Below are positions 1 through 56,444 of a DNA stretch of 56,444 bases, piece after piece. Source of the DNA: Natrinema salsiterrestre (GTDB lineage Archaea; Halobacteriota; Halobacteria; Halobacteriales; Natrialbaceae); contig NZ_JAMQOT010000014.1 in the NCBI RefSeq assembly GCF_029502005.1, positions 1 through 56,444 of the forward strand, in the 5' to 3' direction. The position numbers and the translations under genes were made by a program. The number at the start of each line of letters is the position of its first letter. Positions within the stretch are counted from its first letter, which is position 1. The notes below the pieces were generated by a model, which did not search any database, was not told the DNA's origin, and saw nothing but the letters and a program-made list of their open reading frames with translations.

Positions 1-71
1 GTCCGCTCACGCTCCCAACATTCATCAAATTCCGCCGCGTAGCTCTCGCTGAGCAGGTCTGCGAGCATCAT
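1..71 (-). CDS. Probable transposase, N-terminal fragment
   Basis: Two consecutive ATG codons open a frame encoding about 23 residues, starting MMLADLLSESYAAEF and running through WERER to the window edge. It is preceded by an in-frame stop. The identical frame occurs at 56374-56444 on the other strand. Its place just inside a repeated element end suggests a transposase. The family is unknown because the catalytic domain lies outside the window. Confidence 0.5.
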   Translation of the reverse strand, partial: MMLADLLSESYAAEFDECWERER

Positions 72-127
72 TCCAAACCAACTCTACGACCTGCTCACTT
101 CTCAAACCGCGCTAACTAGACGGTGCC
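1..127 (-). mobile_element. IS 5' end, truncated by window edge (left copy)
   Basis: These 127 bases are the exact reverse complement of 56318-56444, and the match stops at base 128. They hold the first codons of a transposase-like reading frame that runs off the window. The outer end of the element is at 127, where the sequence in element orientation starts GGCACCGTCTAG. Two identical outward-facing IS ends at both limits suggest that an assembler stopped at a repeated IS. The IS family cannot be named from so few residues. Confidence 0.75.
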
Positions 128-199
128 GAACGAAGAGTTGCACTTGCGAACCAGACTGATGAGTTACAGGCACATCTTCAGATGATGACGAGCAGCTAA
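128..199 (+). pseudogene. C-terminal remnant of a gene cut by the IS
   Basis: An open frame starts exactly at the IS junction and ends with TAA at 197-199. It encodes about 23 residues ending LQAHLQMMTSS. It is in frame with the next gene and sits 18 bases before it, so it may be the tail of an upstream operon gene interrupted by the IS. There is no homology to name it, and a chance open frame of this length is possible. Confidence 0.3.
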
Positions 200-217
200 C
201 GCTAGAAGAGATTAACT

Positions 218-445
218 ATGAACTCCATTGCTAAGTGGATCGTGTCCCTTCGGAGGAAGTTCCAGCGTCTTGAGGACGGAGGGGCAACAATAGACGATCC
301 AGTGACACCGCAGCAAGATACACAACGGTCGTCGTTGTTTCGCTGCCCAGACTGTGAAACGGTTTACATCGCTATTGACAAAGGCATCTGTTCAACCTGC
401 GAGACGACTGTCAATCGAGTCCCAGCGCTGGCTGAAACAGAATAG
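218..445 (+). CDS. Small zinc-ribbon protein
   Basis: This 75-residue protein has a charged N-terminal helix followed by a C-terminal zinc ribbon: CPDC at about residues 43-46 and CSTC at about 58-61. Two CxxC pairs about 12 residues apart are typical of the many small haloarchaeal zinc-finger proteins, whose roles are mostly unknown and are suspected to be regulatory or protein-binding. It starts at ATG and is the first complete gene beside the IS end. Its AT-richer composition fits the accessory island. No specific function is assigned. Confidence 0.6.
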   Translation: MNSIAKWIVSLRRKFQRLEDGGATIDDPVTPQQDTQRSSLFRCPDCETVYIAIDKGICSTCETTVNRVPALAETE

Positions 446-834
446 CTCTGTACTGGACGTTACATCTACTACCTGTACTTATTGTTTCCCGAGGTCACCA
501 GAGCAAGGTATGCGAACAGTTCTATAACACCCTCCTATTACGACAAAGCCGGGAACTACGACAAAGCTGCTATCATCGATACGGCGTTCGAAGAGGGGTA
601 TATTGATCTCCGTGTAGCAGAAATTTTCTAAGGTAGTGATTTGGTAGTGTCTTGCTTCGGTGCATTCTCTGTATTATGCGTTATACAGAATGGATTGTCG
701 GACAATAGCCTATTCTCCGCCACACCTCGAGCTACATAACCCACTTCTCCTCCTGTACGGGGTAAATTACCTCTACATACTGGTCGACCAAAATCCTATG
801 TGTCGGCAATACCATTATATATCGGATCTCGACA
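446..834. other. Intergenic region with a possible gene remnant
   Basis: After the zinc-ribbon stop the same frame stays open to TAA at 629-631 without a start codon. It would read ...DKAAIIDTAFEEGYIDLR..., which looks protein-like and may be decayed coding sequence. Further on lie a 16-bp imperfect palindrome at 671-686 and a TATA-like stretch around 814-822, about 20 bases before the integrase start. No other gene is visible. Confidence 0.3.
671..686. promoter_or_regulatory. Palindromic site GTATTATGCGTTATAC
   Basis: This is an imperfect inverted repeat (half-sites GTATTA and TTATAC around TGCG). It is nearly identical to the perfect palindrome at 8122-8137, and the downstream bases CARAAT are also similar. 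It lies about 150 bp upstream of the integrase start. The shared sequence and symmetry suggest a binding site for a dimeric regulator. That role is inferred. Confidence 0.45.
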
Positions 835-1437
835 ATGCAATTAGAACCTTACCCCGAAAAGTCGGGGTATCGAGTCTGGCTCAGCGGCCGAAATGAGGAC
901 ACCATCATTGAATACTACGACGAAGAGCCAACAGAACAGCTTGCTATCCGTGCTGGTCTGCACGGCCTCCGTGCCGATGAGATTCCATGGGTGCGCACCG
1001 AAGGTATCCGTCGCCTCGACACCGAACAGAAGGCGTACAAGCTGCGCGTGCGCGACGGGAAGACCGGCTGGCGAGAGGTGCCTGTCTCGCGGGACTTCGT
1101 GAAACAGATACGAATGATGAAGAACGCGAAGGGGCTGACTCAAGAAGACCCGGTCATCGACGTAAGCAAGCGGACCGTGCAACGATGCGCAGAGAGAGCA
1201 GGTGACACACTAGCTGAACAGGACGGCCATACGGACGACTGGCAGCATCTCACCTTCCACGATCTGCGCCGAACGTGGGCAACACGAATATATTACAGTC
1301 TTGACGCCCACTACGCGGAATCGATCATCATGCGGTGGGGTGGATGGACTGATCAGGACACGTTTAGGACCAGTTATCTGGGTCGCGAGTCTGACACCAT
1401 GGCGGCTGAGATGATGGGGGATGCAAATATCCTGTAG
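835..1437 (+). CDS. Tyrosine recombinase/integrase, catalytic domain only
   Basis: This 200-residue protein matches the C-terminal catalytic domain of phage-type integrases. The first catalytic Arg lies in AGLHGLRADEI (about residues 40-50). The HDLRR box (HxxR) is at about 141-145, GGW near 169-171, and the probable nucleophile Tyr in TSYLG near 180. There is no N-terminal SAM-like DNA-binding domain. Such short integrases are common in haloarchaeal elements, so it may be intact rather than truncated. The ATG at 835 follows a TATA-like TTATATATC by about 20 bases, consistent with a leaderless transcript. It points into the island, opposite to the integrase at 14475-15461. Confidence 0.8.
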   Translation: MQLEPYPEKSGYRVWLSGRNEDTIIEYYDEEPTEQLAIRAGLHGLRADEIPWVRTEGIRRLDTEQKAYKLRVRDGKTGWREVPVSRDFVKQIRMMKNAKGLTQEDPVIDVSKRTVQRCAERAGDTLAEQDGHTDDWQHLTFHDLRRTWATRIYYSLDAHYAESIIMRWGGWTDQDTFRTSYLGRESDTMAAEMMGDANIL

Positions 1438-1518
1438 TCACGGTGGGCTACTACATTGAATCAAGCGCGGACACTGTGCCTGCTGCGTTTGAGGACGCAT
1501 TGCCTTGAGCCTATAGCA

Positions 1519-1551
1519 GAAGTTGGCAATACAGTCTCATTATCCAACTTC
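1519..1551. terminator. Inverted repeat between convergent genes
   Basis: GAAGTTGG at 1519-1526 pairs perfectly with CCAACTTC at 1544-1551 around a 17-nt AT-rich loop. It lies between the convergent integrase and kwaB genes, where a bidirectional terminator would be expected. Confidence 0.4.
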
Positions 1552-1571
1552 GAACGAAGACGATGAAGATC

Positions 1572-2609
1572 CTACTCTCGAGTCTCCTTCAGTCCCTTTA
1601 TGATAAATCTCTCTTCATCATCGACATCAGAAATGAAATCCATACCCGAGATAGCAAGATCGTCGTCAAGGAGACTCAGTACATCTCCAATTTTCCGGAA
1701 GTCGTCGAGTTTTATTTCCCATTGATCGTCGTCAGCATCGCCATCAACATAAACGTCTAAGTTCCAGTCAGAAACCAACTCTTCAACAATATCTCGAGTC
1801 AGGTTCTCGTATTTCCCGCGTTTTCTAATCCGACGCATTTGTCTCAGTGCGTTATCGCTATTGAGGATCGTTTCTTTGAATTTTGGATAATCAGCGATAT
1901 TTATGTTAGAATCCCTCAAATCAGAGAACACCTCGTTTGCGTCATTTTCGTACTCTGTGAAATAGTCGAATATTCTTTCAAAATTCCCGGGGTTGATGAC
2001 AAAAAAGGTATCATCGTAGTGTATGGCGTCAAATTTATCTGGAAGTGCCACAGGATTCTCCTTCAGTTTATTATATTCTTGATCGCCAAATGTCGTGACC
2101 TTCACTCGATAATTGCTCCCGACAATCTGCCGATTAGTGAATTTACGGAAGGCAACGAGGTCTGGACTGAAGTTATTCTTAATTCTGAATGCTTGAAAAG
2201 CAACGTTGCTCGTTGACGTGAAATCAGTCACGTCATTGATTGTGATGTGGTCTATGAAATCTTTGACAAGGTCCGTTCGGGGGATCTCATTATCATCAAG
2301 ATATTGAATGGGAACGGGAGTGTGGTTGTGGTTATCTACGTTATAGGGCCGGACTTGCCTCATTCCGTCGTCATCGCTCTCCTCGTCAGCACCAATCTCC
2401 GTGAGGAGGCTTTGTAGCTGTTCCGTGAGGGTTATATTTAGCTCCGTTAGAATGTTAGAATGAAATTCAACTTTTTCTGCCTTATAGTTTAGCTCGTCCT
2501 CAGCAGTTGTTCGACCTAATAAGAAATCACGGTAGTACTCATCAGGATCGCAATTAGCAGTCTCTTTTGCCTCGTTAAGAAGAATTTTCGCCTCCTCTAC
2601 AGAAGTCAT
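1572..2609 (-). CDS. kwaB: Kiwa anti-phage protein KwaB (DUF4868)
   Basis: This 345-residue protein is recognised as the DUF4868/KwaB family by its central segment (about residues 115-240). That segment has a block with AFQAFRIKNNFSPDLVAFRKF and, further on, DAIHYDDTFFVINPGNFERI. In Kiwa, KwaB is the DNA-binding effector that works with the membrane protein KwaA against phage. The length fits the family (about 310-350). The gene starts 2 bases after the kwaA stop, so the two are almost certainly co-transcribed. Base composition is clearly AT-richer than the chromosomal part of the window, which suggests horizontal transfer. Assignment rests on motif recognition and the adjacent KwaA-like gene. 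Confidence 0.8.
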   Translation of the reverse strand: MTSVEEAKILLNEAKETANCDPDEYYRDFLLGRTTAEDELNYKAEKVEFHSNILTELNITLTEQLQSLLTEIGADEESDDDGMRQVRPYNVDNHNHTPVPIQYLDDNEIPRTDLVKDFIDHITINDVTDFTSTSNVAFQAFRIKNNFSPDLVAFRKFTNRQIVGSNYRVKVTTFGDQEYNKLKENPVALPDKFDAIHYDDTFFVINPGNFERIFDYFTEYENDANEVFSDLRDSNINIADYPKFKETILNSDNALRQMRRIRKRGKYENLTRDIVEELVSDWNLDVYVDGDADDDQWEIKLDDFRKIGDVLSLLDDDLAISGMDFISDVDDEERFIIKGLKETRE

Positions 2610-2611
2610 TA

Positions 2612-3169
2612 CTAGACTGCGATGTAGACGCCATAACTTAATTTTACTGCTGAGACTTCGGCCGGTCTATCGTCAATACGGCCATTCACCAAAAGCGTCA
2701 TTTCCTCATCTTCTGTGCTCACATCATAGATGTTGTATCCTGCCAGCGCGAGAATGGGGTTTACATATAGATGGTTTGAACGAACTTGGATGATACCGAT
2801 CACAGCGAAGAAGATTATGAATGCTATCCAATTCACTACCTGTGATAGGTCAAGAACTACAAACGGGAAAATGTAGACCAGAATGTAGCTTGTCACAGCC
2901 TCATTCCGGTTGGTTGCATCAATAACATTCTTTGGCTCTGGCTCTTTGGATTTCCTTACATTTAATACAAGCCCTAGTGCTGTCAAAGATACCATAGATA
3001 ATACTAACCAAAAGACAGTAAGAATTGGCACTTCTGCTCCACCAACGAACGGGATATTCGATGGTGTTGAGGCTTGAACACCGATATGTTTGTAGGATAG
3101 AATCAGGTATAATGGGATAAACGAGCTAAGGAATATCCCCCATTTGAAGAGTGACCTGATTCTCGCCAT
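2612..3169 (-). CDS. kwaA: Kiwa anti-phage membrane protein KwaA
   Basis: This 185-residue protein has four predicted membrane segments at roughly residues 10-26, 47-70, 94-108 and 112-128. A short soluble C-terminal part begins RSNHLYVNPILALAGYNIYD. The pattern FPF...LDLS in the third helix and the NP..AL.GY.IYDV motif after the fourth match the KwaA family. In bacteria KwaA is the membrane sensor that responds to phage infection and engages KwaB. An AT-rich TTTTAC element about 27 bases before the ATG could be the promoter of the kwaAB unit. An archaeal host implies sensing of a different kind of virus entry. Confidence 0.8.
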   Translation of the reverse strand: MARIRSLFKWGIFLSSFIPLYLILSYKHIGVQASTPSNIPFVGGAEVPILTVFWLVLSMVSLTALGLVLNVRKSKEPEPKNVIDATNRNEAVTSYILVYIFPFVVLDLSQVVNWIAFIIFFAVIGIIQVRSNHLYVNPILALAGYNIYDVSTEDEEMTLLVNGRIDDRPAEVSAVKLSYGVYIAV

Positions 3170-3339
3170 TCGCTCTATCCTTTCATCTGGGTGGGTAAAA
3201 CCCTTGTCCGGTGACGAAAGGAATGTACTGGCGATTTACACGGGAGTGTTTCATACGTAACACCTGTAATAGAAAATTGTGCATTTTAGAACCAGACACC
3301 TAACCACTATATCTGGAGGAGGTCCTGATTTAGTTAGCT

Positions 3340-3687
3340 ATGGAGACAGAAATTGCATTAGCGTTACTCCAGATCATTGGCCTGATTCTCCCAGTGACGC
3401 TGTTGACTGCTCGGTTTTTGCTTAACCAGTCGAATTCGCAAAACCTCTCTCTACAGGGAGATCGCGTATTTACATCTGGTCGTAAAATAGCAATATGGCT
3501 TCTCGGTTCAATTGCCTTCTTGGTGATTGCAGCACTGCTTGCATTGGGCCAGTTACTTAGCACGATCTGGGGGACGAGCTATGCTAGTGCTGCAGTGATT
3601 GCTACAATGGTTGCGTTTCTTTCCTTTCTTCTCCCTATCTACTGGCTTAGAGACGAGTTTGAGATTCCTGTCGCAGGTAATTCTTAG
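3340..3687 (+). CDS. Small membrane protein next to Kiwa
   Basis: This 115-residue protein has three predicted membrane helices, at about residues 5-27, 48-71 and 81-101. A short polar loop with RVFTSGRK lies between the first two. It is divergent from kwaA, 170 bases away, and shares its AT-rich composition. A TATA-like ACTATATC lies about 30 bases before the ATG. I do not recognise the family. Its position suggests a defence-island protein or an accessory to the neighbouring systems, which is inference only. Confidence 0.55.
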   Translation: METEIALALLQIIGLILPVTLLTARFLLNQSNSQNLSLQGDRVFTSGRKIAIWLLGSIAFLVIAALLALGQLLSTIWGTSYASAAVIATMVAFLSFLLPIYWLRDEFEIPVAGNS

Positions 3688-3922
3688 ATGTGATTGAACA
3701 GACTTGATCATACATGCCCTGTACGCGGGTGATTTGATCTTGTGTCGCTCACCTTCGGGCATACTTCCTACGCAATCCTCGTTCGCCTGTTTCGTTCCCC
3801 TGTGTGGATGCGATTCTCCAACTTACACTGTTCCCCGGGATCAATTCTCTCCCGTTCCGTACAACTCATCAGTCTGAACGCAACCGATTGGACTTATACG
3901 CTCCATCCCTTATTCTGAAGCA

Positions 3923-4471
3923 GTGGTTGAGACGACAGTTGTGAACGTAATCGGGACAATTACATATCAGCAAGAAATTGCGCTGGGTGCTCTAGCAGAT
4001 ACACTCTCACAGCGTAATGAGATCACTAGTGTCACTTATGAACCCGCGGAGAACCACTGGTTACAGACCCGGTTTGCGCCCGATAATACGTATGTCGCTT
4101 TTTACAGAAGTGGTCGATGTTCTATTGTAGGCTCTAATTCGGTCGACCACATTTATGAGATAGCGGACTGTGTCAACACGGTGATTCGGGATATCCTTGA
4201 TTTCAATTACGAACCGAAGGTGGAAATTAGCAATATCGTCGCTACTGCGGATATTGGATCTTCAATTCACTTGGAAACTCTCGCACTCGAACTTGGAATG
4301 AATCACGTTGAATATGAGCCAGAACAGTTTCCTGCACTCATGTACCGTGGCGAGAATTATACTGCGCTAATTTTCGCGAGTGGGAAAGTTCTCTGTACAG
4401 GATTAACAAAAATGGAAGAGACAACTAAAGCAGTTGAGGATCTAGCTTCCAGACTGAAAGGAGTCAAGTGA
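3923..4471 (+). CDS. Degenerate TATA-binding-protein-like protein
   Basis: This 182-residue protein has the two-repeat architecture of archaeal TBP. The second repeat (about residues 95-180) is well conserved: LETLALELGMNHVEYEPEQF, then PALMYR and IFASGKVLCTG. The first repeat keeps VVNVIGTITYQQEI and FYRSGRCSIVG, but the segment corresponding to YEPEQFPGL reads YEPAENHWLQ, so one DNA-kinking Phe is lost. The GTG start at 3923 follows a TATA-like CTTATAC by about 25 bases. It converges on a second TBP-like gene at 4519-5064. It may bind DNA asymmetrically, interact with TFB, or have become a non-canonical regulator. It is unlikely to be the housekeeping TBP. Confidence 0.7.
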   Translation: MVETTVVNVIGTITYQQEIALGALADTLSQRNEITSVTYEPAENHWLQTRFAPDNTYVAFYRSGRCSIVGSNSVDHIYEIADCVNTVIRDILDFNYEPKVEISNIVATADIGSSIHLETLALELGMNHVEYEPEQFPALMYRGENYTALIFASGKVLCTGLTKMEETTKAVEDLASRLKGVK

Positions 4472-4518
4472 TTCCATCCGTCACATAGTGAATGGCTACG
4501 TCAACTTAGCTACTTTTG

Positions 4519-5064
4519 CTAATCTGTAACTTCACTTAGTTTTTCTTGGAGGTTATCGAACGCCCTAAATGCGGTTTTCTCATCGGGAGATCCGGGGACC
4601 ACTACTCGCCCCGACGCAAACAGGAGAAACACAGATGGTAACTCAGTCGGCCGATACACCAATCCAGAAAATTGTTCAGGCTCATACTCTGTCTGCTCCA
4701 GCCCTAGTTCCAGCGCTAACCGCGTTAGATCCAGTTTCAGATTTAGATCCCCAACCAATACCACATTTTTCACTTCAAATTCAGGGTCTATACCTTCGAT
4801 ACCGAGGCGGTTCAATGCCTCTACCAGCCATTCATACACCCCTTCAACTTCCGTAATTGACGTTGCGCCGCTAATATGATAGCTCCCCGATTCATACACG
4901 GTTACGAGTGGTCCCCCCTCTTGTTCTCGCAGATAGACTGTCGGGGTCTGGTACCCGTCAGTATTGTAATTTACTTCTGCGGCATCGATATCATCTCCGA
5001 CAGCCGAGATATCCAATTGACGCCCTAGTGATCCGGCAGCAACTACATTTACGACTTCTGGCAT
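4519..5064 (-). CDS. Degenerate TATA-binding-protein-like protein in operon with restriction gene
   Basis: This 181-residue two-repeat TBP homologue begins VVNVVAAGSLGRQLDI, a typical TBP start. Repeat 2 (about residues 96-175) retains LTRLALELGLEQTEYEPEQF and LLFASGRVVVPG. Repeat 1 is degraded: the YEPEQFPGL segment reads YNTDGYQTPT and the LIFxSGK segment reads VTVYESGSYH, so both DNA-intercalating Phe positions appear lost. The ATG lies 6 bases after the stop of the large restriction-methylation gene on the same strand, so the two form an operon. It may regulate that operon or be part of its mechanism. The housekeeping TBP role is unlikely. Confidence 0.7.
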   Translation of the reverse strand: MPEVVNVVAAGSLGRQLDISAVGDDIDAAEVNYNTDGYQTPTVYLREQEGGPLVTVYESGSYHISGATSITEVEGVYEWLVEALNRLGIEGIDPEFEVKNVVLVGDLNLKLDLTRLALELGLEQTEYEPEQFSGLVYRPTELPSVFLLFASGRVVVPGSPDEKTAFRAFDNLQEKLSEVTD

Positions 5065-5070
5065 TCAGAG

Positions 5071-8013
5071 TCACATAAATTGCGACAGATCGGTATCACT
5101 CTCATTCCCTTCCGAGCCAATGGTGAACGTATGCGTGCCGTATTCCTCGAGCGTATCCACTTGTTCAACGAGGACCTCAGACGACATCCCCTTCTCGTTC
5201 CGTCGATTCGTCACAGCTTCAGTTAGTTCTTGAAACTCATCGACAGGAACATCGATCTGTGCAGCCTCTAAGACCGCTTCATCTAATCGAGTTTGTGCAC
5301 CTTCTTCATCAGCTTCGAACGCTCGGTATGCGTCCGCAATCTCTGCTCGCATATCCTCACTCAATTCACGCACATCAAGCGCTGGGACGCTCATCACTTC
5401 ATATTTCATAATCTCCAGCATCCCACGCCCCTCATTTCGACCCCACGTCTCAACAACGGCTTGATACACTGTCGAATTCAAGTATCCGAGCAGCGCCCAT
5501 TTATCTACTTCTGACTTCACGTTCAGACAGTATAGCCGATCATTCGCTACCATTCCATCGTTCCGACTGGCGAATACGCGATACTTGAATCCTTTCGGAT
5601 GTATAATGTCGGGGCGATCAATCTCACCGAGATCAAACCAGACAGACCGACTCGCACACGTCCGCCGCTCATTGATTCCTTGGGCTTCCCCTTCCCGGAT
5701 GTAGTCGAGAACAGGGCGATGGCCGTCACTCTCCAGTGAATCCTTTACTCGCTGCTCAACGTCGGATTGCTCGAGACCCCCTTTGGAACGGACCTTCTCG
5801 ACGTAGTCGTGCATATCCAGCACGTACAACTCCGTCGTATCCTCGGTGAGCGGATCTCCCTTCTCCATCTGCTTGATCCACTTTACCATCGGCGTAACGA
5901 ATTGGGAGTCGATCCCACGCTCGTCGATCTCCTCTTTGTCGATGTAGAAGAACTTGTTTGCTCCACTCGTCAGCCCACGCTCTGCATTAGATAACAATTC
6001 CTCCAAGTTCACCATCGTCGGGTTCTCGAGTAGTTTGATGAACGTCTGGGGCGCGGTTAGGTAGTGACGGATCTTCTTCGTATCTCGATCCATGATCTCT
6101 CCCTGTTGCACCGCAACTGTACGGTACGTCTCCCGATTCCGAACGAGCATCTCTGCCTCGTGAGAGAGATCAATCGGATATTCAACGGTGTCAAGGATAT
6201 CCTCCACCTCCATACTGTCCTTGATCTGGATGAACTCCGCCACGTTCTCCCGACGCTCCTCCTCATCACTACATTTCTCAAGCAAGATGAGGGCGCTGTC
6301 AACAAACGCATCCTCGAACGCACGCGCGCTGAATCCGACGACAGCCTCGAGCTTGTATTGATCGTAGACAAACCCTTGGAAGTCCTCCCCGTACCCAGTC
6401 ATCATCCACTTCGTCGGAATGATGAATGCTAATCGACCTCCCTCATCAAGGAAATTCGTACCATGTGTAACAAAGTATACATAGGCATCAGACCGCTTGC
6501 TAAGCCGCATATCCCCATTGTAGAACGGCGATGCTCTCCCATCCCCAAATCGCTTCAGGTGGTTGCGGAAATGCTCCTTGTTCGGATACAGACTTCCCTG
6601 ATCAATATACGGCGGATTACCGATCACAGCATCGAACGTACCTAACACATCCTGCTCCTCGTCATCAATCCGAGACGATTCGAGGTACTGCGTCTCAGGA
6701 TCGATATTGAAGAAACTGTCGTGGAAGAGGTGTAGGCGATCTGTCTTCTCCGAAATGTTCTGACTCGCAAGATTCAACGCTGTCAGATGTAGCGGGAATC
6801 TATTGATGTCGACGGCCACGAGACGGTCTACAATCTCCTGATGCGATGCATTCGGTGCCAGATGGTTGAGCCGCTTGTAAGCCTCAACAGTAAACGTCCC
6901 ACTCCCTGATGCAGGATCTAAGACACGAGGTTGCTCCTCACCGTTCTCCTGAATCGCCCATTCAGAGATCGTCTGCGCGATCTTTGGATGCGTATAGAAC
7001 TGACCGAGCGCCTTCCGCTCCTCAATCGGGATGAGTTCCTCGTAAATCTCCCCAAGGAGGTCCTCATCCAACTCCACAATCGATTCTGCCTCGATGTTAC
7101 TGATAAAGTCCTGTAGATTCCGCAACGTCTTCTTATTCTGCGGAAAGCCCGCAAAGAGACTAGCCCCACTATCGAAAATCGGTTCGTAGTCGATCTCCTC
7201 TACAATCGTCTCGAACTGGTTCTGAAGGTGACGCTCAAGATTCGAGAGCGTCGTATGCTCGTGCAGCGAATTCAACTCGAACCCGCTTTCCGTCTCAATC
7301 TCCCGAACCGTGTCACCCACCTCTGGATCATACTTTGCCTTCGTCTTCTCACGAACAACCTCGTAGAACAGCACCTTGTTCGTCAGCAGATACGCGAACT
7401 GCTTTCCAGCTACCTCAAACTGCTCATCATCATCAAGGCTCCCGTAGTCGTTCTCCTGCACCCACGTCTCAAACTCCTGCGTGAAGCGCTCGTTCCGTCC
7501 ATACTTTTTCTCCGCGAGTGCAGCATAGGACGGCCAGATAGAAGAATGGAAACTGCGAAGAATACCAACAAGACGGTCACGCTCAGACTGGTCCGGTAAC
7601 GAAGCCTCCTCATGGACGTGCTCAACTACTCCCAGTAATTGCGGGATCGCTTCAGAGATATCTGCTTCACGTAGATTGAAATAATAGAAATCTACGTCAG
7701 CCATCTCGATCTCGCCCTGATCGTGGAATAAGAAAAAGTCGTTTGAATTGCATGTAGCATAGAATTCGGCACCCAAATCGTCGGCGTACCCACGCGCTTG
7801 CTTGACCACGTCCTTCTCGCGAGGGTAGATATCGTCTCGCTTGACCTCGATGACGATCTCCCCGTTCAGCGCACTAGGAATGTAGATATCTGCGAATCCT
7901 GATTCCGTCGATTTCTCGGTTACTGGCTCATCAAACAGCGTGTCGTTCTCATCGATGTGGTCCAGTAGACGAGTGTAGAGCAAACCATGGAAAGCCGCCT
8001 CCTTCTTCGGCAT
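5071..8013 (-). CDS. Type IIG-like restriction endonuclease/N6-adenine methyltransferase
   Basis: This 980-residue single-chain protein has three parts. The N-terminal PD-(D/E)xK nuclease fold shows D42 in FADIYI and E56-x-K58 in IVIEVK. A helical linker spans about residues 120-335. The N6-adenine methyltransferase shows GQFYTHPKIA (337-346), SAM-binding DPASGSGTF (366-374) and catalytic NPPY (466-469). The C-terminal third resembles a target-recognition domain (FYIDKEE, DIIHPKG, LLGYLNSTVYQ). This arrangement is that of type IIG enzymes, which cut and methylate with one polypeptide. A BREX PglX-type methylase is less likely because a nuclease motif is present and no BREX partners are nearby. 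A TBP-like gene follows 6 bases downstream. Confidence 0.85.
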   Translation of the reverse strand: MPKKEAAFHGLLYTRLLDHIDENDTLFDEPVTEKSTESGFADIYIPSALNGEIVIEVKRDDIYPREKDVVKQARGYADDLGAEFYATCNSNDFFLFHDQGEIEMADVDFYYFNLREADISEAIPQLLGVVEHVHEEASLPDQSERDRLVGILRSFHSSIWPSYAALAEKKYGRNERFTQEFETWVQENDYGSLDDDEQFEVAGKQFAYLLTNKVLFYEVVREKTKAKYDPEVGDTVREIETESGFELNSLHEHTTLSNLERHLQNQFETIVEEIDYEPIFDSGASLFAGFPQNKKTLRNLQDFISNIEAESIVELDEDLLGEIYEELIPIEERKALGQFYTHPKIAQTISEWAIQENGEEQPRVLDPASGSGTFTVEAYKRLNHLAPNASHQEIVDRLVAVDINRFPLHLTALNLASQNISEKTDRLHLFHDSFFNIDPETQYLESSRIDDEEQDVLGTFDAVIGNPPYIDQGSLYPNKEHFRNHLKRFGDGRASPFYNGDMRLSKRSDAYVYFVTHGTNFLDEGGRLAFIIPTKWMMTGYGEDFQGFVYDQYKLEAVVGFSARAFEDAFVDSALILLEKCSDEEERRENVAEFIQIKDSMEVEDILDTVEYPIDLSHEAEMLVRNRETYRTVAVQQGEIMDRDTKKIRHYLTAPQTFIKLLENPTMVNLEELLSNAERGLTSGANKFFYIDKEEIDERGIDSQFVTPMVKWIKQMEKGDPLTEDTTELYVLDMHDYVEKVRSKGGLEQSDVEQRVKDSLESDGHRPVLDYIREGEAQGINERRTCASRSVWFDLGEIDRPDIIHPKGFKYRVFASRNDGMVANDRLYCLNVKSEVDKWALLGYLNSTVYQAVVETWGRNEGRGMLEIMKYEVMSVPALDVRELSEDMRAEIADAYRAFEADEEGAQTRLDEAVLEAAQIDVPVDEFQELTEAVTNRRNEKGMSSEVLVEQVDTLEEYGTHTFTIGSEGNESDTDLSQFM

Positions 8014-8058
8014 ACGCGGGAAGTCTCACCCTTCCATCAAAACAGTACCGACCTAACC

Positions 8059-8070
8059 CCTACGTGTAGG
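8059..8070. promoter_or_regulatory. Short dyad upstream of restriction gene
   Basis: CCTAC-GT-GTAGG is a 12-bp dyad about 46-57 bases upstream of the restriction-methylation start. It is a candidate operator near the promoter. It is short, so chance occurrence is possible. Confidence 0.25.
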
Positions 8071-8121
8071 TACGATTATCGAGACCAAGCCCGTTCCCCG
8101 GGACGGTCGGTCTACCGATCC

Positions 8122-8137
8122 GTATAATGCGTTATAC
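8122..8137. promoter_or_regulatory. Perfect palindrome GTATAATGCGTTATAC
   Basis: The half-sites GTATAA and TTATAC are perfect inverted repeats around TGCG. The site lies in the gap between the HTH/coiled-coil gene and the restriction gene, 109-124 bases upstream of the latter's start. A one-mismatch copy lies at 671-686 upstream of the integrase. The neighbouring HTH protein is a natural candidate for the binder. Confidence 0.5.
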
Positions 8138-8160
8138 AAAATCAGAGAGACCGAGCCCGA

Positions 8161-8925
8161 TCACCGAGGCCACCAACCCGATCCCCCAGAATCCTCATCT
8201 ACACGTATGTCCTCAATCTCGCTCTCAACCTCATCTACCCGCTCCTGAACAGCGAAGAACGAGTTGCGAGCTTTGTTCATCTCCTCTGCAACCCCATCTA
8301 TGCCCTCACTGTTCTCCTGTGTCTGTTTGTGGACGTGGATGATGTTTTCCCCAAGTGTCTCAAGATCCTCGCTCAACGCGTCCACACGCGCGTCCAGACG
8401 ACTGTCACGAGCATCGATGTCTCGCTGTACCTGTGTGGATCGGAAGTCAACAAAATCGACCATGTCCTCGTGGGAGACCCCGCCTGCACCCTTGCTGCGG
8501 ATCTCGTCCAGTTTCTCCTCTATTTTTTCGTTCTCTTGCTTCACCTGATACAGTTTCTTTCGATAGTTTTGAACGCTGTTTTTCGCGCTCTCCGACTCGC
8601 GCTGAGCCTCGAGCACCCGTTCGGAAACTTCGTCAAGCGTCGTCGGACGTTCCAACTCATCGCGCTTATCCTCAACCCACATCGTGCCGGACGTGGTGAG
8701 AGAATAATACGGGCCATCCCCTATTCGGTCACCCTGCTCCTTTTGCACGAAGTCCGCGGGGATTAGGTGTTTGTTCAATCGTGTGTGTGTCTTCCCACGG
8801 TTCACCCCAAACTCCCTCGCGAGTTCCGCGTTTGACAAAGGCTGATCTTGATCGGCGAGTGCGATCAGGATTTTCTGGCTGAGCGAGTCAACACGATTTT
8901 CTCCAAAGTTGTATACTTTATTCAT
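8161..8925 (-). CDS. Winged-HTH protein with long coiled coil
   Basis: The chosen start at 8925 is the ATG about 25 bases after an AT-rich TATA box (TATATAAATTTA on the minus strand), which gives 254 residues. Residues 10-80 form a MarR-like winged helix (QKILIALADQDQPLSNAELA, REFGVNRG). The rest, from about residue 95, is dominated by heptad-rich charged sequence predicted as coiled coil, ending in a short Gly/Trp tail. The gene is upstream of, and in the same direction as, the restriction-methylation gene, with a palindrome between them. It may be a controller of that operon, or a structural or sensor defence component. The family is not identified. Confidence 0.6.
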   Translation of the reverse strand: MNKVYNFGENRVDSLSQKILIALADQDQPLSNAELAREFGVNRGKTHTRLNKHLIPADFVQKEQGDRIGDGPYYSLTTSGTMWVEDKRDELERPTTLDEVSERVLEAQRESESAKNSVQNYRKKLYQVKQENEKIEEKLDEIRSKGAGGVSHEDMVDFVDFRSTQVQRDIDARDSRLDARVDALSEDLETLGENIIHVHKQTQENSEGIDGVAEEMNKARNSFFAVQERVDEVESEIEDIRVDEDSGGSGWWPR

Positions 8926-9272
8926 TATATTAAATTTATATATCTCTCCCGTTAAAGTGTAATGGTCATGTAACGCAACCGACACCCATTATAACGGGTC
9001 CCTTGTCTATTGACAGACAGGACCCTCTGAAAAAGAAGAGAGATCCCCCTCGATCTCGAGCGAGGGAGAACCCCACTGGAAACGAAGGGGTGCCCACAGG
9101 AGAGCAGAGAAGAAGAGTCTCGAGAAGAAGGATCTTCTCGGTTGATGCCCGGGGGCTCGAGCAAAGCGAAACCAAAACACAAACTCCACTCGAGTAGAGT
9201 GCAGAGGAAAGAGAAGAAGGGAAGGGGACCCAGCCCACGGGAGGTCGGACGCCACAGCGCCCCCCTACGGGC
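8926..9272. other. Purine-rich intergenic region with several hairpins
   Basis: No convincing gene. 8926-8950 holds the TATA box of the HTH gene. From about 9030 to 9225 the plus strand is strongly purine-rich. It contains several short inverted repeats: CCCTCG/CGAGGG near 9048-9066, GAGAAG/CTTCTC near 9120-9138, and CACTC/GAGTG near 9187-9201. It separates the defence operon from the replicon operon and could hold a terminator or a replication-related region. Confidence 0.3.
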
Positions 9273-10838
9273 TCACATAATGCCTGCGTGGGTCAGGTCG
9301 CTTGAGGACGTGTCGTCGTACATCGCCCGCACGAAGTCGTATAATCCCTTCTCGATGTCGTCGCCATCGTTCAGATTCTCGGATTTGGCGACCCCGACAA
9401 GAGCTTGTTTGGGTGGCTTCCAATCAGATTTGAACGCATCGTAGTTATCACGGGCGTCCATGCAAAGCTTCGCAAACTCGATGTCCGACAGTTGCTTCAG
9501 CGATTCCTTTCCAGAGTCCTCGCAACTGATGTAACCTTCACAGACGGCGACGAGATGGAGTGCGTTGCCTCCAGAGCCATGCCCATTGTGATAACAACGC
9601 CACATCTGGCCGTCACCTGTGACTGCGATATTGTTCTTCCTCGAATTGGCACCGTGTTCGGGATGGCCACCACGATACTCAGTGCCGACTTTGTGCGAAT
9701 CGATAATCATCTGCGAGCAGTCCGCACTATAGTACTTCGACCGCTTACCCGACGATCCAGAAAAGTCGCTAGACTCAGACTTCCGCGCGTGTTCTTGCGC
9801 GTATTCGTCGGCTGTCTTCTCCCACTCGTGATACTCGTCGAGGATCTCCTCGACAACTTCATCCGCGCGTGCAACGTCGTTCGGCAACTTTCCGATAAAG
9901 TCGCCGGTCATCGCCGCGAAGCGGCTAACCTGATAAATCTCGACTTCAGGCTCGTCATCAAGGGCGTCAATCCCGTCGGAGTTGAGCGGCTCGTCCAGTT
10001 TGGTCATCGGGAGGGGGTCCTCCACAACAACGAACGTGTGAAGCCCGGTGCCCGATGTGGAGACCTCGGTGACGCTGTTCAGGCGTTCGAGCCACTCGAT
10101 GACCTCGGGAAGGATCTCGTCAGACTCTGGGTTGCGCACGTCATCCCAATCAATGAACAGCAGAACCTTGTCGTCATCGTCGATGCTCTCTTTGGCGGCA
10201 GGGAGCAGGTAGGCGGGCGACGCTTTGCGGCCCTCGACCTTCTGCTGACACGCGGAGCAGTCGTCTCCGTCGCAGTCGCAGTCGATGTCTGGCGTATCGA
10301 GATTATCCCATAACCCGTCGTCAGTATTGAGACGGTCGGCCCAAGTGCACGCGACTTCGAAGGCACGTTCAGGTCGCTCGTCTGCATCAAGGTCAGAGTT
10401 CCATAGCGCCTTTTTGAGCCCCCGATGCGTCCACGGTGCACGTGGAGCCTTGAGTCCGCTCAGCGCGACGAGCCACTCGCTGCGAGAGGTCATATACGCG
10501 GGCCACGGTTGGTCGTCGGCGACTGTCAACACCTTAGGGAGGTCGGTCGTGCCCGTCTCGATGGGTTCCGTACGGGCGGGCTCATCATCATCATCAGCGT
10601 CGAGCGTAGCCCTATCGAGGTTAAACGTATAGCGCGCATCGTCCCCGTCGCCATGTTGCTCGAGGACGCCATCCATAACCGCTCGTTCGACTGTGCTGCG
10701 GTGGCCGAACGTTCCCCCGGCATCTGAAGCGACATCAGCGAGGGCGTTCTCGATGTCCGCAAAACGCGCGTTGAACGGGTCGTCCGCGTTTTGCCAAATG
10801 TGCTGCTTGACGGCGTCCCAGTCGATTTCGAACGTCAT
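9273..10838 (-). CDS. Archaeo-eukaryotic primase-polymerase-like replication protein
   Basis: This 521-residue protein starts at the ATG (10838) that overlaps the helicase stop as ATGA. A Zn-binding-like CDCDGDDCSAC stretch precedes the catalytic region. AEP-type motifs are present: acidic FIDWDD, then STSGTGLH (sxH-like), then EIYQVSRFAAMTGDF (Arg of motif III). A C-terminal segment with HPEHGANSRK...WRCYHNGHGSGGNALHL resembles a CHC2-type primase zinc finger. Together with the adjacent SF1 helicase this is a primer-synthesis and replication module of a plasmid or virus. The motif reading is by eye; a plasmid Rep role is the main alternative wording. Confidence 0.7.
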   Translation of the reverse strand: MTFEIDWDAVKQHIWQNADDPFNARFADIENALADVASDAGGTFGHRSTVERAVMDGVLEQHGDGDDARYTFNLDRATLDADDDDEPARTEPIETGTTDLPKVLTVADDQPWPAYMTSRSEWLVALSGLKAPRAPWTHRGLKKALWNSDLDADERPERAFEVACTWADRLNTDDGLWDNLDTPDIDCDCDGDDCSACQQKVEGRKASPAYLLPAAKESIDDDDKVLLFIDWDDVRNPESDEILPEVIEWLERLNSVTEVSTSGTGLHTFVVVEDPLPMTKLDEPLNSDGIDALDDEPEVEIYQVSRFAAMTGDFIGKLPNDVARADEVVEEILDEYHEWEKTADEYAQEHARKSESSDFSGSSGKRSKYYSADCSQMIIDSHKVGTEYRGGHPEHGANSRKNNIAVTGDGQMWRCYHNGHGSGGNALHLVAVCEGYISCEDSGKESLKQLSDIEFAKLCMDARDNYDAFKSDWKPPKQALVGVAKSENLNDGDDIEKGLYDFVRAMYDDTSSSDLTHAGIM

Positions 10839-12640
10839 TCTGTCATCACACCCGCTGCAGGGAGATACTCGTCCATGAAGGGGAATGCACCTCGCACAAC
10901 GACCGTCTGCTCTTTCGCGCGTGTCAGTGCGACATACCACACGCGGTCCTCATTGATCGACATCTTGAGATTGGATCGAGTTTCGCTTGCGATGCGGTTG
11001 GTGATCCCATCGTAGACAAATACCCGGTCTGCCTCCGCGCCTTTGCTGGCATGGATCGTGCGCAGGATCGGTGTATTTTCGAGCCCGTGGTCTTCTTTGC
11101 CGATTTCGACGCCGACAGTGGGTTCATCATTGTAGCTTAGTGCGTTCGTGATGACATCCCGGGGGAGTGCATCCTCACCCTGTCGCTCGGCTAACATTGT
11201 AACTGAAACTGGCCCGTTTGTGTAGTGGGACCAGAACGTGTCGTTAACGAGGGGATTGAGTTTGCTGATATGAACAGTATGCCCATCTCGAGACCACTCA
11301 GTAGCCATTGCTTTCACGACAGACCGATCATAGTCGAGCGTCTCGGAGCGTGCGTAGTTGAGAAGTTGCACTGCCTCTTTCCCGTTGAGCTTGAGATCGT
11401 CGTCTGGTGTAGCCCCTTCGAGACGCTTGAGTACGTTGTACAGGTGGCGACGGCGGTCATAGTACTGCCAGCATCCAACTGTATTCTTTTGCGCACGGAA
11501 TATGATCCCTGTGCGCTTGAGCCCGCTCGCGATTGCTTCCTGCTCAAATCGCGCACGTGTTAGATACATTAATGTTTCATCTTCCCCGACGTACTCCTCG
11601 TAGAGCATGTCAGGGGTGCCATACTGCCCTATGGGCGAGGACCATTCGCTAGTTGCGTCGTTGTGTCTGAATCGTGGCGCGTTTACAATCTCGATAGCGT
11701 CCTCGTTGTCTTCACAGTCGAACGTGGGGTTATGTGGCGTATGGTATCCATGCAGGACATTTGCCGCCGCATCCCACAGGGATGGGGGAACGCGGTGTGT
11801 TGTGTCGAGTTGAATTTCTGGGAGGTCGACCTTGTTGTAGTGTTCTGGGCTCGCACCATCGTGGAGATTCACAACCTGCTGCGGGTCCCCAAGGATGATC
11901 GCGATCTCGGCGGAGTCGATCCACATCTGTCCGAGTTCGTGGAGTAATGGGTAAACATCGTGATACTCGTCGAAGACGAGGACGGGTACACCGGGTGTGA
12001 TGTTGTGCTCAATTGCACGTTCGATGTACTCGAAGTAGTTGAAGAGTTTATTCGACTCTTTGTACCCGTCCCACGCCCGTTCGAACTCAACGAGATCAGG
12101 ATGGCTGGGCCAGCTTCGTCGCAGATCCTCGATCATCGGACACTGCTCTGCATTGATCATCTCAAGCTGGTTGTGCTTGAGCCATTTGTAGACACTAAAC
12201 AGCAGTGCAGCCCGATCTTCGTTACTATTCGAGTTCACGACATAGGGGACGCGGTACTCGGACTGCATGAAATCATTATAGTCCTGCCAGTTAGGAGTTT
12301 CACGCCCATCGAAGTGGTCACTCTGCAACCGCCGACATGCAGCATGGACTGTAGCGACCAGTTCAGTATCGCCAGATTTGGGGTGCTGTGCTTCCTCATC
12401 GTCGATGATATCCCACTCTGTCTCTGCCATCCGATCAATTAGATCCTCTGCAAGGGCGCGACGATATGTGATCCAACACAGTTCACGTGGGAGTTCGTAG
12501 TCGTGATCGGCGTCGAGTACTTGCACTCTGCACAGGCCTTGCGACGATTTGCCCGTCCCGGGTGGCCCATTGATCTTCACACTTTCATCAACTGGCACTT
12601 CGTCGCGACCAACGATGGGGAACCGTGGGATATCAGTCAT
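10835..12640 (-). CDS. SF1 (UvrD/Rep-like) DNA helicase
   Basis: This 601-residue protein has Walker A GPPGTGKS at residues 25-32 and Walker B VLVFDEYHD. Further helicase motifs are ILGDPQQVV (motif III), TTHRVP (motif IV region), TIHASKGAEADRVFVYDG (motif V) and VWYVALTRAKEQ (motif VI with its Arg). It unwinds DNA using ATP. The start at 12640 overlaps the preceding gene's end by 8 bases, and its own stop overlaps the primase-like start by 4. The three genes are therefore translationally coupled, as expected for a replicon module. Confidence 0.85.
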   Translation of the reverse strand: MTDIPRFPIVGRDEVPVDESVKINGPPGTGKSSQGLCRVQVLDADHDYELPRELCWITYRRALAEDLIDRMAETEWDIIDDEEAQHPKSGDTELVATVHAACRRLQSDHFDGRETPNWQDYNDFMQSEYRVPYVVNSNSNEDRAALLFSVYKWLKHNQLEMINAEQCPMIEDLRRSWPSHPDLVEFERAWDGYKESNKLFNYFEYIERAIEHNITPGVPVLVFDEYHDVYPLLHELGQMWIDSAEIAIILGDPQQVVNLHDGASPEHYNKVDLPEIQLDTTHRVPPSLWDAAANVLHGYHTPHNPTFDCEDNEDAIEIVNAPRFRHNDATSEWSSPIGQYGTPDMLYEEYVGEDETLMYLTRARFEQEAIASGLKRTGIIFRAQKNTVGCWQYYDRRRHLYNVLKRLEGATPDDDLKLNGKEAVQLLNYARSETLDYDRSVVKAMATEWSRDGHTVHISKLNPLVNDTFWSHYTNGPVSVTMLAERQGEDALPRDVITNALSYNDEPTVGVEIGKEDHGLENTPILRTIHASKGAEADRVFVYDGITNRIASETRSNLKMSINEDRVWYVALTRAKEQTVVVRGAFPFMDEYLPAAGVMTE

Positions 12641-13550
12641 CGGAGTCCCCTCCGTCGAAATCGGCAAAGTCGCGGTCAAGCTGCCAGAACCGCATTTGTG
12701 TGCTTGCAGCGTCCTTGACCTCGGACTGTCGCGGCCCGCGTTGGTTGCGGTTGTCCATTTCACGGGCGAGGTCCTGCATGTCGATCTCGTAATCAGTGAC
12801 AATGAACTGGATTATTTTGTTCGGAATCCACACGTAATCCGCGTCTTCATCTGGCAGGTATATCTGCCGGGATGTAGCCGCGTCGTCGATCTCGCTCATC
12901 ACTTCTCGGCGATTGAGGTCTGCCTGCAGGTCCTCAATTGCGAGGGTTCGTTCGCCAGTTTCTTCGCGTTCTACCTTGTTCTCGCGAATAAACAGGCGCA
13001 CGTAGAGATACCATGCGAGGTCACATGCATCGGAGGTCTCGCGGGCGACGACATACTCCGATACGTCGTGGATTTCGTCTGCGAAGTGATTGAGAGCGTT
13101 GTGCTGTCGTACCGTCTCCACGCGTTCTCCCGTATCTAGGACCCATGTATAACGTGCGTCTGCGCTCGCATCAGTAGGCACATGTTTGATGACTTTTTCA
13201 ACGTGGTCATCAAGGAACACGTCTAGTGGGATCACAGTGGGTGACTCGTCGCCCCCGGAATCTTCGTCACCGACATCACTCTCGAGATCGGCGAGAGTGT
13301 CCGCGAACGTTTCCTCGAGAGTGGACTTTTTCACTGTCGCGTTCCCAGCGTAACTCTTGAGTAGCGCGTCGATTGTCGTGCGCTCTGTGTTCCCTGCATG
13401 GAAACACTCAGCGAGCGCGACTGCGAAGTTATTCGCGAGGCGGCCCATCTCTGCTGGGTTATTGTCAGTGTCCTCTAACTTCGCATTGTATTCTTGCCAA
13501 ATACTTTTAGCATCGGTACTTCCATTCTCGTTGGGTGTCGTTGAACTCAT
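12633..13550 (-). CDS. Unknown first gene of the replicon operon
   Basis: This 305-residue acidic protein has no recognised domain. The N-terminal third looks helical. A highly acidic linker lies at about residues 88-105. The C-terminal half has YLPDEDADYVWIPNKIIQFI and a run of charged helices. It leads the operon helicase-primase, overlapping the helicase gene by 8 bases. A TATA-like CATATATCAATAC lies about 20-25 bases before the ATG, so the message is probably leaderless. A role in replication initiation, copy control or partition is plausible from position only. Confidence 0.55.
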   Translation of the reverse strand: MSSTTPNENGSTDAKSIWQEYNAKLEDTDNNPAEMGRLANNFAVALAECFHAGNTERTTIDALLKSYAGNATVKKSTLEETFADTLADLESDVGDEDSGGDESPTVIPLDVFLDDHVEKVIKHVPTDASADARYTWVLDTGERVETVRQHNALNHFADEIHDVSEYVVARETSDACDLAWYLYVRLFIRENKVEREETGERTLAIEDLQADLNRREVMSEIDDAATSRQIYLPDEDADYVWIPNKIIQFIVTDYEIDMQDLAREMDNRNQRGPRQSEVKDAASTQMRFWQLDRDFADFDGGDSDD

Positions 13551-13580
13551 GGTTTTGTATTGATATATGTTGTGTTCGTG

Positions 13581-13665
13581 ACACCCGTGGTATCCCTTGA
13601 ATCAGTAAATATTAGGAGTCAGACATCCAAAAGACACCTGACCCCGTTGCGCAGACCACGGGTGT
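13581..13665. repeat. 11-bp inverted repeat upstream of the replicon operon
   Basis: ACACCCGTGGT (13581-13591) and ACCACGGGTGT (13655-13665) are perfect inverted copies 63 bases apart. Between them lie an AT-rich stretch (CAGTAAATATTAGG) and a smaller GTCAG/CTGAC pair. The element begins 31 bases upstream of the operon's first start codon. Long inverted repeats next to rep genes are typical of haloarchaeal plasmid and viral origins. An operator is the alternative. Confidence 0.45.
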
Positions 13666-13678
13666 TCCAAACCTTTCA

Positions 13679-13703
13679 CCGCGACTGGCTCCAACAGTCG
13701 CGG
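13679..13703 (-). terminator. Hairpin after the AbrB-like gene
   Basis: CCGCGACT (13679-13686) and AGTCGCGG (13696-13703) form a perfect 8-bp stem with a 9-nt loop. It lies 9 bases after the stop of the small AbrB-like gene on the minus strand and fits a terminator. Confidence 0.45.
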
Positions 13704-13711
13704 GAAACTAT

Positions 13712-13939
13712 TCACTCGACTCGGAGACGCACCTCCAGCGATCCGTCCTCGAGTTCGACGAGGTCGTAGACGATTTCTTCAGGCTCGCCCATCTCACGCC
13801 AGTGATCTGCCGCGAGCCGCATCTGTCCTCGATCTCCGACTGTCTTTCTCGTCCGTTCAATCAGGCCATCTTTCCCGACCATGCAACAATTATCCGAATA
13901 TGTTGCCATAAGTGTTGTGACCGAAGGATTCCAAACCAA
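13712..13939 (-). CDS. Small AbrB/SpoVT-like protein
   Basis: Up to 75 residues. TVGDRGQMRLAADHWREMG followed by alternating charged and hydrophobic strands (IVYDLVELEDGSLEVRLRVE) resembles the swapped-hairpin AbrB fold, in which the signature is GDRGQxxIPxxxR. AbrB-like proteins bind DNA as dimers and often act as antitoxins or transition regulators. Internal ATGs at 13909 and 13882 are also possible starts. The gene lies between the replicon operon and the right integrase, a common place for an element's regulator. Confidence 0.5.
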   Translation of the reverse strand: MVWNPSVTTLMATYSDNCCMVGKDGLIERTRKTVGDRGQMRLAADHWREMGEPEEIVYDLVELEDGSLEVRLRVE

Positions 13940-14312
13940 CCTATTTGAATCTATAGGATAATTGCTTTAGGATGTGGAATTTAGTAGACCTCAGATACAG
14001 TAGTTGGGGCAAAATCCACTCTATCAATTCATCTCGAGTGGTAGCTACCACGAAGGTGTGCTTTTCTCCTTTGAAGTATAACCCAAGTACATAAAATTCT
14101 CGTCTATTACGGGGTATTGTGGGGGTGGTTCTCTCTGTGTCCTTCAGAAAGACAGAGTACTCCCCCCTGAAACCCCGTTACAACAAGCGCACGCGTAGTG
14201 ATTGAAGGATATAAATAAGTGTCGGGAGTAGGACAATTGACTGGTGTAGTAATGTGGTAATGTATCGGCGTTCGCCCCAGCGCCATTATTCTCTTCCTCC
14301 GATGGTTTTCGT
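13940..14312. other. Intergenic region with a perfect 14-bp palindrome
   Basis: No gene recognised. GTGGTAGCTACCAC at 14038-14051 is a perfect palindrome and a candidate operator. A TATA-like GATATAAATA lies at about 14208-14217 with no convincing start codon about 27 bases on. A weaker CATTATTCT lies about 27 bases before the small zinc-finger gene. Confidence 0.35.
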
Positions 14313-14471
14313 ATGTCAATTGATAAACGGAAGGAGAGGCTCATTGAGAGATATTATGTGTCTTGCGATGACGATCCCGGGTTCTTTAGATGCAAGCGAT
14401 GTGGGAGGAAAGTGTATTTCGGAGAGTCGCGGCAGGATGATCTCCTGCGGCACGAGGCCGAGCGTCATTGA
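14313..14471 (+). CDS. 52-aa C2H2-type zinc-finger protein
   Basis: An ATG at 14313 opens a 52-residue frame ending TGA at 14469-14471. It encodes a basic N-terminus (MSIDKRKERLIERYY), then FRCKRCGRKVYF, then LLRHEAERH at the C-terminus. CxxC followed about 18-20 residues later by HxxxxH matches a classical C2H2 finger. This is the only ATG in frame after the upstream stop. The gene converges with the integrase, leaving 3 bases between stops. Small zinc-finger proteins of this kind are frequent in haloarchaeal viruses and plasmids, where they are likely regulators. Confidence 0.6.
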   Translation: MSIDKRKERLIERYYVSCDDDPGFFRCKRCGRKVYFGESRQDDLLRHEAERH

Positions 14472-14474
14472 CGC

Positions 14475-15461
14475 TCAGATATTGTCTAAGTGGTCGCGTC
14501 GTTGTTCCATTTTCTCGCGCTCAGTCCTGCGGTCGTAATGTTGGTCCAGCACGTCGGTACTGACGTTTGCGCGGTCACTGACAACTGTTTCTGGCATCTC
14601 GTTCCTGAGGAAGTGCGTGATGCTGCCGCGTCGGAAGGCGTGTGCGGCGACAGATGACGGGCATTCGTAGCTGTAGTTGTCGTTGCATGCGGCTTTGCAC
14701 TCGTCTGTATCGCGATTATGGGGGCACTCGTCGCTATGCCAGCATGGTCTGGTCAGCCTGTAACACCAGCCCCTGACTGTGTTACGGGAAATTCGCCCCG
14801 CTTTGGTTGTCAATAGTGGGTCTCGTCCGTGTTCATCGGTGACTTCGCACCGTTTTTCAGTGATGTATTCGTCGAGTACCCGGCATGTCTCGTCACTGAG
14901 CGCGATCATGCGCTCTCCTTCATTTTGATTCTTAAGCGTGGTTCCGCGCTCGGGCCTATGCTCAACGGTCAGGTATTGTTCGCCAGAGTTGTAGTCGTCG
15001 AGATCGAGACTGCGGACGGCCCCAGTTCTCATTGAGGTCCGCCACAGAAGTAGGATAAGCGCGTGAGAACGTGACGCGAATTCATAGCGATCTAATCGCT
15101 CGAGAATTGCATGTGCAACATCTGCTGTTACTTCGTCGTCGCGCACGTTTTCCTTGCCTCGAAGTGTGGGACTGTCTGCAACGTCGACTAGGCCTTCATC
15201 GACTACGTCGAGACGGGTCATATATCTCAGAAATCCTCGAAATGTATCGATGTGGGACTTCAGTGTGGGCTTCGCTAGTCCCTGTTTGCGGAGGTGTTGC
15301 TTGAACTCGTGCACATCTTGTTTTGTGAGTTCAGATATGCTTCGCTCTCCCCACCAGTCTTCAAATTTCGCGAGTCGGTACTGGTAGGATTGTACTGTTG
15401 TATGCGCACAGTCGGCTTCTCGGTGGTCGAGGTAGATCGTGGTGGCTTGGTCTGGCATCAT
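14475..15461 (-). CDS. XerC/D-type tyrosine integrase
   Basis: This 328-residue integrase has both domains. An N-terminal SAM-like DNA-binding domain spans about residues 5-85 (TVQSYQYRLAKFEDWWGE, LTKQDVHEFKQHL). The catalytic domain follows: Arg I in MRTGAVRSLDLDD, the HxxR box in AHAFRRG, and Tyr in LDQHYDRR. A cysteine-rich insert with CWHSDECPH and CKAACN may bind zinc. The second codon is also ATG (15458), so the exact start is uncertain. It faces inward from the right edge of the island, and a tRNA-like structured element starts about 120 bases upstream. It is the best candidate for the element's own integrase. Confidence 0.88.
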   Translation of the reverse strand: MMPDQATTIYLDHREADCAHTTVQSYQYRLAKFEDWWGERSISELTKQDVHEFKQHLRKQGLAKPTLKSHIDTFRGFLRYMTRLDVVDEGLVDVADSPTLRGKENVRDDEVTADVAHAILERLDRYEFASRSHALILLLWRTSMRTGAVRSLDLDDYNSGEQYLTVEHRPERGTTLKNQNEGERMIALSDETCRVLDEYITEKRCEVTDEHGRDPLLTTKAGRISRNTVRGWCYRLTRPCWHSDECPHNRDTDECKAACNDNYSYECPSSVAAHAFRRGSITHFLRNEMPETVVSDRANVSTDVLDQHYDRRTEREKMEQRRDHLDNI

Positions 15462-15584
15462 GGTTGATGGCCGAAATCCCCACCAGAGGTGTGAGCCCGT
15501 CGTGGTGCCCGAGTTATAGCCCGTAGCTCAGGCCTGTCTATGCCCGACTTCTTTCCCTGCGGTGCGGTCATCTCCGACGGTCGT

Positions 15585-15676
15585 GGGTGCGCTGAACGGA
15601 GTGAAGCGCATCAGACTGAGGTTCTCGAAACTTTGTTTCGAGGTTCTCAGGCATGGTTCAAATCCCATCGCGCCCG
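15585..15676 (+). other. tRNA-3'-end-like structured element, probable attachment site
   Basis: GGTTCAAATCCCAT followed by CGCGCCCG (to 15676) looks like a tRNA T-arm and acceptor 3' strand. GGGTGCG at 15585-15591 can pair with CGCGCCC at 15669-15675. Three hairpins lie inside: TGCGCT/AGCGCA (15588-15610), CTGAG+CTCGAAAC/GTTTCGAG+CTCAG (15616-15650), and ATGG/CCAT (15653-15668). The T-stem lacks one base and there is no proper D-arm or anticodon arm, so this is not a functional tRNA. Position beside the integrase suggests an att site derived from a tRNA gene. Confidence 0.5.
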
Positions 15677-15979
15677 TGATTCTGCGACGAACGGACGGAA
15701 GGGACCGTCGATGTTGGGAACCTCTATCGTATCTGGGTAGGAGAGTAGCGTATTGCGTCATCGTACTCGAGCGATCGAATTTTGATCAAGAGGATCGTTA
15801 CGATATTGTGAAAATCAGGATTGAATATCAACGGAGATTGTACACTCAACATGATACTGAACTTTAGCAACACTTTTTGAGCTAGGTGTATTATTTGTCA
15901 CCGTAGGCTCCCACGTATCGCCAGCAAGCCTACACCCGATAAAATAGTGAGACGCAGGCCGTCGGAGCGGCCAGCGCAA

Positions 15980-16108
15980 TCAATCACGTGGTTCATCCGA
16001 CTCGACGGCGATCGCGACCGCGACGAAGATCCATCCCACTGGATTCCCCTGTCCGATCAGGGCGATGCCGCCAGTCGCGAACGCCGCTTTGACTTTTGGA
16101 GTGATCAA
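15980..16108 (-). CDS. Possible 42-aa membrane peptide (TTG start)
   Basis: A minus-strand frame opens with TTG after an in-frame stop. It encodes LITPKVKAAFATGGIALIGQ, then a hydrophobic segment GWIFVAVAIAV and an acidic tail ESDEPRD. An AT-rich AAAATAAG lies about 27 bases upstream, which would suit a leaderless start. Codon third positions are GC-rich, like real genes here. It has one predicted membrane helix and unknown function. The TTG start and small size keep confidence low. Confidence 0.35.
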   Translation of the reverse strand: MITPKVKAAFATGGIALIGQGNPVGWIFVAVAIAVESDEPRD

Positions 16109-16269
16109 TTCTCACCCCAGTGGCATCTCTTATTTTGTGACGCAATTCATCCGTGCGTCAGTGGTCAACGACCACACAAATTACGTGTCGGCGCGGGTAC
16201 TACAATCTGTCGAGAGTGTATTTAAAAGAACGAATGAAAAAGCGCGAAGCCACACGGTGTCGGACTCCT

Positions 16270-16289
16270 CCCACGGCTTTAGCCGTGGG
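16270..16289. mobile_element. IS200/IS605-type end hairpin or remnant
   Basis: CCCACGGCT (16270-16278) and AGCCGTGGG (16281-16289) form a perfect 9-bp stem with a 2-nt loop. This CCCACGGC-type palindrome is characteristic of the right ends of haloarchaeal IS200/IS605 (OrfB) elements. No transposase remains nearby. It lies just downstream of the LVIVD gene on the minus strand and may also act as its terminator. Confidence 0.5.
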
Positions 16290-16342
16290 CTTCTTCTTTG
16301 TATTTCTGTGAATACCGCGAGTAGCTCGTCGCTCCTCGAGAC

Positions 16343-17674
16343 TCAGTCGTCGGAAGAGAGGACGGCGACGCCGCCCTCGTGGGCGTCGGAGCCTGCGCCG
16401 TAGATCCCTCCGAGGGTGTAGTCGTCACTCGCGACCGCGGTCCAGAATGACTGGCCGTCGGGATTGTAGACGCCCACTTCTTTCGGACTGGCCGGATCAG
16501 TGATGTCGTAGCGACGGACGCCGCCGTTGTACCAGGACGCGTGGAGGGAGTCGTCGGTGACGTCGAAGTTGTGGGCGGTTCGCAGTCCCTCGGCGTCCGG
16601 CGGGGAGATGTAGCCGACCCGTTCGACGTGCTGTTTGCCGTCGTCGTCGAGGTCCTTCGTTCTGAAGATTCGGATGCCGCCGAACGCTTCGGTCGGGGGG
16701 TTCTCTTGCACCTGGCCGGGGAACTTCTCGTCGCCGACGTACACGTACTCGCCGTCGGGCGACGGCTGTACGTAATGCGTGTTGCCCTCGCCGGCGGAGT
16801 ATCGGTCGGAGGGGAACTCCGCGTCGAAGAACTCCGAGCGGCTCTCCTCGCGGGGCCGCCAGGGTCTGAGTTCCTCGTCGCCGTCGGGTGCCGCACCGAA
16901 CTGGGTGAGGAAGTCCGGATCGGTCGGCTCGTCGACGTCGAGGACGACGACGCCGGCGTCCCAGAACGCGTTGTAGAGGAGTCCGTCTTGTTCGTAGAGG
17001 TCGTGGTTCGGGTTGATCCCGGCGTTCGCGTAGTCGGGGAGCGCCTCGTGGAGATACCACGTCGCAGCGCGCTCCGGACGCCTCGGGTCTTCGACGTCGA
17101 CGATTTCGACGCCGGCGTTCCCGAAGATTCGGACGCCGACGCCCGCGTCGTCCTGGATCATCCGGTCTCCACTTATTGTCATGTAGACCGTCTCGTCGGA
17201 GAGGTAGACGTTGTGGACGCCCACCGCGTCGAGGTTGTGATAGAACGCCAGCTCCTCGGGATCCGACGGGTCGCTCACGTCCACCGTCGTGATTCCCGTC
17301 CCGTCGTCGTGGGCCATGATCGCCAGATCGTCGTCGACTTTGACGTCCAGCACGCCACCGGTGGCGCCCCTGTCGTCACCGCCGATCGCCTCCGGATCGG
17401 ACGCCTCGATGTCCGCGACGACCTCCGGGTTAGTCGGTTCCTCCCAGTCGACGATCGCCATCCCGCGGCCGGTCGCCACGTACGCGTACTCGTCGTCGGC
17501 GACGACTTCCATCGCGTTTTCGACGCCGGCCGCTGCGACCAGCGTCAAGGCATGGTCGTCACCTGATCGATCGCTGCCCGAACCGCTCGCACTGCCGACG
17601 GCGCCGGTTGCGAGGCCGGTCGCAGCGAGTCCTTTGACCACGGTTCGTCGTGTCGGATTCGGGTTTCGTATCAT
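16343..17674 (-). CDS. Tat-exported LVIVD-repeat protein
   Basis: The start at 17674 places a twin-arginine signal (TRRTVVKGLAATGLATGAVG) at the N-terminus, giving 443 residues. The mature part contains repeated strands of the LVIVD type, such as AYVATGRGMAIVDW, GVEIVDVEDPRRP, AGVVVLDVDEPTDP and GVRRYDITDPASP, each about 40-60 residues apart. This implies a beta-propeller-like extracellular protein. Such proteins are common in haloarchaea and their ligands are unknown. Nothing indicates an operon, and the upstream gap is over 1 kb. Confidence 0.75.
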   Translation of the reverse strand: MIRNPNPTRRTVVKGLAATGLATGAVGSASGSGSDRSGDDHALTLVAAAGVENAMEVVADDEYAYVATGRGMAIVDWEEPTNPEVVADIEASDPEAIGGDDRGATGGVLDVKVDDDLAIMAHDDGTGITTVDVSDPSDPEELAFYHNLDAVGVHNVYLSDETVYMTISGDRMIQDDAGVGVRIFGNAGVEIVDVEDPRRPERAATWYLHEALPDYANAGINPNHDLYEQDGLLYNAFWDAGVVVLDVDEPTDPDFLTQFGAAPDGDEELRPWRPREESRSEFFDAEFPSDRYSAGEGNTHYVQPSPDGEYVYVGDEKFPGQVQENPPTEAFGGIRIFRTKDLDDDGKQHVERVGYISPPDAEGLRTAHNFDVTDDSLHASWYNGGVRRYDITDPASPKEVGVYNPDGQSFWTAVASDDYTLGGIYGAGSDAHEGGVAVLSSDD

Positions 17675-19007
17675 AGATGTCACTGTTGGAACGTCGTCTA
17701 CGGATACGTTCACGTGCCCGACGAGTCGGCCGACGAACTGCTGCAAAGCGATCCCCAGCAGGTCGAAACGGAGCGAACCGATCGGGAAAGCGGCCGTCCG
17801 AACGACAGTTCGGCACGGTACCCCGGTAGCACCGGTATCGCCACCGAGCGTTTCCCGGTCGGTCTCTCGTTCCGTTGCATGCGAACAGTATCCGTTCTCG
17901 ATCTATCCACATTCAAATATTAGTATATATAGACTAATGACGGTAATACCTCCAGATACGATCGGGAATTGTCTCGTTCTCGAGAATCGCCCTCTCGGTC
18001 GAAGCGCTCCGCAGTGGTCCTGAAACGCCCCTTTAGACTGATTGCGGGTAACGTACGGATGGCGACGTCCGTCAGGCGATCGCGTCATCACGAGTAGCGT
18101 GACCGACCCGTGGTCAGCGGTCAGCAGCAACCGCACCGGGTTCTCGACCGAACGGTTTCCGCTGAAGAAATACGATATTTATCTATGGAAATCACCATAA
18201 CGACTTGCTGATTGAGGGTGGCGATAGAACGACAGATCGATGGAAGATTAGCCGTTCGCAGGCGGTGCTCCACGAGCCTTATCAGCGCGTTTTGCCCGGA
18301 CTGAACCCGAAAAACGGAGACGTACGGGTTTTCGGCCGGATCTGAGAGTTCGCGTAACGATCGATAGGAAGGATCCACTACAATTATTCGGGTGATTCGA
18401 CGGCCGTCACGCTCGAGTCGTTCGGTAACAGCGTCGCATCGATGGGGATCCGTTTCTGTCCGACCGACTCGTAAACGAGTCGAACGTGGCTCTGAACGAA
18501 TCGGCAGTCCAGAAATTGTTGAATATTCGAACAATTCCGGTACACTAATGTCGGCCACTAACGTTAAATAGGACGTCGGCAGGCCGTCCGACGGCATCAC
18601 AGGGGATACGGGGGAGGCACCGATCGTCGTCACACGACAGTCTCTATCCCTGCTGCCGACACGTGTACACCCTTTCGATACCCGACAGCAGTAGCCGCCG
18701 GTGTTTGCGCTCGACCGAATCGCCCGAGTGACTATCCCCCGTTCGGGTCTCCGTCCCGAGCAGGGGGTCTCGATCGCACGCCGGCAGCTCGCTCTGTCGA
18801 ATCCACTTCGGCTACGACGCCCACGGAACGCTCCCTTCGGGGAGCGGGTGGCCGAACGACCTCTACTGGCGTATCGGCCCGCTCACGGTTCACATCGTCC
18901 GTTTGGGGCACGGTGCGATGCTCTCCGGAGCCACTAACATTGATGTTACGTGGTGGCTCCGGGGTTGCTACCGTATTGATACCCCTGTGGTAACACTATG
19001 TAACTAC
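17675..19007. other. Long intergenic region without a supported gene
   Basis: About 1.3 kb. A strong TATA-like TATATATAG lies at about 17922-17930 and could serve a minus-strand transcript toward the LVIVD gene with a leader of about 240 bases. A 170-codon minus-strand frame (18121-18633) has no recognisable motif. CGCTCCC/GGGAGCG near 18828-18846 forms a hairpin. The stretch around 18150-18560 is AT-richer than its surroundings and may be decayed coding sequence. Confidence 0.3.
18925..18962. promoter_or_regulatory. Nested inverted repeat upstream of the flavoprotein gene
   Basis: CCGGAGCCAC (18925-18934) and GTGGCTCCGG (18953-18962) form a perfect 10-bp stem. Its loop holds a second palindrome, TAACAT-TG-ATGTTA (18935-18948). 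It ends 45 bases before the start codon of the following gene. It could be an operator, a hairpin in the leader, or a terminator of upstream transcription. Confidence 0.5.
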
Positions 19008-19616
19008 ATGAGCGACGAGACGACTGCGGACGATGCGACAGTGATCGTTGTCGGCGGCGGCCCCGCCGGACTGAGTGCGGCCCTCTTTACCGCGAAGAAC
19101 GGCCTCGAGACGACCGTCTTCGATACGGACGGGACGTGGATGCACAAGGCCCATCTGTTCAACTACCTCGGGATCGGTTCGGTCGGCGGCAGCGAGTTCA
19201 TGGCGACGGCCCGGCAGCAGGTCGACGACTTCGGCGTCGATCGCCGCCAGGGCGAGGAAGTGACCGCCGTCAGCGAGAACGGCGATGGCTTCACGGTCGA
19301 AAGCGAGGACGGAAGTTACGAGGCCGACTTCGTCGTCCTCGCGACGGGCGCGAACCGCGACCTCGCCGAGGAGCTCGGCGTCGCGTTCGCCGAGGACGAG
19401 ACCGTCGACGTCGGCGTCGAGATGGAGACCAGCGTCGAGGGCGTCTACGCGACCGGTGCGATGGTCCGCCCGGAGGAGTGGCAGGCCGCGATCGCCGTCG
19501 GCGACGGTGCCGCCGCGGGACTTAACATCCTGTCGAACGTGCGTGGGGAACACTACCACGACTTCGACGTTCCCGCGGACGCCGAGCGCGTCTTCGGCGA
19601 ACTGATCTCCGAGTAA
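19008..19616 (+). CDS. Single-domain FAD-dependent, thioredoxin-reductase-like oxidoreductase
   Basis: The start ATG at 19008 gives 202 residues. The N-terminus has the dinucleotide-binding VIVVGGGPAGLSAALFTAKN and a following acidic VFDTDG. The FAD-binding C-terminal motif GVYATGAMVRP...AIAVGDGAAAGLNIL is also present. Compared with thioredoxin reductase (about 300 residues) the NAD(P)H domain and the CxxC redox pair are missing. It may use another electron donor or act with a partner protein. It is followed after 40 bases by a VOC enzyme and an esterase in the same direction, suggesting a small detoxification cluster. Confidence 0.75.
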   Translation: MSDETTADDATVIVVGGGPAGLSAALFTAKNGLETTVFDTDGTWMHKAHLFNYLGIGSVGGSEFMATARQQVDDFGVDRRQGEEVTAVSENGDGFTVESEDGSYEADFVVLATGANRDLAEELGVAFAEDETVDVGVEMETSVEGVYATGAMVRPEEWQAAIAVGDGAAAGLNILSNVRGEHYHDFDVPADAERVFGELISE

Positions 19617-19656
19617 CGCGCCGCCCGAATCCACCGACCACAGTTCATCCACGACA

Positions 19657-20280
19657 ATGTCTAACGAAACACAGAATCCAGTCACGCCGGAACTGCCCGA
19701 CAGTCCCGTCCACACGACGGGGACCGACCACATCACCATCTGGGGAAGCAACGAGGCCGACACGATCGAGTTCTACCGGGACCTCCTCGGCATGCCGCTG
19801 GTCCTTCGCCAGCCGAACCTCGACGACCCCTCGCAGACCCACCTGTTCTTCGATACGGGCGACGGTCGCATCCTGACCTTCTTCGTCAGCGATGACCGCC
19901 CGTCGAACCAGCGCGGTCAGCGCGGCGGGACCGGTGCCGTCCACCACCTCTGTTTCAGCGTCGACCCCGACGACTACGAGGACACGATGCGGGCGCTCGA
20001 GGACGCCGGCCACCAGTACAACGTCTTCGATCGGGGCATCTTCCACTCGATCTACACGACGGACAACAACGGCCTCGTCATCGAGCTCTCGACGGACAAG
20101 TACGAAGTGCCCGACGACCGCCGCGGCGAGGTGCTGGCGAAAGCGCAGGAGCTCCGCGAGGAAGACGGCGCCGAGTACGCCAAGGACGAGCACCTCCGCG
20201 GTGCGATCGAGGCGCTGGGCCTCGAGCTCGTCGAGCACGACCTGCCCGAGGCCAGCACCGGCGTCGGTGGTGTCGAATGA
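19657..20280 (+). CDS. VOC-family (extradiol dioxygenase-like) protein
   Basis: This 207-residue protein of the vicinal-oxygen-chelate superfamily has two beta-alpha-beta-beta-beta modules. One begins TTGTDHITIWGSNEADTIEF, the other VHHLCFSV, with a later NNGLVIELSTDKYE. His in DHIT, His in VHHL and Glu in VIELS fit the usual metal ligands. The closest functional type is the ring-cleaving/MhqO-like group associated with quinone and hydroquinone detoxification. Its stop overlaps the next gene's ATG by 4 bases, so it is coupled to the esterase. Confidence 0.75.
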   Translation: MSNETQNPVTPELPDSPVHTTGTDHITIWGSNEADTIEFYRDLLGMPLVLRQPNLDDPSQTHLFFDTGDGRILTFFVSDDRPSNQRGQRGGTGAVHHLCFSVDPDDYEDTMRALEDAGHQYNVFDRGIFHSIYTTDNNGLVIELSTDKYEVPDDRRGEVLAKAQELREEDGAEYAKDEHLRGAIEALGLELVEHDLPEASTGVGGVE

Positions 20281-20930
20281 GCGCGGACGACCGCGTCGAC
20301 GGCCCCCATCAGGACCAGCAACTCGTCACCGGTGGAACGGATCTCGCGGACGCCGAGGCCGCCCTCGTGCTCACCCACGGCCGCGGGGCGACCGCTCGCG
20401 GGATGCTCCAGATGGCCGCCGAGTTCCAGCAGGAGGGCGTCGCCTTCCTCGCGCCGCAGGCGGCCCGCCAGACCTGGTACCCGAACTCGTTTCTCGAACC
20501 CGTCGAACGCAACGAGCCCGGCCGAACGTCGGGTCTGCAGGCGATCAGTGACGCGATCAGCGAGGCCAACGACGCCGGGATTCCGACCGAGCAAATCATG
20601 CTGATCGGTTTCTCGCAGGGTGCCTGTCTCGCCAGCGAGTACCTCGCGCGCAACCCGCGGCGCTACGGTGGCCTCGCGGCCTTCAGCGGCGGTCTCATCG
20701 GCGAGGAACTGGACGACGGGTATCCCGGCGATCTCGAGGGAACGCCGATCTTCCTCGGCTGTAGCGACGTCGACCCGCACATTCCGGAAGAGCGTGTCCA
20801 CGACACCGCAGACGTCTTCGAGTCCATGAACGCCGACGTCACGAAGCGACTCTACGAGGGGATGGGCCACGGCGTCAACGAGGACGAGATGGAGTACGTT
20901 TCCGGGATGGTCGCCGAGTTGGTGGACTGA
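20277..20930 (+). CDS. Carboxylesterase/phospholipase family alpha/beta hydrolase
   Basis: This 217-residue alpha/beta hydrolase has the nucleophile elbow GFSQG (Ser113), a catalytic Asp in GCSDVDPHIP and a His in GMGHGV. Those are the triad positions of the YpfH/MhqD carboxylesterase group. The ATG overlaps the stop of the VOC gene (ATGA). In bacteria MhqD-type hydrolases occur beside VOC dioxygenases in hydroquinone-resistance operons, which suggests a similar role here. The substrate is not known. Confidence 0.8.
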   Translation: MSADDRVDGPHQDQQLVTGGTDLADAEAALVLTHGRGATARGMLQMAAEFQQEGVAFLAPQAARQTWYPNSFLEPVERNEPGRTSGLQAISDAISEANDAGIPTEQIMLIGFSQGACLASEYLARNPRRYGGLAAFSGGLIGEELDDGYPGDLEGTPIFLGCSDVDPHIPEERVHDTADVFESMNADVTKRLYEGMGHGVNEDEMEYVSGMVAELVD

Positions 20931-20949
20931 CCGCGACCCGGTCTCCGGT

Positions 20950-21366
20950 TCAACGCATCACCGTGACCGGGACGGGCGAGCGACGGACGATCGTTTCGGC
21001 GACACTGCCGAGCAGGATACGCGAGAGCCCCGACCGGCCGTGGCTCCCGATGATGACGTGGTCGATGTCGTTGTCCTCCGCGAAGCGAACGACTTCGCGT
21101 GCGGGCTTCCCGACCGCGGTTTCGGTCCGAAAGTCGCGATCGGGATCGCTGATGATCGCCGCGATCTCCTCGGGCAGTTCCGTCGAGACCTCCTCCTCGC
21201 GGTCCCGAAGCCACTCCTGTGCGGCCATGATCCCGGCTCCCGTCGAGCCGTCCGCGGCCTCGATGACGCGCAGCAGCACGATCTCTTCGTCGGGATACGT
21301 CGTGAACGCGTGTTCGACCGCCTTCTGTGCGGGTTCCGAGCCGTCGTACGCGACGAGGATTGCCAT
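20950..21366 (-). CDS. Universal stress protein (UspA family)
   Basis: The ATG at 21366 gives 138 residues, the usual single-domain length. It begins MAILVAYDGSEPAQKAVEHA, with the Asp that contacts ATP. It ends with the ATP-binding motif IIGSHGRSGLSRILLGSVAE, of the type G-x2-G-x9-G-S. It probably binds ATP and dimerises. It converges with the esterase gene and is divergent from the next VOC gene. Confidence 0.9.
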   Translation of the reverse strand: MAILVAYDGSEPAQKAVEHAFTTYPDEEIVLLRVIEAADGSTGAGIMAAQEWLRDREEEVSTELPEEIAAIISDPDRDFRTETAVGKPAREVVRFAEDNDIDHVIIGSHGRSGLSRILLGSVAETIVRRSPVPVTVMR

Positions 21367-21463
21367 ATCCGTAACTCGTTTGTCGGGAATATAAACATGG
21401 ATAGCGATCGGGTGGCCGGCTCCGCCCTCTACATATAACTGGGTAGCGGGTGATCCGAAGACG

Positions 21464-21940
21464 ATGGCCGCAACCGGTTTCAACCACGTCACGGTGTACG
21501 GTGACGACGTCACCGAACTCGTGGCGTTCTATACGCGAGTGTTCGACCTCGAGCGAGTACAGGCACCCAACCTCGGCGTCCCGGCCGCGTGGCTACGCTG
21601 CGGTGACGGTCAGTTGCATATCGTCCGTCGCGACACCGATGCCCCGCGATACCACCACTTCGCGCTGACGGTAGACGACTTCGAAGCGGTGTATCGGCTC
21701 GCCCGAGCGGACGACCTGTTCGACGAGCACCTCGCTCCGGACGGCGAACTCCCGATATTCGAACTCCCCGACGGGAGCGTTCAGATGTACCTTCGAGATC
21801 CGGCCGGCAATCTGGTCGAGGTCGATTGGCCCACTGCCGCGACGCTCGACGACGCCGTCACGGACCGGATCGTCGACCGGAGCGACGACCATCCCCAGTC
21901 CGACGCCCAGGCCAAGGCGGAGCTGTTCGTGGATTCGTAG
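21464..21940 (+). CDS. VOC-family protein
   Basis: This 158-residue glyoxalase/bleomycin-resistance/dioxygenase-fold protein has GFNHVTVYGDDVTELVAFYT at the N-terminus, HHFALTVDDFEAVYR in the middle, and VQMYLRDPAGNLVEVDWP near residue 115. His, His and Glu at the expected metal positions are visible. The substrate is unknown. It stands alone in its direction, followed by hairpins that probably terminate it. Confidence 0.8.
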   Translation: MAATGFNHVTVYGDDVTELVAFYTRVFDLERVQAPNLGVPAAWLRCGDGQLHIVRRDTDAPRYHHFALTVDDFEAVYRLARADDLFDEHLAPDGELPIFELPDGSVQMYLRDPAGNLVEVDWPTAATLDDAVTDRIVDRSDDHPQSDAQAKAELFVDS

Positions 21941-21956
21941 CGAACTTTTTCCGCTC

Positions 21957-21973
21957 GGGGTCCTGCGGACCCC
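21957..21973 (+). terminator. Hairpin after VOC gene
   Basis: GGGGTCC and GGACCCC form a perfect 7-bp stem around TGC, 17 bases past the stop. A short T-run precedes rather than follows the stem. It lies between convergent genes. Confidence 0.4.
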
Positions 21974-21998
21974 CTCGCGCAAAACTTCGATGAAAAAG

Positions 21999-22023
21999 CC
22001 GCGACGAACGGAGTGAGTCGCGG
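21999..22023. repeat. Hairpin with conserved loop GAACGGAGTGA
   Basis: CCGCGAC and GTCGCGG enclose GAACGGAGTGA (22006-22016). The same 11-nt loop with different stems occurs at 15588-15610 and 47633-47655, and a variant at 47578-47602. It lies between convergent genes and may terminate transcription. Confidence 0.55.
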
Positions 22024-22091
22024 GCGCTACTCCTCGAAGCCGTCTCCACGGCTCGCAGTGCTCGCCGTTCCGAATCGAGGTCTTCGCGGGC

Positions 22092-23183
22092 TCAGACCTC
22101 GCCTTCCTCGAACCGGAACGTACCGTCCCGCTGCACCACTTCCCCGTCGACTTCGATGAACGAGTCCTCGCTCATGTCGACGATCATGTCGACGTGGACC
22201 GCTGAGTCGTTGGCCTCGTTGCCCTCGCCGACGGTGTCGTCGTAGGCCCGGCCGACGGCCATGTGGACCGTATCGCCCATCTTCTCGTCGAAGAGCATGT
22301 TGTACGTGAACCGGTCGATATCGCGGTTCATCCCGATGCCGAGTTCGCCGAGTCGGCGCGCGCCGTCGTCCGTGTTGAGCACTTCGGTCAGGACGTCCTC
22401 GTTTTTCGCCGCCGAATGCTGGACGACCTCGCCGCCCTCGAACTCGAGATACACGTCCGTGATCTCCCGGCCCTGATGGTACAGCGGCATGTCGAACAGC
22501 ACCTCGCCCTCGACGCTGTCGGGCTGGGGGGCGGTGAAGACTTCTCCCCCCGGCAAATTGTGCTCGCCGTGGTCGTTGATCGTCGGGTTGCCGTCGACGG
22601 ACATCGTCACGTCGGTCGTGTCGCCGCTGACGATCCGGATCTCCTCGGCGGGATCCATGATCTCGACCATGTGTTCTTGATGCTCGCGCTGTTCGTCCCA
22701 GTCCTTGTTGACGGCGTCCCAGACGAAGTTCTCGTACCCTTCCGTGCTCATCTCGGCGAGCTGGGCGTTGGCCGGTGCGGGATACTGGGTGAGACACCAG
22801 CGCTTGGAGAGCCGTTCCTCGAGGATCGGCCGCTGGGCCTGCTGGTAGGCCGCGCTGGTTTCGGGATCGACGTCGCTGGTCTGGGTGGCGTTGTCCGTTG
22901 CGCGGATGGCGATGTAGACGTCCGTGTTCTGGATCAGCGCGAGCTCGTGTTCGGGCGTGTCGAACTCCGCGTCCGAGGAACGCAGATACGCCCGCTGTTG
23001 GCGCTTTCCGGTTCGCTGGCTCGTCGCGACCGGGTTCGCTCCCATATCGCCGATCACTTCGTGGAGGGCGACGACCAGGTCCTCGGCGACCGGATGGGCG
23101 TCGACGACGACGTTGTCGCCTGCCTCGAGGTCGACCGAGTGGGTGGCGATGATCTCAGCGTGTTCGCGGATTCGCGGGTCCAT
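22092..23183 (-). CDS. M29-family aminopeptidase
   Basis: This 363-residue protein is recognised as a thermophilic metallo-aminopeptidase (M29). It has DPRIREHAEIIATHSVDLEA at the start, a middle TVDNPxP-like region with NLPGGEVFTAPQPDSVEGEV, and a metal-binding C-terminal half. There GELGIGMNRDIDRFTYNMLF, EKMGDTVHMAVG and SAVHVDMIVDM supply the conserved Glu, His and Asp residues. It cleaves N-terminal residues from peptides in the cytoplasm. The length is slightly below the bacterial 400-410, as usual in haloarchaea. It converges with the VOC gene. Confidence 0.85.
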   Translation of the reverse strand: MDPRIREHAEIIATHSVDLEAGDNVVVDAHPVAEDLVVALHEVIGDMGANPVATSQRTGKRQQRAYLRSSDAEFDTPEHELALIQNTDVYIAIRATDNATQTSDVDPETSAAYQQAQRPILEERLSKRWCLTQYPAPANAQLAEMSTEGYENFVWDAVNKDWDEQREHQEHMVEIMDPAEEIRIVSGDTTDVTMSVDGNPTINDHGEHNLPGGEVFTAPQPDSVEGEVLFDMPLYHQGREITDVYLEFEGGEVVQHSAAKNEDVLTEVLNTDDGARRLGELGIGMNRDIDRFTYNMLFDEKMGDTVHMAVGRAYDDTVGEGNEANDSAVHVDMIVDMSEDSFIEVDGEVVQRDGTFRFEEGEV

Positions 23184-23267
23184 ACCTCGGTATTGGCGGG
23201 GGGAGGAAAAAACGGTTCGTGATCTGGAACGTGCGGAGTGAGGGGCGACCGAATTCTCGTCGGTCGT

Positions 23268-24350
23268 TCAGTCGACTACAAACCCGTACTCGTCGGTCTC
23301 GTCCGTTCCGCGGCCGTCGCTCCGAGAGCCGTCCGTCGTTTCGAGACCGTCGCTCTCGAGGAACTCCTGAAAGAACGAGACGGTCGCGGCCGTCAGGACC
23401 AGCGCGAGCGGTGCCGAACCGAGCAACGCGAGCAGGGAGCCCGCGCCGCCGGCGCTCACCAGCAGGGACAGGACGAGCGAGGAGACGGCCCCGACGACGA
23501 CGTGCCAGAGCGCGAAACTGAGCACCGGTCCGCCCGCGGTCGTGAGCCGAACGGATCGGCGAAACGCCTCGAGAAACGGGGTCTCGCCGACGACGAACAG
23601 GAACGGGACGGGGTAGAAGAGGTATCCGAGGACGATAATCGCCGGAATCGCGAGCACGACGAGCGGTGGCACGAGAACGAACACCGGGACGACCAGTAGA
23701 AACGCGCCGAACACGACGAGGTTGTACAGGACGAATCGCGGTGCGTAGGTGACGACGCACGAGCCGATGGCGACCGGCTCGTCGCGGAGTCGCCGATCGA
23801 TCCCGCCAACGTACGCCGCCATCAGGATCGCGGAAATAACGCCGTACGCGACGAGTGCGAGGCCGAGCCAGACCATCGTCTCTGTGCCGATCGCCTCGAG
23901 CGGAACCTCGACGGTTTCGACGGGGGTTTCGATCGTCACGTCGGTGCCGCCGGCGCCGGTCGATCTCGTCGGGGTCGTCGATCCGCTCCCCGGTGCCGAC
24001 TCGCCGAACGAGGGAGAACCGAACGACTCGTCGCGCGGCGATCCCGCGAACGGTTCGGACGGCTCGGGCGGCTCGGCGAACCGCCACAGGGTAACTAGCG
24101 GGCTGGGCAACAGCAACTCGAGGTTGATCGAGAACCCGCGACCGACGGGGCCGATCGCTCGTCGAACCTTCTCGACCTCGACGAGCGCGAGGAGCAACGG
24201 GACGGCGACGAATCCCCCGAGATCGCCGAATCGGTCGACGATACGGGAGACGTGGCGCGCGAACGGGTTCGAGCGACCGCCGCTCGAGCCTGTGGCGGCG
24301 GTCGACGGATCGTCGTCTGGAGGCGGTCCGGTATCGGGTGCGGGGACCAT
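23268..24350 (-). CDS. Multi-pass membrane protein, unknown function
   Basis: The ATG at 24350 gives 360 residues. An N-terminal Pro/Asp-rich stretch precedes an amphipathic or membrane segment near residues 40-60. A low-complexity Ser/Pro/Gly linker covers about 85-135. At least five strongly hydrophobic helices follow between about 150 and 320 (WLGLALVAYGVISAILMAAY, FVLYNLVVFGAFLLVVPVFV and others). The C-terminus is acidic. The layout resembles haloarchaeal membrane proteins of the DUF4013/YIP1-like kind, but I do not assign it. Confidence 0.6.
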   Translation of the reverse strand: MVPAPDTGPPPDDDPSTAATGSSGGRSNPFARHVSRIVDRFGDLGGFVAVPLLLALVEVEKVRRAIGPVGRGFSINLELLLPSPLVTLWRFAEPPEPSEPFAGSPRDESFGSPSFGESAPGSGSTTPTRSTGAGGTDVTIETPVETVEVPLEAIGTETMVWLGLALVAYGVISAILMAAYVGGIDRRLRDEPVAIGSCVVTYAPRFVLYNLVVFGAFLLVVPVFVLVPPLVVLAIPAIIVLGYLFYPVPFLFVVGETPFLEAFRRSVRLTTAGGPVLSFALWHVVVGAVSSLVLSLLVSAGGAGSLLALLGSAPLALVLTAATVSFFQEFLESDGLETTDGSRSDGRGTDETDEYGFVVD

Positions 24351-24476
24351 ACGTCGCTGTACAAACAATTCCCAATTGAACGTTTCGCTCGACGCGATCC
24401 ACAATGGGGGTTGCAGCCGAGATCGAGCCACAGTCCGAACCCGTGCGACCGGGCTAACAGCCCGACTGCACTCGAG

Positions 24477-25772
24477 TTAGCGAGCCGTCGCTCCGAGCGC
24501 GACGGCCAGATCCCGCCCGAACCGCCGTGCAGTCGACGGCGTCACGGGATCCGTCGCCGTTCCGACGTAGGGGACCTCGAGCGAGGCGGCCGGCTCCGCA
24601 CCCAGCTGTGAACAGTACCGTTCGAAGGTGTGCAGCAACCCCGATTGGCTGTCGAAACTGGCCAGCCCGACGCCAGGACTCGCATCGTAGGTGAGCGTCG
24701 GATCGGTCTCGCTAGAGCGGGCCCGGGTCACGTCCTCGAGTCGCTCCGCGAGCCCCCGTAGTTCGTCGCTCGCCGCCGTCGGCTCGGTCACGAAGAACGG
24801 CCGGTCGTTGATGTCTCCGCCCCACTTGAACGGGCAGTGGAAATCGATCGCGAGCGAGAGCGACTCGAGCGACCGCAGGTCGTCGGCGATCGCCGACGTG
24901 GTCGGGTACAGCGGTGAGAGTTCGCTGATCTCGTTCGCGTCGACGTAATCGCGATTGTGGTCGTGGGGTCCGCGGTACTTTCCCTGGTCGCCGCGCTCGA
25001 CGCCGTCGAGGTCGCCGAACGGGTAGGCGTGGACCCGATGGGTCTCGAGCAGCGGCTCCATCGCCTCGCTCTCGAGAAGTTCTCGAAGGACGCCCTCGAG
25101 GACGTACGACGCGGTCGACTCGCAGGCGTGGTGGCGGGCCGCGAGCGCGACGTGGCGGTCGGCGTCGGACGGCCCGAGACGGACGACCGGGACCTCCCGG
25201 CCGCCCGCGGTCGTCGTCAGCGTCTCGAGGGACAGTCGGGGGTCCGACTCGTATTCGAACGCGAACGCGTCGAAATCGGCGCGCTGATACGGGAACGACA
25301 GCGCGAACTGTACTCGCTCGCCGGCGTCGAACGCGTACCGGAACGCCGTCGCGTCGATGCGGTGGTCGGCCCCGAGCCAGCGCCACTCGTCCCATGCGCC
25401 GTTTCCGATCGGCCCGCCGCAGGGCATCGCCGTTCGCACCGCCGGCCCGCGGGGGCCGACCACTTCGTCGCTCGGGAACTCGATCCGGAGCGTCTGGTCC
25501 GCGTCGCTCTCCGCGTCGACGTACCAGTAGAACCACCGCCGCGTCGAATCCCGGATCTCGGGCTCGAGTCGAATCGCCTCGCCGTCGACCTCGAGGACGC
25601 GACCGTTGCCGCCGGGATGGGTGGTCCGAACCGTCACGGTCCCGTCGGTCGTCTCGAGATCGGAACCCGTGCCGGCGGCGGGTTCCGTCGCGATATCCGT
25701 CTCCATGCGGGACCGGTCGGAGCGAGTGACGATAAGTGGTCGCCCGTCTCCCTCGTCGTCGCTACTCGTCAT
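24477..25772 (-). CDS. M14-type zinc carboxypeptidase-like protein
   Basis: This 431-residue protein starts at the ATG overlapping the glyA stop (ATGA); an internal ATG at 25706 is the alternative. An N-terminal beta-rich domain (RRWFYWYVDAES, about residues 78-90) is typical of cytosolic-carboxypeptidase-like M14 enzymes. The catalytic domain has ARHHACES (HxxE zinc ligands), GPHDHNRDYVD (substrate-binding Asn-Arg), AIDFHCPF (zinc His) and a C-terminal SLEVPYVG with the probable catalytic Glu. It probably removes C-terminal residues or side-chain glutamates, or deacylates a small substrate. Coupling to glyA is notable but unexplained. Confidence 0.75.
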   Translation of the reverse strand: MTSSDDEGDGRPLIVTRSDRSRMETDIATEPAAGTGSDLETTDGTVTVRTTHPGGNGRVLEVDGEAIRLEPEIRDSTRRWFYWYVDAESDADQTLRIEFPSDEVVGPRGPAVRTAMPCGGPIGNGAWDEWRWLGADHRIDATAFRYAFDAGERVQFALSFPYQRADFDAFAFEYESDPRLSLETLTTTAGGREVPVVRLGPSDADRHVALAARHHACESTASYVLEGVLRELLESEAMEPLLETHRVHAYPFGDLDGVERGDQGKYRGPHDHNRDYVDANEISELSPLYPTTSAIADDLRSLESLSLAIDFHCPFKWGGDINDRPFFVTEPTAASDELRGLAERLEDVTRARSSETDPTLTYDASPGVGLASFDSQSGLLHTFERYCSQLGAEPAASLEVPYVGTATDPVTPSTARRFGRDLAVALGATAR

Positions 25773-27013
25773 TCGTACAGCGGAAACCGTTCGCAGAGGT
25801 CTGCCACAGTCGCTGCGACGTCGCTTCGGACGGCGGCGTCGTCGGGCGACTCGAGGACGCGCGCGATGCAGTCGGCTACCTCCGCCACCGCGGCCTCGTC
25901 GAAGCCGCGAGTCGTCAGCGCGGGCGTCCCCGCCCGGACTCCCGAGGGATCTTTCGGCGGTCGCGGATCTCCCGGCACCGCGTTCGCGTTCAGGACGATG
26001 CCGACCTCCTCGAGCGCCCGTTCGGCCTCGTTTCCGCGGAGATCATGCGTCTCGCGCAGGTCCGCGAGGACGAGGTGGGTGTCGGTGCCGCCGGTGGCGA
26101 GGTCGAACCCGCGGGCCTCGAGACCGTCTGCGAGCGCGCGAGCGTTCGCGACCGTCTGTTCCGCGTACGAGGCGAACTCGGGCTCCAGAGCTTCCTCGAA
26201 GCCGACCGCTTTGCCGGCGACGTTGTGCATCGCGGGACCGCCCTGAACCCCGGGCATCACCGCGCGGTCGACCGCCTCGGCGTGCGTCTCGTCACACATG
26301 ACGATCCCGCCTCGGCCCGCGCGGATGGTCTTGTGGGTACTGCCGGTGACGATATCGGCGACGCCGACGGGCGACGCGTGAACGCCCGCTGCGACGAGCC
26401 CGCTGACGTGGGCGATATCGGCGAGGTGAACGGCGTCGGTCTCCGCGGCGACCGCCTGAATCCGCTCCCAGTCGACTTCGCGGGGATAGGCGGAGAAGCC
26501 CGAGACGATCATGTCAGGTTCGATCCGCTCGGCCGTCTCGCGGAGCCCCTCGTAATCGACGCGGCCCGTCTCCGGATCGAGACCGTACCGCTCCACCTCG
26601 AATATTCGGCCCGAGAGGTTTCCGGCGTGGCCGTGACTCAGGTGGCCCGCGTCGCGCAGGCCCGCGGAGAGGACGGTATCGCCCGGCTCGAGGACCGCGA
26701 GCATGGCCGCGGCGTTGGCCTGACTGCCGCTGTGGGGCTGGACGTTGACGTGGTCGGCGTCGAACAGCTCTCGTGCGTGTTCGATCGCGAGCGATTCGAC
26801 CCTGTCGGCGTGCTCGCACCCGCCGTAGTAGCGGTCGCCGGGCGTTCCTTCCGCGTACTTGTTCGTCAGGACCGATCCCTGGGCCGCCAGGACGGCTTCG
26901 CTGACGTGATTCTCGCTGGCGATCATCGCGAGCGTGTCGCGCTGGCGCGCCAGTTCGTCCGCCAGCGCGTCCGCAACCGTCGGGGATGACGGTCGAACTC
27001 GATCGTGGAACAC
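25769..27013 (-). CDS. glyA: Serine hydroxymethyltransferase
   Basis: PLP enzyme converting serine and tetrahydrofolate to glycine and methylene-tetrahydrofolate. Hallmarks are MIASENHVSEAVLAAQGSVL, NKYAEGTPGDRYYGGCEHAD, NVQPHSGSQAN, HLADIAHVSGLVAAG and the PLP-Lys site TGSTHKTIRAGRGG. The annotated frame can extend to an ATG at 27052, but a TATA-like TTATAATATTAT (around 27030-27040) lies inside that extension. The GTG at 27013, about 23 bases beyond it, gives a 414-residue protein beginning VFHDRVRPSSPTVADAL, like other haloarchaeal GlyA. I therefore chose GTG. It is divergent from a CARF-like regulator, with ltaE (glycine/threonine) next to it. Confidence 0.9.
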   Translation of the reverse strand: MFHDRVRPSSPTVADALADELARQRDTLAMIASENHVSEAVLAAQGSVLTNKYAEGTPGDRYYGGCEHADRVESLAIEHARELFDADHVNVQPHSGSQANAAAMLAVLEPGDTVLSAGLRDAGHLSHGHAGNLSGRIFEVERYGLDPETGRVDYEGLRETAERIEPDMIVSGFSAYPREVDWERIQAVAAETDAVHLADIAHVSGLVAAGVHASPVGVADIVTGSTHKTIRAGRGGIVMCDETHAEAVDRAVMPGVQGGPAMHNVAGKAVGFEEALEPEFASYAEQTVANARALADGLEARGFDLATGGTDTHLVLADLRETHDLRGNEAERALEEVGIVLNANAVPGDPRPPKDPSGVRAGTPALTTRGFDEAAVAEVADCIARVLESPDDAAVRSDVAATVADLCERFPLYE

Positions 27014-27131
27014 GGTCGGAGGATCTCCCCATAATATTATAATTTCTGTCATGACAGCGGCGATACCGTGTCATCGTTGTCAATACTGCCGACATCGACA
27101 CCATCATTTTTGCACGGTCGGTCGATCCCGT

Positions 27132-27866
27132 ATGGAACCGATGGCCGTCTCACAACGGGTTCACGTCGCGCCCGTCGGCTACGAGAACGACCGAATCGTC
27201 CTCCCCGCCGAGCGACTCGACGCCGATCGGATCGTCCTCCTCGAGTCGGCCGGCGACGACGAGTATCCCTATCCCGACCGGGTGCGCGAGCGCCTCGACG
27301 ATCGGGGGATCGAGCACGCGAGCCTCGAGTGTGACATCTTCGACCTCTACGATTCGATCGGGACGATCGCGGCGGCGATCACGGCCAACGCCGACGACGA
27401 GGTGTACGTCAACCTCGCCTCCGGGAGCAAAGTGACTGCCATCGGCGGGATGATCGCCTGTATGGCGACCGGTGCGACGCCCTATTACGCCCGCGCCGAG
27501 CGCTACGGCGACGAAGCCGACGGCGTCAGCGAGGGGGTCGCGGAACTGTCGCGGCTCCCGACGTATCCGATCGACCGACCGTCACGCGAGCAGGTAGCCG
27601 TCCTGGCTCACCTCGAGGAGCAGGGGTCGACCTCGAAGAAACGTCTCATCGATTTCGGCCGGACGGCGGGGCTCCCCTTCCTCGCGGAGCACGACGCGAG
27701 CAACGTGAAAGCCGAGTACCGGCTGCTCGACAGCCACGTCCTCGAGCCGCTGGTCGCGGACGGCTACGTCGAACTCGAGGCCGTCGGGCGGCGGAAACGC
27801 GTTCATCTCACCGATCGAGGAGCGGACACGTTGCGAGCGTTCCGGTACGTGCTCGACGAGCGGTGA
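27132..27866 (+). CDS. HFX_2341-type regulator: CARF-like domain plus winged HTH (DUF6293)
   Basis: This 244-residue protein begins with QRVHVAPVGYENDRIVLPA, then IVLLESAGDDEYPYP. The loop VYVNLASGSKVTAIGGMIAC is characteristic of the DUF6293 Rossmann domain related to CARF domains, which bind cyclic (oligo)nucleotides or similar ligands. The C-terminal 100 residues (KKRLIDFGRTAGLPF ... KRVHLTDRGADTL) form a winged HTH. The start at 27132 follows an AT-rich ATCATTTTT by about 27 bases; ATG 27141 is also possible. It shares an intergenic region with glyA, so it may regulate it. No CRISPR genes are present, so a role in immunity is not supported by context. Confidence 0.75.
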   Translation: MEPMAVSQRVHVAPVGYENDRIVLPAERLDADRIVLLESAGDDEYPYPDRVRERLDDRGIEHASLECDIFDLYDSIGTIAAAITANADDEVYVNLASGSKVTAIGGMIACMATGATPYYARAERYGDEADGVSEGVAELSRLPTYPIDRPSREQVAVLAHLEEQGSTSKKRLIDFGRTAGLPFLAEHDASNVKAEYRLLDSHVLEPLVADGYVELEAVGRRKRVHLTDRGADTLRAFRYVLDER

Positions 27867-27915
27867 CGGCGCGGACGCCGCCGAGTATTTCACCCACAAC
27901 CGGGAACAGGACCAC

Positions 27916-28932
27916 ATGATCGACCTCCGAAGCGATACCGTCACGACGCCCGACGAGGCGATGCGCGAGGCAGCGGCCACCGCCGACGTCGGGGACGACG
28001 TCTACGGCGAGGACCCGACCGTGAACGAACTCGAGGCCCGCGTCGCCGACCGGCTCGGTACGGAGGCGGCGCTGTATCTCCCGACGGGGACGATGGCGAA
28101 CCAGACCGCGGCCCGCGTCCATACCGAACGCGGACAGGAGGTCGTCGCCGACCGCCGGAGCCACGTCGTGAAGTACGAACTCGGTGGATTGGCTCAGCAC
28201 TCGGGACTACAGGTGCGAATGCTCGACGCCGACCGCGGGGTTCCAACCCCCGAGCAGGTCGCTACAGCAGCGATCGACGAAGACCTGCATCGGCCCGGAA
28301 CCGGCTTGCTCTGTCTCGAGAACACGCACAACGCCCGCGGCGGGCTCGCGATCGACCCCGGCAAAATCGACGCGGCGGCGACGGCGGCCCGCGAGCGCGA
28401 CGTTTCAGTCCATCTCGACGGTGCGCGGCTGTTCAACGCCGCGACGGCGCTCGACGTCCCGGTCACCGAACTCACGGCTCCCGTCGACTCGGTCATGGTC
28501 TCGCTCTCCAAGGGACTCGGTGCGCCCGTCGGCTCGATGCTCGCGGGCAGCGAGGCGTTCGTCGAGCGCGCACGTCGAACCCGCAAGCTGTTCGGCGGCG
28601 GCATGCGACAGGCGGGGATCATCGCGGGCCCCGCGCTCGAGGCCCTCGAGAGCGTCGCCGACCTCGAAACGGATCACGAGAACGCGCGCGTTCTGGCCGA
28701 CGGACTCGACGACGTCGAGGGCTTCGACGTCCAGGAGCCGGAGACGAACATCGTCCTCGCGGACGTCTCCGAGACGGGACTCGAGCCGGCGACCGTTCTC
28801 GAGCGGCTCCGCGATCGAGACGTGCTGGCGACGCCGTTCGGACCCACGACGGTTCGTTTCTGTACGCACCGCGACGTCGCTCGCGAGGATATCGAGCGGG
28901 CACTCGAGCGGATAGAAGCGTCGTTCGCTTGA
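27916..28932 (+). CDS. ltaE: Low-specificity L-threonine aldolase
   Basis: This 338-residue PLP aldolase cleaves threonine or allo-threonine to glycine and acetaldehyde. It begins MIDLRSDTVTTPDEAMREA, followed by VGDDVYGEDPTVNELE, YLPTGTMANQ, LENTHNARGG, VHLDGARLFNAA and the PLP-Lys site SLSKGLGAPVGSMLAG. The length is typical. It follows the CARF-like regulator by 50 bases in the same direction, with glyA on the other side, so the three genes may form a glycine/one-carbon neighbourhood. Confidence 0.92.
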   Translation: MIDLRSDTVTTPDEAMREAAATADVGDDVYGEDPTVNELEARVADRLGTEAALYLPTGTMANQTAARVHTERGQEVVADRRSHVVKYELGGLAQHSGLQVRMLDADRGVPTPEQVATAAIDEDLHRPGTGLLCLENTHNARGGLAIDPGKIDAAATAARERDVSVHLDGARLFNAATALDVPVTELTAPVDSVMVSLSKGLGAPVGSMLAGSEAFVERARRTRKLFGGGMRQAGIIAGPALEALESVADLETDHENARVLADGLDDVEGFDVQEPETNIVLADVSETGLEPATVLERLRDRDVLATPFGPTTVRFCTHRDVAREDIERALERIEASFA

Positions 28933-28952
28933 GTGTGGCTCGAATCGCGGGG

Positions 28953-29099
28953 TTACTGATTCCCGCGCATGCCGTCGCGGAACTCGAGGACGGTCCGCCG
29001 GAGGAGGAGGTACGCGAAGAAGACCAACCCGAGCAGGATCAGGACGACCGCGATGATGACGGGATCGTCCGGGAGGAGGCCGGTGATGAGGTCCAGCAT
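28953..29099 (-). CDS. 48-aa single-pass membrane protein
   Basis: An ATG at 29099 opens a 48-residue frame ending TAA at 28953. After MLDLITGLLPDDP comes a strong hydrophobic helix (VIIAVVLILLGLVFFAYLLL) and then a basic/polar tail RRTVLEFRDGMRGNQ. This is the layout of a small N-out or N-in tail-anchored protein. It converges with ltaE, 20 bases between stops. The balance of hydrophobic helix and positive tail makes a chance frame unlikely. The function is unknown. Confidence 0.6.
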   Translation of the reverse strand: MLDLITGLLPDDPVIIAVVLILLGLVFFAYLLLRRTVLEFRDGMRGNQ

Positions 29100-29455
29100 A
29101 TCCGACGGCTACTCTGTCAGCGTGGTTAATCGTTTCGACCTCGATCGGCTGTATCCATCTCCGGTTTCGGTAGCTGAAACGCGATTTTCAGCTTGCACCG
29201 ACTATAACGTCGGCCGAATCGTAGACCGAAGCGCGCCTCGATCGTCGGCCCGCGTGCCCTCCCCGCCCGTTCCGCGGGCCGCCTCCGAGATCGAGGTTGG
29301 CTGCCCGGATCACTCGTCCCCGATCGCGTCGATCGCCCGCGGACCGCCGGCCTCTGACACCCTCGCGGTACCGCGGCTCCCTCCCGTCGCCGATCTCCCG
29401 TCCAAGTCCCCCGCTGGCGCTCTCACGACACCCGCAGAGACGAGTCCCCGATTTC
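29100..29455. other. Intergenic region, nothing recognised
   Basis: About 356 bases. The part around 29133-29175 is AT-richer and could hold the promoter for the 48-aa gene. The remainder has no frame with recognisable motifs and no clear hairpin. Confidence 0.3.
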
Positions 29456-29977
29456 TCACGCCGTCCGAACGTCGAACGCTTCCAGAACGGTCCCGTCCGG
29501 TTCACGAATCTCGCCCTCGAGCGCCCCCGCCCTCTCGGTCGCCGGCTCGAGCGTGGCGAACCCCGGCCGATTCCCGCGCGGGTCGGCGTGGCTCCCGGGA
29601 TTCAGCAAGACGGTGTCTTCGGTCTCGACGACCGTCGGTCGGTGGCTGTGCCCGAAGACGACGACGTCGGCGTCTCGAGACCGGCCGAACATCGCGAGGC
29701 CGGTCTCGCCGCCGTCACGGCGGTGAGTGGCGGCGAACCGGGCACCGCCCGCCTCGACGACGCGGGCCGTCGGCAGCCGGTCGCGTACCGCCGCGCTGTC
29801 GGCGTTGCCGTGAACCGCGAACAGGCGGTCACACTCCCTTTGGAAGGCCTCGAGTGCAGTTTCGCTCGTGAAATCGCCGGCGTGAATGACGGTGTCGGCC
29901 TCGCGGGCCGCGGTCAGGGCCTCGCCCTCGAGTTCGTGGCCGTCGCTGCTGTGCGTGTCGGAGAAGATCGCGATCAT
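29456..29977 (-). CDS. YfcE/MJ0936-type metallophosphoesterase
   Basis: The ATG at 29977 gives 173 residues, the family's normal length. Metal-binding motifs run in order: MIAIFSDTHS (D-x-H), VIHAGDFTS (GD), AVHGNADS (GNxD), and GFGHSH-like VVFGHSHRP (GHSH/T). A catalytic HRRDGGE region precedes the last motif. The substrate is a phosphodiester in related enzymes; the exact one is unknown. It stands alone. Confidence 0.88.
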   Translation of the reverse strand: MIAIFSDTHSSDGHELEGEALTAAREADTVIHAGDFTSETALEAFQRECDRLFAVHGNADSAAVRDRLPTARVVEAGGARFAATHRRDGGETGLAMFGRSRDADVVVFGHSHRPTVVETEDTVLLNPGSHADPRGNRPGFATLEPATERAGALEGEIREPDGTVLEAFDVRTA

Positions 29978-30131
29978 GGTCTCGCTTCGCCCGTCACTGA
30001 CAGGTCCCTTTCGGATGCGATCGCCACTGCGGCCCGGATCGGGAGCCGGAGACATCCCCGGCCCCGAACGGGGGCGCGGCCGGCTCTAGAACCGCTTACA
30101 CTTTTGGGGGACCCCTTCGTAGTCGCCGCCG

Positions 30132-31076
30132 ATGGCCAGTAGCACTTCCGTCGTTCTCGCAGCGCTGTTCGCGAACGGCGCGATCGCGATTCTCAAGTTC
30201 ATCGGCTTCACACTCACCGGGAGCCCCGCCATGCTGTCGGAGACGTACCACTCGATCTCGGACACGGGGAATCAGGTCTTCCTGTTGATCGGGATCAAGT
30301 ACGGTGCGCAGGAAGCGACTCGAGAGCACCCGTTCGGCCACGGGAAGGCCCAGTTCTTCTACAGTCTGCTCGTGAGCATCATGCTCTTCGGCATCGCCGG
30401 CTGGGAGAGCGCCCGCCACGGTCTCAGTGCGCTGCGAGAAGGCGGCGTTCACCGCGCCAGCGAGGACGTCACGCTGTTCGGCGCGAGCTTCGATCCGGTT
30501 TACGTCAATTACGCCGTGTTGATCGGCGCGATCCTCTTCGAATTCTACGCGCTCTGGAAGGCCTACCAGGGTATCAGTCGCCAGATGGACGAGCACGACT
30601 GGACGACCCTCCGCGAGGCGTTCAAGAAGACCAGCGACGTGACGACCCTGACCGCGCTCACCGAGGACTCCATCGCGCTCGCCGGTGCGGGGATCGCGCT
30701 CTTCGGCATTTACCTCACTCGGACCACCGGAAACCCGATGTACGACGCCGGTTCGGCCCTCATCATCGGGATCATGCTGATGGGCTTCGCCCTCGCGCTC
30801 GGCTGGCAGAACAAGCGACTCATTCTCGGGGAGAGCCTCGCGAGAGACGACGAGGACGAGCTCCGACGGATCGTCGCCGACTGGGACGGCGTCACCGACC
30901 TCGTCGATCTCCGGACCGTCTACTTCGGTGCCGAGGAACTGCTCGTCACCGCCGACGTGGCGTTCGACCCCGACCTCGACGCCGAGACGATCAACGAGCG
31001 CATCACGGGGATCGAACTCGCCCTGATGGATCACGACGATCAGGTCCGGAAGGTCTACATCGAGCCCGAGACGTAG
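30132..31076 (+). CDS. Cation diffusion facilitator transporter
   Basis: This 314-residue protein has six hydrophobic helices in about the first 230 residues and a cytoplasmic C-terminal domain with the ferredoxin-like pattern VDLRTVYFGAEELLVTADVA. Helix 2 has SETYHSISDTGNQ and helix 5 has TEDSIALAGAG, the positions of the metal-binding His/Asp pairs. The helix-3 region has the family's HPFGHGKAQFF. It probably exports Zn, Mn, Fe or Co in exchange for protons. The metal cannot be inferred with confidence. Single gene. Confidence 0.9.
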   Translation: MASSTSVVLAALFANGAIAILKFIGFTLTGSPAMLSETYHSISDTGNQVFLLIGIKYGAQEATREHPFGHGKAQFFYSLLVSIMLFGIAGWESARHGLSALREGGVHRASEDVTLFGASFDPVYVNYAVLIGAILFEFYALWKAYQGISRQMDEHDWTTLREAFKKTSDVTTLTALTEDSIALAGAGIALFGIYLTRTTGNPMYDAGSALIIGIMLMGFALALGWQNKRLILGESLARDDEDELRRIVADWDGVTDLVDLRTVYFGAEELLVTADVAFDPDLDAETINERITGIELALMDHDDQVRKVYIEPET

Positions 31077-31098
31077 CCGCCTCGCCCGCCCTGACGCT

Positions 31099-31509
31099 CT
31101 ATTCTTCGCGGTCCTCGTCCGTATCGTCGTACCCCGCCACCACCGTCGATCCCGGCGGTCGATCGTTCAACACCGCCGTCACCGTCGTTCCGTCCAGGTC
31201 CACCGTCGACTCGAGCGCCTCCCAGCCGTCTTCCCGTTCGACGGCGACCGCGACGTCGGTCGGACTCGCGCCGGGGGGCAGCTTCGAGGGATCGTAGACC
31301 AACGCGATCCTGACCGCTTCGACCGCCTTCACCGCCTCGAGCCCGACCAGATCGACGGGATCGGCGAGCGCGTCGACCGGCGGCTCGCGCCCGCTCTTCG
31401 CGAGGCCGAACTCGTCGGGGACGACGCCCGCGACGAGTTCCACGCGAGCCCCCGCTTGCTCGAGTGTGTACTCCGCCACGTCGTTCGAATCGTAGCCCGG
31501 AATAGCCAT
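31099..31509 (-). CDS. Haloarchaeal protein of unknown function
   Basis: The ATG at 31509 gives 136 residues: MAIPGYDSNDVAEYTLEQAG, then hydrophobic and acidic beta-rich sequence with LVYDPSKLPPGASPTDVAVA and LNDRPPGSTVVAGYDD. This suggests a beta-sandwich-like domain with a short acidic tail. No family is recognised. It converges with the transporter gene and is divergent from the helicase gene, sharing its upstream region. Confidence 0.6.
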   Translation of the reverse strand: MAIPGYDSNDVAEYTLEQAGARVELVAGVVPDEFGLAKSGREPPVDALADPVDLVGLEAVKAVEAVRIALVYDPSKLPPGASPTDVAVAVEREDGWEALESTVDLDGTTVTAVLNDRPPGSTVVAGYDDTDEDREE

Positions 31510-31648
31510 ACCGGAGACTGGGACGCGAGACACATGTCCCTGTAGCGCGCGTTCGCCGGCCGGTGGTACTTGGCGCTCTCCCGGCGGGTCGCGGAACCGA
31601 CCGAGTCGAGACGAATCCTTTTATCGCATCGCGAACCTATCGTCACGT

Positions 31649-33820
31649 GTGTCCGAGACAGCCGGGTACATGCGCTTTTTCCCGTACGACCAGCCGTACG
31701 AGAACCAGCGCAAGGCGATGGACCGCATCTACAACTCCCTCCACCAGGGACGGGACGTCCTCTTCGAGGGGGCCTGCGGGACCGGCAAGACCCTCTCGTC
31801 GCTGATTCCGGCCCTCGAGATCGCTCGCGAGGAAGACAAGACGGTCGTCATCACGACGAACGTCCACCAGCAGATGCGCCAGTTCGTCGCCGAAGCCCGC
31901 GCGATCACCCGCGAGGAGTCCATCCGCGCCGTCGTGTTCAAGGGAAAGGCCTCGATGTGCCACATCGACGTCGGCTACGAGGAGTGTCAGGCGCTGCGGG
32001 ACAACACCCGCGCCGTCGTCGACGCCGAACGCGACCGCGAACAACTCGAGCGCCGACAGCGCGAACTGCTCGCGGAGAGTCAGGACGGCGACGGCTCGGC
32101 CGCCGACGCCCGCTCGGCCGTGATGGACGAACTCGACGACATCGAGGAGCGACTCGAGGATCTCGAGGAGCAGAACGTCTGTGACTACTATCGCAACAAT
32201 CTCACGGGAGACACGGACGACTTCTTCGGCTGGCTCTTCGAGGACGTCCGCACACCGGACGATATCTACGAACACGCCGAGGAACGGCAGTTCTGCGGCT
32301 ACGAGCTCCTGAAGGAAGGACTCGAGGGCGTCGATCTGGTCGTCTGTAACTACCACCACCTGCTGGATTCGACCATTCGAGAGCAGTTCTTCCGGTGGCT
32401 CGGCCGCGATCCCGAGGACGTGATCGCCGTCTTCGACGAGGCCCACAACGTCGAGGACGCGGCCCGCGAGCACGCGACCCGAACCTGCTCCGAGCGCACC
32501 TTCGACTCCGCGCTGGACGAGCTGGCCGACACCGACGATCCGCGCTCTGAGGACGCCGCGAACGTCCTCTCGGCCTTTCACCGCGCGCTCGTCGAAACCT
32601 ACGAGGACTCGTTCGGCTTCGGCGATCGCGAGGGGATCGGCGACAACTGGTCCGACGTCCCCATCGCCAACGACGATCGGAAAGACGACCTCACGCTCGA
32701 GTTCCTGCAACGGTACTCCGGTCGCGGGATCGAGGACGACCTCGAGGCCGCGATGAAGCTGGGACAGGAGTTAGACGAACAGTACGAGGAGGCCTACCGC
32801 GAGGGCGAGACGGCCACGCGCACGGAGTGTCAGACCCTGCAGGCCGCCGGCTTCGTCAGCGCGTGGATGACCGAGAGCTCGGCGGAAGGGCTGTATCCGG
32901 TCGTCTCGGTCACCCGAGACGCCGGTACCGACGAGATCTACGGCCGCGCGGAACTGTACTCCTGCCTGCCGCGGCAGGTGACCGGCCAGCTGTTCGAGGA
33001 AGTCTACGCCACCGTCCTCATGAGCGCGACGCTGCAGCCGTTCGACGTCACCGAGAACGTCCTCGGGCTCGAGGACGCGGTGACGATGGCCTACGGGCTG
33101 CAGTTCCCCGAGGACAATCGTCGAACATACGCCGTCGAGACGCCGCCGCTGTTCTCCTCCGATCGCGACGATCCGGCGGTCCAGGAGGACGTCACGGAGA
33201 CCATCCACGACGCCGTCCGGATGACGCCCGGCAACACGCTCGCCTTCTTCCCCAACTACGGCGAGGCGGGTCGGTACGCCGACCGGCTCGAGCGCCGGAC
33301 CGACCGGACGGTCTATCTGGACGAGCCGGGCGTCTCCGTCGAGGACCTCCGCACGCAGTTCGTCGCGGACGACGACGCGGTGCTCTGTACGTCGCTGTGG
33401 GGTACCCTCGCGGAGGGGGTGAGCTTCGACGGCGACGACGCCAACACGGTGCTGGTCGTCGGCGTTCCCTACCCGCATCTGGACGATCGAGCGGAGGCAG
33501 TTCAGGAGGCCTACGACGTGGCCTTCGACGGCACCGACACGGGCTGGCGCTACGCCGTCGAGATCCCGACGGTCCGCAAGACCAGACAGGCGCTGGGGCG
33601 GGTCATCCGGTCGCCGGAGGAGGTCGGCGTCCGGGCACTGCTCGACCGGCGCTACTCGCGGGACGCGAAGTCGGATCTCGGCAAGTACAGCGTCAACGGC
33701 ACCTTCCCACACGAGGAACGCGAGGAGCTGATCGACATCGGTCCGGACAAACTCAAATTCGCGATGCTCAACTTCTACGGCGGCCACGACGAGTACGATG
33801 GCGAGCCGCCGTCACCGTGA
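31649..33820 (+). CDS. XPD/DinG-type ATP-dependent DNA helicase with Fe-S cluster
   Basis: This 723-residue SF2 helicase has Walker A GACGTGKT (41-48) and DEAH (263-266). Four cysteines are spaced as in the XPD/DinG Fe-S domain (C104, C113, C178, C216). Motif VI is QALGRVIRS. It unwinds DNA 5'-3' in the related enzymes and probably functions in repair. The GTG start at 31649 lies about 27 bases after CCTTTTATC, fitting a leaderless message. A long charged coiled-coil insert (about residues 122-175) lies between the second and third cysteines. Single gene. Confidence 0.9.
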   Translation: MSETAGYMRFFPYDQPYENQRKAMDRIYNSLHQGRDVLFEGACGTGKTLSSLIPALEIAREEDKTVVITTNVHQQMRQFVAEARAITREESIRAVVFKGKASMCHIDVGYEECQALRDNTRAVVDAERDREQLERRQRELLAESQDGDGSAADARSAVMDELDDIEERLEDLEEQNVCDYYRNNLTGDTDDFFGWLFEDVRTPDDIYEHAEERQFCGYELLKEGLEGVDLVVCNYHHLLDSTIREQFFRWLGRDPEDVIAVFDEAHNVEDAAREHATRTCSERTFDSALDELADTDDPRSEDAANVLSAFHRALVETYEDSFGFGDREGIGDNWSDVPIANDDRKDDLTLEFLQRYSGRGIEDDLEAAMKLGQELDEQYEEAYREGETATRTECQTLQAAGFVSAWMTESSAEGLYPVVSVTRDAGTDEIYGRAELYSCLPRQVTGQLFEEVYATVLMSATLQPFDVTENVLGLEDAVTMAYGLQFPEDNRRTYAVETPPLFSSDRDDPAVQEDVTETIHDAVRMTPGNTLAFFPNYGEAGRYADRLERRTDRTVYLDEPGVSVEDLRTQFVADDDAVLCTSLWGTLAEGVSFDGDDANTVLVVGVPYPHLDDRAEAVQEAYDVAFDGTDTGWRYAVEIPTVRKTRQALGRVIRSPEEVGVRALLDRRYSRDAKSDLGKYSVNGTFPHEEREELIDIGPDKLKFAMLNFYGGHDEYDGEPPSP

Positions 33821-33862
33821 GACCGCGTCAGACCGCCAGTACGTCGCTGCGTCTGCTGCGAA

Positions 33863-34180
33863 TCAGTCGGCCGTCGAGGACTCGAGGGGCTCCCACGCGT
33901 CGTAGCCGCCGGCCATGCTCGCGACCCGCTCGGCGTCGCCGTACTCTTCGATGAGGCGAGCGGCCTGGACCGAGGTCTGGCCGATGTAACAGTAGACGAC
34001 CACGTCGTCGGCCCAGTCTCGGTCGACGACGGTCTCCTCGAGTTCCTCGATGCTGACGCGTTCGGCACCGGTGAGGTGGCCCTCGGCGTAGTCCTCGTCG
34101 TCGCGGATGTCGAGGAGGTCGAAGTCGTCGTCCCGCTCGATGCGTCGGCGGACCGTTTCGGGGCTGAGTTCGTCGACCAT
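33863..34180 (-). CDS. Single-domain rhodanese
   Basis: The ATG at 34180 overlaps the preceding stop (TAATG), giving 105 residues. It has DLLDIRDDEDYAEGHLTGAE, the conserved rhodanese fold core, and the active-site loop VVVYCYIGQTS with Cys64. The enzyme transfers sulfane sulfur. Overlap with the TusA gene and the YeeE-type transporter upstream points to a sulfur-uptake/relay operon. Confidence 0.9.
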   Translation of the reverse strand: MVDELSPETVRRRIERDDDFDLLDIRDDEDYAEGHLTGAERVSIEELEETVVDRDWADDVVVYCYIGQTSVQAARLIEEYGDAERVASMAGGYDAWEPLESSTAD

Positions 34181-34473
34181 TATCGCTTCCGGAGGTAGAT
34201 GCGGTAGACCGCGTCGCCGCTGCGCCACACCTGCGCGTCGGCGTCGTCGCCGACGGCCCGCGGCACGTTTTCGGTACACGGGACGTGATCGGTTTCCTGG
34301 ACCAGAAGGTCGCCCGAGTCGATCTCCTGAAGCCCCTTCTTGGCCTCGACTTGCGGGTAGGGGCAGACCTCGCCCATCATGTCCTGGACGAGATCGGCCT
34401 CCTCGAGGAGTTCGTCCGCTCGGTCGTCGCTCAGTTCGTCCGGCGCGTTCGTGACGTCGTCGATGGATGGCAT
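34180..34473 (-). CDS. TusA/SirA-family sulfur-transfer protein
   Basis: The ATG at 34473 gives 97 residues. The signature MGEVCPYPQVEAKKGLQEI carries the CPxP cysteine (Cys37), and a second cysteine lies in DHVPCTENVP, as in TusA-like proteins. An acidic N-terminal helix precedes the domain. It probably accepts sulfur from the rhodanese or hands on sulfur imported by the adjacent YeeE/YedE protein. Its stop is shared with the rhodanese start. Confidence 0.85.
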   Translation of the reverse strand: MPSIDDVTNAPDELSDDRADELLEEADLVQDMMGEVCPYPQVEAKKGLQEIDSGDLLVQETDHVPCTENVPRAVGDDADAQVWRSGDAVYRIYLRKR

Positions 34474-34525
34474 CGTATCGTGTGTCCGTAGTCGGATCGG
34501 TTTGTAGTTGGCGAACGATTCGTCT

Positions 34526-35698
34526 TCAGATAGCACAGCCGACGTCGCGGTAGATCCAGTGGGTCATCACGTAGACGCCGGCGACGATGCCGACCGCCGC
34601 GATGAACGAGTGGATCGAGAGCTCCGCGATGCCGGAGTAGATGTTGCCGATGTTGCAGCCGGGGGCGAGCCGCGAGCCGGCTCCCATCATGAGGCCGCCC
34701 ACGACGGCGTTCGGGAGGCGTCGACGCTTCGGGACCCGGACCGAAAAGTCACCGCTCCAGAGGGCGGCGACGAACGCGCCGACGATGACGAAGGCGATCA
34801 TCACCATGTCGACGGTTATCCCGACGCCCTGGCCCCGAAAGAGGACCGATCCCCAGTAGTCGAACGACGCCGCGTCGACGCCGACCTGCGAGAGGAGATA
34901 CCCCGTCCAGCGCGCCTCGGGACCGGTGACGCCGACGATGGACACCTGGCTGAACCAGAGCACCGCGGCGGCGGTGATCCCGAGCGCGGCGGTCCGCGGA
35001 TCCCACGGCCGCTTGCTCGAGGCGATGGGATTGCGCCACGCGCGGACGAGGCCCCGGACGTACGCCGCCGTTCCCCGACCGAACTGCCGGAGTCCCACGA
35101 CGGGCGCGAGGAGGGCGGTCGGGTTGAGCTGTGCCACGTCGGCGCGCTCCCCGAACGCGGCGGCGGTCGACGACCGCCCGGTCAGCGTGGCGTAGACGAG
35201 CAGGCCGCCGATCGCGACCGCGAGAGCTACGAGCCCGCCCGGGACGGACGTGAGTTCGAACAGGGTCGCGCCCGTTCCGAACGTGAGCGCCTCGAAGTAC
35301 GTGCTCTCGAGCGTCGGGAACGCGACGGTGAACCCGGCGTAGCCGACGCCCATGAACAGCAGGGTGAGCCAGAACTGGAGATACCCTTCACCGGCGCGGT
35401 AGAGCGTGCCGCTGGCGCAGCCGCCGGCGTAGGTCATGCCCACGCCGAAGACGAACCCGCCGAGGAGGCCGGTCAGCCCCCAGTCGGGCGTCCAGAACCC
35501 CTGATAGTAGCCGAATTGATAGGCGATACCCCAGAAGACCATCGTCAGAAGCGTCGCAGCGAGCACGCCCTTCGTGACTCGAGAGTCCTTGTACGCGAAG
35601 AAGTCCCGAAAGGCGTTGACGAAACAGAATCGCCCCTTCTGGAGGAAGGCTCCGATGGCGATTCCGACGACCGCTGCGACGAGTAGCGTTGCGACCAC
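34526..35698 (-). CDS. YeeE/YedE-family (thiosulfate-type) membrane transporter
   Basis: This 390-residue protein has about nine or more membrane helices in two related halves. The conserved cysteine motifs of the family are present: GRFCFVNAFRDFF near residue 22, GGCASGTLYRAGEGY in the first half, and APGCNIGNIYSG in the second. Homologues import thiosulfate by passing it between these cysteines. It lies 52 bases upstream of the tusA-like gene, followed by a rhodanese, which supports thiosulfate or sulfur uptake coupled to intracellular sulfur transfer. The exact substrate is inferred. Confidence 0.88.
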   Translation of the reverse strand: MVATLLVAAVVGIAIGAFLQKGRFCFVNAFRDFFAYKDSRVTKGVLAATLLTMVFWGIAYQFGYYQGFWTPDWGLTGLLGGFVFGVGMTYAGGCASGTLYRAGEGYLQFWLTLLFMGVGYAGFTVAFPTLESTYFEALTFGTGATLFELTSVPGGLVALAVAIGGLLVYATLTGRSSTAAAFGERADVAQLNPTALLAPVVGLRQFGRGTAAYVRGLVRAWRNPIASSKRPWDPRTAALGITAAAVLWFSQVSIVGVTGPEARWTGYLLSQVGVDAASFDYWGSVLFRGQGVGITVDMVMIAFVIVGAFVAALWSGDFSVRVPKRRRLPNAVVGGLMMGAGSRLAPGCNIGNIYSGIAELSIHSFIAAVGIVAGVYVMTHWIYRDVGCAI

Positions 35699-35958
35699 AC
35701 CGGAGCAAGCCGCTCCGACGACTTAACGCGCAGCCAGCCGGACAGGACTACCCTGACTATTGACGGGGCGAAGATCCGGATACGAGCGATACGGGGACCG
35801 AACGCGGCGAATATTCGAAAACCCGCGCTGACTTACCGCCACAGGTAGCTGCGGTATTTGTGAGTACCGACAGAATCGATTTCCGATGGAGTCGGCGGTC
35901 TCGAATCGCGGGCCGATCGGCCCTGCGCTTCGTTCGTTCCTCGAGCCCGGGCAGCGAG

Positions 35959-36456
35959 CTACGACAACGAGACCCGGCTCACCGACGGCTCCTCCCCGCC
36001 GTCTCGGAACTCGAGTTCGCTCACCGTCCACCGGATCGGTTCGATCTCCCGGTCCGCGAGCCGTTTCGCGGTCTCGAGGTCGCCGCCGCGAGCGAGCGTC
36101 ACGTGCGGGACGTAGTCGGTCCCCTCGAGTCCCTCGGCGGTCTCGAACGCGTCGGTGAGGTCGGCGTGAATCCCCTCGAGCCCCGGACTCTCGACGGCCA
36201 GGTAGACGACCGGTGCGGAGCCCAGCGGCGGGTCTTCGAAGTAGTCGATTCCCGTAATTTCGGCCTCGACGGCTGCGGTCCCCTCGAGGGCGCGGTGGGC
36301 GCGGTGCCGGAGCCGTGCGACGTGGTCGGCCTCGCCGAGCCGCTTGAGCAGACACGAGTGGTCCTCGCGGACGGTCTCGAATCCGATCAGATCCGGGTGG
36401 AGCCGGTTCGCGAGCTGACGGACGCGACCCGGGACCGGGACGGTGACGCTGTACAC
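35959..36456 (-). CDS. thpR: RNA 2',3'-cyclic phosphodiesterase (2H phosphoesterase, LigT/ThpR)
   Basis: This 165-residue protein starts at GTG. The two tandem catalytic motifs of 2H enzymes are visible: HSCLLKRL (about residues 33-40, H-x-S/T-L type) and PHVTLARGG (about 118-126). It opens RNA 2',3'-cyclic phosphates, as left during tRNA splicing or cleavage. The length is close to the family's 175-190. It faces the sulfur operon across a 260-base gap and is followed upstream by a small membrane protein gene on the same strand. Confidence 0.78.
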   Translation of the reverse strand: MYSVTVPVPGRVRQLANRLHPDLIGFETVREDHSCLLKRLGEADHVARLRHRAHRALEGTAAVEAEITGIDYFEDPPLGSAPVVYLAVESPGLEGIHADLTDAFETAEGLEGTDYVPHVTLARGGDLETAKRLADREIEPIRWTVSELEFRDGGEEPSVSRVSLS

Positions 36457-36532
36457 TTCGGCCGATATTTGGTCGATGCGGCCATCAGTCTGGTGGTCTC
36501 TCGCGGCGGAGACGGGCCGCCGGCAGATCGCC

Positions 36533-36727
36533 TCAGAGCCGGTCGAGCAGCCAGAGGACGATCAGCACCGCGATCGCGAGCTGAACGACGATGAAGAACG
36601 GGCCGAGCAATCCCGCGATACTACCGAGTATCGCTTGCACGATCTCGAGGACGAGTAAAACGGCGATCAGCCCGAGGACGATCTTCAACAGCGTTTCGAC
36701 CTCGAGTTCACCGCGTGTATCGGCCAT
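36533..36727 (-). CDS. 64-aa membrane protein (DUF7554-like)
   Basis: The ATG at 36727 gives 64 residues with two hydrophobic helices: KIVLGLIAVLLVLEIVQAIL and FFIVVQLAIAVLIVLWLL. A short polar N-terminus (MADTRGELEVETL) precedes them. This is a widespread haloarchaeal small membrane protein of unknown function. It is divergent from the membrane-anchored HTH gene, 85 bases away. Confidence 0.65.
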   Translation of the reverse strand: MADTRGELEVETLLKIVLGLIAVLLVLEIVQAILGSIAGLLGPFFIVVQLAIAVLIVLWLLDRL

Positions 36728-36812
36728 ACGATCACGCACGAGTGACAGTCTGAAAAACACACCGCTCCGCGGTCGGAAAGACCTATCTGAACGGCTCTGG
36801 CATATCGTAGTA

Positions 36813-37955
36813 ATGGACGTGAGGGGGCTGCGGGCCCTGATCTGTGTGCTCGTGGTGGTCGCAACTTCGATCGCGTTCGCTCCGGCGTCGATCGGTGTCG
36901 CGGATGTCGGGGTGCAGCGAGCGACGCTACAGGACGAGCCAGACGGTGGCGGAGAAGAGGCGAGCGCGACGCCGGAACTCGGCGAGGCGGATCAGATCCA
37001 CACGGACGTGTTCATCGCCGAAAACGGGTCGGCACTGGTGACCGTCGACTATCAGTTCCAGCTCACCGACGAGAACCGTTCCGCCGAGGAGTGGGAGAAA
37101 CTGCAAGCGAACGTCTCCAACAATACGGACTGGTACGTCGACGAGGAGCAACGAGGGTGGAACGATACCCTCTCGAAGGGGGAGAACGAAACCGGACGGG
37201 AGATGGAGATCTCGAACGTTTCTATCTCCACTGAGACGGATTCCGCGCCGGAGGAGATCGGCCACGTGATCGTCACCTTCGAGTGGTCCGAGTTCGCGCT
37301 CGTCGAACTCAACCGGATCGAGGCCGGTGCCGCGCTCTCCGGGTTTACCCTCTCCGACGGCACGACGTTGCAACTCCGCTGGCCGGAGGAGTACGCCGTC
37401 TACGAGAACGAGGGCGAGCCACAGATCGACCCGTCGCCGGCGGGCTCGTCCGAACTCGACGGGGCGGTCACCTGGAACGGCGAGGAGACCGAATTCACGG
37501 ACGAGCAGCCGCGGATCGTTCTGATCGAGAACGGTGACGCGGCCGCTGACCCGTCGCCGTCCGGGGACGGACCGGCCATGCCGTGGGCCATCGTCGCTCT
37601 CGCCCTCACGCTGCTTGCCGTCGTCGGCGCAGCCGGCTGGTTTATCGGGCGGAACCGATCCGGTGACGCCGGGGCCGAGGGTGAGTCCGGGACCGTCCAA
37701 CGGACCGACGGGTCGGTCGAAGCCGAGTCGAACGCAGCCAGCGGCCCGCCGCCCGAACTGCTGAGCAACGAGGAACGGGTTCTGCGGCTGCTCGAGGAAC
37801 GCGGCGGGCGGGTCAAACAACAGGAGGTCGTGTCGGAACTCGAGTGGACCGAGGCCAAGACGAGCCAGGTCGTCGGCGAACTGCGCGAGAACGACGAGAT
37901 CGACGTGTTCCGAATCGGGCGGGAGAACGTGCTGGCGCTGCCCGACGAGGAGTAG
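36813..37955 (+). CDS. Membrane-anchored winged-HTH regulator
   Basis: This 380-residue protein starts at ATG 36813. An N-terminal signal (ALICVLVVVATSIAFAPASI) is followed by an acidic extracellular beta-rich domain of about 220 residues (DVFIAENGSALVTVDYQFQL ... FEWSEFALVELNRIEAG). A membrane helix (PWAIVALALTLLAVVGAAGW) sits near residue 255. A short linker leads to a C-terminal winged HTH (NEERVLRLLEERGGRVKQQE ... SQVVGELRENDEIDVFRIGR). The topology suggests outside sensing coupled to DNA binding inside. Haloarchaeal relatives are annotated DUF7345/DUF7343. The target genes are unknown. Confidence 0.75.
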   Translation: MDVRGLRALICVLVVVATSIAFAPASIGVADVGVQRATLQDEPDGGGEEASATPELGEADQIHTDVFIAENGSALVTVDYQFQLTDENRSAEEWEKLQANVSNNTDWYVDEEQRGWNDTLSKGENETGREMEISNVSISTETDSAPEEIGHVIVTFEWSEFALVELNRIEAGAALSGFTLSDGTTLQLRWPEEYAVYENEGEPQIDPSPAGSSELDGAVTWNGEETEFTDEQPRIVLIENGDAAADPSPSGDGPAMPWAIVALALTLLAVVGAAGWFIGRNRSGDAGAEGESGTVQRTDGSVEAESNAASGPPPELLSNEERVLRLLEERGGRVKQQEVVSELEWTEAKTSQVVGELRENDEIDVFRIGRENVLALPDEE

Positions 37956-38315
37956 CGTCCGCGTTCGGTTCTCGGTTCCCGCCGCGTTCTCCGGTCCGTC
38001 GCCGAATCCCCGGCTGCAGACCGCAGGGAGCGCGATGTAGCAGGATTTAATACTCTGGGACCGATGTTCCCTACCAATGAGCCTCCCCGTCGGTACCGCG
38101 CTCGCCGTTCCCGGTACCGACGGGTCCGTCGCTCGGCGGCGACCGCGGCGACTCCGACCGGGCCTTTGAGCCCGTACTATACTACTCCCATTGTCCCGGT
38201 TCGTTTCACCATTCCCGAAATCCCATTATTTTCGGTTAGCAGCGTCTCTGTCGGCATTTTACGGGATCTAAACCAACGTCCTTAAGTCTCTCCTGGGGTT
38301 TCACTCGAGTACGAT
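37956..38315. other. Leader region upstream of argG
   Basis: 360 bases before argG. A TATA-like GATTTAATAC at about 38044-38053 lies 27 bases before a short frame (38077-38169). A second AT-rich TCCTTAAGTC at about 38279-38288 lies 27-30 bases before argG. The stretch 38170-38270 is pyrimidine-rich and AT-richer. Two promoters, or a promoter and a leader, are possible. Confidence 0.35.
38077..38169 (+). CDS. Possible arginine-rich leader peptide before argG
   Basis: A 30-residue frame with a well-placed TATA-like box 27 bases upstream. Six of its last eleven residues are Arg (SVARRRPRRLRPGL), and it ends 146 bases before argG. Arg clusters in a leader would suit arginine-dependent attenuation. 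However, GC-rich haloarchaeal DNA yields CGN codons easily by chance, and peptide attenuation is not established for archaeal arg genes. Confidence 0.25.
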   Translation: MSLPVGTALAVPGTDGSVARRRPRRLRPGL

Positions 38316-39545
38316 ATGACCCGCGTTGCACTCGCGTTCTCGGGCGGCCTGGACACGACCGTCTGTGTCCCGCTGCTCGAGGAGGAATACGGATACGACG
38401 ACGTGATCGGCGTTACCGTCGACGTCGGCCAGCCGGCCGAGGAGTTCGACGAAGCCGAAGCAACCGCCGAGGCGCTCGGCCTGGAACACTACGTCGTCGA
38501 CGCGCGAGAGGAATTCGCTCGACTCTGTCTCGAGAGCGTTCGCGCGAACGCGACCTATCAGGGCTACCCGCTGGGAACGGCCCTCGCCCGTCCCGTGATC
38601 GCGAAGGCGATCCTGGAGGTCGCGGAGGAACAGGACTGTACCGGTATCGCCCACGGCTGTACGGGCAAGGGCAACGACCAACTGCGCTTCGAGGCCGTCT
38701 GGCGCGACTCGGATCTGGAAGTCATCGCCCCCGTGCGTGAACTCGGGCTCACCCGCGAATGGGAGAAGGAGTACGCCGCCGAGAAGGACCTCCCCGTCGA
38801 GGGCGGCAGCGGCGGCGACTGGTCGATCGACACCAACCTCTGGAGCCGCTCCGTCGAAGGTGACGACCTCGAGGATCCCAACTACGTCCCGCCGACGGAC
38901 ATCTACGCGTGGACCCAGGATCCCTCCGACGAGACCGAGGAGATCGAGATCACCTTCGAGAACGGCTACCCCGTGGCCGTCGACGGCACGGAGTACGAGC
39001 CGGTCGAACTCATCGAGTACCTCAACGAACTCGCCGGCAGTTACGGCGTCGGTCGCACCGACATGATGGAAGACCGCATGCTCGGGCTGAAGGTGCGCGA
39101 GAACTACGAGCACCCCGGCGCGACGACGCTGCTGAACGCCCACGAGGCCCTCGAGGGCCTCGTCCTGACTCAGGAGGAGCGTCAGTTCAAACAGCAGATC
39201 GACCAGCAGTGGTCCCAGAAGGCCTACGAGGGCCTGATCGACGCGCCGCTCGTGAGCGCGCTCGAGGCCTTCATCGACGAGACCCAGAAGCGCGTCACCG
39301 GTACCGTCACGATCCGCTTCGAGGGCGGCCAGGCTCGTCCGGTCGCTCGCGACAGTAAGTTCGCGGCCTACTCCGCCGAACACGCCTCCTTCGACACCGA
39401 GACGGTCGGGAAGATCAAACAGGAAGACGCCACCGGCGTCGCGAAGTACCACGGCTTCCAGCGCCGCCTCGCGAACGAGGCGATCGCCGCGAACGCGGAC
39501 GAGGAAGTCGAGCTCGCGACCGACGGCAGCGGAGACGACGAGTAA
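38316..39545 (+). CDS. argG: Argininosuccinate synthase
   Basis: This 409-residue enzyme joins citrulline and aspartate with ATP to form argininosuccinate. It starts MTRVALAFSGGLDTTVCVPL, containing the SGGLD(T/S) P-loop. GCTGKGNDQLRFE and EGGSGGDWSIDTNLWSRSVE follow, both signature regions. The length is normal for archaeal ArgG. argH starts 2 bases after its stop, so they form a unit. The leader contains a possible Arg-rich peptide. Confidence 0.96.
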   Translation: MTRVALAFSGGLDTTVCVPLLEEEYGYDDVIGVTVDVGQPAEEFDEAEATAEALGLEHYVVDAREEFARLCLESVRANATYQGYPLGTALARPVIAKAILEVAEEQDCTGIAHGCTGKGNDQLRFEAVWRDSDLEVIAPVRELGLTREWEKEYAAEKDLPVEGGSGGDWSIDTNLWSRSVEGDDLEDPNYVPPTDIYAWTQDPSDETEEIEITFENGYPVAVDGTEYEPVELIEYLNELAGSYGVGRTDMMEDRMLGLKVRENYEHPGATTLLNAHEALEGLVLTQEERQFKQQIDQQWSQKAYEGLIDAPLVSALEAFIDETQKRVTGTVTIRFEGGQARPVARDSKFAAYSAEHASFDTETVGKIKQEDATGVAKYHGFQRRLANEAIAANADEEVELATDGSGDDE

Positions 39546-39547
39546 TC

Positions 39548-41101
39548 ATGACCGAGGAGAGCGCTCACGACGGACCCGAACGCGGGCCGGACGTCGCTCC
39601 CGACGGCGGTGAGCGATCCAACGGATCGCGAGCCTCGTCGGATCTCCGATCCGACGGCGGTTCCGACGAGGGTGTCGTCCGACGGGACCGCTTCAGCGGC
39701 GGCCCCGCCCGGAGCTTCCTCTCCTCGCTCGACGCGGACGAACGCATTTTCGAGGCCGACCTCGAGGTCGACCGCGCGCACACGGTCATGCTCGCCGAGC
39801 AGGGTATCATCGACGACGACGTGGCCGGACGGATTTTGACCGCCCTCGACGCGATCGAGGTCGACGGTCACGGGTCCCTGCCCGACGGCGAGGACGTCCA
39901 CGAGGCCATCGAGACGGCCGTCATCGAGGGGGTCGGCGCGGACGGCGGGAAGATGCACACCGCGCGCTCGCGCAACGACGAGGTCGCTGCCTGCATCCGG
40001 TATCGCCTGCGCGAGGACGTCCTCGAGGCGATCGAGACGACGCTCGCGCTGCGTGAATCGCTGGTCGACGTCGCCGAGGCGCACACCGAGACGATCATGC
40101 CCGGCTACACCCACCTCCAGCCCGCTCAGCCGACCACCGTAGCACACTGGGCGCTGGCCTACGAGGGCGCGGTTCGCCGCGACACCGAACGGTTGCTCGA
40201 GGCGTACGACCGAATCAACGAGTCGCCGCTGGGCGGTGCCGCCTTCGCGGGGACGACGTTCGACATCGACCGCGAGCGCACCGCCGAGTTGCTCGGCTTC
40301 GATGGACTCGTCGAGAACTCGATGGACGCCGCCTCGAGCCGGGACTTCCTGCTCGAGACGGTGCAGGCGCTGTCGACGCACGCGACGACGCTGTCGGGGC
40401 TGGCGGAAGACGTGATCATCTTCGCGAACCGTGGCTTCGTCACCTTGGCGGACGACTACTCCTCGACGTCGTCGATCATGCCCCAGAAAAAGAACCCGGA
40501 CACGCTGGAACTCGTCCGCGCGGTCGCGGGCGACGCGGCCGGCGGCGTGCAGGGGCTGACGACGACGCTGAAGGGACTGCCCCGCGCGTACAACCGCGAC
40601 CTCCAGCGGGCGACGATTCACGCCTGGGAGACCGTCGACGCGGTCACCGAGGCCAGCGAGGTCGCGGCGGGGGCGGTCGCCACCGCCGACTGGAACGAGG
40701 AGACGCTGGCCGCCGAAGCCGGCGAGGGGTTCTCCACGGCGACCGGCGTCGCGGATCTGCTCGCGGCGAACGGCTTGCCGTTCCGGACGGCGCACGAGTT
40801 GGTCGCGATCGCAGCCGACAACGGGGCGGACTACGACGCGCTCGAGGCCGCCGCACAGGAGGTGCTCGGCGACTCCCTCGAAGCGTACGTCGACCCCGAA
40901 GCCGTCGAAGACGCGCTCGATCCGGCAACGAGCGTCGCGAGCCGCGATTCGCGGGGCGGTCCCGCCCCGGAAGCGGTCGCGACCCAACTCGAGTCGGCGA
41001 GCGAGGCGCTCGCGGCCGACGGGGACGCGCTCGCGGACGCGACCGACGCGCTCGAAACGGCACGCGAGACGCTCCGCTCGGAGGTGAACGGCTATGTCTG
41101 A
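39548..41101 (+). CDS. argH: Argininosuccinate lyase
   Basis: This 517-residue enzyme splits argininosuccinate into arginine and fumarate. Signatures are KMHTARSRNDEVAACIRY, GYTHLQPAQPTTVAHWALAY and the catalytic-Ser loop SSIMPQKKNPD. An acidic N-terminal extension of about 40 residues precedes the usual start RRDRFSGGPARSFLSS. It is coupled to argG and followed by a GC hairpin that probably ends the argGH transcript. Confidence 0.96.
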   Translation: MTEESAHDGPERGPDVAPDGGERSNGSRASSDLRSDGGSDEGVVRRDRFSGGPARSFLSSLDADERIFEADLEVDRAHTVMLAEQGIIDDDVAGRILTALDAIEVDGHGSLPDGEDVHEAIETAVIEGVGADGGKMHTARSRNDEVAACIRYRLREDVLEAIETTLALRESLVDVAEAHTETIMPGYTHLQPAQPTTVAHWALAYEGAVRRDTERLLEAYDRINESPLGGAAFAGTTFDIDRERTAELLGFDGLVENSMDAASSRDFLLETVQALSTHATTLSGLAEDVIIFANRGFVTLADDYSSTSSIMPQKKNPDTLELVRAVAGDAAGGVQGLTTTLKGLPRAYNRDLQRATIHAWETVDAVTEASEVAAGAVATADWNEETLAAEAGEGFSTATGVADLLAANGLPFRTAHELVAIAADNGADYDALEAAAQEVLGDSLEAYVDPEAVEDALDPATSVASRDSRGGPAPEAVATQLESASEALAADGDALADATDALETARETLRSEVNGYV

Positions 41102-41173
41102 GTCGTTCGCTCGAGCGCTGCGGGTCGTCCACCCCGCGAGCTCCCGGGCCGTCGATCGACCGACTCGACGACG

Positions 41174-41189
41174 GTCCCCGCGAGGGGAC
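41174..41189 (+). terminator. Hairpin after argH
   Basis: GTCCCC and GGGGAC form a 6-bp stem around GCGA, followed by a pyrimidine-rich CTACCTACCTAC. It lies 73 bases after argH and before the separate promoter of lysW. Confidence 0.45.
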
Positions 41190-41329
41190 TACCTACCTAC
41201 TTCATGATATGTCAAATTAGATGTGCGGCATTATAGCGTCTACGGCCCGTTAGCGGGTAGTGCAGTTAGTGTAATTTTGCTGTTAAGTTCGAAGGGTTTA
41301 AGGGATCCCGGCACCCACGTGCGAGTACA

Positions 41330-41494
41330 ATGACCGAATGCGTCGAGTGTGGGGCTGAAGTGTCCCTGCACGACGATCTGGAAGTGGGAGAGATCGTTGA
41401 CTGTACGACCTGTGGAGCCGAGCTGGAAGTCGTCGACACGGAGCCGCCAGTCCTCGAGCGGGCCCCCGAGCTCGAAGAGGACTGGGGTGAGTGA
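41330..41494 (+). CDS. lysW: LysW amino-group carrier protein
   Basis: This 54-residue acidic protein has a zinc ribbon: TECVECGAEV with CxxC at residues 4-7, and DCTTCGAELEV with CxxC near 25-28. Its C-terminus ends in EDWGE, the family's signature. The terminal Glu side carboxylate is joined to the amino group of glutamate or alpha-aminoadipate so that the later intermediates stay protected. A TATA-like GTTTAAGG lies about 30 bases before the ATG. The next genes encode the ligase and the rest of the pathway. Because arginine genes surround it, glutamate-to-ornithine use is most likely. Confidence 0.93.
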   Translation: MTECVECGAEVSLHDDLEVGEIVDCTTCGAELEVVDTEPPVLERAPELEEDWGE

Positions 41495-41573
41495 CCTTGC
41501 AGACGGGCGCGATACCGACCCGCGCTGCACACACGGCTCGCGGAGCGCGTAGCTCCGCCGTCGCCAACGAGAG

Positions 41574-42458
41574 GTGGCTCGCGTGAACGTCGGCATACTC
41601 TACTCGCGGATCCGCAAGGACGAGAAGCTCCTCCTCAACGAGCTTCGCGAACGCGATCACGAGATCACGAAGATCGACGTTCGGAAACAGACCTTCGACA
41701 TCTCGGAAGCGCCCGCGGCGTTCGACGGCCTCGATATCGTCGTCGACCGCTGTCTCGCCACGAGCCGGAGCCTGTACGCCACGCAGTTCTTCGAGGCCTA
41801 CGGCATCCCGGTCGTCAACAGCCACGAGACTGCGGACATCTGCGCCGACAAGGTGAAAAACAGCCTCGCGCTCGAGGGCGCGGGCGTCCCGACGCCGGCG
41901 ACGAAAGTCGCCTTCACGAAGGAGACGGCCATGGAAGCCATCGAGGACTTCGGCTACCCGTGCGTCCTCAAACCCGTCGTCGGGTCGTGGGGCCGCCTGA
42001 TGGCCAAGATCGATTCCGAGTCGGCCGCCGAGGCGATTCTCGAACACAAGGCGACGCTCGGCCACTACGAGCACAAGGTATTCTACATCCAGGAGTTCGT
42101 CGAGAAGCCCGGCCGCGACATTCGCGTGCTCGCGGTCGACGGCGAGCCCATCGCCGCGATGGTCCGCTCGTCCGATCACTGGATCACCAACGCCGCGAAA
42201 GGAGCGGAGACGGACGTCTTCGACCTCGACGACGAGGCGCTCGACCTCGTCCAGAAAGCCAGCGACGCCGTCGGCGGCGGACTGCTGGGCGTCGACCTCA
42301 TGGAGACCGGTGACTCGTACACCGTCCACGAGGTCAATCACACCGTCGAGTTCAAGGCCCTCGACGAGGCCGTCGAAACCGACGTCGCCGGTACCGTCGT
42401 CGACTGGCTCGAGCAGACGGCCCAGGCGGCGGATCCGGAACTCGAGGTGACCGCCTGA
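41574..42458 (+). CDS. lysX: LysW-glutamate (or aminoadipate) ligase, ATP-grasp
   Basis: This 294-residue RimK-like ATP-grasp ligase attaches glutamate or aminoadipate to the LysW C-terminus. It begins with GTG (41574; GTG at 41583 is an alternative). It shows VGILYSRIRKDEKLLLNEL, SHETADICADKVKNSLALEG, the ATP-binding KPVVGSWGRLMAKID, and the metal-binding end VNHTVEFK. The arginine context argues for the glutamate-specific (ArgX) activity, but a bifunctional ArgX/LysX is possible. Its stop overlaps the argC start (TGATG). Confidence 0.9.
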   Translation: MARVNVGILYSRIRKDEKLLLNELRERDHEITKIDVRKQTFDISEAPAAFDGLDIVVDRCLATSRSLYATQFFEAYGIPVVNSHETADICADKVKNSLALEGAGVPTPATKVAFTKETAMEAIEDFGYPCVLKPVVGSWGRLMAKIDSESAAEAILEHKATLGHYEHKVFYIQEFVEKPGRDIRVLAVDGEPIAAMVRSSDHWITNAAKGAETDVFDLDDEALDLVQKASDAVGGGLLGVDLMETGDSYTVHEVNHTVEFKALDEAVETDVAGTVVDWLEQTAQAADPELEVTA

Positions 42459-43534
42459 TGGCGGTCGGCACCGAGACCGGTGCGGACGAGAACGCCGAGA
42501 CGATCACCGCGAGCGTCATCGGCGGGAGCGGCTTCACCGGCGGCGAACTCCTGCGGCTGCTCGCCGGGCACCCGAACTTCGCGATCACCGAGGTCACGAG
42601 CCGGTCGAAGGCCGGCAAGAGCGTCGGCTCCGTCCACCCGCCGCTGCGCGGATCGGACCTGCGCTTTACCGAACCCGAGGACCTCGAGTCCGTCGACGTC
42701 CTCTTCGCGGCGACGCCACACGGCGTCTCGATGGGTCGGATCGACGACTTCTTCGAAATCGCGGACACCGTCGTCGACCTCTCGGCGGACTTCCGCCTCG
42801 AGAGCGAGGCCCAGTACGACGAGTGGTACGACGGCCACGAGGCCCCCGAGTACCTCGAGAAGGCCGAATACGCACTCCCCGAGATCAACCGCGACAATCT
42901 CGAGGGGGCCGACCTCATCGCCGGCGGCGGCTGTAACGCCACCGCGACGATCCTCGGCCTGTACCCGCTCTTCGAGCACGATATTCTGGAGGGCGGCGAG
43001 CAGATCGTCGTCGACGTGAAAGTCGGCTCCTCCGAAGGGGGAGCCGGCGGCGGCGAGGCCTCGAGCCACCCCGAGCGCTCGGGCGTCGTGCGCCCGTACG
43101 CGCCGACCGGGCACCGCCACGAGGCCGAGATCGAGCAGTTCCTCGACACCTCAGTCGCCTTCACCTGCCACGCCGTGGACATGATCCGCGGCGCGAGCGC
43201 GACGAACCACGTCTTCCCCTCGGGTCCCGTCTCGAAGGGCGACCTCTGGCAGGCCTACCGGGGCTGCTACGAGGACGAACCGTTCGTCCGCATGGCCGCC
43301 GGCGGCTCCGGCGTGTATCGGTATCCGGAACCCAAGGCGGTCGCCGGGACCAACCTCGCCGAGGTCGGGTTCGAACTCGATCCCTCGAACAAGCGCGTCG
43401 TCGTCTTCTCCGCCATCGACAACATGATGAAAGGCTCCGCGGGACAGGCGGTCCACGCCGCCAACGTCGCGCTGGGGCTCGAGGAGACGGCCGGCCTCGA
43501 GTTTACGGGACTGCATCCCGTGGGGGCACCCTGA
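42458..43534 (+). CDS. argC: N-acyl-gamma-glutamyl-phosphate reductase (LysW-bound substrate)
   Basis: This 358-residue NADPH enzyme reduces the LysW-carried gamma-glutamyl phosphate to the semialdehyde. It has a Rossmann start SVIGGSGFTGGELLRLLAGH, LFAATPHGVSM, the catalytic Cys159 in AGGGCNATA, and HRHEAEIEQFL plus FTCHAVDMIRG. The SEGGAGGGEASSHPERS stretch is the Gly-rich loop usual for LysY/ArgC of this pathway. Translational overlap with lysX. Confidence 0.93.
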   Translation: MAVGTETGADENAETITASVIGGSGFTGGELLRLLAGHPNFAITEVTSRSKAGKSVGSVHPPLRGSDLRFTEPEDLESVDVLFAATPHGVSMGRIDDFFEIADTVVDLSADFRLESEAQYDEWYDGHEAPEYLEKAEYALPEINRDNLEGADLIAGGGCNATATILGLYPLFEHDILEGGEQIVVDVKVGSSEGGAGGGEASSHPERSGVVRPYAPTGHRHEAEIEQFLDTSVAFTCHAVDMIRGASATNHVFPSGPVSKGDLWQAYRGCYEDEPFVRMAAGGSGVYRYPEPKAVAGTNLAEVGFELDPSNKRVVVFSAIDNMMKGSAGQAVHAANVALGLEETAGLEFTGLHPVGAP

Positions 43535-43535
43535 G

Positions 43536-44399
43536 ATGACGACGGTGGTCAAAATCGGCGGCGCTCGAGCCGTCGATCCCGAAGGCGCACTTGCCGACGT
43601 TGCCTCGCTCGTCGACGACGGCGAGGATATGGTCGTCGTTCACGGCGGCTCGACCGCCGTCGACGAGACCTTGGAGGAGCTCGGCGAGGAACCCACCTAC
43701 GTCGAGACGCCCGGCGGCGTCGTCGGCCGATTTACCGACGAACGGACCATGGACGTGTTCAAGATGGTGATGCCGGGCAAGCTCAACACCGATCTGGTGG
43801 AGAGCCTGCAGAACGAGGGCGTGAACGCGGTCGGCCTCTCCGGCACGGACGGCAAACTGCTCGAGGGCAAGCGCAAATCGGCCGTCCGCGTGAAAGAGGA
43901 CGGCAAGAAGAAGATCAAGCGCGGCGACCACTCGGGCACGATCGAGTCGGTCAACGCCGACTTGCTCGAGACGGTCATCGCGGGCGGCTACACGCCCGTC
44001 GTCTCCGTTCCCGTGCTGGGGAAGGAGAAAGACGGAGAGTACACCGCGGTCAACGCCGACGCCGACCGCGCCGCCGCCGCGATTGCGGGGGCGCTCGAGG
44101 CCGATCTGGTCGTCCTCACGGACGTCTCGGGGATCTACGAGGATCCCGACGACGAGTCGACGAAGATCGATTCGGCCGCGACGCCCGCCGAGTTCGAGGC
44201 CGTCAAAGACGCCGCCGAGGGGTTCATGACGAAGAAGGTCATGGCCGCCGAGGAGGCCCTCGAGGGCGGCGCAGCGTCGGTGATCGTCGCGAGCGCCAAC
44301 GCCGACGAGCCGATCACGAGCGCGCTCGCGGGCGAGGGGACGACGCTCGAGCCCGGCGTGCTCGCGGACGACGAACCCGAACCGGAGGCCACAGAATGA
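43536..44399 (+). CDS. argB: Acylglutamate/LysW-glutamate kinase
   Basis: This 287-residue amino-acid kinase phosphorylates the gamma-carboxylate of LysW-carried glutamate. It has VVKIGGARAVDP and VVVHGGSTAVDETLEELG for phosphate binding. GLSGTDGKLLEGKRKSA and KEKDGEYTAVNADADRAAAA follow, and the ATP-binding end is VVLTDVSGIYEDP. Basic KEDGKKKIKRGDH may contact the acidic carrier LysW. The ATG follows the argC stop by one base, and its own stop overlaps argD. Confidence 0.92.
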   Translation: MTTVVKIGGARAVDPEGALADVASLVDDGEDMVVVHGGSTAVDETLEELGEEPTYVETPGGVVGRFTDERTMDVFKMVMPGKLNTDLVESLQNEGVNAVGLSGTDGKLLEGKRKSAVRVKEDGKKKIKRGDHSGTIESVNADLLETVIAGGYTPVVSVPVLGKEKDGEYTAVNADADRAAAAIAGALEADLVVLTDVSGIYEDPDDESTKIDSAATPAEFEAVKDAAEGFMTKKVMAAEEALEGGAASVIVASANADEPITSALAGEGTTLEPGVLADDEPEPEATE

Positions 44400-45544
44400 G
44401 CGATCACGACTTCGTTTCCGGCGGCAAGCCGATCGGTATCGAACGCGGCGAGGGACCGTTCCTCTACGGGACGGACGGCACGGAGTATCTCGACGTCGGC
44501 GCGAGCTACGCCTGTACGCCGCTGGGCCACTCCCATCCCGCGGTCGTCGACGCGGTCCAGGAACAGGTCGGCGACCTGACGTTCGTCGACTCCTCCTATC
44601 CCGTCCAGTCGCGCGAGGACGCCTACGCGGCGCTCGTGGCCTCGACACCGGCGGATCTGGACCAGGCCTGGTTCTGTAACTCCGGGACCGAGGCCAACGA
44701 GGCCGCGCTGAAGTTCGCCCGGTCCGCGACGGGAGCGTCGACGATCGTCGCCGCGACCCGGTCGTTCCACGGCCGGACCATGGGCTCGCTCGCAGCGACC
44801 TGGAAGGACGAGTACAAGAAACCCTTCGAGCCGCTGGCCGGCGACGTCGAGTTCGTCCCCTACGGCGACGACGAGGAACTCGCGGCCGCCGTGGACGACG
44901 AGACCGCGGCCGTCATCCTCGAGCCGATCCAGGGCGAGGGCGGGATCAACGTCCCGCCCGCGGGCTACCTCGAGACCGCCCGCGAGGCCACCGACGAGGC
45001 CGGCGCGGCGCTGATCTTCGACGAGGTCCAGACCGGCATGGGTCGGACGGGCTCGATGTGGGCCTGCCAGAACGCGGGCGTCACGCCCGACATCCTCACG
45101 ACGGCGAAGGGACTGGGCAACGGCCTGCCCGTCGGCGCGGTCGCGGTGCGGGACTGGATCGCCGACGGCGCGGCCTCCCACAACGCCACGTTCAGCGGCG
45201 GCCCGGTCGTCACCGCGGCCGTCCACGCGACGATCTCGACGTTGGTCGAGGAGGAGTACCCCGCCCACGCCGCCGAGATGGGCGACTATCTCACGTCTGA
45301 ACTCGAGGCCGCAGTGGGCGACGACGTGCGCGAGGTCCGCGGCGAGGGTCTGCTCGTCGGCGTCGAGTTGAAACGCGGTGCGAACCGCGTCGCCCGCGAT
45401 CTGGCGATCGAACAGCAGGTGTTGGCGCTGCCGGCCGGACGAACCGTCCTGCGGCTGCTCCCGCCGCTCGTCCTCGAGCGGTCGGACGCCGATCGAGTAG
45501 TCGACGCGATGGTCGACGTCCTCGGATCGAACGACGACTCATGA
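44396..45544 (+). CDS. argD: Acetylornithine/LysW-semialdehyde aminotransferase
   Basis: This 382-residue class-III PLP aminotransferase converts the LysW-bound semialdehyde to LysW-ornithine (or lysine). Motifs are NSGTEANEAALKFAR, SFHGRTMGSLAAT, the PLP-contact LIFDEVQTGMGRTG, and Lys in TTAKGLGNGLPVGAV. It overlaps argB by 4 bases and argE by 4 bases, so expression is coupled. Confidence 0.93.
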   Translation: MSDHDFVSGGKPIGIERGEGPFLYGTDGTEYLDVGASYACTPLGHSHPAVVDAVQEQVGDLTFVDSSYPVQSREDAYAALVASTPADLDQAWFCNSGTEANEAALKFARSATGASTIVAATRSFHGRTMGSLAATWKDEYKKPFEPLAGDVEFVPYGDDEELAAAVDDETAAVILEPIQGEGGINVPPAGYLETAREATDEAGAALIFDEVQTGMGRTGSMWACQNAGVTPDILTTAKGLGNGLPVGAVAVRDWIADGAASHNATFSGGPVVTAAVHATISTLVEEEYPAHAAEMGDYLTSELEAAVGDDVREVRGEGLLVGVELKRGANRVARDLAIEQQVLALPAGRTVLRLLPPLVLERSDADRVVDAMVDVLGSNDDS

Positions 45545-46611
45545 GCGCGAACGCCGACCACTCGAGCGACGTGTCGTCCGCAGAGGCCCGAGAGTTGCTC
45601 GTCGATCTCGTCTCGATCCCCTCGCCGACCGGCGAGGAACGCGAGGCGGCTAAACGCCTCGTGGACTTCTTCGAGGCCCACGACCGGGAGGTCTGGATCG
45701 ACGCGGTCGGGAACGTCCGCGCGCCCGCAGACGACGCCGTCTTGTTGACCTCGCACATCGACACCGTCCCGGGGGACATCCCGGTCGAGGTCGAAGAGAC
45801 CGGCGACGACGAGATCCTCTGGGGTCGCGGCAGCGTCGACGCGACGGGGCCGCTCGCGGCCATGGCGGCCGCCGCCGTCCGCACCGGCGTCTCCTTCGTC
45901 GGCGTCGTCGGCGAGGAGGTCGATTCGAAGGGATCGCGCTATCTGGTCGACGACCGAGCCGAGGCACCGGCGGCCGTCGTCAACGGCGAGCCCTCCGGAG
46001 CCGACGGGATCACGCTGGGCTATCGCGGTCTGATCGCCGGCACGTACGTCGCGACCAGCGAGTCCGGTCACACCTCCCGGCCGGACCCGAACGCGATCCA
46101 ACACGCCGTCCGCTGGTGGTCGGCCGTCGAGGACCGCTTCGAAGGCGACGAGTACGAACCGGTCTTCGAGCAGGTGACGACCAAGCCGGTCGACATCGAA
46201 GGCGGCGTCAGCGACGACGGCCTCTCTGTCGAGGCGACGATGGACGTCCAGTTGCGCGTCCCGCCGGCGCTCACCGTCGGCGCCGTCCGCGAAGCCGCGG
46301 AAGCCGAACTCGAGGTCGGGACCGTGACCTGGAAGGACAAGGTCCCGCCGGTGATGATGAGTTCGCGAACGGAGGTCGCACGGGCGTTTCGCGTCGCCAT
46401 CCGCAAGGAAGGCGCGGATCCCCGCCTGGTGCGAAAGACCGGAACGAGCGACATGAACATCTACGCCGGGGCCTGGGACTGCCCGATGGTCACCTACGGG
46501 CCGGGCAACTCGGACCTCGATCACGCACCGGACGAACGACTGCCGTTGTCGGAGTTCGACCAGTCAGTGTCGATCCTCGAGCGCGTCGCCCGGACGCTCA
46601 CCGAGGACTGA
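45541..46611 (+). CDS. argE: LysW-ornithine/lysine hydrolase (M20 deacylase)
   Basis: This 356-residue M20 metallopeptidase releases ornithine (or lysine) from LysW. Metal-binding LLTSHIDTVPGDI (H-x-D), GRGSVDATGPLAAMAAAAV (catalytic Asp and metal Asp), VGVVGEEVDSKGSRYL (Glu-Glu) and GTSDMNIYAGAW are present. It resembles LysK more than bacterial ArgE in length and in these blocks. It is the last gene of the coupled lysW-argE run; argF follows after 31 bases with its own possible promoter. Confidence 0.9.
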   Translation: MSANADHSSDVSSAEARELLVDLVSIPSPTGEEREAAKRLVDFFEAHDREVWIDAVGNVRAPADDAVLLTSHIDTVPGDIPVEVEETGDDEILWGRGSVDATGPLAAMAAAAVRTGVSFVGVVGEEVDSKGSRYLVDDRAEAPAAVVNGEPSGADGITLGYRGLIAGTYVATSESGHTSRPDPNAIQHAVRWWSAVEDRFEGDEYEPVFEQVTTKPVDIEGGVSDDGLSVEATMDVQLRVPPALTVGAVREAAEAELEVGTVTWKDKVPPVMMSSRTEVARAFRVAIRKEGADPRLVRKTGTSDMNIYAGAWDCPMVTYGPGNSDLDHAPDERLPLSEFDQSVSILERVARTLTED

Positions 46612-46642
46612 ACATCACGTATTTCCAGACGAATATCATACT

Positions 46643-47572
46643 ATGACACCAGAGACGACTGATACACAGCCGAGACATTTCCTCGACGTCGACGACCTCT
46701 CCGAGACGGAACTGCTCGCAGTTCTCGATAGAGCCGACGAGTACAAACGCGCCGTCGAAGCCGGCGAGGACCACGCCGACCTGTCCGGACAGACTTTGGG
46801 AATGCTCTTCCAGAAGGCGAGTACCCGTACCCGCGTCTCCTTCGAGACGGGGATGACGCAGCTCGGCGGCCACGCGATCTTCCTCGGGGAAGACGACATC
46901 CAGCTCGGGCGGGGCGAACCGCTGAAGGACACCTCGCGGGCGCTCTCGCGGTACGTCGACGCGGTAATGGCTCGCGTCTTCAAGCACGAGAACGTCGAAG
47001 TACTCGCGGAGTACTCCTCGGTGCCAATCGTCAACGGCCTCACCGACGACGCACATCCCTGCCAGACGCTCGCGGACCTGTTGACGATCCGCGAACACGA
47101 GGGCGGTTTCGACGACGTGTCGGCGGTCTGGATCGGCGACGGGAACAACGTCGCGCAGTCGTTCGCGCTCGGCTGTGCCCTGACGGACGTCGACCTGACG
47201 GTCGCGACGCCCGAGGGGTACGGAATCGACGACGACGTTATCGAACGCGCTCGCGACCTCGGCGGCGATCCGACGATCACGGCGGATCCGGTCGAGGCGG
47301 TCACGGACGCCGATATCATCTACACCGACGTCTGGATCTCGATGGGGCAGGAGGACGAACGCGACGTCCGAATGAACGACTTTGACGGGTTCCAGGTCGG
47401 ATCGGACCTGCTCGAGCACGCCCCCGACGCGTCGGTCATGCACTGTCTGCCGGCTCATCGGGGCGAGGAGATCACCGACGACGTCATCGAGAGCGACCGT
47501 TCGATCGTCTTCGATCAGGCGGAAAATCGGCTTCACGCCCAGAAGGCGCTGTTGAGTTGGTTGCTCGAGTAA
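46643..47572 (+). CDS. argF: Ornithine carbamoyltransferase
   Basis: This 309-residue enzyme makes citrulline from ornithine and carbamoyl phosphate. It has the carbamoyl-phosphate loop FQKASTRTRVSFE, DDAHPCQTLADLL and the ornithine-binding HCLPAHRGEEI. The length is normal. ACGTATTT about 27 bases before the ATG could give it a separate promoter within the operon. Part of its 3' end (47528-47565) is repeated 156 bases downstream. Confidence 0.96.
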   Translation: MTPETTDTQPRHFLDVDDLSETELLAVLDRADEYKRAVEAGEDHADLSGQTLGMLFQKASTRTRVSFETGMTQLGGHAIFLGEDDIQLGRGEPLKDTSRALSRYVDAVMARVFKHENVEVLAEYSSVPIVNGLTDDAHPCQTLADLLTIREHEGGFDDVSAVWIGDGNNVAQSFALGCALTDVDLTVATPEGYGIDDDVIERARDLGGDPTITADPVEAVTDADIIYTDVWISMGQEDERDVRMNDFDGFQVGSDLLEHAPDASVMHCLPAHRGEEITDDVIESDRSIVFDQAENRLHAQKALLSWLLE

Positions 47573-47577
47573 GCGCT

Positions 47578-47610
47578 CGATCGCGAGCGAAGCGAGCGAT
47601 CGGGTTTTTT
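47578..47610 (+). terminator. Hairpin plus T-run after argF
   Basis: CGATCGC and GCGATCG (47578-47584, 47596-47602) enclose the 11-nt loop GAGCGAAGCGA and are followed by GG and six T's (47605-47610). This is a clear terminator-like structure for the arginine operon and a variant of the conserved-loop hairpin family. Confidence 0.65.
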
Positions 47611-47632
47611 GGTCCAGATTTTTTGCGGGAGT

Positions 47633-47655
47633 GGTCGCGAACGGAGTGAGCGACC
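47633..47655. repeat. Hairpin with conserved loop GAACGGAGTGA
   Basis: GGTCGC and GCGACC enclose GAACGGAGTGA (47639-47649), the same loop as at 22006-22016 and 15594-15604. It lies between argF and the repeated argF fragment. Confidence 0.55.
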
Positions 47656-47683
47656 CGACCGGAAAAAAGGTGGGCGTGAGAAC

Positions 47684-47721
47684 CGGCTTCACGCCCAGAA
47701 GGCGCTGTTGAGTTGGTTGCT
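47684..47721 (+). repeat. argF: 38-bp direct repeat of the argF 3' end
   Basis: These 38 bases are identical to 47528-47565 inside argF. The copy keeps the frame and ends in its own stop (coding RLHAQKALLSWLLK, TAG), so it is the remnant of a partial duplication of the argF tail. Hairpins lie between the two copies. Confidence 0.75.
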
Positions 47722-47897
47722 GAAGTAGTTCTGGCCCGATCACGCGAATCGGGTGTATCCGGTTCGAGACCGTCGGATCCGGAAGGAAATACGTTATTTC
47801 TCTGGTAAATTCGCTGTTGATAGTTTTCGACCCGCGTTCTGATTGATGAACGGTCTGCTGCTGTTATAATTTCGCTAGCCGAACTGCGATACTGACG

Positions 47898-47975
47898 ATG
47901 TCGTTCAGATTGATACTCGCCACCGTCCTCATGTTGCTGGGGCCGGCGGCGCTGATCGTGCTCTACGTCCTGTAG
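47898..47975 (+). CDS. 25-aa single-helix membrane microprotein
   Basis: ATG at 47898, stop TAG at 47973-47975. The peptide starts MSFRLILATVLMLLGPAALI and ends in VLYVL, a single hydrophobic helix with a positive N-terminus. TTATAAT at 47864-47870 lies about 30 bases before the ATG, a good archaeal promoter position. Neighbours are the argF repeat and a convergent membrane protein gene. It could be a real microprotein; conservation would decide. Confidence 0.45.
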   Translation: MSFRLILATVLMLLGPAALIVLYVL

Positions 47976-48046
47976 AGCAGGGGTTGGGGTATCGACTACC
48001 GACTACGAGGCGTGTCGCCCTCCGTTTTTGCGGTTCGGACGGTAGA

Positions 48047-48514
48047 TCAGTCGAGCACCGCGTAGACCACACCGAGAACGAGCCCGTACGCGGCGTGACC
48101 GACGAGGCTTTCGACGGCGACGTTCGGAACGTCGGGTGCCATCCCGAACCCGACTGCGGAGAGCCAGATCGGCATGACGACGACGGCGAGGACGGCCCAG
48201 ACGCCGAGCCCGTACGCGAGTCCGACAGCGGCGCTCGACCCGAGACCGAGTTCGGTTCGTCCCGTCGCGACCAACAGCGCTGCGAAGACGACGCCGAGGA
48301 CCGCGCCGTGCGAGACGTGAATCACCGTTCCCGCGAGGCCCCCTTCGAGGCCGTACATCGCCGGGATCGCGGCCTCGAGTACGGGGGGCGTCTGCATCGC
48401 CATCATCGCGCCGAATACGAGCGCGCCGACGATACCGCCGACGGTTCCCGCTTGCCAGTGTTCGAGTGCCGTTTCGGTTCGCTCGGGTCGCCGGGTCATC
48501 GTTTCTGATGCCAT
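48047..48514 (-). CDS. Four-helix membrane protein (DUF6789-like)
   Basis: The ATG at 48514 gives 155 residues with four hydrophobic helices: about residues 24-42, 62-82, 95-120 and 135-153. Conserved-looking GGIVGALVFGAMMAMQTP, VIHVSHGAVLGVVFAALL and LVGHAAYGLVLGVVYAVL suggest two related halves. Such proteins are common in haloarchaea and often mislabelled as kinases; no enzymatic motif is seen. It is divergent from the small 82-aa gene. Confidence 0.65.
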   Translation of the reverse strand: MASETMTRRPERTETALEHWQAGTVGGIVGALVFGAMMAMQTPPVLEAAIPAMYGLEGGLAGTVIHVSHGAVLGVVFAALLVATGRTELGLGSSAAVGLAYGLGVWAVLAVVVMPIWLSAVGFGMAPDVPNVAVESLVGHAAYGLVLGVVYAVLD

Positions 48515-48697
48515 ACGATACCACACACCTCGTACCCGTGTAGCACTATCCCGGTCTGACGGCGGCCGTACACAGCCGTTTCCCGGCACTCGATTCGGTT
48601 CAGTCGGGCAGTTGTCCGATCGTTCGACGAGAGCGATTCCGGTCCCGGCGGGCGACGACGGGAAGCTTCTTTGGCCCGGCGCGTCGAGTTTCACTCG

Positions 48698-48946
48698 ATG
48701 TCGAACCCGCTCCGTGTCTCGGCCGGTGAACTCGAAATAGACGATATCATGTCCGCGATCGAGGAGGGTCGTCGCGTCGTGATTACGACGACGGCGGCTC
48801 GAACGGAGTACGACGTGACGCTGCGATACGACGGGTCGGTGTACTACTGCGATACGCCGACGCGGCTCCACCGTCACGAGAGCGAGGGCGAAATGCGGAG
48901 CTGTATCCGGAAGATGGGGTACGGAGCGGTAGCCGAAGACACGTGA
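48698..48946 (+). CDS. 82-aa haloarchaeal protein of unknown function
   Basis: The ATG at 48698 gives 82 residues. A short predicted alpha/beta protein: IDDIMSAIEEGRRVVITTTA, then YDVTLRYDGSVYYCDTPTRL and a C-terminal ESEGEMRSCIRKMGYGAVAE. Two cysteines are present but no zinc motif. No family is assigned. It lies 65 bases before the TrmB-like regulator in the same direction. Confidence 0.6.
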   Translation: MSNPLRVSAGELEIDDIMSAIEEGRRVVITTTAARTEYDVTLRYDGSVYYCDTPTRLHRHESEGEMRSCIRKMGYGAVAEDT

Positions 48947-49011
48947 CGGATGTGTGACTGCAGAGGTCGACTGCGGCGGGTATTTTTACGCTCTCGTCCG
49001 TACGGACTGGT

Positions 49012-49395
49012 ATGGCCGACACCCCCCAGCACCGTCTCGGGGAACTGATGGAAGAATCGAACCCGGCGTTCGAGGAGGTGATGAGCTGCGTCTTCGGGAT
49101 CGAGGATCACGAGACCCGCACCTATCTCACCCTGTGTGACCAGCCCGGCAGTACGATCGAGGAGCTGGCTGCGACGCTCGAGCGCGACCGGAGTACGGTC
49201 AACCGGTCGCTATCGACGCTGCAGGAACGGGGACTCGTTCGCCGGAACCGCCGTCTGCTCGACGGCGGCGGCTACGTTTACCAGTACACCGCCATCGCGT
49301 TGCCGAACGCCAAGGAGATGCTCCACGAGGCGCTCGACGCCTGGACCGCGACCGTCCACGACGTGATCGACGACTTCGACGACGGGGCTCAGTAA
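49012..49395 (+). CDS. TrmB-like winged-HTH transcriptional regulator
   Basis: This 127-residue protein has a helical start (HRLGELMEESNPAFEEVMSC), then a winged HTH: ETRTYLTLCDQPGSTIEELA, ATLERDRSTVNRSLSTLQER, GLVRRNRRLLDGGGYVYQYT. It ends in a helical tail for dimerisation. There is no effector-binding domain, so it resembles the short TrmB/MarR-type haloarchaeal regulators. It is followed by thrC after 57 bases, a possible target. Confidence 0.75.
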   Translation: MADTPQHRLGELMEESNPAFEEVMSCVFGIEDHETRTYLTLCDQPGSTIEELAATLERDRSTVNRSLSTLQERGLVRRNRRLLDGGGYVYQYTAIALPNAKEMLHEALDAWTATVHDVIDDFDDGAQ

Positions 49396-49452
49396 GCGAG
49401 CCCACCGTCGAATCCGCGTGCTTTTTGCCTCTCGCCTCCCTCTCGACTGACA

Positions 49453-50712
49453 ATGAGTCTCAGTCTCTCGGCCGACCAGCCGGAACGACCCGCCGACGCC
49501 GACGACGGCGTCTGGCTCGAGTGCATCGAGTGCGGGGAGACGTTCGCACCCTTCGACGACGTCCGGTACACCTGCGACGAGTGTGACGGCCTGCTCGAGG
49601 TTCGCTACGCCGAGTTGCCGACGTTCGACGACTTCGAGGGCCACGGCGTCTGGCGCTACGCCGACGCCTTGCCGTTCGAGTCGGGCGTCTCGATACAGGA
49701 AGGTGCGACGCCGCTGTACGAGGTGCCTCGCCTCGAGGAGGAGGTCGGCATCGAGGCCCTGCGAATCAAACACGAGGGAATGAACCCGACGGGCTCGTTC
49801 AAAGACCGCGGGATGACCGTCGGCGTGCGGGTCGCGAAGGAACTCGGCGTCGGCCGACTGGCCTGTGCCTCGACGGGCAACACCAGCGCCGCACTCGCAG
49901 CCTACGGCTCTCGCGGCGGGATGCAGACGCTCGTGCTCTTGCCCGCCGGCAAGGTCGCCGCCGGCAAGATCGCGCAGGCGAGCCTCCACGGCGCGCGCAT
50001 TCTCGAGGTCGACGGCAACTTCGACGCCTGCCTCGACATCGTCCAGGACCTCGCGGGGCAGGGCGAGGCCTACCTGCTGAACTCGCTGAACCCCTTCCGG
50101 CTCGAGGGCCAGAAGACGATCGGCCTCGAGATCCTCGAGGGATTCCTCGCGGACTACGACGCCACTCCAGATCGGATCGTGCTCCCGGTCGGCAACGCGG
50201 GCAACACGTCGGCGCTGTACAAAGCGTTCCGCGAACTCGTTCAGGCGGGCGGACTCGCGGAGGAGGACGTGCCGAAACTGACCGGCGTCCAGGCCGAGGG
50301 CGCTGCACCGATGGTCGAAGCCATCGAGAACGGTGCCGACGAGATCCGCCGCTGGGAGGACGTCGAGACGCGCGCGACGGCGATCCGCATCGGGAACCCG
50401 GTCAACGCGCCGAAAGCGCTCCCCGGTATCCGAGAGACCGGCGGGACCGCCGTCGCGGTCTCCGACGAGGAGATCACCGAGGCCCAGCGCGACATCGCCG
50501 GTGAGGGGATCGGAGTCGAACCCGCCTCCGCCGCGTCCGTCGCCGGCTTGCGAAAACTCCGCGCCGAGGGCATCGTCGGGGACGACGAACGCGTCGCCTG
50601 CCTCACCACCGGCCACCTGCTCAAAGATCCCGACGCCGCGGCCGCCGCCGGGAGCGAACCCGAACCCGTTCCGGGCGATACGCGGGGCGTGCTCGAGCAC
50701 CTCCGGGAGTAA
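49453..50712 (+). CDS. thrC: Threonine synthase
   Basis: This 419-residue PLP enzyme converts O-phosphohomoserine to threonine. An N-terminal zinc ribbon (C24, C27, C41, C44: LECIECG and TCDEC) precedes the catalytic domain. That domain has the PLP Lys117 in NPTGSFKDRGM, phosphate-binding ASTGNTSAALAAYG, and LPVGNAGNTSALYKA. Length and zinc ribbon match archaeal ThrC. It is preceded by a TrmB-like regulator. Confidence 0.93.
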   Translation: MSLSLSADQPERPADADDGVWLECIECGETFAPFDDVRYTCDECDGLLEVRYAELPTFDDFEGHGVWRYADALPFESGVSIQEGATPLYEVPRLEEEVGIEALRIKHEGMNPTGSFKDRGMTVGVRVAKELGVGRLACASTGNTSAALAAYGSRGGMQTLVLLPAGKVAAGKIAQASLHGARILEVDGNFDACLDIVQDLAGQGEAYLLNSLNPFRLEGQKTIGLEILEGFLADYDATPDRIVLPVGNAGNTSALYKAFRELVQAGGLAEEDVPKLTGVQAEGAAPMVEAIENGADEIRRWEDVETRATAIRIGNPVNAPKALPGIRETGGTAVAVSDEEITEAQRDIAGEGIGVEPASAASVAGLRKLRAEGIVGDDERVACLTTGHLLKDPDAAAAAGSEPEPVPGDTRGVLEHLRE

Positions 50713-50802
50713 CGTCGGCCGAACGCACGACCCCCGTCAGACGCGTCTGACACCCGACTGACTGACCTTTTTCCGGACCTGTGTGCTAACTCATACCGAA
50801 CC

Positions 50803-51150
50803 ATGTCCGCCGAGCAACGAGGCCCCACCCCGACCCGTTCCGCCGACGGACGGACTCGACTTCCCCGTTCGCACGCGATTCCCGCATCGAACGATTCGAC
50901 CACCGATCCGCTGGGACGGCTCGACGTCACCCCGGAGCGGCGAGCGCTGCCGCTCTCCTACCGGATCGAACGGCTACAGCTTCTCGCTCGGATCGCTGCG
51001 CTCGAGCGCGCAGTGGAAACGAGCGAGAACCGCCGGCAGGCCGTTATCGATCGGTACGAACGGCTCCTGGCCGATCGCGACGAGACGACCGAGTCGGCAG
51101 CGACTACCGAGACCGCGTCACGAACGTTGTTGGCACGTCTAATCGACTGA
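50803..51150 (+). CDS. Small coiled-coil protein of unknown function
   Basis: This 115-residue protein has a disordered polar N-terminal half rich in Pro, Ser, Thr and Arg. A helix follows (residues about 50-95: YRIERLQLLARIAALERAVE, NRRQAVIDRYERLLADRDE), predicted coiled coil, and a short tail. No family is recognised. It lies 90 bases after thrC and before the TFB gene. The regular heptads in the helix argue for a real protein. Confidence 0.5.
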   Translation: MSAEQRGPTPTRSADGRTRLPRSHAIPASNDSTTDPLGRLDVTPERRALPLSYRIERLQLLARIAALERAVETSENRRQAVIDRYERLLADRDETTESAATTETASRTLLARLID

Positions 51151-51195
51151 TATCATCACGGTGTCACGGACGGCTACATTCTCCTTTCGCAACCG

Positions 51196-51241
51196 CTCCC
51201 TATAATTTAAATGCTAATGGGGAGCATTCTGCTATAGGGAG
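51196..51241. promoter_or_regulatory. Nested dyad in the tfb promoter
   Basis: CTCCCTATA (51196-51204) and TATAGGGAG (51233-51241) are perfect 9-bp inverted repeats. Inside them AATGCT and AGCATT (51210-51215, 51223-51228) form a second perfect pair around AATGGGG. The dyad covers the likely TATA region and ends 12 bases before the tfb start. It may be an operator for autoregulation or a leader hairpin. Confidence 0.6.
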
Positions 51242-51253
51242 TTCTAATAACCA

Positions 51254-52153
51254 ATGGCAGATACTGATTCGTCTGCGATCTGCCCCGAATGTGACGGCAG
51301 ATTACGGAAGAACGGCACCGAAATCGTCTGTGAGGACTGCGGACTCGTCTCGGCCGAAGACGCGATCGATCGCGGCCCCGAATGGCGGTCGTTCGAGGAC
51401 GACGATACCGATCCGCGACGGACCGGTGCGCCGCTGACCCGCTCGAGACACGACCGAGGGCTATCGACGGAGATCGGATACGGCTCCGGTTCGGACGCCG
51501 GCTACAGCGCTCGGCTGACCGGCCGAAAGCGCCGACAGATCGCCCGCCTCCGCCGGGAACACAACCGCGCCCGAATATCTTCGAAAGCCGACCGGAATCA
51601 GGTCTACGGGTTCACCGAGATCAAACGGGTTACCGCCCTGCTCTCGCTGTCCGACTCCGTGCGGGAGCAGGCCTGCACACTCTTCGAATCCGCCCAATCC
51701 GAGGGGCTCTTTCAGGGCCGCTCGCTCGAGGGATTCGCAGCCGCCGCGATCTATGCGACCTGTCGGACCCGATCGATCGCGCGGACGATCGACGAGATCA
51801 CCGCCGTCGCACGCGCAGACAGCGACGAACTCACGGTCGCCTACGACGCACTGAACCGCGAACTCGGCCTGCAGACGGGACCGATCGACCCGCTGGAGTA
51901 CCTCCCCCGATTCGCCTCGAAGCTCGATCTCGGGACGGCCGTCGAGCGCCACGCTCGGGAGTACCTCACCGCCCTGCTCGAGGCGGGACTGGTCAGCGGT
52001 CGCGATCCCAGCGGCGTCGCAGCGGCGTGCCTCTACAAGGCCACGGGGGATCGCGAGGAGTGGCCGTCGATCACGCAGGTCGCGGCGGCCGAGGTCGCCG
52101 GTGTCGCACCGGTGACCATTCGGTCGACGGTCTCGAATCTCGACGACCTCTGA
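51254..52153 (+). CDS. tfb: Transcription initiation factor TFB
   Basis: This 299-residue TFIIB homologue recruits RNA polymerase to TBP-bound promoters. It has a zinc ribbon (C10, C13, C26, C29) and the B-reader-like DRGPEWRSFEDDD with TGAPLTRSRHDRGLSTEIGY. Two cyclin folds follow (FTEIKRVTALLSLSDSVREQ ... EGFAAAAIYATCRTRSIART and LPRFASKLDLGTAVE ... SGVAAACLYKATGDREEWPS). Haloarchaea have many TFBs, and this sequence departs from the usual consensus in several core positions, so it may be a specialised paralogue. Its promoter carries a strong dyad. It faces mcm with only 44 bases between stops. Confidence 0.9.
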   Translation: MADTDSSAICPECDGRLRKNGTEIVCEDCGLVSAEDAIDRGPEWRSFEDDDTDPRRTGAPLTRSRHDRGLSTEIGYGSGSDAGYSARLTGRKRRQIARLRREHNRARISSKADRNQVYGFTEIKRVTALLSLSDSVREQACTLFESAQSEGLFQGRSLEGFAAAAIYATCRTRSIARTIDEITAVARADSDELTVAYDALNRELGLQTGPIDPLEYLPRFASKLDLGTAVERHAREYLTALLEAGLVSGRDPSGVAAACLYKATGDREEWPSITQVAAAEVAGVAPVTIRSTVSNLDDL

Positions 52154-52197
52154 GTCGACTCTCGAATGACGTCGTAACTGATGCCCGCCGGTCGGCG

Positions 52198-54300
52198 CTA
52201 CGTCGTCCGGAGCGTGTCCGTACTCGGCTCGTAGACCTCGCCTTTCTGTTTGAGCTTGTCGATCTCGTGTTCGGCCTTGGACTGATCCATCCCGATCTCG
52301 TCGGCCCGCTCCATGACGATGTCGACCGGCGCACCGTCGTCGTACTCCTCCTCGATGTCGCTGATGAGCTGTTTGAGGTTCTTGATCCGGTCGCGCTGGG
52401 ACTTCGAGGTGCCGGCCTCGACGATGTCCGCGTCGAACTCGCCGGTTTCGGGGTCGACCCCGACGTCCTGCAGACACGAGCGAACGATCTCGATGACCCG
52501 CTCGGCGTCGTCCTGTTCGACCGTATCCGACAGCCGAACGCGGGCGCTCGCCTCCGAAAGCCGAACCAGCGCCTCGAGCTTTCGCGCCGTGACGGGCACC
52601 GCCGCGTCCTCGTCGGTCCCCTTCGACCGCAGATCGACGTAGAAGTCCCGGATCGCGTTGCGGGCTTCCTCGGTCATCCGCGGGTGGCAGTTCTGCTTCG
52701 AGTAGGCGATGTACTTCCGCAGGAGGTCGGCGTCGATCTCCGGATCGACCTGCTCGGTCATCTCGTCGATCTCCTCGGTGCTGACCTCGAGCTGGTTCAT
52801 CTCCTTGCGCTGGGTCGTCAACTCCCCAGCGTAGTTGGTCGTGATGATGTGTTCCGCGAGGTTGCGGTCTTTCTCCTCGTCCGGCGTGTCCGTGACCGTA
52901 AAGATCAGGTCGAACCGCGAGATCAGCGCCGGCTCGAGATCGATCTGCTCGCTGATGGGTTCGTACTGGTCGAAGCGGCCGTACTTGGGGTTCGCCGCGC
53001 CGAGCAGCGAACACCGGGACTTGAGCGTGGCGTTGATCCCCGCCTTCGAAACCGAGATCTTCTGTTGCTCGAGGGCCTCGTGCATGGCACTCCGATCTTC
53101 CGATCTCATTTTATCTAATTCGTCGATGGCAGCGATCCCCTGATCGGCGAGGACGAGTGCGCCGGCCTCGAGGCTCCACTGCTGACCGTCGCCGAAGTCG
53201 TCGCGGACGGCAGCGGCCGTGAGACCCGCCGAGGACGACCCCTTCCCGGAGGTGTAGACGGATCGCGGTGCGATGTTCTCGATGTAGCCGAGCATCTGCG
53301 ATTTGCCTGTACCCGGGTCCCCGATCAGGAGCATGTGCAGGTCGCCGCGGATCCGCGAGCCGTCGGGGAGTTGCTTCGTGACGCCGGAGAACAGCTGGAG
53401 GATCATCGAGAGCTTCTCCTGATCGTAGCCGTAGATCGAGGGCGCGATGGAGGCGACCATCTGCTCGTAAATGTCCTCGCGGTTCGAGATCTCGTAGATC
53501 GCCTTCTTGTCCTCCTCGGTGATGTCCATGTCCTCGAACTGCTCTTCGTCGATCTCGACGGACATCCCCTCCATGTAGAAGTCGAAGACGGGCGACTTCT
53601 CCTGCTGGTCGCCCTGTTGCTCGAGCCGGAGGACGCCGGTTGCGGAGACGTGGTCGCCGGGGGTGACCTCGCCGGTGATGTCGTCTTCGATGTTGATGTC
53701 GAGGGACTGCGGGGTCTCCCCGCCGCGGAGCCCTTCGGGACTCTCCTGAATCCGAAGTTTCTGCGAGTCGACAAATTCGGATTGGTCGAAATTGACGCGG
53801 AAGGGGCCCTGTCGTTCACAGCCCTGACACTCGTGGGGCTCCTGGAAGTCGCCGCTGGACTGGGGGACCCGGGTGAGCGTGCCACAGAGCTGGCACTCGA
53901 AGGCGGCCTCTTCGATCTTCGGGCGGACGTCGGTGGCCTTCCGGATGATGCCCCGTACCTGCACGAGGGAGTTCATGTCCCGGGCGCGGATCTCCCGGAT
54001 TTCGGGTGACTCCGTGTCGGGGAGGTTCCGGACCCGGACGTGGGCCTGTCCGAGACTCACGTCGATCGGGAGGTCGTACAGCCGCAGCGCCTCCTCGGCG
54101 TAGCGCTGGAGCTGTTCCGGCTGGTTGATGAAGTCATCCGCGAGGTCCGGATCGAACCGGTAGAGGTCCTGCCAGTCGACGTGGAGCGATCGCTGTTCGT
54201 TCGGATACCGCTGCGCAAGCTGCTTGATCTCGTTGTCGTAGTAGTTGCGGAAGAACTGCTCGAAAGAGTCGACGAGTTCGGAATTTCCCGCTTGCGCCAT
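52198..54300 (-). CDS. mcm: Replicative helicase MCM
   Basis: This 700-residue MCM forms the hexameric 3'-5' replication helicase. The N-terminal domain has a zinc finger (C136, C139, C158, C161) and an OB fold. The AAA+ core has Walker A GDPGTGKSQML, Walker B ALVLADQGIAAIDELDKM, sensor 1 LLGAANPKYG and the Arg finger SRFDLIF. A C-terminal winged HTH follows the core. No intein is present, unlike in some haloarchaeal mcm genes. TTTATACCGG on the minus strand about 27 bases upstream of the ATG is the likely promoter. It is convergent with tfb. Confidence 0.96.
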   Translation of the reverse strand: MAQAGNSELVDSFEQFFRNYYDNEIKQLAQRYPNEQRSLHVDWQDLYRFDPDLADDFINQPEQLQRYAEEALRLYDLPIDVSLGQAHVRVRNLPDTESPEIREIRARDMNSLVQVRGIIRKATDVRPKIEEAAFECQLCGTLTRVPQSSGDFQEPHECQGCERQGPFRVNFDQSEFVDSQKLRIQESPEGLRGGETPQSLDINIEDDITGEVTPGDHVSATGVLRLEQQGDQQEKSPVFDFYMEGMSVEIDEEQFEDMDITEEDKKAIYEISNREDIYEQMVASIAPSIYGYDQEKLSMILQLFSGVTKQLPDGSRIRGDLHMLLIGDPGTGKSQMLGYIENIAPRSVYTSGKGSSSAGLTAAAVRDDFGDGQQWSLEAGALVLADQGIAAIDELDKMRSEDRSAMHEALEQQKISVSKAGINATLKSRCSLLGAANPKYGRFDQYEPISEQIDLEPALISRFDLIFTVTDTPDEEKDRNLAEHIITTNYAGELTTQRKEMNQLEVSTEEIDEMTEQVDPEIDADLLRKYIAYSKQNCHPRMTEEARNAIRDFYVDLRSKGTDEDAAVPVTARKLEALVRLSEASARVRLSDTVEQDDAERVIEIVRSCLQDVGVDPETGEFDADIVEAGTSKSQRDRIKNLKQLISDIEEEYDDGAPVDIVMERADEIGMDQSKAEHEIDKLKQKGEVYEPSTDTLRTT

Positions 54301-54672
54301 TGCACTGTCCTAGGACTGCCATCCGGTATAAATGGTCGTATACCGGGGTGAAACTGATCCGCTCGATTGACACTCGACGAGCAACTGTCCTGGCCGACGA
54401 CGCAGGGAATTCGTCCCGAGAACCCGCTATCGAAGCCGCTCGAGATGGCGTCGTTCCCTGCGTCTGCGGCCCGAGAAATCGTGGGGGCGATTCTGACCTC
54501 GTCGACCCGTCCTGTATCCGAGCGGGTCGCGGTGGAATTCGACACGCCGTGTCCCGTCACCCTGTCGACGGATCGCCTCTCCGTCGGTGATTTTACTCCG
54601 GACAGGTATGTATCCTCGGCCAACGTATTTTGGGAGCGGGCGAACGACCGGACGCCGGATACCGTCTCGGAC
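54301..54672. other. Intergenic region between mcm and DUF502 gene
   Basis: Holds the mcm promoter (TATA near 54325-54335). A plus-strand frame from a TTG at 54367 stays open with GC-rich third positions to 54672 and then on through the antisense of the DUF502 gene. It has no recognised motif and no stop of its own in this stretch. It may be a decayed gene or compositional chance. Confidence 0.3.
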
Positions 54673-55323
54673 TCACTCGTCGCCGCCCGCCGTGTCGCCG
54701 AGGCTGTCGGCGGCGACGCCGAGCGTGGCGATCGATCGGAACGCTTCTTCGACGGTGAGGTCGACCTCGTGGACCTTCTCGGTGGGCATGTGCATCACGT
54801 ACCCGTTCGTGGCGGGGTTCGGTGCGAGCGGGACCATGATCGTCACCATCTCGTCCTCGCCGGCGCTGGCTTCGACCACGGGCGGCGTCTCTGCGGTGAG
54901 AAAGCCGAGCATGTACGCCCCCTCGTGGGGAAATTCGACGAGTTTCACGTCCTGGAACTGGTCCGTCTCGTCGTCCAGCAGGAGGCTGCTCGCCCGCCGG
55001 ATGCTCTCGTAGACGGTGCTGACCCCGGGAATCGTCTCCATCGTCGCGTGGACTCGCTTGGAGAGGTACGTTCCCGGGGTGTACTCCGCGACGATCCCGA
55101 CCAGCAGGAACACCCCGAGTACGGAGAGCAGCGTCGCGAACTGGATCACCGGAACCGGCGGTTCGTCGGCCCAGATGTAGGTCACGCCGGTGATAATCGG
55201 CGAGAGCACGCCGAGAATGAAATCGAACACGACGAGGACGACGAGCAGCGTCGCGACCAGCGGAATCGTGATCACGACTCCGTTGATCAGCAGCCGCTTG
55301 AGTCTCGAAACGGGAGAGGCCAT
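54673..55323 (-). CDS. DUF502-family membrane protein
   Basis: The ATG at 55323 gives 216 residues; a GTG at 55335 is the alternative. Two long membrane helices lie in the first 90 residues (LLINGVVITIPLVATLLVVL, FATLLSVLGVFLLVGIVAEY). A soluble domain follows with GTYLSKRVHATMETIPGVST, VYESIRRASSLLL and VKLVEFPHEGAYMLGFLTAE. These are characteristic of DUF502. The function is unknown. It lies upstream of mcm on the same strand, but a 372-base gap argues against an operon. Confidence 0.85.
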   Translation of the reverse strand: MASPVSRLKRLLINGVVITIPLVATLLVVLVVFDFILGVLSPIITGVTYIWADEPPVPVIQFATLLSVLGVFLLVGIVAEYTPGTYLSKRVHATMETIPGVSTVYESIRRASSLLLDDETDQFQDVKLVEFPHEGAYMLGFLTAETPPVVEASAGEDEMVTIMVPLAPNPATNGYVMHMPTEKVHEVDLTVEEAFRSIATLGVAADSLGDTAGGDE

Positions 55324-55623
55324 GTGTTTTGTCACTTGCGCTGACTCCGAAATCGTTGGGGTTACGAGCGGATCGGGTACCGATCTGTCGACGGACGGCC
55401 GTATTCGCTACTCCCACAGGTGGTCACGGGCGATCCATTCCTCGAGTAGTCACGGAGAGACGCGATTTCGGTCCTGCGACGTCGACCGAGTGTTCTCATC
55501 GGTCTCAATATCGGATTTCCCGCAATAACAGAACGCCGATGAAAGCCGTTCATAACTGATTGTCTGACGTGCGTCATTAGAGGACCATCTGGTTTTATAT
55601 ACGGGAATCTGGCAGCGATACCT
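55324..55623. other. Intergenic region with promoter of the HalOD1 gene
   Basis: About 300 bases without a supported gene. TTTTATATAC at about 55593-55602 lies about 25-30 bases before the GTG start of the next gene and is the clearest TATA box in this part. The middle portion is unremarkable. Confidence 0.4.
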
Positions 55624-55899
55624 GTGAATCACACTCAGTCGATAAGTTTCAAGATCGTTGAAAAAGTCGCCAAACGCGAACGAGTATCACCAGAAGAACT
55701 CCGACCACCGCTCCACTCCGTTATTGATACGGACGCACTCGACTCGCTCTATCGATCAACGATCTCCGAGAGGAGCTCTCCTGAAGTCGAATTCGAATAC
55801 AATGGCTATACGATAACTGTGGATAGTACGGGAGACGTGGATGTCAGAGATCAGGTGTCGACGGAAGGACCGGCACAACAACCGTGTGAATCTCTCTGA
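55624..55899 (+). CDS. HalOD1 output-domain protein
   Basis: This 91-residue protein starts at GTG. Its sequence (SFKIVEKVAKRERVSPEELR, PPLHSVIDTDALDSLY, VEFEYNGYTITVDSTGDVDV) matches the stand-alone HalOD1 domain, a haloarchaeal signalling output domain often attached to receiver domains. The strong TATA box about 25 bases upstream supports a leaderless start. It converges with a small HTH gene, a common neighbour. It is probably part of a regulatory circuit; the partner is unknown. Confidence 0.8.
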   Translation: MNHTQSISFKIVEKVAKRERVSPEELRPPLHSVIDTDALDSLYRSTISERSSPEVEFEYNGYTITVDSTGDVDVRDQVSTEGPAQQPCESL

Positions 55900-55917
55900 G
55901 GGGGCCGGATACTAACG

Positions 55918-56253
55918 CTATTCGTCAAACACCTCTACTACATCTTCCAGCCACCGCTGGGCCAATTCGTTTCCGTGATATCGGATGGTGTCACTTCGGT
56001 TCTCGAATTCCAGCCACCCCCTCGATTGCAGTTTTGGCAGATGCTTGTGCTGGAGCAAAAGTGAGAGTTCCTCGCGGTCTTTGTCCGGAACTCGCGCCTC
56101 TATGTGAGCGACCACTTCATCGACCGTACTGGTCTTTCCGCTGTTGTGATTCTCGAAATAGTGGATCGTCTCTCGCCGGACACTATTACTCAGCGTATCC
56201 ATGAATCGATCTATCATCGGCGCCTTATCCGGATAGCACCCACCGAAGCCCAT
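55918..56253 (-). CDS. Small winged-HTH protein (DUF7344-like)
   Basis: The ATG at 56253 gives 111 residues and lies about 25 bases after ATTTATTA. A longer frame to 56322 lacks promoter support, and an internal ATG at 56217 is also possible. The domain MDTLSNSVRRETIHYFENHN ... TVDEVVAHIEARVPDKDREE followed by LSLLLQHKHLPKLQSRGWLE and a wing (FENRSDTIRYHGN) is an ArsR-like winged HTH typical of the haloarchaeal DUF7344 group. It is next to the right IS end. Confidence 0.75.
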   Translation of the reverse strand: MGFGGCYPDKAPMIDRFMDTLSNSVRRETIHYFENHNSGKTSTVDEVVAHIEARVPDKDREELSLLLQHKHLPKLQSRGWLEFENRSDTIRYHGNELAQRWLEDVVEVFDE

Positions 56254-56317
56254 GGGACATTTTAACAGACAACCGCTAATAAATGATGTGTAAATAAATA
56301 ACCATGACGCCCCTTCT

Positions 56318-56444
56318 GGCACCGTCTAGTTAGCGCGGTTTGAGAAGTGAGCAGGTCGTAGAGTTGGTTTGGAATGATGCTCGCAGACCTGCTCAGCGAG
56401 AGCTACGCGGCGGAATTTGATGAATGTTGGGAGCGTGAGCGGAC
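56318..56444 (+). mobile_element. IS 5' end, truncated by window edge (right copy)
   Basis: Exact inverted copy of 1-127. It begins GGCACCGTCTAG and carries the N-terminal codons of the same transposase-like frame. The flanking bases differ from those at the left copy, so the two are separate insertions or assembly ends rather than one transposon's termini. Confidence 0.75.
56374..56444 (+). CDS. Probable transposase, N-terminal fragment
   Basis: Frame from ATG at 56374 to the window end, identical to that at 1-71 on the opposite strand. An in-frame TAG lies 15 bases upstream, so the start is confined to the two ATGs. The rest of the protein is outside the window. Confidence 0.5.
   Translation, partial: MMLADLLSESYAAEFDECWERER

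Follow-up and report, generated by a model that had tools for sequence, protein, structure and literature searches.

The two TATA-binding protein (TBP) paralogues P1 and P2, encoded in the 56,444-nt stretch of Natrinema salsiterrestre DNA analyzed here (the window), belong to a conserved group of TbpC-like haloarchaeal TBPs that is linked to DNA-methylation defence. We propose, at a probability of roughly one-half, that such altered TBPs are dedicated transcription factors controlling methylation-based defence, i.e., an archaeal counterpart of the bacterial C proteins. Most of them have a restriction-modification (RM) gene, of one of several unrelated types, within 3 kb, a neighbourhood that is rare for canonical TBPs.

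Fold, intercalating residues, and conservation of P1 and P2

P1 (3923..4471, plus strand, 182 aa, GTG start) and P2 (4519..5064, minus strand, 181 aa) are encoded by intact frames, match solved TBPs in the PDB, and share 29% identity; the PF00352 domain spans both repeats in each of them (6.4e-36 and 4.1e-31, respectively). The comparison of predicted structures with TBP that was suggested in an earlier note on this DNA bore out the family assignment. The AlphaFold (AF2) model of P1 is a complete TBP saddle (pLDDT 85.6; TM 0.73-0.85 against solved TBPs), and the model of P2 (pLDDT 80, with weaker confidence around residues 30-37) has the same order of elements. Both proteins contain the saddle of two repeats over about 180 aa that marks the family, and they belong to it by fold and descent, although they are not canonical TBPs. 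About 27 nt ahead of the GTG codon of P1 lies a TATA-like element, GGACTTATAC (3890..3899, plus strand), which, as read from the sequence, is its probable promoter, of the leaderless type. The same element precedes the P1 orthologue of Natrinema gari (L073), and the orthologues at L074-L076 carry GGACTTTTC upstream.

In the alignment of 132 TBPs, the columns that hold F99, F116, F190, and F207 of yeast TBP read FFFF in 75 proteins; the remaining 57 are referred to as altered. Most of the latter have the pattern xYFF, with Tyr at the second position and Tyr, Asn, His, or other residues at the first. In this alignment P1 is NYFF (N44, Y61, F136, F151) and P2 is YYFF (Y38, Y57, F132, F149); both intercalating Phe of repeat 1 are gone in each protein, the repeat-2 pair is kept, and neither has the four Phe of canonical TATA bending. 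The earlier note had counted one lost repeat-1 Phe in the first gene and both in the second, which holds for P2 and has to be corrected for P1. Preservation of a repeat-1 Phe at a shifted position was ruled out, as F60 of P1, one residue off, aligns with a non-intercalating position. The C-terminal repeat is indeed kept in both proteins, with YEPEQF...YR and F.SG[KR] found in repeat 2. YEPEQF carries the glutamates of the C-terminal stirrup that contact TFB/TFIIB (two positions, defined in PMC7221094), and these glutamates are retained in 51/57 altered TBPs. Among 21 YYFF proteins, residues Y42, Y46, R48, T57, and Y59 (reference numbering) are invariant, and so are most positions of the repeat-2 motif EYEPEQF.

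Two RM-adjacent TBPs (L152, 8082-8645; L153, 8026-8640) have the pattern AFSY, the repeat-2 Phe and the TFB glutamates being lost as well; judging by these residues, they could be a further specialized branch that no longer uses TFB. Outside haloarchaea, within the same phylum, nearly all checked TBPs were FFFF, and the single YYFF protein (L251) had no match to our RM panel in its 1.5-kb flanks.

TbpC-like TBPs, which have no N-terminal Phe pair, were described in 2014 (Becker et al.; PMC4230888), when tbpC was reported as not expressed and dispensable in Halobacterium; its deletion in strain NRC-1 gave no phenotype (PMC2121645). P1 and P2 agree with that description in being two-repeat TBPs that have lost the repeat-1 Phe pair and kept the repeat-2 pair, and they cluster with Halobacterium tbpC among the non-FFFF proteins. 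The 2014 work, however, included neither genomic context nor function and considered a loss of function, whereas here we observed linkage to methylation defence, purifying selection, and a paired NYFF + YYFF arrangement at one locus. VNG_RS12735 is the only full-length TBP of pNRC100 without the repeat-1 Phe pair and is therefore tbpC by the 2014 definition (PMC4230888). It groups on the tree with RM-linked YYFF proteins, and its gene shares 4 bp with the helicase gene of an operon encoding a methylase and a helicase (L242 5477-14533, pNRC100). The methylase gene of this operon is in two pieces, matching residues 1-697 (90% identity) and 734-1432 (32-36% identity, two segments) of the HLAC protein (H. 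lacusprofundi), and an ISH27-2 transposase sits between them. This interruption may be the reason that tbpC is neither expressed nor needed in NRC-1, and the difference in identity suggests that the specificity half of the methylase may also have been swapped.

The description of P1 and P2 as half-decayed did not stand. Nine full-length orthologues of P1 were found in a search of 145 haloarchaeal genomes (53-77% identity), and the closest relatives of P2 are 45-49% identical. Compared with the Natrinema gari orthologue, P1 has a pN of 0.15 and a pS of 0.72, and its repeat 1 (pN 0.09) is more constrained than repeat 2 (pN 0.19), i.e., repeat 1 is under the stronger purifying selection. Function-less pseudo-TBPs decaying under relaxed selection, an option raised for TbpC in 2014, would agree with the loss of the repeat-1 Phe and with the silent, dispensable tbpC of Halobacterium (PMC4230888). 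Nonetheless, the P1 orthologues have intact frames, dN/dS is low with repeat 1 as the more constrained half, the substituted residues are invariant inside subclades, and the IS element in the NRC-1 methylase gene can explain the silence of tbpC there; we consider decay highly improbable and, on orthologue conservation and substitution rates, reject it.

Linkage of altered TBPs to DNA-methylation systems

The 132 TBP genes were picked by similarity to P1 or P2, or as canonical TBPs, blind to their neighbours, and RM genes were searched for with HMMs that had been built up from a set of RM proteins (the RM panel), with a cut-off of 3 kb from the TBP gene. Within this distance an RM gene was found for 47 of the 57 altered TBPs (45/55 if the window is left out) and for only 2 of the 75 canonical ones (45/55 vs. 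2/75, Fisher p = 1.3e-22). Counted by locus, the linkage was observed for 39/46 altered and 2/74 canonical TBPs. Since the panel was partly derived from the same TBP neighbourhoods, the genes flanking the TBPs were also scanned independently against Pfam. The 100 immediate neighbours of altered TBPs are dominated by N6_Mtase (21), Eco57I (18), ResIII (16), and HSDR_N (7), whereas N6_Mtase, Eco57I, and HSDR_N are absent from the 25 families listed for 143 control neighbours (Cdc6, HisG, UPF0020, and similar), with ResIII in 5/143. Among the altered-TBP loci without a panel match, L098 and L104 are BREX loci, L099 encodes an Hma/DUF1156-type methyltransferase, and L085 is Type I. The window's own genome has six TBP genes; the three canonical ones, with four intercalating Phe, have no RM gene nearby, and the three with an altered repeat 1 (P1, P2, and one on contig C20) are all located at RM genes.

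Haloarchaeal TBP expansion is usually attributed to the stress response. The altered TBPs might be general global regulators of the kind known from the remaining TBP paralogues of haloarchaea, found with RM genes only because plasmids or islands carry both. Such paralogues are numerous and have condition-specific roles (PMC4230888, PMC2121645), and many altered-TBP loci are on plasmids; however, canonical paralogues on contigs shorter than 450 kb do not travel with RM genes (RM neighbour in 1/31), and the linkage of the altered TBPs is immediate, often overlapping, and persistent across enzyme types and viruses. We therefore regard this explanation as quite unlikely, and hitch-hiking as the sole cause of the linkage is disfavoured by the same small-contig comparison. 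On the tree, canonical and altered TBPs part at a single split (branch SH-aLRT 85, with the placement of P2 unsure), so that Phe loss and RM linkage are statistically inseparable and the RM association characterizes a single diversified clade.

In the window, P1 and P2 face each other between KwaA/KwaB and a type IIG (Eco57I/N6-MTase) gene, as the earlier note had it, the neighbours of the pair being KwaAB, the IIG enzyme, and one 115-aa protein. The IIG enzyme (5071..8013, minus strand, 980 aa; Pfam N6_Mtase 8e-24, Eco57I 1e-20, and TaqI_C; PADLOC REase_MTase_IIG 5e-32) is the putative operon partner of P2, which starts 6 bp past the IIG stop. It is 45% identical to an IIG enzyme of Halosimplex aquaticum, whose gene is split by a transposase gene and ends 49 bp ahead of a P1 orthologue. 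The Kiwa genes kwaB (1572..2609, minus strand; PF16162 5.8e-17, PADLOC KwaB) and kwaA (2612..3169, minus strand; PADLOC KwaA 1.4e-28, NCBIfam KwaA 4.7e-23) had no match at any other scanned TBP locus. Of the enrichment near restriction or Kiwa genes predicted by the earlier note, the restriction/methylation part was thus confirmed (45/55 vs. 2/75) and the Kiwa part was not. Judged by the scanned loci, a Kiwa partnership is rejected, the position of Kiwa next to P1 and P2 is incidental, and the link of the altered TBPs is to DNA-methylation-based systems, not to Kiwa or defence in general.

Positions 835-1437 hold an integrase-like fragment, and the segment 9273-15461 includes genes for an SF1/UvrD-type helicase (10835-12802) and a tyrosine recombinase (14475-15461); by these features the left ~15.5 kb of the window looks like an integrated mobile element. 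Ordinary metabolic genes lie to its right, e.g., Lyase_1/ASL-type (39548-41101) and class III aminotransferase (44396-45544) genes. The window contains no tRNA, and no long direct repeat was found at the ends of the putative element.

Partner systems, gene order, and viral loci

The partners of altered TBPs comprise Type I, single-chain Type IIG, DISARM-like methyltransferase + SNF2, BREX, and Hma-like systems. Type I HsdMSR systems with a TBP were found in Haloplanus, Halobaculum, Halorientalis, and Haloquadratum plasmids, often together with an SprT/YgjP-like gene; where a Type I operon faces a P1-type TBP, it always ends with this zinc metalloprotease gene (L073-L077, L113-L116). A DrmMI-like methylase and a DrmD/BrxHII-like SNF2 helicase accompany the TBP in H. 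lacusprofundi, Halolamina, and Halorientalis. The TBP subclades track the system type, with separate clades for BREX (SH-aLRT 98), methylase + SNF2 (99), and P1 (99). As in the window, two altered TBPs are present in 11/46 loci, and the pair usually comes from different subclades. Very divergent or fragmentary third TBP-like ORFs were seen near the same RM loci (L077 5100-6059, L080 5232-5816, and L096 11221-12054).

Among the 41 altered TBPs located within 700 bp of an RM/helicase gene, 18 are downstream on the same strand, with gaps of mostly -22 to +61 bp, whereas 7 are upstream, 9 convergent, and 7 divergent. Gaps of -4 to +8 bp behind an RM/helicase gene were found at L083, L084, L089, L092-L094, L108, L109, L112, and in the window, and a 4-bp overlap with the preceding RM gene is common. 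At the same time, the TBP is an optional companion of RM genes: a hand count gave one at 14 or more of the 52 strong HsdM loci, BREX PglZ loci have one within 1.5-kb flanks in 2/20 cases, and none was found within ~7 kb of the window-IIG relatives (10/10). At the BREX loci L212 and L221 a TBP-like ORF directly adjoins pglZ.

The main alternative to a regulator places the TBP inside the defence complex as a physical subunit: with no role in transcription, it would serve as a DNA-bending or DNA-holding module through which the methylase, helicase, or nuclease engages DNA more readily. The 4-bp overlaps and the co-directional last-gene position suggest matched production, the subclades follow the system type, TBP genes occur in TOTE/TALON conflict systems (PMC12458937), and the L152 and L153 proteins remain at RM genes in spite of having lost the repeat-2 Phe and the TFB glutamates. 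On the other hand, these glutamates are retained in 51/57 altered TBPs, systems of the same kind exist without a TBP (as in the ten IIG relatives), the partner enzymes are structurally unrelated, and several TBP genes run towards or away from the RM operon on the opposite strand, all of which makes a subunit unlikely. A fixed RM subunit is further weakened by the lack of TBP within ~7 kb of the ten IIG relatives and in the 1.5-kb flanks of most PglZ loci.

Two Haloferacalesvirus genomes, HRTV-9 and HJTV-2, have a TBP next to their own RM genes. The YYFF TBP of HRTV-9 (L239) follows a type IIG gene at a distance of 16 bp, and HJTV-2 (L238) has a GAFF TBP near a methylase and an Eco29kI-type nuclease. 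A peptide-pattern search of IMG/VR viral contigs gave no homologues, although haloviruses in GenBank do have TBPs. An anti-viral sensor or decoy, which would bind viral promoters or viral TBP/TFB and thereby block viral transcription or trigger defence, is favoured by the position of altered TBPs in defence islands and by the existence of haloviral TBPs. Yet both viral TBPs are associated with RM genes of the virus itself, which points to RM + TBP as the unit on either side of the conflict, and altered TBPs are linked specifically with methylation systems instead of with Kiwa or defence at large; such a sensor or decoy is improbable. Of the three roles offered in the earlier note, the operon regulator fits best, given the operon position, the TFB glutamates, and the optional presence, while the decoy and the sensor received no direct support.

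Proposed control of RM operons and its meaning

As a dedicated regulator, an altered TBP would use its intact repeat 2 to hold half of a TATA element and to contact TFB through the two glutamates, and its rebuilt repeat 1 (Phe to Tyr/Asn, with a polar DNA face) would weaken or redirect promoter choice. Expressed as part of the RM operon (P2) or from an abutting gene (P1), it would set the level and timing of methylase/nuclease transcription, e.g., on entry into a new host, in the manner of bacterial C proteins but via the basal initiation machinery. For P1 and P2, TFB binding, the promoter target, and the direction of regulation are given as we infer them. The dedicated-regulator reading is favoured by the RM linkage, the operon coupling, the retained TFB glutamates, the purifying selection on repeat 1, the invariant YYFF residues, and the sharing of one kind of TBP among several unrelated enzyme types, and the absence of TBP near the ten IIG relatives and its presence at only part of the HsdM loci are as expected of a regulator. 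The same IIG relatives also count against it, as they show that the TBP is not required; so do the arrangement of P1, which points towards the IIG gene and carries a TATA of its own, and the absence of a tbpC deletion phenotype in NRC-1, although the tbpC operon has an interrupted methylase gene there.

A further point against the regulator reading comes from the methylase + SNF2 operons, where an ordinary-looking TATA is overlapped by a palindrome. The methylase + SNF2 + TBP operons (L117 488-730, L118 629-871, L120 611-853, and L086 3643) begin with a 63-aa ORF that has no Pfam family and appears AbrB-like by eye, and the conserved inverted repeat TAGTCTAAGTAAAGACTATAT ahead of this ORF overlaps the TATA element. 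The ORF may be these operons' own repressor, in which case TBP may not be their main regulator. A special promoter common to TBP-linked operons was not found: only the TATA-like element of P1 orthologues was seen, and the methylase + SNF2 palindrome is more likely tied to the small ORF.

C proteins and BrxR/CapW, the WYL regulators of BREX and further defence systems (a BREX-system regulator is described in PMC9122589), are small DNA-binding factors that accompany some, but not all, RM and BREX systems and are thought to control their expression. Altered TBPs likewise are encoded with part of the RM/BREX systems, which they may control. They differ in nature: C proteins and BrxR/CapW are helix-turn-helix/WYL proteins, whereas the altered TBPs are paralogues of a basal transcription factor and proposed regulators. 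As P1 has the TBP fold in place of the helix-turn-helix of C proteins, the parallel is proposed at the level of function only. The animal TBP-like factor TRF2/TLF has lost the TATA-intercalating residues, kept the TFIIB-type contact, and serves special promoters; its likeness to altered TBPs is an analogy only, TRF2/TLF being eukaryotic and without a defence link.

The earlier note knew of no described defence system using TBP-like subunits, but TOTE and TALON conflict systems already include a TBP gene (Aravind et al., 2022, as cited in PMC12458937). TBP occurs there with TPR-OB/CSD proteins, whereas at the loci studied here it accompanies RM, BREX, and DISARM-like enzymes; no TPR-OB/CSD gene was recognized beside the window pair, and neither TPR nor OB is among the Pfam families listed for altered-TBP neighbours. 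Haloarchaeal and archaeal RM surveys and a 2026 BREX survey do not mention TBP, and the paper naming TbpC-like TBPs (PMC4230888) does not mention restriction. A partial literature search gave no earlier report of a TBP-RM link, though an earlier one is possible; the association is strong and apparently undescribed.

More broadly, and at odds slightly short of even, we suggest that haloarchaea and some of their viruses have made a basal factor into a portable control module for Type I, IIG, DISARM-like, and BREX defence, with TbpC-type TBPs, sometimes from two subclades at one locus, setting the timing of methylase and nuclease. The link to methylation defence provides a concrete, testable function for TbpC-like TBPs, which have been without an assigned role since at least 2014, and TBPs with a changed repeat 1 offer a handle for finding uncharacterized defence loci. 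If the proposal is true, general transcription factors would have been recruited as controllers of defence systems in archaea.
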